Shown here one piece after another: positions 1 to 64,000 of a stretch of 64,000 nucleotides of DNA. Under the pieces are notes generated by a model that was not told the DNA's origin, searched no databases, and saw only the letters and a list, made by a program, of their open reading frames with translations. A program made the position numbers and the translations under genes. Origin of the DNA: Coffea arabica (lineage: Eukaryota > Streptophyta > Magnoliopsida > Gentianales > Rubiaceae). Where the stretch lies: NCBI RefSeq assembly GCF_036785885.1, contig NC_092317.1, positions 436,501-500,500 of the forward strand, read 5' to 3'. Position 1 is the stretch's first letter, and each line of letters opens with the position of its first letter.

Positions 1-1289
1 GCTTGTAATTGATAATCGACAAGGATACGTTGTACTAGTAGAACACAAAAATTCGTGAAAAAACTGATTTTTCTTTCTTGTGCGGTCGGTGATTTGCAGT
101 GTATCCATTGGTTCTTGAAAGACGAAACAGAAGTTGTAACATCTGATTGTGCCGTGTGTCACTATCTCCAGGATGCTAATTAAAGAGGGCCGTACGTGCT
201 TCGTTCTAACACTTTGGATATTGGTTTTGCATCTCCGAAACCATCCTTCATAAGTGATGATCGATCTTCTAAATATGATTAAGAATAGTGCTAATTACAC
301 CTGTTGATTGACTAATCGCGTACGTACTAAAAGAATAGGCTGTCAGTCATGATTCCCGAGAAGCTGGAGCACTGAACAAAGCCTAACAGGCTGGAATTAA
401 CAAGTGCACAATTGGGCCCATAGGTCGGACAGGACAAAGGGAGCAGGAGCCTCCAAGCGTCCTATCCGATCTACGAACATTCCCATATCTTTGGATTCAT
501 TCCCCCGTTTCATCAGCTTCTCTCTTTTCTTTTCTTTTTTTTAAGTGTTGATAATGGTCCAAATACAGCTAGTGTATGTCGAAGCTCCAAATTTGCAGCA
601 AAAGCAAGCGCTCCTAATCTGACGCTTTAAGCAAGCAGCTGTCAACGGCTGAATGGAGGACTTGAATGGCCCCCCACAAGTACAACGCGGTGTTCTTGAC
701 TGAGTTGCCTTGGTCATTTTGCAGAGAAGGAACACTTCCATGTAAGCACAGTTTTAAAAACCCAGTTTACAACTTACTTATTCTCTCAATTCGTTTTGCT
801 GCCCGGTTGAAATAAGTAAATGAATGGACAAAAGTTGCCCGCAGAATTACTTCCACTTTTCATTGAGCTGATTATCTATTGAAATCTCATCTATGGTTGC
901 GATTCTTTTGCCCTGGTGGTCATCACCAAATATTATTGCTTATTCTTACATCCTACATCAAGGGGATTAAACACGAAGGTATTAGCATACGAGTCCAAAG
1001 GATCTTAAGCCATAAATATCATATTATCACATTGCAGTTATCATATTACCACTAGATTAGAGCAAAACATTGCAGCAACTTCATGATTTAAGTCTTTATT
1101 TTTATTTCCTCATTAAACTATTTACTTTTAGTCTCATTGAATCTTATGTGACCATCCACCTTTTGGTTGAGTGATGATTGGCATTAAACTATGAGGTAAA
1201 GATGCAAAAGTTGTATTTATAGAGAGAAAAATATAAGAATGACTTGTTTTATTTTATGACGTGACACCGCTTCCAAATAAAGACAATGG

Positions 1290-1311
1290 CCTGTGCGAAT
1301 ATTCGCACAGG
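1290..1311. repeat. 22-bp perfect palindrome
   Basis: An 11-nt half-site (CCTGTGCGAAT) is followed directly by its exact reverse complement with no spacer. It lies in otherwise AT-rich non-coding DNA. It could be a transposon terminus remnant or a symmetric protein-binding site; nothing nearby decides which. Confidence 0.7.
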
Positions 1312-1468
1312 GTTGAATCTAATTTGTGATATATTATCAGCCTGCCCCAGTCACCTATCCACTTTTCCCAGTATACTTGTCGAAGAATATCGCCCCAATT
1401 ATCAGCTTTTGTATTTGTCAGGCAGTGCTTGCCTCGGGTACCCTCTTCTCAATGCGGGCAAGAAGCAA

Positions 1469-1614
1469 CTCACTATCCTGCAAAACATACAGGTATTGCA
1501 TGGTTTAAAAGGTCGGCGGAGAGAGACAGAAAAGCATATTACTCACTATCCTGCAAAACATACAGGTATTGCATGGTTTAAAAGGTCGGCAGAGAGAGAC
1601 AGAAAAGCATATTA
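1469..1614. repeat. 73-bp tandem duplication, two copies
   Basis: Positions 1469-1541 and 1542-1614 carry the same 73-bp segment, beginning CTCACTATCCTGC and ending AAGCATATTA. They differ by a single G/A in the GGTCGGC(G/A)GAG stretch. The copies are directly abutting, so this is a recent local duplication. No coding function is evident. Confidence 0.85.
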
Positions 1615-2091
1615 ATTTAAAGCAGTAAGGCATCCCTTTCTTCCATTCTTTGCTTCTGCTCCATGTTTCGATACTCCCTCCAAACACGATTAATTTCTAG
1701 TAGTCAATTCACAAAATTCAGGCACTTCATAAGCTTCCTCTCGATTATGCTAGAACGAAAAATATGTTAACCACGCCATATAGATGAAACAAGCCCATCC
1801 CCACCAGACAGATAGCAGTAAGCAAGCATTTGTGCAATATTCAATAATATTCAGGATTTTAGTTCTGCTGGAACTGTTGATCATGCTTGATATTCCTTTC
1901 TCCAGAGATTACTAGAAACCCACCTCACTTCCTCGATCCAAATGTCACAAATTTGACTGTAACAATGGCCAAGACAAAGGTAATTCATAATGGTGGTTGA
2001 CTTGGTGGCTTCCTCAGGCCATTGTAAGTTGTATAAAACAAGGGGGATGGGATGTTCAATATCCCGAGTCACACACCTGATGCTTTGAACT

Positions 2092-8551
<6,460 letters not shown>

Positions 8552-9190
8552 TTCTCCAAATTGGGCGCAAAATTGAGTTTGCTTTTAGACTTCTAAACGG
8601 ACCAACGTCACAGTGCAATCAATTTGGAACTTTTCCTGAATCAAATGGTTCATTAATACAATTAAAACCAAGAGATTAAGCTGTGCTGACTATAATTAGG
8701 TAACATTCCCCGACCCCCCACCCCCACACGGGCCAAAAAAAAAAAAGCAACAGCCAACAACTCTCCTCCATACATGTAGCCACGAAGCAGCTATACAGGA
8801 AATGACTTAACCCACACAGGTATAAGGGTACAATAATTTATTTTTCGTTACGAAAAGAGCAACAAACAGAAGACAAAAGAAGGAAAATTGTCGAATTCAA
8901 CCTGAGTGCAAATGGGATCAGATATCATGACAAGGAAAAGAAGCAAATCAAGTAAACCAACAAGAAATAAATAGACAGAGTAGCAAAGACTTGAGCGTCT
9001 CAAATTTTGAGCAGCTGCAAAATTTAACCCAAAAAGAACTGGAATTGAGGGTGGGAAAGAAAGGTGCAAAATTCCCGGTGCAAACTACAAAGACCCACTA
9101 TGACCCAACCAATTGATTAATTTCCTCAATTTGGTCCTTGGCAGCTCTAATTTTACAACTTTTCAGTTTGAGGTGGTAAGCTTGATTACC
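8552..9190 (-). promoter_or_regulatory. Putative PDS 5' UTR with intron
   Basis: Upstream of the PDS start codon (8551) a plausible acceptor lies before 8635 (TTGATTCAG/GAAAAG on the minus strand) and a plausible donor after 9190 (CTAGAG/GTAATC). Together they would define a leader intron of about 550 bp. A 5' UTR intron is common in plant PDS genes, but here it is inferred from splice signals alone. No certain TATA box was identified. Confidence 0.35.
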
Positions 9191-10524
9191 TCTAGGCGAG
9201 CAAAGAATAGTCCAAGGAAACTCCTTTTTAGCTGCGAGTTCTTTAAGAGTGAGATAAGGGAGAAGCAAGAAAGGAAGGCAGGCAGGATTGCAGAGTAAAG
9301 GCCATCAGAAATCCTCCTTCCAGTTGCAGCTAGGAGGTATAGCAGTTACTACCACTGACTGGATACGCACAAAAATACACACAAGAGGTGACAAGGGAAA
9401 AGATAAAAAGGCAAACACGAAAGGTAGTAGTGTAATAATTATTATATAGCAATGGTTTTGTGAGGGAAGCGTGATGTAATTTGGTGGGTTTTGGCCGCAT
9501 TTGTTATTGGGACACATTTGTTATGGCTTAGAATATTCTATCCATCTTTTACTTCACTTACATGAGGACGGAACTTACTTTTCACCTTCCACTGTATTTT
9601 ACCTTTGTGCCAAAGCTCCACCAGGCTCCGCCTCCGTCCATCCATTTTCCTTCTGTTTCCTGCTTCTCTCTCTCTGTCTCTCTGAACTTTTCATTCGGCA
9701 CCGGTCCCTGTCATTGTCCTCACAGTAGTTCCATGAGCAGTAGTTGTAGTAGTAGTAGCGTACATCATCATTCATTCATTCTCCCTTGCTATTTTCTTGT
9801 ATGGTCGCGATACACTAGCAGTCTATACAGTTAGCCCTCTCTTAGTAACAATTCTGATCCGCTACCTAACCCACCATTAATATTACTCCTTGTTGGACCA
9901 CTAAAATTATCCTATCCTATGCACCACCAAACCAAATTTATCAGCATTAGGCGAAGATCCAATTTACACATCCATTTACGTCTAATATCCTCAATGAATC
10001 ATCTTCATCATCATCATAATTTAAAAAAAAAAAAAAAAAAAAAACTAAACTAAAATGAACTCCCCAGCCTGCTAACATATTCTCATATGTGGATATGGGA
10101 CGCATCCATAATCCTCATGGACGTCAAAAGTACACTTGTAGTAACACAATTGGATTCTTGGTCCATTCCTGTGAGCCACCTTTTCTTTTTTTTTTTGGGA
10201 GTTCTCACCTGAAAAGTCTGGACCCAATACCAAGATCAAATGTCTTGTCCCCAGGCCCAAATAAGACAGGCCATCCAAAAAGCCTCCACCTGGGCTTCCA
10301 ATGACACCCGCACCGAACACCAAGTCAACTCTTTTTGGACCAACATGTACGAGAAATAGCTCGCCAAAGTCGAATGTGTTGTGTTTACCAGTTGTTTGTT
10401 TTTTTTTTTTTTTTTCAGCTGTTTACCAAAGTCGCCTGAAAGGCTTGGACCAAAAAATAAATAATTTAATAAAAACAACTAATAATAAAAACAGAAGGGG
10501 CAAGAAACTTGGATGGCCGTAGAA

Positions 10525-11110
10525 CTTTTAAGCCGGCAATTTTTAGTCCCTCAACTATTAAGTAAACACTTTTAGCCACCGAACTTATTAAAGGGTCAAT
10601 TGTTGACCCTTTTGGTCAGTTTATCCAGTTTTGCAACTGGCAAGATCATCTGTGCGACGCAACTCTTAAATTTGAAAGTCCTTTTTGTCCACTCAAAGAT
10701 AAAAAATCAAACAAAGCCCTCAAAGAACCTAAATCTGACCATTATTCTTCACTTCAACATCCTCATCGTTCTCATTTGAAGTAAGAAGGAAGTGGGGTGC
10801 AATTGGATATGGCTAGGCAAACTTGCAATTGGACATGGCTAAGCAGACAAAATATATTTCCTTCTTACTTCAAATGAGAACGATAAGGACGTTGAAATGA
10901 AGAATAAGGGCCAAATTTAGATACTTTAAAGGTTTTGTTCGATTTCTTATCTCTGGCAGACAAAAAGACCTTTCAAATTTGGGGGTTGCGTCTCATGTGA
11001 TGCAACCAACTAAACTGGCTCAAAGGGTCAACAATTGATCATTTTGTAAGTTCAAAAACTAAAAGTATTTGCTTAACAGTTGAGGAGTTAAAAGCTACCC
11101 AACTTAAAAA
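10525..11110. mobile_element. Foldback (long inverted repeat) element
   Basis: The arms at about 10525-10792 and 10859-11110 are imperfect inverted copies of each other. For example GGGTCAATTGTTGACCC on the left matches GGGTCAACAATTGATC on the right, and CTCATTTGAAGTAAGAAGGA matches TCCTTCTTACTTCAAATGAG. The 66-bp loop holds two direct copies of a 25-nt motif around GCAATTGGA(T/C)ATGGCTA. No coding capacity is present. Arm length suggests a foldback or Mutator-related MITE; no clean target duplication was found, so the superfamily is open. Confidence 0.75.
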
Positions 11111-11123
11111 TTTGAGATCTATC

Positions 11124-11286
11124 CAAATTTTTTGCCCAAGCAGAAATCCAACCTCAGGTTTAGAGATAAGAATGCATCCATATCATATGTATTTAGTGCT
11201 CAAAAGTTCAATTTTTTTGCCCAAATAGAAATCCAACCCCAGGTTTGGAGATAAGAATGCCTCCATATCACTGTATTTAGCGCTCA
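11124..11286. repeat. Imperfect direct repeat of about 80 bp
   Basis: Two adjacent copies (about 11124-11203 and 11208-11286) share the order TTTTTGCCCAA, GAAATCCAACC, AGATAAGAATGC, CCATATCA and GTATTTAG. They differ by several substitutions and a small indel, so this is an older local duplication directly after the foldback element. No coding content. Confidence 0.75.
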
Positions 11287-13179
11287 TAAGAAGAATTTTC
11301 TCATACGTCGTGGGCCAAAAACTCTACAAGCCAATCTCATCGAGAGAGAGAGAGAGGTCACACTAGCATTTGACATACTAGACTCTGTCTGATAACTCAA
11401 TTTAATAATTAAATTTAATTGATTCAGGTGTTAATATATTCAAATACGTTTCATAATCAAAAGTTGAATATTTGAATTAATTAAGGGGTGCTGGATTTTT
11501 TAGACAAAATTTGTTCCAATATTCACTTACCACTTAATGTGATATACACTCAAACGTACTGTATCAGTTTTAGTATTTAACAATTCAATAATTTAATAGA
11601 TTCAAATTTCAAATTTCAGAATTCAATCTTCAAACTTTAAACCTAAAATTTTCCAATCCCATAAAATTACCAGAAATCGGAATTAAAAAAAAAATAGAAG
11701 AAGAAGAAGTAGTTACACGTAATCAGTTGAACAATGCGAATTGTGATGTGAAAAAAAAAAAAAAAAAAAAGTCATCCAAAATTGTCCGCTTAATAAATTA
11801 GCTGAGCTGTCCTCCGGAAAGCGTCTGCTGGTCGTGCGTCTTACAAGTAAGTTACTTGCGACTTACAACCACCGAACTACCTTTCAATCAAAACAAAACA
11901 AACGTGTTGACTTGGCGGGAGATCTGAGATAACGGAGCCGAAAATTGTAAGAAGACCGTTAGGTTTGAAAGTCCTGCAGATTTGACTGTCAGTTAAAATA
12001 CCTGCCCTTCTTCCTCTCCTCCTCAATTCTGAATTTCAGTCCATTTTGAACCTTCCTTCCTTGTGAATTTTTTCTTTTGGGGCCCCCCTTCAATCTCCAT
12101 CATCATTTTCTCTTTGTCCTCAAACCTCCTGCTGTATAGGGTGCTACCAGATCATCAGCGCCTGCTGCTTCTACGCTAGCACACTACTGAGGCCCTTTAT
12201 AGTTTATAGCTCCACCCATCCTTCCGTCCATTCAAATTCCCCCAACTGATTATTGTCCTAATCCCACTACAATTCAGTGAACATCTCATTACTTACTTGA
12301 GGAGGACCGACCCCTTCTGCTATCTTTTGGAGGCAGCAAAAATACAAAAAGTAAATGCATCTGCATAACGGAAGTCCTCCATCTATGTTTTAGTCTGTTC
12401 TCTGTCATGTTCGCTGTGCTCTGTGTATGTTCAATCTTGAATGATTAAGTTGTCTTTGGGCCTACCTAGTAGACATGGCAATGAAAAATCACTTCCTGAA
12501 TCATTATTTATTTCGGTAAATTATCTTCTTCTGTTCCGGGACATTTAGACAAATCTTGCTGAGATCCTATTATATGCCTGATATCTATCTCCTTTGAATT
12601 GAAATCTACAAGGGTGTCATTGCAGTTGCCTCTTTTTGCATTTAAAGGTTTAGGCCTGTTCAAGCCCCCATAGCTTCAAGTTTCAAGCGTCAGCATTGGA
12701 AAATTATATCATAGTCTGTTTTTCACTTTTCTAAGTGATGAACTTCCTGTAGGGAAAAATTGTCATTCTTTTCCCATCCTAATCGCTTCCACAGCCAATC
12801 AACTTCTTTATGTACTTTCTCATCTGACAGCCTGGACATTTAGAGCAAATGTCCCCAGCATATCAAGATCCTAATAATTCATAAGTTCGAATTTTTAGGG
12901 TAGTGTGGACTGTGGAGGATATGATGTGAATACAGCTACTGGCTGATATATATGTCTATAGATTTTAAAGGAACAATTTTGGTTTATGATGTATTGCTCT
13001 AGAGGTTCAAAGGAATTTTAGAGACATGCTGCTCATTTATCTCCTCTGATGTAACTGGCATTTGTTATTTGCCATCACATTTCCAACTAAAAACAAAATT
13101 TCACGTTTAGATTTCATCATTGAAAAATTTAAACCAAGATTCCATTTTTGTTTCTTGTTTTTGGCCCTAGACTTGAAAC

Positions 13180-16100
13180 ATGGCAGAAGATATGAATAAA
13201 CCATTGCTAGCTCCTGAAAAGTTTAGTAGAGATGGAATTGATCTGGTAAGCTTTTACAACATTATCATTCAAGTTTAACATCAGAAAACTTCTGCTCAAG
13301 GCGTATGATATCACCGTCTATATGGCTTCAACAGGAACACATACCACTGGAAGAAGTGTTTGAACAACTGAGAACTTCACAAGCTGGACTTTCATCCGAA
13401 GATGCAGAAGTTCGATTGCAGATATTTGGCCCAAATAAACTTGAAGAGAAGCGGGTAAGTTTCCCATTCATAAAAGTAGATTATTAGTCAACAGTCCAAT
13501 GAAAGAAAGAGTGCCATCATTAATTTCGCAGCACTAAAATACAAGGTTCTGCCGATTTGCTTAAATGGGCATCACCATACTCCTGTAGAAAGCTCATATT
13601 GATGACATGCTTTCTTTGCAAAGATGAGGGTGTTCAGGGTGGAACAGGCGCAGAAAAGCAACCAGTGAATAGATACTTCTGATTATATATTCCTAATGAT
13701 GTGCTATGTTCTAATACAGTTTACACTGCATCGTACTTTAATTATTGCAGCACACTTGTGAAGCTCTCTGCTCATGGATTTCATTAGATCTTGCATATTC
13801 TTGTAGTTCGTTTGTCTTCTCAAAAGTTGTTTTCGGTCTCCAGGAAAATAAGATTTTGAAGTTTCTTAGTTTCATGTGGAATCCCTTGTCATGGGTCATG
13901 GAAGCTGCAGCGGTGATGGCAATTGTTCTTGCTAATGGTGGAGTGAGTTTAATGAACCTTTTCATTTCCTTTCTCACTATTCGTGTCAATTAATCGTCTG
14001 GAATGCATCATTTACTGGGCTTTTATTTTCTTCCTTGTACCGGTCTCTTAACGTGTAAAAAAAAATGGTGCACTTCAGGGGGAGGGTCCTGACTGGCAAG
14101 ACTTTTTGGGGATTATTTGCCTGTTGCTGATAAATTCAACAATTAGCTTTATTGAGGAAAACAATGCTGGAAATGCTGCTGCAGCCCTTATGGCACGTTT
14201 AGCTCCAAAATCTAAGGTTTGTATTTTCAATACTCCTCTGAAAATCAGCACCATCCTCTAAATTTATTTGACTAATAACTAACTCCGTTCCAGTCAACTG
14301 ACCAAGGACTCGAACATTGTCCAGAAACTCAAAGAGGCTTCTGCTTCCTGGAGTGTTCAATCTTCACGAGAGATGAATAAGGATGCAAGTTTATCACAGA
14401 AGAGAAAAATCAATCGGACCTCATTCTTAACATGTCACCGCAATCTTTTGTTTTATTCATGCATGATGCATCTGTTAGATACACAAAAATGATAAAAGTC
14501 ATTCATTTTGCGTTTCACAGACTGACTGATAAACCGCTCATTTTTCCCTTTCTAGTTCTAATACAACTTTCCAAGATTCAAGCTGAGTCTATTCAAACAT
14601 TACCTTCGTCTTTATTTGAAAAGATACGTACTAAAACATCAAACGGTGGTCTTCTTCTGCAGGTCCTAAGAGATGGAATATGGCAAGAGCAAGATGCAGC
14701 TATTCTAGTACCAGGAGATATTATTAGCATTAAGCTTGGAGACATCATCCCTGCAGATGCTCGCCTACTCGAGGGAGACCCCTTAAAAATTGACCAGGTA
14801 ACTTAATTTGAATATTACTTGCCAAATTCATGTAAAAGAATTAAAGAATTCCTCGACATGGGGCAAAATCATGGATTTATCTGCAGTCAGCTCTTACTGG
14901 AGAATCCCTACCTGTCACCAAGCGGACAGGTGATGAAGTTTATTCTGGATCTACTTGTAAACAAGGAGAAGTTGAAGCTGTAGTAATAGCTACAGGGGTT
15001 CACTCCTTTTTCGGCAAAGCTGCACATCTAGTTGACTCGACTGAAGTTGTTGGTCATTTCCAGAAGGTGACTAATTTATACTTCACAGAAATAGTTTAGC
15101 TTTACCCTATTTCCAAAACTAAATCACATAGATACTGAATAGAATAGGTAGATTGAACTTTAGGAGTCTCTGATCATGTCTGATATTGTATTTATTGGTG
15201 AATTTGCTCTTTTGGTTTGATTAGCTACAAACATACTGAAGTCAGTAAATTGCTTCTTCCTTCCCTTGTATACCAATGTTTATCCTTTTATGGTAAAAAT
15301 AGACTTCCACGACAGGAGGCCCTGTCTCTAATCCATAATCAGGGCCCGGAAACGTTATTACTAAAATTTTCAAGTTCTCAGTCGAATTGAAGTCTGTTTA
15401 GGATTGGAACTTTGAAGAAAGGGACATCTCTTTGCCGCAGGTCCTTACAGCAATTGGGAACTTCTGCATTTGCTCTATAGCTGTAGGAATGATACTGGAA
15501 ATCATTGTCATGTTCCCAGTACAGCACCGCTCGTACAGAAGTGGAATCAACAACCTTCTTGTGCTTTTAATTGGAGGAATACCAATAGCTATGCCAACAG
15601 TTTTATCTGTAACACTTGCAATTGGTTCTCATCGTCTCTCTCAACAGGTATAACTCTTATGCAAATTCTGGAACTAGCAGGAGTGTTATGGTTGTGTTTT
15701 ATTTCTTGAAAAGTAATTAATGTGAATGGCAAATGCTTACAAGATAGGTTTGATCAGTCGGACCATGTAGTCAGCAATGTAGTTCTCATTTCTTTTTGTG
15801 TTCCTTTCTTATCCCTTTCATTCATCTCTTCAGGGTGCCATTACAAAGAGGATGACAGCAATTGAAGAGATGGCTGGAATGGATGTTCTTTGCAGTGATA
15901 AAACAGGAACACTTACTCTGAATCGCCTCACTGTTGATCGGAACCTCATTGAGGTACAAAAGCAGCTTGACTGACTTCATATTTGTCAATACAAACATGT
16001 TGCTTTTTGCTAGGTAGGGATTTAATTGGCTTATACTTTGGAACATTGGTCAGCTAATACCTCAGAAAACCAGAAATGAAACATTTGTCAGTTTGGACTC

Positions 16101-19100
16101 GAAACTTTGGAGTAGGATATAAGCATTCTGAACTTTCCAGTTTCTGGCTTTTAGCCTGACACCAGACTCACTTTTGTTGTGCTAGCAAGTTCCTAATGGA
16201 GAGAAAAGAGCTCTTAGAAGTGTCTTTCACTCCATATATTCATTCTCTTAAGATCTAAAGCTTTTGAACAGTTCTCTATTTGACGTGCATCTATGTGATG
16301 CATGATCGATGCAAGTTATATCATGATTCCTTCTTAAATGGTTTCTGATCTTAATCAATCTTCTGCAGCGTCCAGGTTCCTAATCACTACTAATGTAAAC
16401 AATTAGTCAATCTGATGTCTGTTTACTTGGGTCAACCGAAATTCTTATAGGCATATAAGATCGTTTTGTCGTTTCCTGTGCTCAGAAAATGTAAATTTCC
16501 TATTCTAACAGGTATTTAACAATGATATGGACAAAGACATGGTCATCCTCCTTGCCGCAAGAGCAGCAAGAATCGAAAATCAAGATGCAATTGATGCAGC
16601 AATTGTTAACATGCTTGGAGATCCAAAGGAGGTAGACTCAAAAACTAGATTCACAGAGTTTCATTATTCTCCTTTACATTTAAGTACCATGATACATAAG
16701 GAGGAAGATACTTGCGTTGAACTGAATCTGGCTTCTGCTACAGGCCCGAGCTAATATCAAGGAAGTGCATTTCCTTCCATTCAATCCTGTAGATAAGCGT
16801 ACAGCAATCACATACATCGACATTGATGGCAATTGGTACAAAGCCACAAAAGGAGCGCCTGAACAGGTAGCGATCTCTTTTGGAAAAACCATGTCTAAAT
16901 ATAGCTTGCCAGAAGGCATTTGAACTTAACGGCTGAAGGAGGATTTAGAAACTTTATTCTTGCAGACACATATTCCAAAAAAAAAAAAAAAAAAGTGGAA
17001 TATAGAATTTGATTTTATTAGGAAATGGAACGGGGCATAATATTTCATTCAGACTAACATTCTTGTCGTTCCATGAAACTTCAGATATTGAATTTGTGCC
17101 AAGAGAAAATAAAAATAGAGAGGCAGGTGAATACCATTATTGACAAGTTTGCTGAGAGGGGATTGCGCTCTCTTGCAGTTGCCTATCAGGTAAAATTTTA
17201 GCTCAGGTAAATGAGGTATAAGCCATTTAAACTTAAGCAGTGAATAGAATTAGACAGAATTAAACAAACTTTAAAATTCAAATGACCTACTTTGTCTGGC
17301 AGGGGCTGTACGCTAATGCATTTCTGAACATCTGAACATCATTTCAGGAAGTTCCGGAAAAATCGAAGGAGAGTCCTGGAGGGCCTTGGGTATTCTGTGG
17401 GCTGCTGCCCTTGTTCGATCCTCCTAGGCACGACAGCGCTGAAACCATCCGCAGAGCACTTAATCTTGGGGTTTGTGTTAAGATGATCACAGGTAACATG
17501 GTCTATCTGTGGTCTGGATAATCTTCAGAATGAAAATTAAGTGAGAGTCATAGAAAGATAATCATTGAAAGCCTACGGGTTGTCTAAAATTTTCTACTTG
17601 AGCTACACATATGAGCACTTCATTATAACTTATAATCCTGGCAGATATATTCAATGAATGTGAACTCATCAACGACTGGTGCTATTTCCTAGATATTTCA
17701 AAGGGATACGTAAAGGATTTTTTGGCTCTTTTCTACTGAAACAGGAGATCAGTTGGCGATTGCAAAGGAGACTGGTCGACGGCTTGGCATGGGTACAAAT
17801 ATGTACCCTTCTTCCTCATTGTTGGGTCGTGATAGGGATGAGAATGAAGCTCTTCCAGTTGAAGAGCTCATTGAAAAAGCTGATGGCTTTGCTGGTGTAT
17901 TCCCTGGTAATTAAATCAGAAGCCGCCCCTGGTATTGTTGCATTTTATGTGCTTCAGATGGTATCCTCTTTCTAACTACTAGAAAATTTTTTTCTTTAAT
18001 CTGTTATTTAGATATGATGAAACCAAAGACTCGATTTCAACCACGAAGAGATTAAATTTCAAGAATTGTATCTTAGATTGGGTAAAGAAAGGGTGATTAC
18101 ATGAGCTAACTAAACTTTTTATAGCTGCCAAAGCGCATCCAAAAGAAAGAATGCTCTTGATCACTTTACATTCATAGGTTCTGGACTTTTGCTGACAGCA
18201 ACTCTTTCTTTCTGCTGATCAATCTCCGAAGTGCGCAGTTCTGAATTCAGATCAGTTTAGTTTGCAATACTTATTTGGCATAGATAGCTTAACCTTTTGC
18301 ACCAAAAAAAAAAGCTCCAAGGTGTAATTTTCAGTTGGGTCCTCCAGCTCAAGTAGATTTACATGTATCAACTGAAAATTTCTGATAGGAATACCATCAG
18401 AAATTAGAAGAAAATTGGCAGTCTGATAGTATTCTCAGGTGCAAAAACTATAAAATTCTCAAAAAATGACAGAAAATTGTGGCTATAAACTGAACTGTCG
18501 CGTTGATCAGAATTTTTTAGTTTTTGTATCTGAGAATAAATGCACATTGCGGCTATCCTACGTGAACTTCTATGTCTGTCTCATCTATTTTTTAGAGTTT
18601 CGTGTTTATTTCCAATTCGCATAACATGATGATTTTGAAATCATCATTTGTTAGAAACTGTTTCGTTCTTTTAATGGAACTTATTTTACTACTGGTTCTG
18701 CACGGTACACGTCTGTGGCAGCACTTTGCGACTATTGTTTTCTGTCTCCACTCTCCACCTTCTTGTGTCCTGATTCATTTTTCTGAAATATAATTGTCAG
18801 AACACAAGTATGAGATTGTTAAAATACTACAAGAGAAGAAGCATGTATGTGGAATGACTGGAGATGGTGTAAATGATGCACCTGCGCTTAAAAAGGCAGA
18901 CATTGGCATAGCAGTTTCTGATTCTACGGATGCTGCTAGGGGCGCTGCTGATCTTGTCTTGACAGAACCCGGTTTAAGCGTGATCATCAGTGCTGTTTTA
19001 ACTAGCAGGTCTATATTCCAAAGAATGAAGAATTATACAGTTAAGTCCCATTTCCTACAGAAATGAACCGATTGTTCATAGATTAGTACTGCTCGTCTTT

Positions 19101-21536
19101 CTCAATTAGTAAAAGAAATTTTCAGATATCTTGTCTATTTTATATCCAGGCCCAATGTGAATGGGCACAGAAGAATGGGACACTTAAAGACATCATTTTG
19201 TTAGTGTCACGTCTCAATGCTAGGGTCTCTGTTTCTTTTCATCCATGAAAATGCTCTCCCTGAAATAAATGCTAATCTATGATGATGTATGCAGATATAT
19301 GCTGTCTCCATAACTATCCGTATTGTGGTAAGCTTGGCAATCAATTAACAACATCTCATTTCTTGAACCATCTGAATTCATATTTACATTTCCTGTAATA
19401 AATGACAAATCTAAGTGACATTTTATGTTTTTCTGCAGCTTGGTTTCACGCTTCTAACATTGATATGGAAATATGACTTCCCTCCATTCATGGTTCTGAT
19501 AATAGCTATACTGAATGACGGTAATGGCATATGATTTGTTACTTCGCTTTCAATCAACAGAAAGTTGAATTTTGTCACCTCCAGTTAGCATGAAGCAGAC
19601 AATGTCTGTCGATGTTTAGAATAAGCTGCAAGTTGAAAGAAGAGCACATAAGTGTATTTGGCTGTGCTGATTGTATAGGATGATTTATTTGATCGTCTGC
19701 AATGAATCTTTACCAAATATCTGTCTACTTCACTATACCTTTTAGCATCTTTTCATTTAAGATATTTTTAATGTTCCAAGTGCATGTTCTTGATTGTACC
19801 TTAGAAGGAACAGTAATGTGAAATAGGTTTTTCTTCTTCAAATGCTATAGCTGTATAACAACTGATTCTTTTCATATTACTAGTAGGCATCTGATTTTGT
19901 TCATTTCCACTTCCAGCCAGATAATAGGAAAAGGTTTGGAAGATTGAAAAGTTCTCCACCATGGTAAATTGTAAATCATCTGAAAGCTTTTCTTAAGATC
20001 TAACAGTTTACTGCATGTTGAGGGTAAATAATTAGATCAATGTGAATTGTGAAGAAGTTTATATTTCCTCGCTGCTTCTTAACCTCAGCTGATTTAGTCA
20101 CTCGTAACAGTGGAACACCGCATTCAATGGTAATTTATGCAGAATCATGCCCAATCATGTTTTTTTTTTTTTTTCCCTCCAACAGGTACCATAATGACTA
20201 TATCACAGGATCGGGTGAGACCATCTCCCATACCAGATAGTTGGAAGCTCAATGAGATTTTTGCGACTGGCATTGTCATTGGAACTTATCTTGCTATAGT
20301 CACTGTACTATTTTACTGGACCGTAATCAGTACCGACTTTTTTGAGGTGCTAATGCTTTCCCTATTGTTTTCAGTTGGATATTCACGTCTCAGTCACATG
20401 ACGTCTCACGTCATTTGATTGAGGCTTTGGAAATGGAATTAGGATGAACTGTCCGTATTAGTTTGGATTAGGCTTCCGTATTCAATGTTGATCCACACAC
20501 ACTTGTCTACCATTGCATCAAAACTTCTTAAATTCTACCTTCGTTTTTTTTGGTTTTTGACCTGCAGACTCACTTCCATGTGAAGTCTTTATCCGGCAAC
20601 ACTGAAGAAATATCATCAGCCATCTACCTACAAGTTAGTATCATCAGCCAAGCGCTCATTTTTGTTACCCGCAGTCAGGGTTGGTCATTTCTAGAGAGGC
20701 CTGGGACTCTATTGATGTGTGCATTTGTGGTGGCTCAACTGGTAAGAATTACCAAAAGCAGCTTCAGATTCTGTTTCATGTTTCTTCACATAGAAATTCA
20801 TAGCAGTCCCTTTATTCCTCTCCTTCTATAGGTTGCTACGCTGATTTCGGTGTATGCCCATATTAGCTTTGCTGCCATTAGAGGCATCGGTTGGCGTTGG
20901 GCGGGTGTGATATGGTTATACAGTCTAGTGTTTTATGTTCCCCTGGACGTGATCAAATTCACCGTACGCTATGCTTTGAGTGGAGATGCCTGGAATCTGG
21001 TCTTCGACAGGAAGGTTTGTGCAATTTCTTGTTTCATGTTAAATTTATCAACTTCTCACTTCTTGTGGATGCATATGAATAGCCAGCTCCTCCTGATTCG
21101 TCCATTTCTAAATCAATTTCTGGGATGAGCAGACAGCTTTCACATCTAAGAAGGATTATGGAAAGGAAGACAGAGAGGCCAAGTGGGTGGTTTCACAGAG
21201 GACATTGCATGGCTATAACTCCGGGGAGTTTGATTCCAGTGGAAAGAGATCATCTTTGATTGCTGAACAAGCAAGGCGGCGTGCTGAAATAGCCAGGTGT
21301 TTGGACTTTCTCAACAAGCTACTTTTCCCCTTTTTCTCGTAGATTTTCCTGTCAGATGATTTACTATAATGGCTTACGAATCCTCATCTTTCAAAATTGC
21401 TTCTTAAAGAAGGCTGACACAGACTCCTCATACTTGCAGACTTGGAGAATTGCATACTTTCAGGGGACATATGGAATCAGTTGCAAGGCTTAAAAATTTG
21501 AATCTCAGCAACATCCGTTCATCCCATACTGTTTGA
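13180..21536 (+). CDS. P-type (P3A) plasma-membrane-type H+-ATPase, AHA10/PH5-like
   Basis: Electrogenic proton pump that hydrolyses ATP to export H+. Exons: 13180-13245, 13335-13454, 13844-13942, 14079-14216, 14663-14797, 14887-15066, 15441-15647, 15834-15953, 16512-16631, 16744-16866, 17085-17189, 17348-17492, 17745-17906, 18801-19039, 19295-19327, 19439-19520, 20186-20346, 20568-20741, 20832-21014, 21133-21296, 21440-21536. They sum to 950 codons plus stop, normal for the family. Visible motifs: actuator TGES loop (exon 6), phosphorylation motif DKTGTLT with Asp about 337 (exon 8), KGAPEQ nucleotide-binding loop (exon 10), TGDGVNDAP hinge (exon 14), about ten membrane segments, and a C-terminal regulatory domain with a penultimate Thr for 14-3-3 binding. 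The end reads SSHTV rather than the usual YTV. The HTV ending recalls AHA10 and petunia PH5, which acidify vacuoles for proanthocyanidin and pigment accumulation; that subgroup call is inference. The start follows a likely leader-intron acceptor at 13170. Confidence 0.96.
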
Positions 21537-21788
21537 CATGAAAACCTTGTGAGACAATCTTTGCTGCGGTGACAGTGATGCCAAAGTTACTGGAAATGCA
21601 GCTGATAAAGGGTTATAGAATCATGTTCAAGATTCCGACCTCAAGGATACCTTTCTCATATTATTCGTGTTTTTCACATCTACTTTCTTCCCTTTCTTCT
21701 ATAGTTTTGGAAGTATTTCGTCATTGTACGCCATACATTCTTTCGTAGAAGACAGTGACATCCATTTTCACAGAACAACCGACGAGCA

Positions 21789-21794
21789 AATAAA
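21789..21794 (+). terminator. Polyadenylation signal AATAAA of the H+-ATPase gene
   Basis: A canonical AATAAA lies 253 bp after the stop codon, in the expected 3' UTR. The retrotransposon target site begins 35 bp later, so the insertion sits at or just past the likely cleavage site. Confidence 0.5.
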
Positions 21795-21828
21795 CAGTTT
21801 TTCCAGGCTAAACAGGTGTTTTGCGCAT

Positions 21829-21833
21829 ACCGC
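21829..21833. repeat. Target site duplication (ACCGC), left copy
   Basis: The five bases ACCGC directly before the left LTR are repeated exactly at 26658-26662 after the right LTR. Five bp is the standard target duplication for Ty1/copia integrases. Confidence 0.9.
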
Positions 21834-22153
21834 TGACAAAATTTGAGTAAATTGACTGGAATCGGATGCGGTTCCTCTTCCTGGTCCTTTCTATTAAATA
21901 AGAATTCATGTACAATCTATTTTTGGTAAACCCCTATATATACTTGATTGATTGACCTAATATACAGCTATGGTAACTGATTTTCTATTCTAGGTAAGAA
22001 ATATATACAGATTTTAGCCATGATGTCTGTCATAATCTGCCATAATCTTTCCCATAACCTCTGCCATATAATTTGCCATAATCTTTCCCATAATATCTGC
22101 CACAATCTTTCCCATAACCTCTGCCACAATCTCTGCCATTGATACCATTGATA
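21834..22153 (-). repeat. 3' LTR of the copia element (320 bp)
   Basis: Same length as its partner at 26338-26657, with four substitutions, all in the repeated 12-bp-periodic part. On the minus strand it begins TATCAATGG and ends TTTTGTCA, so the termini are TA...CA rather than the canonical TG...CA. Confidence 0.95.
22039..22146 (-). repeat. 12-bp periodic repeat array in LTR U3
   Basis: Nine consecutive 12-bp modules, most starting GCCA on the plus strand, fill 108 bp. Pairs of modules form 24-bp units (GCCATAATCTTTCCCATAAC and variants) seen three times. The matching stretch in the other LTR is 26543-26650. It lies at the start of the LTR in element orientation, upstream of the TATA box, where retrotransposon enhancers usually sit. 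Confidence 0.8.
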
Positions 22154-22162
22154 TCCCCCCTC
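22154..22162 (-). other. Polypurine tract (GAGGGGGGA)
   Basis: The minus-strand sequence GAGGGGGGA abuts the 3' LTR exactly, as expected for the plus-strand DNA priming site of an LTR retrotransposon. The pol stop codon (22161-22163) overlaps its edge. Confidence 0.9.
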
Positions 22163-25100
22163 AAATTGATGTTGGCTGATCAACAAGCATCAATTTATCA
22201 ACAAGAAAGTGATGACGATTTTTGGAGAGAGCTTTAGTAAACACATCCGCAATCTGGAGATCAGTGGGGATATGCGGAAGAGAGATGACCTGAGCATCAT
22301 ATGATTCACGAATAGAGTGACAATCCACTTCAATGTGTTTGGTACGCTCGTGAAATACTAGATTAGCCGCAATTTGAATTGCACTAGTGTTGTCGGCATG
22401 AAGCGGTGTAGACCCTTTTTGAGGAAACCCGAGCTCACCTAACAATCCACGGAGCCAAACAATTTCAGAGCATGGAGAAGACATAGCACGATACTCAGAC
22501 TCCGTAGAAGACTTAGACGCCCTGTCTTGCTTCTTGCTTTTCCAGGAAACGAGAGAAGTACCAAGGAACATGCACCAACCAGTAACTGAACGTCTAGTAT
22601 CAGAGCAACCAGTCCAATCAGCATTACTATATGCAATCAGGCGAATAGGAGAGTTTGCTGGAAAGAAAAGACCACGAGAAGAAGTGCCTTTCAAATAGCG
22701 AACAATGCGGCGAACAGCTGCCAAATGAAGGTGCCGAGGTGCTTGCATAAACTGACTAACTTGTTGAACAGCAAAAGAGATATCAGGACGAGTAATAGTC
22801 AGGTAGTTTAGACTACCCACCAGCTGTCGATATAAAGACGGATCAGAGATAAGATCACCTTCATCATGACGATACTTAACATTCACTTCCAAAGGGGTAT
22901 CAACGGATCGACCATCTTGAAGACCAGCCAAAGCAATTAACTCCCGAATGTATTTGTGCTGAGTTAAGAAAATACCGGTGGAACTAGAATATACCTCAAG
23001 ACCTAAAAAATACTGTAAAGAACCCAGGTCCTTCATATGGAAACAACGTTGAAGATAGTCTTGAAGTTGAGAAATCAATGCATAATCAGTCCCGGTAATA
23101 ACAATATCATCAACATATACAAGAAGTATGACAATGCCTTTAGATGTCTTGCAAAGAAACAAAGAGGAATCATACTGGATTTGGACAAAGGAGAAACCAA
23201 GAAGTGTGGAACGAAATTTATCAAACCAAGCACGTGGAGCTTGTTTCAAACCATAGAGTGATCGTTTCAACTTACAAACATCACCTGAAGGTGTGGAGAA
23301 TAACCCTGGTGGTGGAGTCATATAAATGTCTTCTTTCAGATCTCCATGTAAAAAGGCATTCTTAACGTCCATCTGTCACAGTGACCATCCCTTAGAAGCA
23401 GCAATGGCAAGAACAAGTCGTACCGTAGTCATCTTTGCTACAGGAGCAAATGTCTCCTCATAATTGATTCAATATTCCTGTCGATTACCAAGGGCCACCA
23501 ATCTCGCTTTATGTCTATCAAGCGTTCCATCGGACCGTAGTTTAATGGAATAGACCCATTTACAGCCAATGGGTTTTACACCAGTAGGACAAGGTACGAT
23601 GTCCCAAGTATGATTCTCCAAAAGAGCTTGAAGTTCTTCGTCCATAGCTTTTACCCAACATGCATGTTTAGTTGCTTGAGAATAAGAGGAATGTACTGCA
23701 GTGTCAACTAAAGCGGTAGAGAAACCATACCTATCAGGAGGTTTGCTGATACGGGAAGATCGTCGCAGAGTCACAGAATCATCAGAAGTGGTAGGCAGTG
23801 GAGCAGGATCGGGAAGGATTTCTACTGATGGAGGTCGTCGACGTTGATAGACAATGCCAGGTCTAAATCGTTGAATTGGTGGAGAGATATCATCAAAGCT
23901 AGGAAGAACAACATTGTTGGAAGGAAAAGTGTGCTGCGAAAAATAGTACTCATGCTCAAAGAAAATGACATGTCGAGAGACACGCAAACGATTAGCAACA
24001 GCATCATAACATAAGAATCCTTTTTGAGTGGTGCTATATCCCATAAAGGCACACCGAACTGACTGAGCTGCAAGCTTGTGGCGCTCATGAGGTGGTAGGT
24101 GAACAAAACAAACACAACCAAATGTGTGTAGCATGTGATAATTAGGATGTACACCAAAAAGACGATAATAAGGAGAATCAAAACCCAATTGTTGAGAAGG
24201 CAATCGATTAATCAAATACACAGCAGTTGACAAAGCTTCAACCCAAAATCTAGGGGGTACAGAAGATTGCAAGAGTAATGTTCGAACCATATCCAACAAA
24301 TGGCGGTTTTTGCGTTCAGCCACCCCATTTTGTTGAGGGGTATAAGGACATGATCTCTGAGATACAATCCCTTTGCGTTGCAAGTAGGCTTGGAAGTCAT
24401 GTGACACATATTCCCCACCATTATCAGACCGTAAGATCTTAATACAAGTGGAAAATTGTGTCTCAATGTAAGCCACAAAGGTTTGAAAAATAGTAAACAC
24501 CTCAGCTTTAGTGCGCAGGAAATATATCCATGTGAACCGACTATAGTCATCAATGAATGTCACAAAGTATTTATACTGCGCATGTGAAATGACAGGAGTA
24601 ATACCCCAAACATCACTATGTATTATCTCAAAGCATGCACTAGCACAACCAACAGAAGTAGGAAAAGGTAACATCTTACTCTTCCCCAATTTACACACAG
24701 AACAATCAAGAGATGATGCATGAGCAAAACCTTGATCTTTAGCACCAAGAAAACCACGCTTTATTAAATCAGATAAAATGACATTATTTGGATGACCCAA
24801 TCGTCTATGCCAAATTTCAGCCTTATTGTCAACAATCATAGAGGCTAAAGATAAAGTTCTAGGAACAGTAAATTGCAATGGAAATAATCTTCCCACTCTA
24901 GGCCCCTTCGCGATTACCTTCCCCGACATCTGGTCCTGCACAAGACAACCACCACGAGAGAAATGTACATCACAATGATTCTCCACTAGCTGTCCAACAG
25001 AGATTAAATTAGTAGACAACTTAGGAGCAACAAATACATGGCGAAAAGAATGTCCAATATCACCAATAGCTGTAATTGGAAGATTACTACCATTAGCAAT

Positions 25101-26186
25101 CTGAATATTTTGGCAACCAGTATATGGCCGCAAATTTTGTAAAAAATCAGATGAACCAGTCATATGATTGGTCGCTCCTGAGTCGATAAGCCAAGTAGAT
25201 GAAGCTGGCTTACCTTGACCTTGAAGTCCAAGGGCAGAAAATGCAGTAAGAATCATCTGTGGGACCATTTCTGGGGTCAGAACAGTCTGGCTGGTGGTAG
25301 ATGTAGGACCAATAACAGGAGCATCTGGAACAGTAGCTTGAAAAGCTTGGGCTCGCCTGTTTTCCGGACGTGTAGGACATTCCTTGAGAATATGTCCACT
25401 TTGCTTACAGTAACTGCAGAATTTCTTACCACAATTGCGAGCAATATGGCCAAACTCCTTGCAGCTGTAGCACTGCATTTGTCCCTTTCCTCTATTCCTT
25501 CCTTGTGCAGCATAAGCAACATTGACAACCTCTGATGTCCCACCAGCTGCACTTAGAATTGACTGTGTAGCCAATCTTTGTTCTTCCCGTAACAATTCAC
25601 CAACACACACATCCAAAGAAGGAACTGGATTTCGATTCAGCAATCCACCCCGAGCAGTCTCAAATTCTGGTCTCAGTTTCATCAAAAACTGATCACGCAT
25701 GCTAACTTGATGAACTTTTTGAAAGCTTGCTAAGGCCTCCTTAGGTATCTCAAAGTAGATGATATCAGAATATTCACCCCACAGATTTAGAAATGCAGAA
25801 TAATATTGCTCAATAGAGAGATTACCTTGACTGAACTTACTGATATCAAGTTCAAGCTGAAATCGTCTTGCAGTGTTGTGTTGATGATATATGCGTTTCA
25901 GAAAATTTCATATCTCCTTTGCAGTATTAAATGAACGTAAGCTGTTCACCATATGAGGTTCAATGGATGCTAAAATCCATGAAATAATTCGTGAATCATT
26001 TGATTCCCATTGACTTATTTCTTTCTCAGTTCCAGAAGCAGTAGAAGACCCATCAATGTGACCCCAAAGCTCCTTCCCTTTCAGAAACATTCTGAACTGA
26101 AATTCCCATGTTGCATAATTCTTCCCTGTAAGTCTGATACCCAAAGTCTCTGCAGATTGTCTTCCAAAAGAATTCTCAGCAGCCAT
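22161..26186 (-). pseudogene. copia gag-pol polyprotein, interrupted by three stop codons
   Basis: One continuous frame of 1342 codons beginning MAAENSFGRQ at 26186 and ending just before the polypurine tract. Order of parts: gag; two CCHC zinc knuckles (CYSCKEFGHIARNC and CSYCKQSGHILKEC); aspartic protease (WLIDSGATNHM); integrase with its HHCC finger (HRRLGHP ... CSVCKLGK) and catalytic Asp in SDVWG and Glu in DNGGEY context; reverse transcriptase with YVDD; RNase H ending near DVFTKAL. In-frame TGA codons occur at 25908-25910 (in gag), 23469-23471 and 23376-23378 (both in reverse transcriptase). No frameshift was found. With three stops no full polyprotein can be made, so the copy could move only with proteins supplied by a relative. 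Confidence 0.95.
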
Positions 26187-26325
26187 TCTTAACAAAACTC
26201 AAATGCAAATCCGAAATCACAGATTGATAAACTAAGAAATATCAAAACCAGAATGTTGATTAGAAATCAACCCAAAAAGCTATAGAAAAAAAATACTCAA
26301 AATATCTTATAGATTCAAAAGGTAG

Positions 26326-26337
26326 GCTGTGATACCA
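26326..26337 (-). other. Primer binding site resembling initiator tRNA-Met
   Basis: Directly after the 5' LTR the minus strand reads TGGTATCACAGC. The usual plant copia site, complementary to the 3' end of initiator tRNA-Met, is TGGTATCAGAGC, so there is one mismatch (position 9). Confidence 0.85.
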
Positions 26338-26657
26338 TGACAAAATTTGAGTAAATTGACTGGAATCGGATGCGGTTCCTCTTCCTGGTCCTTTCTATTA
26401 AATAAGAATTCATGTACAATCTATTTTTGGTAAACCCCTATATATACTTGATTGATTGACCTAATATACAGCTATGGTAACTGATTTTCTATTCTAGGTA
26501 AGAAATATATACAGATTTTATCCATAATGTCTGTCATAATCTGCCATAATATTTCCCATAACCTCTGCCATATAATCTGCCATAATCTTTCCCATAATAT
26601 CTGCCACAATCTTTCCCATAACCTCTGCCACAATCTCTGCCATTGATACCATTGATA
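26338..26657 (-). repeat. 5' LTR of the copia element (320 bp)
   Basis: Promoter-bearing LTR for the minus-strand element. It has a TATA-like TATATATAG at 26438-26446 and the 12-bp periodic array at 26543-26650 upstream of it. It is followed outside by the ACCGC target duplication at 26658-26662. Confidence 0.95.
26438..26446 (-). promoter_or_regulatory. TATA box in the 5' LTR
   Basis: TATATATAG on the minus strand lies about 210 bp into the LTR. It is the only good TATA match there and is correctly placed between U3 repeats and the R/U5 part. Confidence 0.55.
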
Positions 26658-26662
26658 ACCGC

Positions 26663-27394
26663 TTGGCGCCCCAGAACCAAACAGCATTGCTGCAATGGCA
26701 ACTCATCAGAAATCCGATTTGCCAGCCAGCATAATGCAACTTTTTGGCAAGCAGGAACAACTCAGCAGAGTCGTGTTCCATGTAAGCAAGCAAAACCTCT
26801 TTATCATCTTGCAGCAGCTATGGTAGCTTCTCTTAGACTTATGTTTTGGAAACAGGCTGCGGTGTATGAGCGTCTTACATAATTTGACTTGTTTGGATTG
26901 TAAGTTATTTGGGATTATTTGAGATATTTTTACTGTAGCACTTTTTATGATGTGATGTATGTGAGATAAAAAGGTAATTGGGAAGATAAAAAGGTGTATT
27001 GGAAATTGTAATGATGATGTAAGCAAATAAAACTGGGTAAATAATGCTCAATCCAAACAAACCTTTAACACACGGTGCGTAAATCCTGTTTCACACAAAT
27101 TAATTGTAGCATTACAATATGTTGGGCTATTTGAATTTTACAGGCAAGCAGGGTAACGAAAGTGAGAAATTATGGCTATAAAAGAAAAACTCGATTCAGA
27201 CACCATAAGATGATCTGGAATACAAGTCAAAAACCGCAACATCAAGCAACAACTCGATGGCAATACAAAACTGACATATCCTCAACTGATAAACAGTCAA
27301 AGGAAGCATTTGATTACTTGTCAAGTTTCCATTTTCTTGATGACTGCATTATTACTTATTTAAAACTTTGACAAATAATTGGAATAACAGCCTT
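26663..27394. other. Intergenic stretch between the retrotransposon and the lipase gene
   Basis: The start would have continued the H+-ATPase downstream region before the insertion (CATACCGC joined to TTGGCGCC). It contains a short MITE at 26889-27060, and the right end probably includes the lipase 3' UTR. No gene is supported. Confidence 0.5.
26889..27060. mobile_element. Short MITE, copy A (172 bp)
   Basis: Terminal inverted repeats TTGTTTGGATTG and CAATCCAAACAA bound an AT-rich non-coding body containing TACTGTAGCACTTTTTATGA. A related copy in the opposite orientation lies at 34413-34560, so this is a dispersed family. Target duplication was not clear, so the superfamily is not assigned. 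Confidence 0.8.
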
Positions 27395-30300
27395 CTATAA
27401 GGACGACATCTGGATTCTCTCCCTTCCGAGTCTTACAGAGTTAACATAGTCCAGTGGGCTGTGAGCGGAAATGCCAGGGATGACAAGTCCGACAACCCTG
27501 GCCAGTGTGGATACCCAACCTTCCTTGTACTCTGGCCCATATGCATAACCCGCCAGAAAGCTTCTAGTTAGCTCCCACATAGCGTTCAAATACTCTGGAA
27601 TCAGAAATCTGATCCCAAAGTAGTTCCTGTTTGGCTCCTCATCTACTTTCTTCGATGACAAACAGAAGTGAAAGATCATCAGCCATAAAAATAACAGGAA
27701 ATCAACTTTTGTTATTTCTGAAGTAAGTTTCTTCCACAGGTTTGATCATTTTAAAGATAGGGTATGGAGTGAAACAAAACCGCAAAGTTTTTAGCAAAAC
27801 TTTGGGAACGTAATATGTTCTTTTAACTGTTCGGTATGCATTCTTAGCAGACAATGATACTCTTCTGATTAGTTTCACATCTTATCATCCAGACCTTGCA
27901 TGTTTAAGACAAAAATGGCAGCGGCAAAGTGAATGGAAAAAAACCCATGTGAAAAGAGTCTGTAGCTCAGTGCTGGAGATATTACCTCGTAAGATACAAC
28001 TTTATAACCAGTGCTACCAAACCATAGGTAGACTATACACCAATCTAGGATGTGAACACAAGAAAAATAGAATAAGAATCTTACTTGTTCGATGTAGAGG
28101 CTGTTGTAATACAGGCACGCTCCAAAATGCTTGTACAGGAAGGTTTTGTTATCATATGGCAATCTTGGAACAAGGTCATTACAGTAGACCACCCTGAAGT
28201 ATTTGGGGACTGGATGATCCAGATGTGCTTCCATGAACCTTCCCAATTGCCTGTTCCCCACCCTGGGCTGTCCATATGTGTACACAGACAGCAACCTTTG
28301 CAAGACCTCCTCTTCCTTATGCAGCACTAGAACAACTGGGAATAGTATAGCCAGGGCCCCTCCTAGGCTATGCCCAGTGACAACAAATTTTGCATTTTTA
28401 TGCTCTTGAAGTAAGTCCTTAAGCTTGCTTCTCACAGCATAGTAAGCAGTCTTCTCTCCCATTTGAGGAAAGAATTTCTCCTTGCTTACCTTTGCGGGCT
28501 GCTCAGAATAAAAGGACTGTTCTGATCCACCTTGCGAATCAGAATCACCAAATGACGAAGATAATTCAGAAGCAGAGGTTCTCACATCAATACCGTTCAT
28601 GTTGGTAGATTTTTTGTTCATTATTCCTAGATTTTCTTGAAATGTAGATGCATTAACTCTGTTTCCCAAACCTAAAGCCTCTAAGAACCCCATGTGTACC
28701 TTTCCAAGTTTGGGGATCTCATACCAGGAATAGTCAAAATCAGTACTCCAATCATCAGCATCAAATGGCTCTGTTCCCCGGAAGCTGACTAATATCAAGT
28801 TTGCATCTTTTGGTTTATCACATAGAATGAAAACTTGAGTGGAGTTATCCTTCTGGAAATCTATCAATAGAGATAAAATTCCATATTAACAAAATGTAAG
28901 AAACAAAAATACATGTTAGGGATTTAAAATTCCCCAGAGAAGAGTGAAGCACAACGGAGGACACAGGTTTACGCATTGTAGTCTGAGGATTCTCGAAAGA
29001 CTCTTTCTCTTTCAATTTTTGCCTAATATTTTTTCCTCCAATGAGCACGGAGGGAAATTGGTTAATTATCACTAATACTGTTTGATGTACATGCCACATG
29101 AGTAGCAAGTCGAGTCTCACCATTCCAGCAGTTATAGAAGTCCACGAAGTGCATCTGCTCTTCCAAAACAAAAGAAATTAATCACCATTTAAAGAATGTC
29201 TAACTATCTGTGAACTGAAAAGGAGGACATGGCATACAAGTAAAGGGGCTTACCTTCCAATGAAGATTTACAACATTCCTGACAACCAACTCATTCTCGT
29301 AGGCTAACTTGGAAGCCATAATGCATAGATCCATAAGAGTCCTGCTTCCTGTCTCTACTTCAACAACTCTTTCCAGGGATTCAGGTTCACCAACTGCTCT
29401 AGTAATTGTCTCGCTCTTGTGCAGATATATGCGTCCATCAAGATGCCCAATTGCACTAATGAAAGTCTCAGAGCCTCTATTTGGCAGCACTATCTTTCCT
29501 ATTTTGTCATCGGCATTGATTAGTGAAGAACACAGCTGAACAGATAATAGCAGCACTTCTTGCAATAGCAACATAGGTAGTTCAAAATTTAGTAACGGTT
29601 CCCTTTGACTGAAACGAAAGACCAAGACAAGCATACATATCAGAACCGAACACCAAATTCACACAGCCACCTGCTCGAAGGGAAATTGCAAAAAAAAAAA
29701 AGAATATAGAATAAACTACGAACTCTTTTCAAATCCCCTAAACAATTCTTAAATCTTTAGAAGCAGAATCGCAAACTGAAAAGGGCATTATCATTTATTG
29801 AATTGAATACATATAGGGCCAATAACATTGTTTTGTAAGAGTGCAAAAAGCATATTGTCTGACAACATGCCGAGATTCAGACAGTAACGCGTACATGCAA
29901 GAGATGACAGTCAGTGCTTGTGTATGCATTCATGTTATTTCAAGATAAGGCTACATTAGAAATTTTCTGATTGAATCCTGTTTGATCATTTAGTCCAATA
30001 GGATTTATTTCAAAATGAGTGTAGATGAGTGCAACTCCAATCATGTAGGTCCGTCAAATTGCAAAGGATAAACGCAATCTTTGGGAAGAAATTAAGGACT
30101 TCACCGTGCAGGATGTTGTATAGCAAACCGAGAAAGCTGCCATTGACAGTGAAAAAGTTGAGGAAGAACTCCACGAGATAACCAGTCCATTCCATGGGTT
30201 TCCTGAAAATGCCTATGATTTTTCTGACTAAGATAGACACAAATATAACCCATCTGTGATCAGGGGTTTCTCCGTCGTCATCATCGCCATGCGCAGCGCC

Positions 30301-30480
30301 ACCTAACTCTTCCTCAAGAACCCCTTCATCAGAACTTTCCAGAAATTTTGCACCGCTCGCTTTATCTTTCTTCATGAAGAACCGTGCTAGGTCTGGGAAT
30401 CCACCGTTGTGAGGATTAACAATCAAGTACCTGAAATTTCCAGAATTGGGCTTGTTGCTGTCATCTTCGCTATTAGCCAT
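27395..30480 (-). CDS. Class-3 triacylglycerol lipase, oil-body lipase (OBL1-like)
   Basis: Serine lipase of the alpha/beta-hydrolase fold that cleaves storage or pollen triacylglycerols at oil bodies. Coding exons 30480-30105, 29498-29254, 29154-29121, 28860-28085 and 27649-27395 give 561 aa. The nucleophile elbow GHSLGGA places the catalytic Ser near residue 383, and the region around YCNDLVPRLPYD supplies the Asp. SFRGTEPFDADDW is the conserved oxyanion/lid stretch. A hydrophobic segment near residues 100-125 (VEFFLNFF ... FLGLLYNIL) fits membrane or oil-body association in OBL-type lipases. A Ser-rich low-complexity insert (about 305-340, SASELSSSFGDSDSQGGSEQ) precedes the catalytic motif. 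The class is clear; the OBL1 assignment rests on the overall layout and is good but not proven. The acceptor of the last exon (27650-27651) has alternatives a few bases away. Confidence 0.9.
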
Positions 30481-31245
30481 TGGAGGCTTCGACGAGGTAC
30501 AGCTAAAGAGAAGCTTCGGCTGCTAAGTTAGGAGCAGTAACAAGAGGGATACTCCAAGTCCAGGAAGCGAAAGCCGAGTAAACTGGGGAATAGACAGATG
30601 AATTAAATGCCGATCGATATGTGTGCCTGTCGGTCCCAGATAAGGCAGGGGCGGTCGCGTGTACTAGGTAGGTATAGCTGATAAAAGAGTGCAAATAAAT
30701 AGTACGCGGTGCGGCGGTTAAGTTAAGGTCGGAACCTTGGAGGTAACAGGTCAACGAACGTTAGGATGATCAGAAAACGAACGTTGTGGCTGCCCGATGA
30801 CAACAAAGATGATATCATGATGCTGCTTTTGTTCAATCTTCAAAACGACATCCTCCCGGTCCGTCCTAGGCAGGCTAATCTCATCCCATCCATATCCGGG
30901 TAGGAATTTCTTGGGATTCTGGGCAACAATGAATAAAAGATGGCGGGCTACCCATAACGAGTAAAGCAAATGTACCTTGCCTTGCTGATGACCCATACAT
31001 AATGGCAGCAGCCAATGTACACAAGCGTTCAATCTGCATTTGCGTCAGCAAGTGCAGTTAGTGCCATGCCATGCCATGCTCGTTTGTAATCAATTATTAC
31101 TAGTGAGTTACTCAACAGTTATCACCGCCAAGTTTGCTTTTACTAATACCTTAAGGAGATCCTTTTTTGAAAAAAAAAATAAAAATTTCTTCTTAAGGAG
31201 ATCTATTCATTTCAGGAGAATACAAAATTTTTGGGTTAGAGGAAT

Positions 31246-31635
31246 GTGGAGGCCAATTGTGGATTTGTCCACCTCGACAACCCCTCACCTCGGCAACCGT
31301 CTTGGGGAGCAGGACGCCTGGACTCCCTGGTGGTCAAGAGGGTGTTGGGATGGTACCGGGAGGGGCCTCCCCAGGATTCGAACCCTTGACCTTAAAGGTC
31401 TTTGGATTGAATGCCTGGTACCCATTGGACTACTGTACCATCCCAACACAGGCCAATGGGTACCAGGCATTCAATCCAAAGACCTTTAAGGTCAAGGGTT
31501 CGAATCCTGGGAAGGTCCTCCCGGTACCATCCCAACACCCTCTTGACCACCAGGGAGTCCAGGCGTCCTGCTCCCCAAGACGGTTGCCGAGATGAGGGAT
31601 TGGCGAGGTGGACAAATCCACAATTGGCCTCCACA
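31246..31635. repeat. 390-bp palindrome of two inverted tRNA-like (SINE-like) units
   Basis: Arms at about 31246-31430 and 31453-31635 are near-perfect inverted copies around a loop of about 22 bp. The right arm contains GGTTCGAATCC (about 31498-31508), a match to the RNA polymerase III B box found in tRNA genes and tRNA-derived SINEs; the left arm has it on the minus strand. An A-box-like GGTACAGTAG precedes the left-arm unit on its own strand. Either two SINE-like units inserted head to head or one foldback element would explain this. Confidence 0.75.
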
Positions 31636-32369
31636 AGGAACATGTTATAATGTCCAATCTATGTTCACTTAATAATCATAGGATATGAATGCTGTTTGCT
31701 GGATTCACTTATGCTAAGTACTTTCGGTTGAATGAGGGTGCTCACAGATGTTGTAAAGATTAACACGTACTAGCATCTAGAATAAAAAACTTTCTTCTGA
31801 TTTCTAGACGGTATGACGAATGTTTGTTTGTAGACGATAATCCATGACTGTTCTGCTCTCCATTGCTTTTTTGGGTTATGGATGGATGGATCCAAACAAC
31901 AAACGGAATTGAAATCCATAACCAAATAACGAACGGAAACTGAAGCGAAGTGACGATTATGGCCCATTCCATATCAAATTTGAAGACAAACATAAATAAC
32001 CTCCTTCTTCTTTTTGTAGTTCATTCCGCATAATAGGAACCCGAACATGGGAGTCATGACGTGACGAAATCGAAGAAGAAAAGGGGGAATTTATAACCCA
32101 AACAAGCAACAATAATAAAAGTCTATTGATTGATTGATTTGCCTTGAAAAAAAAAACTCTATTGATTTAGTATTTAATTGATCGTCCATTAATGTGATTT
32201 TGAAAGTGAAGGAAAACGGAAGGTCATGACGTGTCCCCGTGTAATGTACACAAAATGCCATAGTCCCCCCCACCCACCAATGCCATAACCTCCTTGGTCC
32301 TCAGGCTCAGCAAGCACCAATCACCACCACCGCCCAACCACCCAAAGACACACACACACTACTAACTGG

Positions 32370-32394
32370 TCTCTCTCTCTCTCTCTCTCTCTCT
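32370..32394. repeat. (CT)n microsatellite
   Basis: Twelve uninterrupted CT dinucleotides in intergenic DNA, preceded by a short (CA)n run at about 32350-32358. Confidence 0.9.
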
Positions 32395-32779
32395 GCGTTT
32401 TGGTCCTTTGCATCACCATCACAAAAATTGTTCACTTTTTCTACAACCAGCCGCAGCAGGGAGGACTAGGAGGATGGGATAAATCTAAACTCGGGACCTG
32501 TATTTGTAATTATCAGTTAAATATGAATCATACTTCTTTCTTTTTTTTTTTTTAATCATGTGTTACTTTACAGCTCCCGTTATCCGGTTGAGCCGTGGAA
32601 AATTCCTTTTGCTTCTCCTATATGCTGCTAGTAGTCCGTACTACAGAGTCGGGAAACTGCTTTCATTTCCATTTGTTTGGATACGTCAATCAATGAGCTT
32701 TTCTGCTACTCATAGTTACTTAAAAATTTTATATTGCTACTATTAACTACGCACATTTAATACTGAGATAAGGGACATA

Positions 32780-33130
32780 CTCCCTCCCTTTTTTTATAAC
32801 TGACGTTTAAGGTTTTGCACACCAATTAAGAAAAGTTTTTCATTGTTTAAATCTATACACTACTTTCCTTTTGTACCCTCATTAATTGTCCAATTCACCC
32901 ATGTTTTCTCTTACTAGAGTACTAAATGGTGCTGTTTTACTAGACCAAAAGCAATGCAAACTAACTCCCACCAAACTAGGAGTAGTAATTAAGAACCCTG
33001 TATTAGAAAAGAGAGATAAAAGGGTAAAATTGTGAAAAAATAATTAATGCTGCATGGGGATAATACAACGACAGGTAAAAGTACTTAAAAGCAAAATTCT
33101 TAAACGTCAGTTATAAAAAAAGGGAGGGAG
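32780..33130. mobile_element. Stowaway-type MITE (Tc1/mariner), 351 bp
   Basis: Perfect terminal inverted repeats of at least 32 bp begin CTCCCTCCC and continue through ATAACTGACGTTTAAG. They are flanked by TA on both sides (32778-32779 and 33131-33132), the Tc1/mariner target duplication. The interior is non-coding. The CTCCCTCC terminus is typical of plant Stowaway elements. Confidence 0.93.
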
Positions 33131-33489
33131 TAACTTATAAGCCGCATCCCCTCCCTCTCCTCTGTCTCTTCTCTGTGTGTGTGTGTGGTAGTATACACTA
33201 CAGCAGCACGAGTATAATTTAATGTTGAAGGTTAGATTAGATGGTAATCATCAGCTGCTGAGGAGTTTTGGGCTTTGGGCCTATCCTCTTCATTGTCTCA
33301 AACAAAATAACGCAATGAATGGAGTGCGTGTATTATATATAATGTATGTACATATAAATAGGTATTAGTACAAAAACTGACGAGGTCTTTTGTTCGAGAT
33401 GGAAGAAACCATTATTATTACTTAAAGAAAGCGAAATTAGTACATACCTAATTTTGTTCATATTCTTCAAGCCAAATTTATAGAGTAGC

Positions 33490-33520
<31 letters not shown>
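33490..33520. repeat. (TA)n microsatellite
   Basis: About fifteen TA units interrupted by one TTTA. Likely length-polymorphic; no other function visible. Confidence 0.9.
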
Positions 33521-34412
33521 GCTGTTAGTTGCGTCAGCGTTTTGGACCTTTGGTTTGTTTCCTAGCTTAGCACCTTGGAAACAAAAGCAATAGTACAGTT
33601 TTTGTCGCATTATTCAGGTAAAAGTTTGGTCGCATGGAATCCTTTCGACCCAAAGTCAAATACAAATACTCCCTATCAATGTCGCTTAATTGTTTGCTTA
33701 ATTTGAAAATGAAGAAATGTCTTGATACCATTTTTTTTTACCACACAAACCGAAAAAAAAAAAAAAGGTGGTTGTCTTGTCATCAACTCGTGATGATTGA
33801 GTTAGAGAACCTGATCCCTCTCTCTCTCTCTCCCTTTTTTTTTGGGGTGTTCGGTTTCCCAATATTACGTCAAATCTCTTCTAGGACCCAAGTGTGCTTG
33901 AAAAAGACAGTTAAATACGAAGCACTATAAAAATAGCAAATGCTTTCATTTAAGAAGAAATATAATATTATGATTGATTGATGGTATATGAGTAGTAATT
34001 AGAGAAGAGTAAACACACCAGCGCTGTATAAAAGTGGTCCAACAACTCTAAATCAGCCCTCGCCCCAAACACACACACATATATATATATATAAAGAGAG
34101 TAAAGGAAAAGACTAAAACTAAAGCGAATAACAAGCAAAATACGTTGGTAAAAGAAAGGAGGAATGCTGTACGAGTGCTGGATGCCGGAAACTTGTCGTC
34201 CATCGGAAGTTGGGACTCGAGAGCAACAATTGATGAATTGAGTTTAACCAGTTGGATTCCAGTTGCATGCCTCCCCTTTATCAACGTCTCCTTTTTATTC
34301 TACCCTTCATCATCATTACAACAATTCACTAGCATTACTACTCTCTTTTCTTCAATCTTGTCAACGTTAATGATAACTGATCTCACATGACCAACCACCA
34401 AGACTGATGGAG

Positions 34413-34560
34413 TGTTTGGATCTCAAATAATATTTCGCTTGTATCGTAAACACATTTTCTAACCCATCTTTTTATATTCTCAATCAACTTTTTATATCTC
34501 ATACATCACATCACAAAAAGTGCTACAGTAATTATTTCAAATAATATCCTATCCAAACAA
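34413..34560. mobile_element. Short MITE, copy B (148 bp), inverted relative to copy A
   Basis: Starts TGTTTGGA and ends TCCAAACAA. The part around CATCACATCACAAAAAGTGC corresponds to the reverse complement of the same stretch in the copy at 26889-27060. Non-coding, more diverged than copy A, with one terminus degraded. Confidence 0.75.
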
Positions 34561-34634
34561 ACCAGCCCCGTTCAAATTTTGTCTAATCATGTAAATTAGT
34601 ACATAGATTGATATAATTTTGATATCATCGTGAG

Positions 34635-35269
34635 TAGGGGTGGCAATTCGGGTCCAATCAGGTTGGCGGGTCGGGTCAAGCCAAAAAATCTGTTGACCCG
34701 AACCCGAAAAATTTGGGTTGGCGGGTCGATCCGAAATGACCCGAAAATTAATTTTAATTTATTAATTTATCACTGTAAATTCTAATAAAATCAATTTCTC
34801 ACAAAATTAATTACACCATCAAATAATAAAAATTTAAATTAATAATTTCAAATCAAATCCAAAATAAATTAAACACTGTAAAAGTGTTTTATTCCAAACC
34901 AAATATAAAATAAATTAAAACGAATTATATTATTTGTCCAAATATAATAATTTTAACTTCATACAAGGTAAATAAATTCATTTAGGATTAAGTAATTAAT
35001 ACCTTTGAGAAAAAAGAATGATTTAGTTTAGTTAGATAAAATAATTTAAATAATTTAAATGTTTATTAAATTATTTTTAATTTGTAAACGGGTCATATCG
35101 GGTCATATCAGGTCACCACGGGTTGACCCGAAATTGACCTGTTTTCTTTTCGGGTTCATCGGGTTCGACCCGATTCTGACCCGAACCCCCAAAACTTCAA
35201 CCCAAACCCATTAATTTCGTGTTAGGTTCGTATCGTGTTTTCAAGTCGTGTCAGAAATTGCCACCCCTA
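34635..35269. mobile_element. Non-autonomous hAT-type element, 635 bp
   Basis: Terminal inverted repeats TAGGGGTGGCAATT and AATTGCCACCCCTA, with the inner bases diverging slightly. The flanks ATCGTGAG (34627-34634) and ATCATGAG (35270-35277) form an 8-bp target duplication with one mismatch, as hAT elements make. Subterminal regions are full of GGGTC/GACCC repeats, common binding sites in hAT ends. The centre is very AT-rich and non-coding. Confidence 0.85.
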
Positions 35270-37072
35270 ATCATGAGCTTTGCATACAAATTTATATACT
35301 TTTTTATCGAACATGATTGAACAAAATTGAAACTGAGGAGGTCTCGTTTTCCGACTGATTGATATAATTAGTACAAGTTAATACCATAACTTTGATATCA
35401 TCGCGAGTTTTACATTAATTCAAAACAAATTTGCGTTTTCATATCAAAATTATATACTTTTATATTGATGAATGTTAAAACCTATTACATAACCGAACAG
35501 ACTGAGGAGGTCCATTTCCGATTGAGAGACATAGAGAGTCAGGTTTGGTAAATCGGACCACCACTTTATGGGAGCCATTCTCGCTTTGGTTTGTGAACGC
35601 TACGGCTGGTTGGTGGTTTGGTGACTTTGGTCCCTTCAGCCTTAAGTCCAAGCTACAAGCTGGTAGTAGCTATCAAAGCCATTGCCTTACGCCGGAGAAA
35701 TCTCCACACATCTATTAAGTTCAATCGAAGACTTTTTTTAATTATTACTTACTATGTTAAAAAACTCTCATCATGATCTAAAAGCCATAGACAGAAAAAG
35801 AAGGAAAGAGATAAAGGCACCTAATTTCGTCCACAAGGAAATTTATTGTGCTGGTTAGCTCTTAATAGTTGATACTCGAATAAGAACTGGTCACATCCCC
35901 ATTATTAAGTACACTTGACAGCAGCTTTACTCCTTTCCTTTGGTAGATCACAGTGAAAACGTGGACTGTTTAGAAGAGAAGACAATTGATTTGATGAAAT
36001 TACCAAAACCGAGGGATAGAAAGAAGAGCAGTCATCATGGGCCTGCCTGAGGTCTGCTTTAATTTTTCACCAGGCAGAAAGTCAGAAGAAGAGCGTCTTA
36101 GATCGTGTCACAGTAACAACGGAGGTTGGTGCAAGTGAAATGGGCTTGCATCCCTTAATTATGAGATTTTCGGATTCAAAATTCATGAAAATAAAAAAAA
36201 GAGAGCTTCCCTTCACAGAGGATTCGATATCGCTTGAACAGAATTAATCATAAACAGTAAAATGGATAGGGACACCTTGGGTTACATCTAAAAAAAAAAA
36301 GAAAAGAAAGATCGTGTAACAGTAAGAAAATAAAATGATGGTATCCAAGAAAGCAATCATGCCGGTGAAAGCTACATCTCCAAGATTTTCCCTTTGATTC
36401 AGTCAATAAATTTCACCTGTGACAATATACTCTCTATTATTGTCATTATTCCGATCTACACTCTACAGTTCTCAGTCCACGGGCCTCCTAATAATTGAAT
36501 CATACCATCAAAAGTATGCTACTTTAATCAAATTTAATCAATCTGTCTCGTCTCCCTTCAAACCGCGTCTTTATCTATTTATCCCTCCTCTTCTTACTAC
36601 GACTACAGATACATTTTAGGAAAAGATTTATACCCAATTTTTTATTTTTTTGTATTTATGAATTAATGAATCATTACTAGCAGTACTCTTCTTCTACTCC
36701 TACTTCCCCTGCATATTTCCATTTTCCTAGTAGTACACTACTATTATACTACTACGTATTATAGAAACAATTCTTTACTCTGACAAAGGAAAGTTAACGA
36801 GAAAGAATTCTGTGGCTTTGGATCCTTGTGGCAGATCGTGGCTGCCAGCTTTACTTGGAATGGGAACAGAAAAAGTATAAACGCTACCCTGTTTTAAGCT
36901 AAATATATAAATTATTCATCCTGGGATACCAGCACCTGTATTGCTAAAATTTCTTGCAGGATTACACATAAAATAAATTATTCTGAAAAAGAGGTCCCAT
37001 AAAGCCTTTTCGGTCCTAAGCTGGAGGTGGCTCTTGGGTTCTGGTGAGGATTGAGAGAAAAGGGAAAAAGAG

Positions 37073-40000
37073 ATGAGGGAGGTGGAGCTAGCTGCGGCGG
37101 TCGCGCTACTGGGCTGCATTCTGCTGTTGGGGCCAAGCTTCACCAATGCCGACACAGATCCAAATGATGGTCACTATTCTTTTCTTGCTTTCCCCCTGTC
37201 TTTGCATGTCTGTATATTTCTAAAAATCTTATCTTTTTTCATTTTCTGTGGTTTCAAGTGAATATCTGCATTTCTTTGTATCTTTGCTTGGTTTTATGGG
37301 TTTATGCTTCTTCGTGTAGTTAAAAGTAGGAATTGCTCATGGGTTTTTTCAGTTTCTCAAGATGGAAATGGGATTTGGAGATGCAAGGATGAGTATAAAT
37401 GAATTTTTTAAATCTTTTTTTTTATTATAAACATTTTCAACCATTTACAAATATCTTTGTTGAACATCTTTCATTCTTCTTTATCTTGGAATTTCTTTTC
37501 GGCTCTGTCCTGATTTTTTTTTTGTTTCTCAGTTCACTCCCGTGGTGGAAGCTGACTTTTTTACACAATTTAAGGATACTTTGCATATTTTATGAATATT
37601 TACCTGAATAAGTCAATGTGAGGGTGCATTACCTGTGATGGACTTGATGATCTATCTGATGGGTGGGTGATCAGTGGAACATTACCAAATCAAAGCGAAT
37701 TCATTATTGGGTGATACATTTTGTGTCTTGTATATTTCTCTTCCAATGCATCGAGTAATCAAAGCTATTACAGGTTGGTTCCAGTTCTCATGTTTGAAAA
37801 CTTAGTTGAAGAAATCTTTGTTTGCGCTTCGTCAATTTTTTGCCTTGTGGGGTTGTGAGGGATCTTTAGATAGGCAAGTATTAGGCACTTAGAGATGCGG
37901 GGTTAGAATCAAGTAGTCTGCTGCATAATAAAGCAAATATGTAATTTTGCTGCAGTGACACTTGGAAACCAATCCTTGAGGAAATGCATGTTCAGCCAGT
38001 TCAGTTAAGAAGGCATGTGGAATTCCACTTGTTTGGTTGTGTTGTAAAGTGTGTTCAAGTGTAGTGTTTGTTGTCATAGTTATGGAAATACATTCTTGGT
38101 GTACATGCTACTAATGATTTTTTTTATTATCGATACTCCGAAGCCAATAGTAAAATTTATTCTCAAAATTTTGGACATACAGCTGGTGTTCTTTACGACC
38201 TATACAAGAGTTTGAATTCTCCATCCCAACTGACCAAATGGAACCCAAATGGTGGTGATCCTTGTATAGAAAACTGGAAAGGCATTACTTGCTCTGGCTC
38301 AAGAGTCACAGAAATGTAATTTTTAACTCTGAAACTTGCTTTCTCATGATCATTGTCTCATACTTGTCACTCATAACTCTAACTTTAGGATCCTATTTAC
38401 ATTTTCAGAAAATTATCAGGTCTTGGGTTAACTGGGTCAATGGGTTTCGAGCTGGACAAGTTGAAATCTGTAACCAACTTGTGAGTCCAATGATCTTTTA
38501 CATTATCTTCATTTATCTTATTTTTACTTTTTGTGGCTTTTTGATCAATGTGGTGTTTCGATTTGTTTCTGCAGTGATATAAGCAATAATAACCTTGGCA
38601 ACCAGTTACCTTTCCAACTTCCGCAAAATGTGCAGCAACTGTATGTTAAACATCTGTTTTTGGCCATTTCTATTTGTCCCAGTCTTTTCTTTTCTGTCTT
38701 TTTCTCGTGATTCATCTTTAACTGTACAGAAATCTAGCTGGTAATGGATTCAATGGTGGCCTTCCCTACTCCGTCTCGCAGATGACCTCTCTTAAGTACC
38801 TGTAGGTTAAACAAATGCTTGTGAATAGTTTTCCTGATCAACTAAGAGTTTGACCTCAAAGTTTTCATGAATCTTTTCTTCTTCTTATATTTGTAGAAAT
38901 GTCAGTCACAACCAATTTCAGGGCCAGCTAGGTGATATGTTTGCATCTCTTACTAGCCTCTCCACTCTGTAAGACATGCCTCCTTACCCCCTTCAAGTTC
39001 TAAAAAATCTTGTACATGTGACTTGGTTGAGATTGATTCGGACTTCTAACCTAATTTTCCTGCTGCTTCACTTTTATCCTGAAATGATATGTTTCTCATA
39101 GAAGCGTAAGCAATTTACCTCAATTCCAGTAATTTTTTTCAACTCTTCTCAATAGCCTTACTCTAATCATTTGAATATCCTGTTTACATCTTAAATTGAT
39201 AATTGAAATGAAATACATTAGTGTTCTCGCTGGGTTCTAATTATCTGTTACATTCTTCAGGGACTTCTCTTTTAATGTAATGTCAGGTGACCTTCCTAAA
39301 AGTTTCAGTTCATGCACCAGTATGACTGATATGTAAGTGCATTATCTTGACCTCTTGCAATAGCAACGAAGGAAGTCTTAAAATACTAATGATTACTTAT
39401 TGTCATGCAGGAATTTGCAGAACAATCAGTTTACGGGCACTATTGATGTCCTTGCAAATCTTCCTCTTGATAATTTGTAAGTTAGTACTTTTGATAGCTC
39501 AGTAATAGAATAATCTTGTTGGTTTTTAAGGGGAAGTCATTGCGCTGGTTCACATTTTATGCTGTCAGGAATGTCGAGAACAACCATTTCAGTGGTTGGA
39601 TCCCTGATCAGTTGAAAGACATAAATCTGCAGTAAGCACCTCATAGTATTAATCATTATTTGCACTTTAAATCATCTAGATACGACGTTTTGTAGATCTA
39701 TATTAAGATCTTCTATTCTCTAACAGAACTGGCGGTAATTCATGGACCTCGGGTCCTGCACCTCCTCCTCCACCTGGCACACCTCCTGCTAGCAGACCTA
39801 ACAAAAATCACAAGTCTGGAGGCAATAGCAAGTCTGATGGTGGTAGTAGTGGGAGTAACTCTGGCATAAGTGGTGGAGCTGTTGCAGGAATTGTTATTTC
39901 CATTTTAGTTGTGGGAGCCATTGTAGCTTTCTTTATTGTGAAACGAAGATCAAGGAGGCCATCCAAAGATATAGAGAAGCTTGACAATCAACCTTTTGAT

Positions 40001-43000
40001 CCACTTGTTTCGCATGAAGTACAAGGTGCTTAACCTTCATGCTTTGCCTTGATATACTAATGGTTACTAGCCATATCCAGTAGGGTGGGATTTACTTCCT
40101 GAGGTTTTGAATTTTATCATATGATGCATGCACTACTCGGCATGAAAGTATTATTCTATTTGACCATTGTTAGATAGTTGCCTGTCTCATGTTTTAATCT
40201 AATATTGAATATTTACCTAGAAGAAAATACTGTTAGAAGAATGTTGGTTTTGTTCTTCGTTTGCAATGGCCTGCACAATTACTTGGTTTTTTGTGATAAT
40301 TCTTCTGCAGAGATGAAGTCTATTCAACCTTCTTCCACAACTAGCACCATATCATTTGAAACTCCTACATCAATAAATCTCAAACCTCCACCTGTTGACC
40401 GCAACAAATCATTCGATGAGGATGATACCTCAATGAAACCCATTATCCCTCCTAAAAAAGCCGTTACAACTCCAATAGAGGCAAAACAATATTCAGTGGC
40501 TGACCTACAGATGGCTACAGATAGTTTCAGTGTCGAAAACCTAATTGGTGAGGGATCCATTGGACGTGTCTATCGAGCTGAATTTGATGATGGCAAGGTA
40601 TTCAAGTTTTATGGCTGATTATTTATTTCCTTTTCATTTCAGGGTTTAGGAACCTAGTTTTTAAGAGCCATTTTGAGAATAGTATGTAATATGAATTCAC
40701 AATTATGCAGATTTTGGCTCAATTTTTTCCTGTTTCCCATGGACATTACAAATGTTTATCTATGAATTCATGAGATGTTTAAAATTTTCATGACATGTTC
40801 AATTTTGTCAATCCTATGATTTGATGCTCGTGAAGAGTCCCTTGTTGATATAATGACTTCTGGTCTTTTCAAATCTTTGTTTAACCTGAAGGTTCTAGCT
40901 GTGAAAAAGATAAAATCGTCTGTACTTCCCCATGCTGAAGATTTCCTGGAAATAGTTGCTGAGATATCACGCCTCCACCATCCAAATGTGACTGAGTTGG
41001 TGGGATACTGTTCAGAGCATGGACAGCACCTGCTAGTTTATGAGTTCCATAAAAACGGTTCGCTGAATGAGCTCTTGCATCTATCTGATGAATATAGCAA
41101 ACCGCTAACATGGAATAGCCGGGTCAAGATTGCACTGGGGACTGCGCGTGCACTAGAGTTAAGTCTGGTATTTAATTTGATTGATATTTCTTTTGAACAA
41201 CCTGGTAGATGATATCATTTGGGGATATGGCAGTTTTTTACTTTGTTTCCTGAATTTCTGGATTATTACTGCCTGCACTGGAGGCTGAATGCTTTCACAC
41301 TTTTATTTTCAATATGGTACTTCAGTCCTTGTTGTCTAGTCAAAAGAAAATGACTGTCTTTTAAATTCAATCAAGAAAACTTTAGGGTCTCCAAGTTTTG
41401 CTGAAGAATTCTTGATTTCATGGCAGTTTTTTTCTTTGTTTTCTGAATTGCTGGACTATTACTGTCTGCAGTAGAGGCTGAATGCTTTCACACTTTATTT
41501 TCAATACGGTACTTCAGTCCTTGTTGTCAAGTCAAAAGAAAATTACTGTCTGTTTAAATTCAATCGAGAAAACTTTAGGGTCTCCAAGTTCTGCTGAAAT
41601 TCTTGATTTCTTGAATGTAACAGCATACTTCATCATTTGAGGTCCATGGCCTATTGTATCGTGGTAAAAGAGGAATAGTTGGTCACTATGTTTGATGGAT
41701 TTTGATTAATGAATGGAAAATGGAAGTCCAACTAAAGTTTCTTGCTAGGACGCAATTTGCAATCAATTTGAATATTTTTTGTGGAGAGTTTGCTTATGCA
41801 AATGTTTTTTGCAGGTATCTGCATGAAGTTTGTTCACCTTCAGTTATTCATAAAAATTTTAAATCGGCTAATATTTTACTTGACATGGAACTTAATCCTC
41901 ACCTTTCTGACTGCGGATTGGCAAGCCTTGTCCATGACATCGATCAGGTAAGCTTAACCTTCACAAGCTCTTATGTTTACTTCGCAAGAATAGTGTGTTA
42001 CTTGTTTTGCTGGTCCTACCGGCCATGCGCAGCATATTTTTAATGAGGAACTCGAAAAGAAATATGTTAATCCACTGTGATACTGATTTCCATTTGTTTG
42101 GAGCTGTATAGGAGAAACTCAACGTGTGGATAGTGGCGGTCCTTTTCCTGTTTTTCTCAACCCAAGTAAATCAAGAGATAAGCATCACAGGGTCATCAGA
42201 AGTAGAGAGATATTAGGTTGACATACACAGCCAGCTAGAAACTATTAGCCTAAGAGGATAGCACTGGACTCCAAGCATTCTTCATTGTAATTGAGTTTAG
42301 ATATATATTGCATTGTGGAACCAGTCGGATGACTTGAGCTGTGTTTGTTTTTCTTTTGTTTCTTATTTGGTCCTTTTGTAGGCATTAAACCAAAATGCAG
42401 GGTCTGGATACGGTGCACCTGAGGTTTCCATGTCTGGTCAATATACCATCAAAAGTGATGTATACAGTTTCGGAGTGGTCATGTTGGAACTACTTACTGG
42501 ACGTCAACCTTTCGATAGGTAAAGTTTCTGAAGCATCCGTGGTATTCTAATAGTTCTTTGTACAATGGTAAAGCTATTTAGTAAATCACCATGACTACAT
42601 TTGTTCTGAACAGCTCCAGGGCAAGATCCGAACAATCGTTAGTTCGATGGGCAACCCCTCAACTCCATGACATCGATGCATTGGCTAAGATGGTTGATCC
42701 AGCACTCAAAGGGCTATATCCAGTTAAATCTCTTTCCCGGTTTGCTGATGTTATTGCTCTGTGTGTCCAGGTAGCAAATCTTAAATTAATATATGATGTC
42801 CCATGTGCATTTAAAGACTGGAGTACATCAAATAATTCTGGATTTAACCTGATATTCCTTGTTGCTGCAGCCGGAGCCTGAGTTTCGACCGCCAATGTCA
42901 GAAGTGGTTCAAGCACTGGTGAGGTTAGTGCAACGTGCAAACATGAGCAGGAGAACACTTGGGAATGATCAGGGGTCCTCTGTACGATCAAATAACTCAG

Positions 43001-43014
43001 ATGATCAAGACTAG
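37073..43014 (+). CDS. LRR receptor-like kinase, STRUBBELIG-receptor family (SRF6/SRF7-like)
   Basis: Membrane receptor of LRR-V type, 711 aa in 16 exons: 37073-37169, 38183-38315, 38409-38480, 38575-38640, 38730-38801, 38897-38968, 39261-39332, 39411-39476, 39569-39631, 39727-40025, 40311-40597, 40892-41157, 41815-41947, 42382-42518, 42614-42770, 42871-43014. Order: signal peptide (about 1-26), LRR N-terminal cap with WKGITC, six LRRs each on its own 63-72-nt exon, a proline-rich juxtamembrane stretch ([11 protein letters not shown]), one membrane helix (about 289-310), then a kinase domain (about 410-690). The glycine loop [13 protein letters not shown] and the AVKK lysine are present. The catalytic loop reads [11 protein letters not shown], so the HRD Asp is replaced, and DFG is DCG. 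This fits the SRF family, regarded as atypical or inactive kinases. The closest layout is SRF6/7; ligand unknown. Confidence 0.94.
41228..41612. repeat. Tandem duplication of about 193 bp inside an SRF intron
   Basis: Copies at about 41228-41420 and 41421-41612 share GAGGCTGAATGCTTTCACAC, GGTACTTCAGTCCTTGTTGT and ACTTTAGGGTCTCCAAGTT, with scattered substitutions and small indels. It lies in the intron between the exons ending at 41157 and starting at 41815, so the coding frame is unaffected. Confidence 0.85.
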
Positions 43015-43616
43015 TAGACAAATATGAAGCAACTGTTGGAGAGTTTCTTCTTTTTTTTTTTTTTTGACTAAGATACTTGTGATTTCCTTCCCAATTCTTT
43101 GCTTTTGGGAAATCACCCGTGGCTGTGATCATCTACACCTTTAGTTTTAGGTTCTTCTTGGTTGCGATCTAAGCTTTCTGTTGTCCATACCAAAGGATTC
43201 TTTTCGAGTCTTTTCCTGGCCTTTTCAATGTATTCAAATAGGAAACAATTGCCACGTGTCTGCCGCAAATGGTTTGTCATTGTAACATTTCCCTCGTATG
43301 TATGTATGTAATGCATTTCCCAACCTTGAATTAAATGGATAAGACAAACTCATTCCATAAATATCTCTAAGTATCTGCTTTATTGTTTTTACCTATGTGA
43401 AGAAATGTTCACAATTTTCTTCAAACTTCATTGGATTTCTTTGTTCATCCCTGTTGCTTTTTTTTTTTTTTTTTTTGGCCCTTGAGAATAATCTTTATCA
43501 GATCTAAAATGTATTAAGCCCTCCTCCCAGCCACCGCAAGAGAGTGCTTGATTGTCATTTTGCCCTATTTAAACTTTGCTTCGTGTATAACTTGCTATTT
43601 ATGGCTTGAATCTGTA
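43015..43616. other. 3' flank of the SRF-like gene
   Basis: Contains the probable 3' UTR, including T-rich runs (about 43050-43065 and 43459-43477). No gene is seen. Confidence 0.4.
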
Positions 43617-44128
43617 AATATAAAAGGGATAATTTCAGAAACCTACCCTGAGGTTTCTGACACTTTCACTGACATCCCCTGAGGTTCTCAAAATTTCACT
43701 TACCTCCCTTGCTTTTGATTTTGTGGTAACAATCCAGTTCAAATCAGATTAAAATATTATTTTCATGTGTGAGAAGGTATTTTTATTCCATAGCTACCCT
43801 TTGCAGAAGTTGTATTAGTAGAAGATTCAAAGAAGAATAAATGATTTGGACTAATTAGTAAAGTTGAGGGGGGGTAAGTGCAATACAAAAAATTGCATGC
43901 ACCAGATGTGCCATGCAACAGTTATTTGGCAGATTTTGCAACGGCTAGCTGCAAATTGCAACGGCCAGAAGGTTTGCTGTTTCAGTAGCAATAGCATATA
44001 AAGCAAAGCAACTTAACTACCTCTTAGGTTTCAAGCTATTAACATTCTTTGCTACTAATTTGGAGTGATAACAAGTGCATTTGCTGTGCTACAATTAGAG
44101 CTCTGAGTAAAAAGTTTTAGCTGCAACC

Positions 44129-44272
44129 ATGGCCTCTTCAAGCCATAGGGGAGAATCATGGAATTCACCTACATCTTTCTCCATTAAAAACAGGTTTTGC
44201 CGCTGTAATCGCAAAGCAACCGTAATGATATCAGAGAGTGAAAGGAATCCAGACAAGTTGTATTTCTATTGA
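44129..44272 (+). pseudogene. Captured GRF-type zinc-finger fragment (47 aa)
   Basis: A short frame starting MASSSHRGESWNS in good start context (AACCATGG) runs to a TGA at 44270-44272. Residues FCRCNRKATVMISESERNP followed by DKLYFY match the beginning of a GRF zinc finger (C-x-C, then Asn-Pro and an aromatic pair before Cys). The stop replaces the codon where the next Cys of the finger is expected. GRF fingers occur widely in plant transposons and some nucleases. A TATA-like CATATAAAG lies about 130 bp upstream (near 43996), so it may still be transcribed. The fragment's origin, captured or residual, is inference. Confidence 0.6.
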
Positions 44273-44388
44273 GAAATTTCCAACTTTGTGATGAATTTTA
44301 AAAAAATTCTACAAAAGGGGTGATTTTGGGTTTAATTTCCGTCAGGGGGGTCTTCGCATTTGTGAATTTCACAAATGCGAGCTTACAA

Positions 44389-44450
44389 GAGCTCGCATTC
44401 GTGGAATGCGAGCTCTGGTTATTGAGCTCGCATTCCACGAATGCGAGCTC
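44389..44450. repeat. Perfect 27-bp inverted repeat with 8-nt loop
   Basis: The left arm 44389-44415 and right arm 44424-44450 are exact reverse complements separated by TGGTTATT. Each arm is itself nearly palindromic (GAGCTCGCATT near each end). A second, smaller palindrome (13-nt arms, 44354-44380) on the same GCGAG theme lies just upstream. Related motifs recur at about 44505 and 44622. Confidence 0.9.
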
Positions 44451-44711
44451 TTCTCAATTTTTTTTTTCCTTTTTTAAGAGCTAGGGAATTATTTCTAGGA
44501 AGCAAATGCGAGCTCTTATCTTTTTTATTTTGGTATTTTTTGAGAGGTAGGGAATTATTTGTAGAAAGCTTCTAATTTTTGTTTTAAAAAATGTTGCAAA
44601 TATTTAAAATTTTGCAAATAGCTCGCATTTGTTAAATTTGACCTGCAAAAATTGTATTTAACTTTTTTGTTAGATTTCGCATTTATAAGTATGACTTGTA
44701 GAAAATTAGAT

Positions 44712-45432
44712 TCAAATTTAGATGTATTAGGGTTTTAAAAATATTATATAAGTGATAAAAATTTTATAAATTGTAAAAATAAAATCAAACTGCTTGGATA
44801 ATTAAATGTTATATTTGCATAAGAAATAATACAATAATCATAATAATGATAATACAATAATATTGGTGTAATAAAACTGCCATTAATTTAAATATTTACT
44901 TATAATGCCCAAAGAGCCTAATTACCAATTTTTTCTTCTCGCGCTCAAATATAACATTAACCCGCATGCGAGCTAACCTTGAAATAGAAAAAACACAGAA
45001 TCCCGCTTGCGGGTTTCAGGAGTATTCGGATATTCTCATATGCACCTATGCAAATCGAACCAACCGGATATCTTATCCGTATCCCATTTTTTTAAATAAA
45101 AATCTTATAAATTTGAAAAATAAAATCAAATTTAGATGTATTAGGGTTTTAAAAATATTATATAAGTGATAAAAATTTTATAAATTGTAAAAATAAAATC
45201 AAACTGCTTGGATAATTAAATGTTATATTTGCATAAGAAATAATACAATAATCATAATAATGATAATACAATAATATTGGTGTAATAAAACTGCCATTAA
45301 TTTAAATATTTACTTATAATGCCCAAAGAGCCTAATTACCAATTTTTTCTTCTCGCGCTCAAATATAACATTAACCCGCATGCGAGCTAACCTTGAAATA
45401 GAAAAAACACAGAATCCCGCTTGCGGGTTTCA
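44712..45432. repeat. 307-bp direct duplication inside the MULE
   Basis: Positions 44712-45018 and 45126-45432 are essentially identical, offset by 414 bp, with a 107-bp spacer. The spacer ends in a degenerate version of the unit start (ATAAAATCAAA), suggesting duplication through microhomology. Both copies end in the hairpin-like CCCGCTTGCGGG. Confidence 0.9.
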
Positions 45433-46026
45433 ACGTTATTCTGCGCTTCGTGTGTTTGCTTTTGTTTTGCTTTTGTCTTTTTTTTTCGAAATGGAGGGTT
45501 GGCGGTGGAGCTTAGTAACAATTAATTCTTCACTTTGTTGCCGCTACTCCAGTGCATATTAGGACCACTGGTTTGATCACAATTTCCTTTCCATTTTTGT
45601 TCTTGTTATTTCCTCTGTTTCTTTTCCTATATCCAGAATGTCGTATAAGACCACATATAAGTGATCTTATATGTGATCTTGTTATTTCCTCTTGTCAAAT
45701 CACACCAGGCACAAAAAATGGCGCCAATATTGCAGCTCAATTGGCGCCTTACTCCCAAAATGACTGGATTAATTCATGTATCAGGAATCAAGTTTCTATT
45801 ATTGTTGTTAAGCTTAATTAATCATATCAGATGCCATTATGTAACTAAACGGTAGTAATTAACCCCAACTACTTGGGATATATCTGTAATTTTGGCCCTG
45901 ATGACGTCAGAAAAGGGGCCCAATTTTTTATCAAGGGAGGTAAGTGAAATTTTGAGAACCTCAGGGGATGTCAGTGAAAGTGTCAGAAACCTCAGGGGAG
46001 GTTTCTGAAATTATCCCAATATAAAA

Positions 46027-47381
46027 CCATGCTGCGAAAGACCGACAGAAATGACCTACAGTTAAGCCCTTATTTTCAGTAATTTCTCAATGTTTTAAAT
46101 CCAAGCCCAAATTGAACCGGTTGAACTGTCGATGGCCTTTTTTCCAATCAAGGTTCGATTAAAAAATCAATTAGTATCAATTTATATTTAAATAAGTTGA
46201 ACCGTTGATTCAAAACGGTTTTATAAGAACTGGTCGGTTCAATATCCAACTTTAATTAATCTAACAATTTTGAATTTGATCAACCAATCTCATTAATAAG
46301 ATTTCAAATTTAATATTTTACCAATTACCTATGCGTAATTATGTCCAATTAATTAGACAATAACAATGATTGCCTTGTTCTACTCATTTTTCTCTCTTCT
46401 CCATAACTACATATTAACTCTTATTTAACATTTATGACATATAATTGACTATTTTGTTTTTTTTTAAAAAATCTTAAATGCATTTCATTTGTTTGTTAAT
46501 GCCTTTTTAAGTGTTTCAATTTTTATCATATAAACTAGTACTCATATAATTTAGGAAAATTAAAAATATATGAAATAATACTATTTAAAATCCTTTAACT
46601 TATAAAAGCCATTTTTGAGTCTCAGACAAATAATGCTACTTAGAATAATACAATGAGAATTGAAGTGATTACATTTAAGAATATGACTTGAGTTTCTGCG
46701 AACATTTGTTTGTTTTTTGGATGTTTAATATTTATTAATAATATTTATAACATCACAGATTAATGACGATAGCCCAACAGCGAACCAACAACCCTTGATC
46801 CATTCATTTTTCTGGGTCAATGATCGGTCTAGGTTTCAAAACCTATAATTTGGGTTTCACAATTTCAAGCTAAAACTCACACAAGGATCATTCGTAAATT
46901 ACACACACACAAACCCCAGATTTAATTCACAAGCCGTGTTTAACTGACACCAACACCGGCAGGGTACAGCAAATACGTTTTTAATACTCGAAATCCCTAC
47001 GGGTATATCTTTCACAATAGCTACAAATTTAGCTCAAACCACCTCTGATTCCTTTTCTCCCCACCAATTTCAGGCCAGGAAAGCAACTCCGCCAGAGAAA
47101 ACAAAAAAAAAGCAGTTTTATAAGAAATGACTCGAACCCCATAACCCATTCAAGCAAAATATAAGACCAACCAAATCCATCATTACTGAAAATGTATCAC
47201 AAAAAGACAACTGGTGACCATGTATAAATGGAAGGATTTCTTGGTGATTTAGCTGTAACAAGAGAAGCAGTTTGAAGTACCAATACAAATAACCATAAAA
47301 CGGCAGATCAATTAAACTGCTTGTTCCAAGTTTTAACTGGTGCAACAACAATAACTTTTCTGAAGGAGGGTGGGCAATCAT
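46027..47381. other. Intergenic region with degenerate repeat and RPT1 3' UTR
   Basis: From about 46095 to 46870 the sequence is rich in GAACCGGTTGAAC, AACGGTT and related motifs with AAAACCTA near the far end, the look of a decayed transposon, but I could not fix its ends. The stretch from about 47100 to 47381 is probably the RPT1 3' UTR. No gene is supported. Confidence 0.35.
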
Positions 47382-50300
47382 TCAATTATAGACCATATAC
47401 TTTGGTGTTGCACTGAATTTCTGATACCCCTTGATCACTTTATTCACGGCATCTAGAAAATCCTTCTCAGTAACTGTCTTCCTCCTTGCTCGAATGGCAT
47501 ACATTCCAGCCTCTGTACACACACTTCTGATGTCCGCCCCTGAATGAGAAAAGATCTGATTGTCAATCCTCTAAATTATTTCAACAATAACAAATAAAAA
47601 AGAAGAAAAGTTCCAAAAACACGTAGTAGCACAGCAATCTCGAGGAACCATTGAAATGCTGACAAGGACAATGAAATCACTATTTTTTTCTAGATAGAAA
47701 CTGAGGCAGAGGTTAAGTTTCAATTAAAACTGGTACAAAATGATAAGAAATCACGTTCAAATATGAGACACTGAAATCACTACTAAATCGACATATGCTA
47801 TTCCCAATACAACAATTACCATATTCTCTCTCCTCGAGACACAGACAGACAGACAGACATCATACTGCCAACAATCAAACAATCCCACTCAATTAAATAG
47901 TTGCCCATTATAGAGAACTAATAAAGACACGTAATAAATTTTACCAGTAGAATTCGGGCAGAGGCGAGCCAGAAGTTCAAACCGGATATCCCTTTCACAA
48001 TTCATAGTGCGCGTATGTATCTTGAATATCTGTGTCCTACTCTCCAAATCTGGCAAACCAAACTCAACTTTGCGATCTAACCGTCCAGGTCGCAGCAATG
48101 CTGGATCCAATGTATCGGGTCTGTCCATTAAAAAGTGTAAAGTTTACTAGTCAACCACAGATATGAAAACCCTGAGTAATTTCCATCAAGTACACAGGAC
48201 CACAAATTAACTAAACCTCATGCTCTAAGAGAAAGAACAAAGAAGGGGGGCAGGGGGTTGAAGTGGAAACAGCAAGGCAGCTCAAAAGGAATTGAAACAG
48301 AACACAAACACAAGCATTTGATACGGTGCATGACCAACAAAATTTTTTTAGATCAGTTACACAGCCATACAGCTAATGCATGCAAAACGTCTCAGCTAGT
48401 AGAGACAGAATGTCTTAACCTGTTAGTTGCCATCAGAACCTTAATGTTTCCACGAGCATCGAATCCATCAAGTTGATTCACAATTTCAAGCATAGTACGC
48501 TGAACCTCATTATCCCCACCAACGCCATCATCAAACCTTGCACCCCCAATAGCATCTACTTCATCGAAAAAGACAATGCAAGCTTTTTTAGAGCGTGCCA
48601 TCTGCAGGACCAAATACGTTAGTCAGAGATGGAGGTTAATGCATGGGAAAATAAAGCTAACAATTCAACAGGACATAAGTTTCAAATACCTGAAATAGTT
48701 CACGAACCATCCGAGCTCCCTCACCAACATATTTCTGGACAAGTTCACTTCCAATAACACGAATAAAACATGCATCAGTTCGATTAGCTACGGCCCTAGC
48801 TAAAAGTGTCTTACCAGTGCCAGGGGGACCATAGCAGAGGACACCCTTGGGAGGGTCAATCCCAAGTTTAACAAATTTCTCAGGGTGAAGCATCGGCAGT
48901 TCAACAACCTAAAACAGAATGAAAAAAATTCAGTTAGTACAGATGCATACAAGCATAATCTCAAAGAACAATTGGAATATCATAGACATGGGCCAAGCTC
49001 TAGATCATTGATTAAAGGAGCTAAGAAGGGACAAATGAAGGCAATGCAAACATTTGACCAATAAAAATGTCAATGCAAGGGAAATATTGTGAAATGAATA
49101 TATCATGATTACCTCTCGCATTTTTTCAATCTGCTCCTTACATCCACCAACATCATTATATGTAACATCTGGCTTTTCCTCAACCGTCATCATGGTAACG
49201 CTTGGGTCAATTTTTGGAGGCAAGGGAATCTGAATTTGGTATTTATTCCGATCAACACTGCCAGACGAAAAAACTAGTTCATAACACAAAATCACAGTAA
49301 TCTGGATAACATAGAATATGGGGTTCAAGTTTTTCTCATGCTATAAAAATAGCATCCAGCTGAATAAACATCAGCTCAAAAAGTTATTGATCCAAAGAGA
49401 GAAGGCCTACCCGACTCGCATGCCTTCTTCAATGTCTGTTGGAGAAACCTTGTCACCTAATCCAACGACAAACTGCAGACATAAATGAACAAATTTAGAC
49501 CCAAAAACCCCCAAAAAAAAAAGATCATGTCATAAACTGAAACACGAGTAATTATGTCTCCTCTTTAAGAATAAATACACTACACGATTCATGCTTAATT
49601 CTTTTCTGCATGCGTTCAGTTTCTAAAGCATAATTCGATTGCATAGTTGATTGCTATGAGAAGCTTAATCCTTTCAAAAGATAGACTAGAGAAGAAGAAG
49701 CAAAGATCAAAATCCCATAAGATTACAGAACTTGACAAAATGGATGGTATACCTTTGCAATTTGCTTGACGTTTATAACATACTTTGCATCTTCAGTATT
49801 CGGGTTAATTATCTTGGTACATCTCGCTACCTGCTCACATGCACAATTTGTGCATTAGAAATAAGAAAGGAAAAAGAAAAACCACGTTCTACTGACTTCC
49901 CAAAACCACACCTGAAGAGGTTGCTCCTCCTGCATCATTTGCTTATCAGAAACCAGATCCCACTGGCTAGGTGCAGCTAATCCAGTATCAGATTCCTTGA
50001 TACCTAATGAAAATTGAAGATCAGCAGTATAGTTCAGAACTTGTACCGACCACTTCCATTTTTCACATGAACAAAAAATGGGGAATCCTTCATCCATGAC
50101 ATCATTTTTCAGAAACTAAAATACAATTAGTAACTTTCGAGTTCATAAACTGGTCATTTTCTGTTTGTGCTATTATCTTAACAACTGTGCTCAGTAAAGT
50201 TCCAATAGCATTACCAAATCCTATAACCAGGAATTAGCAAGCAAATAAATCACCATTACTTAATGGCAATACTTAGGTACAATACCACTCCTATCTCTTC

Positions 50301-51556
50301 CCCCTTCCCACCCCCCCCCCCCCCAAAAAAAAAAAACCTTTAAGGTATAAACGCTAACAAAACTTAAAGGTAAAAACTTGGAAAACATTACTATATGGAA
50401 AATAAATAAATAAAAACCTACTCTCAGAAAAATACACAGAGATCCACTAATTTAAATGCTCAAAAGCATATTTTCTGTGCACAAGCAGCTAACTTGCAAG
50501 AAAAAATGGAGACAACAATCATACCACACAAATCATTGATTACTTTCGCCTTTTCCTTGATTTCCTTCTCAGCTTTCTTTATGCTTGTAGAATAAGGTCC
50601 CAATCCCTGCAGGCAAAAATTCAAAATGTCAATTGGAAAAAAAAAAGAAAGAAAAATAAGAGGCTCATATCCTCTCCGCAGGAAAATGTGAATCAGGAAC
50701 TTCGTAGTAATCAAATCAAGTTATCTAAGAAATAAACTTGGGCTTAAGAACAACATGCCAACGAGTTCGTATTCCAGGTAAAGCAAGGAATACGAAATAC
50801 GAAATACGCAGATTTCTTTACTAGTAACGTCTGAATCTGATTATTTGCCCAATTTGAGTGTAAAGCAGGTAGTCTTGCAAGTGGCTGGTTCCTTAAAAAT
50901 GATAAGTTGCTGGCGTTGTTTCCAGCTGATTATGTACCAGGAGCAGGTTGGACACATTTCCTACAGAGAAGCTACTAGTTATAGTCTCGAGAACATTCTT
51001 TTCTCCATTTTTTCTCAACTAAAACTGAAACCATACGACTGAGCTGAGAAGAATTCAACTCTAAATCAGTGAGTCCACAAACAATAGAGGGTGCAACCAA
51101 GGTCAAAGTTGAGTTTTATAAAGCTTCCATTCGGTTAAAACTCTGCAAATCAACAGGGACGAAAAGGACGGGAACATTTTAGTTAGCATAAATTCCATAT
51201 CCTAAAATTGAGAGGAGAACAAAAACCCAAGTCAGAAGTTACAGTCTTTAGCTGGATATAAATATCCTTTTCCCAAAATTCCGAATTAATTACTCATTGC
51301 GATCTGTATACGAGCGGAGAGGTAGACAGCACATCAGAACCCAAAGATACTCAAAATTACGGACTGAAATCCAAAGAAAATAGATCCAGAATAAAGTAAA
51401 AATAACGAATGGACTGAAGATTTAGGGTTTGGAGAGAGAAGGGGGGGGGGAGCATACATAAGTTTTGAGAAGAGCGATATCGTCTTCGTCGAGAGGTCTA
51501 GGGTTCTTCTCGTCCTTGATCTCATCTTCTATGTCCTGCGACGCTGCCGGTGCCAT
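47382..51556 (-). CDS. RPT1: 26S proteasome regulatory ATPase subunit RPT1 (subunit 7)
   Basis: One of six AAA ATPases of the 19S base that unfold ubiquitylated substrates and feed them to the 20S core in cytosol and nucleus. Exons 51556-51458, 50606-50525, 50003-49912, 49830-49753, 49472-49411, 49257-49113, 48908-48690, 48601-48420, 48120-47945 and 47539-47382 sum to 431 codons with stop, so 430 aa, normal for the subunit. Start [19 protein letters not shown] is family-typical. Domains: N-terminal coiled coil (about 40-60), OB-like fold, AAA domain with Walker A GPPGTGKT (about 213-220), Walker [12 protein letters not shown], second region of homology [20 protein letters not shown], and the C-terminus KYMVYN that docks toward the 20S ring. 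All catalytic residues are intact. The start lies at 51554-51556 with a (TA)n-rich leader region just upstream. Confidence 0.97.
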
Positions 51557-52373
51557 TCCGATCGATTCTTTCTTCTTTCTTCTGCTTTTGGTTATTATAT
51601 ATATCTATATATATATATATTTCTTTAGCGCACAAATATTCGATTGCTCCTGCAATATTTTCTTGTGCAACAATCCAAACCCGGATGACTTTCTACGCGC
51701 TCCTCAAATCAGCCTTCAGCTGGTGAATTTAAGTAGACAGGATGGAGTGGTATCTCAGCGTGGGCCTCACCTCATTACATGTGTGTATTTGGATTAGTGG
51801 ACTAACAATGTATGGGCTCAAATTGGATGCAAGTTAGATAACCTGGGCCAGCAGCCCAATTGTTTTAAGGCCACTGCTGTCATGAACGGTAAATACACAG
51901 GAGTAGTATTTTCTTAAAAAAAAATTTATATATATAATGATCAGAACTCAGAAGTCCCCAAAGGGACCATGGTAAATACTCGAGTTTTACGAAGTTACAA
52001 TTGGCTCATTGCTGTGAAATTAAATGGGGGTAAAAATGACATCATATTTTAATGTAAAAAAATTTTTTGGATGGATTTTTTTCTTTTTCTTTTTCTTTTT
52101 TTTCAAAGCAAGGCTTCAAACTTCACAAGAGATAGAGAAAGGAGAACATCATAGTGTCATAATCACCAACTACTAGTATCTTTACCAATTGAGTTTGAGT
52201 TGAGTATTAGGTACACGTAATCATACATTGAGTTAGATGTTGAGAATTTGTATAGCGTACAAAGGAGGGGAGCCGCGGTAAAAGAGGCTGTCCCACACGA
52301 GAGAAATCATATAGTAACTAAAATCCCTTGAAGGCTGGGGGATCAATTGTTGTATGCCAAGAGAATCATTATA
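51557..52373. other. RPT1 promoter side and left flank of the tandem array
   Basis: Immediately upstream of RPT1 is a (TA)n run (about 51595-51622) that could include its TATA region. The rest, up to the first array unit at 52374, is unremarkable AT-rich DNA with poly-A/T tracts. No gene is seen. Confidence 0.4.
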
Positions 52374-55300
52374 TCTACCTTGTATATAAGAAAACAACTT
52401 TCCTTTCCTCTTGCCACGTGGATTCTTAATTTTCTGACAAGTGGCAAGATTGAGTATTTCTTGCAAATTATCTAAAGCTTCTCTTGTCTATTTCTTTTCA
52501 TTCTTTTGCTATTGCACGTTCTTTCCTCAAATTGCACTGAAGCCTTTTCCTGCTCTGTCTACCACGCGCCTATTCTGAGCAAAATTCAGCACAGCTATTC
52601 TGAGCAGTCCAATCCCAACCGGCTGTGCGACCGAACCCTTCAGGTCATCACCACTCTTCAAGTCTTCTATTCCTTTTCTTCTTTTGCCATTGCTCTGTCT
52701 CTTTCCCTAATTGCCTATCCTGAGCAAGCCCGCTTCCAGCCGCCTGTGCTACCAAACCCATCAGTCAACAACCCTCTTCAACAACCCAATTCCATGATTT
52801 GGGCGATGGGTTTTGTGACTGCCTTCTTTAAGCCAGCAGGTCAACTGCTACTCCTGCAGGCGCTCGATATGCTGGTCATTCACGTGGTCTTTGTACTTGA
52901 GAGCAGGAGAATTGGGCGCAGGTGAACTGCTTTGCTTACACTGCCCGTTTTTCCCTCTTTCTCTAATATCCAATTAACCCGTTTCTGTATCAATTTCGTT
53001 TCATGTTGCCGAATTGTTGGAGCCTCACGTGATAATTGTACTTGAAAGGAGTGAAATGGGGAACTTTTTGTTAGGTATGCCATTCTATTCTGATCAGCTT
53101 TGGTATTCAATTTTCCGCCCAAATTATGCTTTCTATTCAACCTTCATCATCCGTATGATTACGATTAGAAATATCTGCTTGGATGTGATTTTTCCCTTAT
53201 TCCAGTTATGATAAGAAATAAGAAATAGGTTTCCTATTCACTTAGCCTGTACCTTTTCCAGTGGCTGACGAAATCAAAAAAATGGGATGGACGTATTTAT
53301 CAGTGCATCGTGCTAGCTTCGCTGCCTTGTGGACTGCAAGAAGAAGCCTCCGAGCCTTTACGCCTTGTTCTTTGGAGTCTCTCTGGTGAGAAAAAAACTC
53401 CCCCTTTTTTTTGCCAAATTTTCCTCTTATGAATAGCTCGCACAGTAATAAATTCTAATATACACATATGTTTCGATTCATAGGTTCCTTTTGCTGCGGT
53501 TCCTTCGAGGAATCTTTTAGCTTGGAGGTCAGTTTGTTGTTTTCCTTCAATCTATCACCATCTTTTCTTTATTTAAGTGCCTGTATTTTCATAAGTGAAA
53601 TTTCACCTTTCCCTTTTCTTTTTAGTAGTTTTCCTTCAGTTTCTGCTTCATTTATTTTAAGTTTATTGGTGCTATTTGTTTTGTGTCATCCTTTATGAAA
53701 CAAACGATTGCTTATTTGAGCAGGTGATTTTGTTAATTTGAAATATTTGATTAAAAATCTTTCTTATAGACATGGGCTTACAAAAATATTGCTGGGTAAC
53801 AGTTTAAATGGTGAATATTGGGTTGTAAAGGATGAATTATAGGTTGTGTGGAATAGTTGATTGTATGCTATCTTTATCATATTCTGCCCTTAAACTGTGC
53901 CGTAGTTAATTCAATCTGGCCAGCTTTAAAGATTGAAGTTCCAATTAATTCAAGCTGGCCAGCTTTAAAGGTTGAAGTACCAAGTTCACTATTTCCCTTG
54001 TGAAGAGCATATGCATGCTATAAATCAACACAAAGGACATCAGGTTGAACCCCTTGTTTGGGTAAGCCTGTGTACAAGAGAAATTGATGGGTGACGTAAA
54101 TCTCATATTGTTGCCTAAGAACAGTTATTTGAGCATAATATTGTGTCCAAAGTTATTTAATGTGGTCTAGAAATCATAACTTTTCTATCCAAAGCACTAT
54201 TGTACTTGTCATTACCATAGCCTTCTGTAACAAGTTCAATATTAACAATATTTGAAATTTAATAACATTCACAAGAAGTACATATGGATGGACAAACTTG
54301 GAAGAGTAACTGAGCTTCAAGGGTCAATTACTCTGCTTAGATTTTTGTACGAACTAAAGAATAGAAAAGACACATTTTAATTATTTCCAATACACTCGAT
54401 GGAACCTTGCAAGCTTTCAAATTTTTCCTGATGAATTCCGATTCTATAAATACAATGAGAAAATTCTGAATTTATTGCAAATGTTCATTATCATGGTAAT
54501 CATCCAATTTTATTCTTTTTTGTAGTATATAATTATATATATTTTAATTAGCTTTGCCAAAAAATTGGGAATCAATAAAACTTGCTTGGTGCTTTGCGGA
54601 TAGTTGATATAATCTACTGTGGTCTTTTTCTAAAACTATTTTTAAATTTTTATGGCTCTTAACTATTTTAAAATTTTTTTCCATAAAACTGTTTTTGTGC
54701 AAATACAATAAAAAAGTATTGCTACTCAATTATCAAGTTGAAAATATGCGTATCCACGTTCCATGTAAACTGTCAAACATAAAATGGCCTTGTGTCTTTC
54801 TTGCTTATGTTGTTTGGTACAATGTTGTCGGCTTCTTATTAGACTCTTGAATTTTTAGCTTTTCTGGATATCATTTTTGAATCTTGACTTCATTTTCACT
54901 ACTAATATTCGATAGGGTTAACTGCTCCATCATACACTAACATTTTCTGATGATTTTATTAGGTTTTTCAACTTTAAAATTCTCCATTTGACTCCTATAT
55001 ATTTCAACACAAATAAATGCAGTGTTTCAAACTTTCTGTGGGAAATCAATAGCTTCTCTTCCTGGAATCATTTTCACAGTTTGACCCAAAGCTTCAACGC
55101 AAACACTAATCTGCCATTAAAATTTTAGCTAAGATTTCAGCTTGACTCTAATGTATAATCTTAAGGTAGTTAGAGTAAGCAAAAGCTCTTGAAAATGTCA
55201 AGTCATATTAGACAACATGCATTCATTATGTCTATGACAGCTTGATTATCTCAAGCTTAGATTTTTTTTGGCATATAATGAGTGTCCTATTGGTTTGCAT

Positions 55301-56315
55301 ATAATGAATAGACTAAATAACAAATTATTGCTCAGAATTAAAAGCTGTTCACCCATTTGCTGATGTTATTCTAGGTAACTGAGCTGTCCTATTGGTTTGC
55401 ATATAATGAGTATTCTATCAAATAGTCAAATTGCTATATACACACTAGAAAAAAGATTGTAGTGATGGACATCAATAACAGATTTTATGCACCAAAGTCA
55501 TTTCCAACCTCCTGGTACTGATGCTCTGGTCTTTAATCACAATGAAGCTATACAGACTCTAAGTTAGTTTTTCTTACAATACACATGTCTGCTATATGTG
55601 ACCTGTTGTTGTTCTAAATGAGGAATGGGAGTGCTTATCTATTTTTAAGATAACATTAAGCTGGCCAACCTTTTTTAGTGATCTAAATGCCTATTGGTTA
55701 AGCAGCTTAAGACTTTGTACTTCTTGTTTCTAATTGCTTACTTAGTGTGTTCCTTGTTTGCTGTTTCGTTTAGGCTAGACTTGTCTGGGGCAATGAAAAG
55801 CTCAATGGTTATTTTTAAAGGATATTGTATGTAGGCCATTCTTCGTCTGTTATTCATTGTAGTCTTTTTACTCAAAGCTCATTCACTCATTTATATGCCT
55901 ATCAGTTCAACATCTTAGGTTATTGTGCCTGTTTTATCCCAAGTATATACACTCTATTTTTTTGCTTGAAATTGCAGAAGTATGTGTAAATATATATGTT
56001 AATCTTATCTAGATGTATCATTGGGTCCCCTAATAGCATTAATTTGACTACCATTCGAGCTGAATCGGGAAGAAAACAAATTGCAGTAGGATGTAGTTCT
56101 TGCATTGAGGAGTTGGCTGCTTTTAATCATTCGTGTATTTGACAAAGGTGAAAGTGCCACTTATGGGAGTCGGTCTTGCCTTTGTGGACTAAATGGATTT
56201 CTTAAGGTCATAAAGCTGCAATACACATTTCTGATTTTGATCTCCTTTGGTGTAATGAACATACTTTAATGTACTTTTCAAACTTGTTTCTGTGCCTTGG
56301 AGAGTAAAGTACATT
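52374..56315 (+). repeat. Tandem array unit 1 (3942 bp)
   Basis: First copy of a 3.94-kb direct repeat. It begins TCTACCTTGTATATAAG and is preceded by host sequence ending in A. It carries CTTGCCAC and GTGGCAAG as subterminal inverted repeats near 52408-52447. Against unit 2 I saw six differences (two 1-bp indels, four substitutions), all within the first 1.25 kb. One indel shortens an A-run and shifts the frame of an exon-like segment. Confidence 0.95.
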
Positions 56316-59300
56316 TCTACCTTGTATATAAGAAAACAACTTTCCTTTCCTCTTGCCACGTGGATTCTTAATTTTCTGACAAGTGGCAAGATTGAGTATT
56401 TCTTGCAAATTATCTAAAGCTTCTCTTGTCTATTTCTTTTCATTCTTTTGCTATTGCACCGTTCTTTCCTCAAATTGCACTGAAGCCTTTTCCTGCTCTG
56501 TCTACCACGCGCCTATTCTGAGCAAAATTCAGCACAGCTATTCTGAGCAGTCCAATCCCAACCGGCTGTGCGACCGAACCCTTCAGGTCATCACCACTCT
56601 TCAAGTCTTCTATTCCTTTTCTTCTTTTGCCATTGCTCTGTCTCTTTCCCTAATTGCCTATCCTGAGCAAGCCCGCTTCCAGCCGCCTGTGCTACCAAAC
56701 CCATCAGTCAACAACCCTCTTCAACAACCCAATTCCATGATTTGGGCGATGGGTTTTGTGACTGCCTTCTTTAAGCCAGCAGGTCAACTGCTACTCCTGC
56801 AGGCGCTCGATATGCTGGTCATTCACGTGGTCTTTGTACTTGAGAGCAGGAGAATTGGGCGCAGGTGAACTGCTTTGCTTACACTGCCCGTTTTTCCCTC
56901 TTTCTCTAATATCCAATTAACCCGTTTCTGTATCAATTTCGTTTCATGTTGCCGAATTGTTGGAGCCTCACGTGATAATTGTACTTCAAAGGAGTGAAAT
57001 GGGGAACTTTTTGTTAGGTATGCCATTCTATTCTGATCAGCTTTGGTATTCAATTTTCCGCCCAAATTATGCTTTCTATTCAACCTTCATCATCCGTATG
57101 ATTACGATTAGAAATATCTGCTTGGATGTGATTTTTCTCTTATTCCAGTTATGATAAGAAATAAGAAATAGGTTTCCTATTCACTTAGCCTGTACCTTTT
57201 CCAGTGGCTGACGAAATCAAAAAAAATGGGATGGACGTATTTATCAGTGCATCGTGCTGGCTTCGCTGCCTTGTGGACTGCAAGAAGAAGCCTCCGAGCC
57301 TTTACGCCTTGTTCTTTGGAGTCTCTCTGGTGAGAAAAAAACTCCCCCTTTTTTTTGCCAAATTTTCCTCTTATGAATAGCTCGCACAGTAATAAATTCT
57401 AATATACACATATGTTTCGATTCATAGGTTCCTTTTGCTGCGGTTCCTTCGAGGAATCTTTTAGCTTGGAGGTCAGTTTGTTGTTTTCCTTCAATCTATC
57501 ACCATCTTTTCTTTATTTAAGTGCCTGTATTTTCATAAGTGGAATTTCACCTTTCCCTTTTCTTTTTAGTAGTTTTCCTTCAGTTTCTGCTTCATTTATT
57601 TTAAGTTTATTGGTGCTATTTGTTTTGTGTCATCCTTTATGAAACAAACGATTGCTTATTTGAGCAGGTGATTTTGTTAATTTGAAATATTTGATTAAAA
57701 ATCTTTCTTATAGACATGGGCTTACAAAAATATTGCTGGGTAACAGTTTAAATGGTGAATATTGGGTTGTAAAGGATGAATTATAGGTTGTGTGGAATAG
57801 TTGATTGTATGCTATCTTTATCATATTCTGCCCTTAAACTGTGCCGTAGTTAATTCAATCTGGCCAGCTTTAAAGATTGAAGTTCCAATTAATTCAAGCT
57901 GGCCAGCTTTAAAGGTTGAAGTACCAAGTTCACTATTTCCCTTGTGAAGAGCATATGCATGCTATAAATCAACACAAAGGACATCAGGTTGAACCCCTTG
58001 TTTGGGTAAGCCTGTGTACAAGAGAAATTGATGGGTGACGTAAATCTCATATTGTTGCCTAAGAACAGTTATTTGAGCATAATATTGTGTCCAAAGTTAT
58101 TTAATGTGGTCTAGAAATCATAACTTTTCTATCCAAAGCACTATTGTACTTGTCATTACCATAGCCTTCTGTAACAAGTTCAATATTAACAATATTTGAA
58201 ATTTAATAACATTCACAAGAAGTACATATGGATGGACAAACTTGGAAGAGTAACTGAGCTTCAAGGGTCAATTACTCTGCTTAGATTTTTGTACGAACTA
58301 AAGAATAGAAAAGACACATTTTAATTATTTCCAATACACTCGATGGAACCTTGCAAGCTTTCAAATTTTTCCTGATGAATTCCGATTCTATAAATACAAT
58401 GAGAAAATTCTGAATTTATTGCAAATGTTCATTATCATGGTAATCATCCAATTTTATTCTTTTTTGTAGTATATAATTATATATATTTTAATTAGCTTTG
58501 CCAAAAAATTGGGAATCAATAAAACTTGCTTGGTGCTTTGCGGATAGTTGATATAATCTACTGTGGTCTTTTTCTAAAACTATTTTTAAATTTTTATGGC
58601 TCTTAACTATTTTAAAATTTTTTTCCATAAAACTGTTTTTGTGCAAATACAATAAAAAAGTATTGCTACTCAATTATCAAGTTGAAAATATGCGTATCCA
58701 CGTTCCATGTAAACTGTCAAACATAAAATGGCCTTGTGTCTTTCTTGCTTATGTTGTTTGGTACAATGTTGTCGGCTTCTTATTAGACTCTTGAATTTTT
58801 AGCTTTTCTGGATATCATTTTTGAATCTTGACTTCATTTTCACTACTAATATTCGATAGGGTTAACTGCTCCATCATACACTAACATTTTCTGATGATTT
58901 TATTAGGTTTTTCAACTTTAAAATTCTCCATTTGACTCCTATATATTTCAACACAAATAAATGCAGTGTTTCAAACTTTCTGTGGGAAATCAATAGCTTC
59001 TCTTCCTGGAATCATTTTCACAGTTTGACCCAAAGCTTCAACGCAAACACTAATCTGCCATTAAAATTTTAGCTAAGATTTCAGCTTGACTCTAATGTAT
59101 AATCTTAAGGTAGTTAGAGTAAGCAAAAGCTCTTGAAAATGTCAAGTCATATTAGACAACATGCATTCATTATGTCTATGACAGCTTGATTATCTCAAGC
59201 TTAGATTTTTTTTGGCATATAATGAGTGTCCTATTGGTTTGCATATAATGAATAGACTAAATAACAAATTATTGCTCAGAATTAAAAGCTGTTCACCCAT

Positions 59301-60259
59301 TTGCTGATGTTATTCTAGGTAACTGAGCTGTCCTATTGGTTTGCATATAATGAGTATTCTATCAAATAGTCAAATTGCTATATACACACTAGAAAAAAGA
59401 TTGTAGTGATGGACATCAATAACAGATTTTATGCACCAAAGTCATTTCCAACCTCCTGGTACTGATGCTCTGGTCTTTAATCACAATGAAGCTATACAGA
59501 CTCTAAGTTAGTTTTTCTTACAATACACATGTCTGCTATATGTGACCTGTTGTTGTTCTAAATGAGGAATGGGAGTGCTTATCTATTTTTAAGATAACAT
59601 TAAGCTGGCCAACCTTTTTTAGTGATCTAAATGCCTATTGGTTAAGCAGCTTAAGACTTTGTACTTCTTGTTTCTAATTGCTTACTTAGTGTGTTCCTTG
59701 TTTGCTGTTTCGTTTAGGCTAGACTTGTCTGGGGCAATGAAAAGCTCAATGGTTATTTTTAAAGGATATTGTATGTAGGCCATTCTTCGTCTGTTATTCA
59801 TTGTAGTCTTTTTACTCAAAGCTCATTCACTCATTTATATGCCTATCAGTTCAACATCTTAGGTTATTGTGCCTGTTTTATCCCAAGTATATACACTCTA
59901 TTTTTTTGCTTGAAATTGCAGAAGTATGTGTAAATATATATGTTAATCTTATCTAGATGTATCATTGGGTCCCCTAATAGCATTAATTTGACTACCATTC
60001 GAGCTGAATCGGGAAGAAAACAAATTGCAGTAGGATGTAGTTCTTGCATTGAGGAGTTGGCTGCTTTTAATCATTCGTGTATTTGACAAAGGTGAAAGTG
60101 CCACTTATGGGAGTCGGTCTTGCCTTTGTGGACTAAATGGATTTCTTAAGGTCATAAAGCTGCAATACACATTTCTGATTTTGATCTCCTTTGGTGTAAT
60201 GAACATACTTTAATGTACTTTTCAAACTTGTTTCTGTGCCTTGGAGAGTAAAGTACATT
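56316..60259 (+). repeat. Tandem array unit 2 (3944 bp)
   Basis: Starts immediately after unit 1 with the same TCTACCTTGTATATAAG. By eye it is identical to unit 3 except for one base (T at 59162, G at 63106). Confidence 0.97.
57205..59778 (+). other. Exon-like chain of unknown family inside array unit 2
   Basis: Three segments with canonical splice borders keep one reading frame: 57205-57329 (after TTTTCCAG, before GTGAGA), 57428-57471 (after TTCATAG, before GTCAGT) and 59718-59778 (after CGTTTAG, ending in TAG). An upstream segment ending at 56864 (GCGCAG before GTGAAC) joins in frame as RAGELGAVADEIKKNGMD. Further readable stretches are FISASCWLRCLVDCKKKPP and VPFAAVPSRNLLAWR. I do not recognise a family. 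Unit 3 has the same chain 3944 bp later; unit 1 is frameshifted. This may be a captured gene fragment or a genuine small gene; the splice model is inference. Confidence 0.35.
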
Positions 60260-63200
60260 TCTACCTTGTATATAAGAAAACAACTTTCCTTTCCTCTTGC
60301 CACGTGGATTCTTAATTTTCTGACAAGTGGCAAGATTGAGTATTTCTTGCAAATTATCTAAAGCTTCTCTTGTCTATTTCTTTTCATTCTTTTGCTATTG
60401 CACCGTTCTTTCCTCAAATTGCACTGAAGCCTTTTCCTGCTCTGTCTACCACGCGCCTATTCTGAGCAAAATTCAGCACAGCTATTCTGAGCAGTCCAAT
60501 CCCAACCGGCTGTGCGACCGAACCCTTCAGGTCATCACCACTCTTCAAGTCTTCTATTCCTTTTCTTCTTTTGCCATTGCTCTGTCTCTTTCCCTAATTG
60601 CCTATCCTGAGCAAGCCCGCTTCCAGCCGCCTGTGCTACCAAACCCATCAGTCAACAACCCTCTTCAACAACCCAATTCCATGATTTGGGCGATGGGTTT
60701 TGTGACTGCCTTCTTTAAGCCAGCAGGTCAACTGCTACTCCTGCAGGCGCTCGATATGCTGGTCATTCACGTGGTCTTTGTACTTGAGAGCAGGAGAATT
60801 GGGCGCAGGTGAACTGCTTTGCTTACACTGCCCGTTTTTCCCTCTTTCTCTAATATCCAATTAACCCGTTTCTGTATCAATTTCGTTTCATGTTGCCGAA
60901 TTGTTGGAGCCTCACGTGATAATTGTACTTCAAAGGAGTGAAATGGGGAACTTTTTGTTAGGTATGCCATTCTATTCTGATCAGCTTTGGTATTCAATTT
61001 TCCGCCCAAATTATGCTTTCTATTCAACCTTCATCATCCGTATGATTACGATTAGAAATATCTGCTTGGATGTGATTTTTCTCTTATTCCAGTTATGATA
61101 AGAAATAAGAAATAGGTTTCCTATTCACTTAGCCTGTACCTTTTCCAGTGGCTGACGAAATCAAAAAAAATGGGATGGACGTATTTATCAGTGCATCGTG
61201 CTGGCTTCGCTGCCTTGTGGACTGCAAGAAGAAGCCTCCGAGCCTTTACGCCTTGTTCTTTGGAGTCTCTCTGGTGAGAAAAAAACTCCCCCTTTTTTTT
61301 GCCAAATTTTCCTCTTATGAATAGCTCGCACAGTAATAAATTCTAATATACACATATGTTTCGATTCATAGGTTCCTTTTGCTGCGGTTCCTTCGAGGAA
61401 TCTTTTAGCTTGGAGGTCAGTTTGTTGTTTTCCTTCAATCTATCACCATCTTTTCTTTATTTAAGTGCCTGTATTTTCATAAGTGGAATTTCACCTTTCC
61501 CTTTTCTTTTTAGTAGTTTTCCTTCAGTTTCTGCTTCATTTATTTTAAGTTTATTGGTGCTATTTGTTTTGTGTCATCCTTTATGAAACAAACGATTGCT
61601 TATTTGAGCAGGTGATTTTGTTAATTTGAAATATTTGATTAAAAATCTTTCTTATAGACATGGGCTTACAAAAATATTGCTGGGTAACAGTTTAAATGGT
61701 GAATATTGGGTTGTAAAGGATGAATTATAGGTTGTGTGGAATAGTTGATTGTATGCTATCTTTATCATATTCTGCCCTTAAACTGTGCCGTAGTTAATTC
61801 AATCTGGCCAGCTTTAAAGATTGAAGTTCCAATTAATTCAAGCTGGCCAGCTTTAAAGGTTGAAGTACCAAGTTCACTATTTCCCTTGTGAAGAGCATAT
61901 GCATGCTATAAATCAACACAAAGGACATCAGGTTGAACCCCTTGTTTGGGTAAGCCTGTGTACAAGAGAAATTGATGGGTGACGTAAATCTCATATTGTT
62001 GCCTAAGAACAGTTATTTGAGCATAATATTGTGTCCAAAGTTATTTAATGTGGTCTAGAAATCATAACTTTTCTATCCAAAGCACTATTGTACTTGTCAT
62101 TACCATAGCCTTCTGTAACAAGTTCAATATTAACAATATTTGAAATTTAATAACATTCACAAGAAGTACATATGGATGGACAAACTTGGAAGAGTAACTG
62201 AGCTTCAAGGGTCAATTACTCTGCTTAGATTTTTGTACGAACTAAAGAATAGAAAAGACACATTTTAATTATTTCCAATACACTCGATGGAACCTTGCAA
62301 GCTTTCAAATTTTTCCTGATGAATTCCGATTCTATAAATACAATGAGAAAATTCTGAATTTATTGCAAATGTTCATTATCATGGTAATCATCCAATTTTA
62401 TTCTTTTTTGTAGTATATAATTATATATATTTTAATTAGCTTTGCCAAAAAATTGGGAATCAATAAAACTTGCTTGGTGCTTTGCGGATAGTTGATATAA
62501 TCTACTGTGGTCTTTTTCTAAAACTATTTTTAAATTTTTATGGCTCTTAACTATTTTAAAATTTTTTTCCATAAAACTGTTTTTGTGCAAATACAATAAA
62601 AAAGTATTGCTACTCAATTATCAAGTTGAAAATATGCGTATCCACGTTCCATGTAAACTGTCAAACATAAAATGGCCTTGTGTCTTTCTTGCTTATGTTG
62701 TTTGGTACAATGTTGTCGGCTTCTTATTAGACTCTTGAATTTTTAGCTTTTCTGGATATCATTTTTGAATCTTGACTTCATTTTCACTACTAATATTCGA
62801 TAGGGTTAACTGCTCCATCATACACTAACATTTTCTGATGATTTTATTAGGTTTTTCAACTTTAAAATTCTCCATTTGACTCCTATATATTTCAACACAA
62901 ATAAATGCAGTGTTTCAAACTTTCTGTGGGAAATCAATAGCTTCTCTTCCTGGAATCATTTTCACAGTTTGACCCAAAGCTTCAACGCAAACACTAATCT
63001 GCCATTAAAATTTTAGCTAAGATTTCAGCTTGACTCTAATGTATAATCTTAAGGTAGTTAGAGTAAGCAAAAGCTCTTGAAAATGTCAAGTCATATTAGA
63101 CAACAGGCATTCATTATGTCTATGACAGCTTGATTATCTCAAGCTTAGATTTTTTTTGGCATATAATGAGTGTCCTATTGGTTTGCATATAATGAATAGA

Positions 63201-64000
63201 CTAAATAACAAATTATTGCTCAGAATTAAAAGCTGTTCACCCATTTGCTGATGTTATTCTAGGTAACTGAGCTGTCCTATTGGTTTGCATATAATGAGTA
63301 TTCTATCAAATAGTCAAATTGCTATATACACACTAGAAAAAAGATTGTAGTGATGGACATCAATAACAGATTTTATGCACCAAAGTCATTTCCAACCTCC
63401 TGGTACTGATGCTCTGGTCTTTAATCACAATGAAGCTATACAGACTCTAAGTTAGTTTTTCTTACAATACACATGTCTGCTATATGTGACCTGTTGTTGT
63501 TCTAAATGAGGAATGGGAGTGCTTATCTATTTTTAAGATAACATTAAGCTGGCCAACCTTTTTTAGTGATCTAAATGCCTATTGGTTAAGCAGCTTAAGA
63601 CTTTGTACTTCTTGTTTCTAATTGCTTACTTAGTGTGTTCCTTGTTTGCTGTTTCGTTTAGGCTAGACTTGTCTGGGGCAATGAAAAGCTCAATGGTTAT
63701 TTTTAAAGGATATTGTATGTAGGCCATTCTTCGTCTGTTATTCATTGTAGTCTTTTTACTCAAAGCTCATTCACTCATTTATATGCCTATCAGTTCAACA
63801 TCTTAGGTTATTGTGCCTGTTTTATCCCAAGTATATACACTCTATTTTTTTGCTTGAAATTGCAGAAGTATGTGTAAATATATATGTTAATCTTATCTAG
63901 ATGTATCATTGGGTCCCCTAATAGCATTAATTTGACTACCATTCGAGCTGAATCGGGAAGAAAACAAATTGCAGTAGGATGTAGTTCTTGCATTGAGGAG
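60260..64000 (+). repeat. Tandem array unit 3, cut by the window end
   Basis: 3741 bp of the unit are visible; about 203 bp would lie beyond the window. The array may continue, so total copy number is unknown. Confidence 0.97.

Follow-up and report, generated by a model that had tools for sequence, protein, structure and literature searches.

The 64,000-nucleotide window analyzed here (C8:436501-500500) ends inside a 78-kb complex of tandem Helitron copies, in which seven truncated 3.94-kb units are followed by three tandem 16.93-kb units that each open with the same 3.94 kb. Judging from the arrangement of variants along the copies, we consider it probable that Helitron activity made a small seed, consisting of one truncated and two full copies, and that unequal homologous exchange enlarged it. 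The region analyzed comprised the window and the adjoining 120 kb, a 184-kb stretch containing no N. Coordinates past the window continue its numbering (C8 position = value + 436500), and all copy numbers are as assembled. The complex extends from 52374 to 130763 (C8:567263), or 0.49-0.57 Mb from the start of the 48.75-Mb contig.

When the end of the window was compared with itself at shifts of 200-5999, there was one clear period, 3944, with a self-match of 82% at this shift vs. 36% at 3943 and ~30% or less at the other listed shifts. The near-identical 3.94-kb tandem array reported in an earlier, sequence-only reading is therefore real, and its first unit starts at 52374, precisely where the element's 5′ terminus begins. 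That reading had counted two complete units and 95% of a third, which agrees with 3741 of the 3944 bases of the third unit lying inside the window, and the array that it saw running off the window continues in the adjoining 120 kb. Eight 3.94-kb copies follow one another head to tail, starting at 52374, 56316, 60260, 64204, 68148, 72092, 76036 and 79980, the last being the front of the first 16.93-kb unit. The truncated units, all on the forward strand where they lie in the window, are U1 (52374-56315, 3942 bp, preceded by a host A at 52373), U2 (56316-60259, 3944 bp), U3 (60260-64203, in the window to 64000) and, beyond the window, U4-U7 (64204-79979). The three full copies are F1 (79980-96911), F2 (96914-113837) and F3 (113840-130763), and adjoining F3 is H4 (130764-132499), a Helitron-type element as judged by its termini. 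The 5′ terminus, TCTACCTTGTATATAAG, is found at 52374-52390 in U1, 56316-56332 in U2 and 60260-60276 in U3 (all forward strand), with eight exact copies in the extended locus.

The 16.93-kb unit is identified as a Helitron, a rolling-circle transposon, by its 5′ TC end, its 3′ hairpin and CTAG before a T, its A/T flanks (slashes mark boundaries), and its RepHel protein (an HUH Rep with a PIF1-type helicase); the 3.94-kb unit is its first part, upstream of the recognized coding part. At 52374 the terminal TC follows an A (A/TCTACC), while F2 and F3 are without the terminal 5′ bases. All three full copies end in a hairpin with an 8-bp stem and a 3-nt loop, GGCTGTGC-TTA-GCACAGCC, then 9 nt, CTAG, and a T. 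Reading of the ends and flanks revealed neither terminal inverted repeats nor a target duplication, only the A/T target. A search of the genome (1.198 Gb, 131 contigs) with the 21-base 5′ end at two or fewer mismatches found 286 places, eight of them in the array, compared with three for the reversed control. From the 100 places listed we cut out 10 loci, and in all 10 an A directly precedes the TC; their flanks differ and the sequences agree only from the TC on. In F1, a 1126-codon open frame (RepHel, 87346-90723) matches Helitron_like_N (PF14214, 2e-62), PIF1 (PF05970, 3e-72) and also Pif1_2B, and its best PDB match is Helraiser (7lcc chain E, 3.9e-255, residues 28-1119). A second open frame at 86377-87306 is in the same frame, and the stops between the two may be an intron or a defect. 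An RPA-like companion gene is frequent in plant Helitrons, and here a DUF223 match was weak, with an E of 0.14 only.

The truncated units contain the element's 5′ end and a leader without a recognized domain. A gene or gene-family array was rejected, as the longest frame of the unit (162 codons) had no Pfam match at E 0.001, and the window yielded neither a tRNA nor an Rfam match at the gathering score. The sequence-only reading had noted correctly that the unit has no LTRs or long TIRs, but it did not recognize the unit as a Helitron 5′ part, Helitrons being a class without LTRs, TIRs or target duplications. Termini and copy number rule out an LTR element, a MITE or a satellite; satellite DNA forms long many-copy arrays, and here ten copies of the 3.94-kb part sit at one locus.

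The joints between copies are of two kinds. Seven read ACATT/TCTACC, with an internal point of the element, R1, directly abutting the next unit's 5′ terminus; the U1-U2 joint, ACATT/TCTACCTTG, is at 56311-56324 and the U2-U3 joint at 60255-60268 (both forward strand), and five more identical ones lie past the window. The sequence carries on past R1 into the remainder of the element at three places, only inside the full copies. Where one full copy meets the next, both joints read CTAG/TT/TTGTATA, so that F2 and F3 miss six terminal bases and have two bases instead. H4 begins with TCTACC immediately after the last CTAG and ends in a hairpin and CTTG/T. The complex is thus flanked by the host A at 52373 on one side and by H4's first T on the other, a regular A/T site, and as a whole has one canonical A/TC start and one CTAG/T end. 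A nested Helitron insertion at R1 was discarded, since the sequence that follows R1 is confined to the three full copies, and outside the complex the 184-kb stretch showed nothing resembling F3. Nor does R1 lie inside a MITE: there are no terminal repeats at the edges of F1 3560-4310, and only one 11-bp inverted pair inside.

Elsewhere in the genome, the next relatives of these copies are diverged single elements. A search with the unit, as the sequence-only reading had proposed, found no near-identical copies: the nearest relatives of the 5′ kilobase reach 92% over 0.74 kb (among 40 of 114 candidates scored), and those of the kilobase around R1 reach 97% (among 40 of 74 candidates scored). 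The array copies have therefore probably multiplied in place rather than arrived as separate insertions from a burst. Among the same 40 of 74 candidates, seven matches end at R1, all in the array. Six matches outside the locus cross R1 at 94-97% identity (C7:9.23, C8:15.69, C8:15.60, C10:5.97, C2:12.70 and C14:21.53 Mb) and three fetched relatives are without the ~720 bp containing R1, so R1 is not a regular end of the family. The two C8 relatives share the same 5′ flank and may be one duplicated insertion.

Two other loci carry repeated parts of related elements. At C7:2.966 Mb (C7:2963501-2971500, positions 2032-3179 of that piece), a 574-bp Helitron 5′ part ends internally and abuts a second 5′ end (TTTACCTTG). 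The two 5′ stretches are 97.6% identical, and the architecture is the same as in the array, making it a second case. The relative on C10 (C10:5967801-5977800, positions 2969-5282) has a 774-bp internal tandem triplication, 99.9% identical, which covers the equivalent of R1 and is not bounded by element ends.

How the array grew can be read from the few variants that it contains. Across the ten 3.94-kb parts, eight aligned columns vary, and the units are 99.7-100% identical. U3-U7 are identical over 3938 aligned bases (about 19.7 kb in all), which supports the very recent amplification that had been suggested from the window, and U2 and U3 differ, as had been seen by eye, at exactly one aligned site (column 2841, T vs. 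G). Ancestral states were taken from up to seven relatives as outgroup, of which the two on C8 may represent a single one; four loci spanned site 2841, and one or two spanned the 3′ sites. Derived states common to U1, F2 and F3 are 138-del and 2841-T, the latter also present in U2; 817-T and 1221-G are derived and common to U2-U7 and F1, site 817 being less secure because one of the seven relatives (on C7) also has 817-T. Derived 3428-G is common to F1-F3, 666-G and 938-A are found in U1 only, and site 898 is a poly-A length with an ambiguous ancestral state.

Three types of copy are mosaics. U2 is F1-like up to 1221, with the 5′ sites of U3-F1, and U1-like from 2841 on; U3-U7 are F1-like up to 2841 and U1-like at 3428; and F2 equals F3 at 5/5 differing 5′ sites (one a poly-A length) and F1 at 7/7 differing 3′ sites. 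All three hybrid types have the same polarity, with the 5′ part from the downstream copy and the 3′ part from the upstream copy, and every hybrid has its inferred parents on either side. This polarity and order are exactly what unequal crossing-over produces when it lengthens an array, whereas rolling-circle copying from one template does not produce them. In a four-gamete table of six unit classes and the inferred ancestor, from which site 898 was dropped as ambiguous, all four combinations occur at six site pairs, and at four of these pairs without any inferred ancestor. The mosaics among the truncated units rest on few sites, with site 3428 taking part in four of the six conflicts and 2841 in the remaining two, so that a pair of recurrent mutations could imitate them; the case for the F2 mosaic is far stronger.

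The groupings of U1, F1 and F3 are not tree-like either: 138 and 2841 group U1 with F3, and 3428 groups F1 with F3, and therefore at least one further exchange or conversion took place. Across an 8.6-kb middle (82.8-91.4 kb and its equivalents), F1-F3 show no difference vs. 12 differences outside it, the 12 F1/F3 differences including the poly-A length site 898 (P 0.0026 for such a difference-free middle, or 0.0049 without the poly-A site). This clean middle suggests gene conversion as well. Mutation rates of 7e-9 and 2e-9 per site per year give rough dates: the outer parts of F1 and F3 split ~0.1 million years ago at the higher rate and ~0.36 million at the lower one, and the upper bound on the U3-U7 expansion (95%, star-like) is ~22,000 or ~76,000 years, respectively.

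We regard the seed as having been U1-F1-F3, inferred to derive from Helitron activity. An aberrant Helitron event would have laid down one truncated unit and then full copies, the likely route being a nick placed exactly at the 5′ end with premature closure at R1, because in the bat element Helraiser the 5′ end is required and precise and the 3′ end is not; the Helraiser work describes an essential, precise 5′ end, a dispensable 3′ end, and truncated and read-through products (PMC4778049). Misaligned homologous recombination between the near-identical copies would then have expanded the single truncated unit to seven and added a third full copy to the first two. Two more points tell against this explanation. 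The identity of U3-U7 is explained equally well by rolling-circle copying, and the junction between full copies, CTAG/TT/TTG, is not the precise CTAG/TC join of a Helitron circle. Precisely joined circles are described in PMC5876387, about half having aberrant junctions before DpnI digestion.

Rolling-circle replication might instead have made the whole array in one go, with a Helitron circle that had lost its 3′ terminator giving rise to a concatemer of truncated units, which was inserted along with full copies. Replication of this kind is the published model for truncated Helitron arrays, many of which combine several 5′ ends with one 3′ end (Xiong et al., 2016, as reported in PMC12628747), and it would account for joins exactly at the 5′ TC end, for the identity of U3-U7, and for a complex with one canonical A/TC start and one CTAG/T end. 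One template should give identical units, however, so that the spatially ordered mosaics U2, U3-U7 and F2 would need later recombination, and outside the array no match ended at R1 among the 40 of 74 candidates scored. Taking both sides together, we consider this origin unlikely.

R1 is also the end of a 10-bp inverted repeat, AATGTACTTT...AAAGTACATT (56268-56315, forward strand), perfect in 10/10 pairs. In relatives that have this stretch, 7 or 8 of the 10 pairs match, as counted by eye. Perfect inverted repeats of at least 10 bp end at 61 of 51,800 window positions, a rarity figure that is post hoc because the repeat was noticed after the fact. Substitutions could have made the repeat perfect, and the new hairpin could have acted as a premature terminator, founding a 5′-only Helitron derivative that unequal exchange then turned into a proto-satellite. 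If this were true, the R1 hairpin would be a terminator born inside an element and caught at its origin. We keep it as a speculative lead of rather low probability, because of its post hoc discovery and because the five new 3′ ends reported for Helraiser (PMC4778049) have no palindrome in their last 30 bp.

An ordinary tandem duplication, arising from replication slippage or end joining, would need no Helitron enzymes, with the left breakpoint falling at the Helitron 5′ end by chance. R1 is no Helitron 3′ end, its join allows one base of microhomology (T), and element ends do not bound the triplication in the C10 relative, all of which fit such an event. But the left breakpoint is the element's terminal base, and at C7:2.966 Mb a 5′ part again abuts a second 5′ end, which makes a chance breakpoint a very unlikely account. 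An assembly artefact, with a true unit number lower or higher than assembled, is highly improbable: the ~19.7 kb of identical U3-U7 is hard to count without very long reads, but the distinct types U1, U2, U3 and F1 stand in fixed order, both ends are anchored in non-array sequence with no N, and an artefact would account for the number of U3-type units, not for the array. The duplication of a single unit in assembly, which the sequence-only reading had left open, is likewise unlikely given these ordered variants and anchors, the exact number being as assembled.

The kind of array is already known, a Helitron 5′-end array, and the youth and mosaic units of this one make it a good test case for array growth. 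PMC12628747 credits Xiong et al. (2016) with describing truncated Helitron arrays in 27 plant genomes, and such arrays or tandem insertions are also mentioned in PMC8268682 and PMC5148889. The present locus resembles the plant arrays, as these papers present them, in its head-to-tail truncated Helitrons and multiple 5′ ends, with seven R1/5′ joins before F1 and no intact 3′ end until the run finishes. Arrays of this type are mostly centromeric. The present locus differs from them in several respects: those arrays are partly decayed, whereas here the units are near-identical, full-length copies stand in tandem behind them, the locus lies ~0.49 Mb from the contig end, and the variants indicate growth by unequal exchange. 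Unequal crossing-over has been named as lengthening and shortening Helitron-associated satellite arrays (PMC8268682) and is discussed for tandem transposon copies generally (PMC12628747). A limited search of open papers found no young array with a growth step read from its variants. The partial decay of published arrays hides their mode of growth, while here near-identity and the adjacent full copies separate seed formation from growth. This suggests that transposition may only start such arrays and that ordinary unequal recombination builds them.

With Helraiser and Helibat the element shares the TC 5′ end, the hairpin and CTAG 3′ end, the A/T target and RepHel, and those systems are also reported to yield products whose 5′ ends are precise and whose 3′ ends are truncated or read-through (PMC4778049; PMC5876387); unlike them, this is a natural plant array known from its sequence. 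Head-to-tail Helitrons in maize, in which CTAG is followed directly by TC, resemble the F3/H4 boundary, but according to PMC2267711 the maize pair consists of different elements, which were judged to be consecutive insertions, whereas F1-F3 are copies of one element. The same paper cites head-to-tail tandem Helitrons in bat (Pritham and Feschotte).

The complex is located among genes. The window contains a Class 3 lipase open frame (27878-28885, reverse strand) and an E1-E2 ATPase stretch (14381-14803, forward strand), and a RING-finger frame lies past the complex. Copia-type polyprotein pieces (rve, RVT_2 and gag_pre-integrs) occupy two adjacent open frames at 22164-25907 (reverse strand), flanked by two related 12/36-bp minisatellites (CCATAATCTCTG-like) at 22032-22139 and 26522-26643, ~4.4 kb apart.
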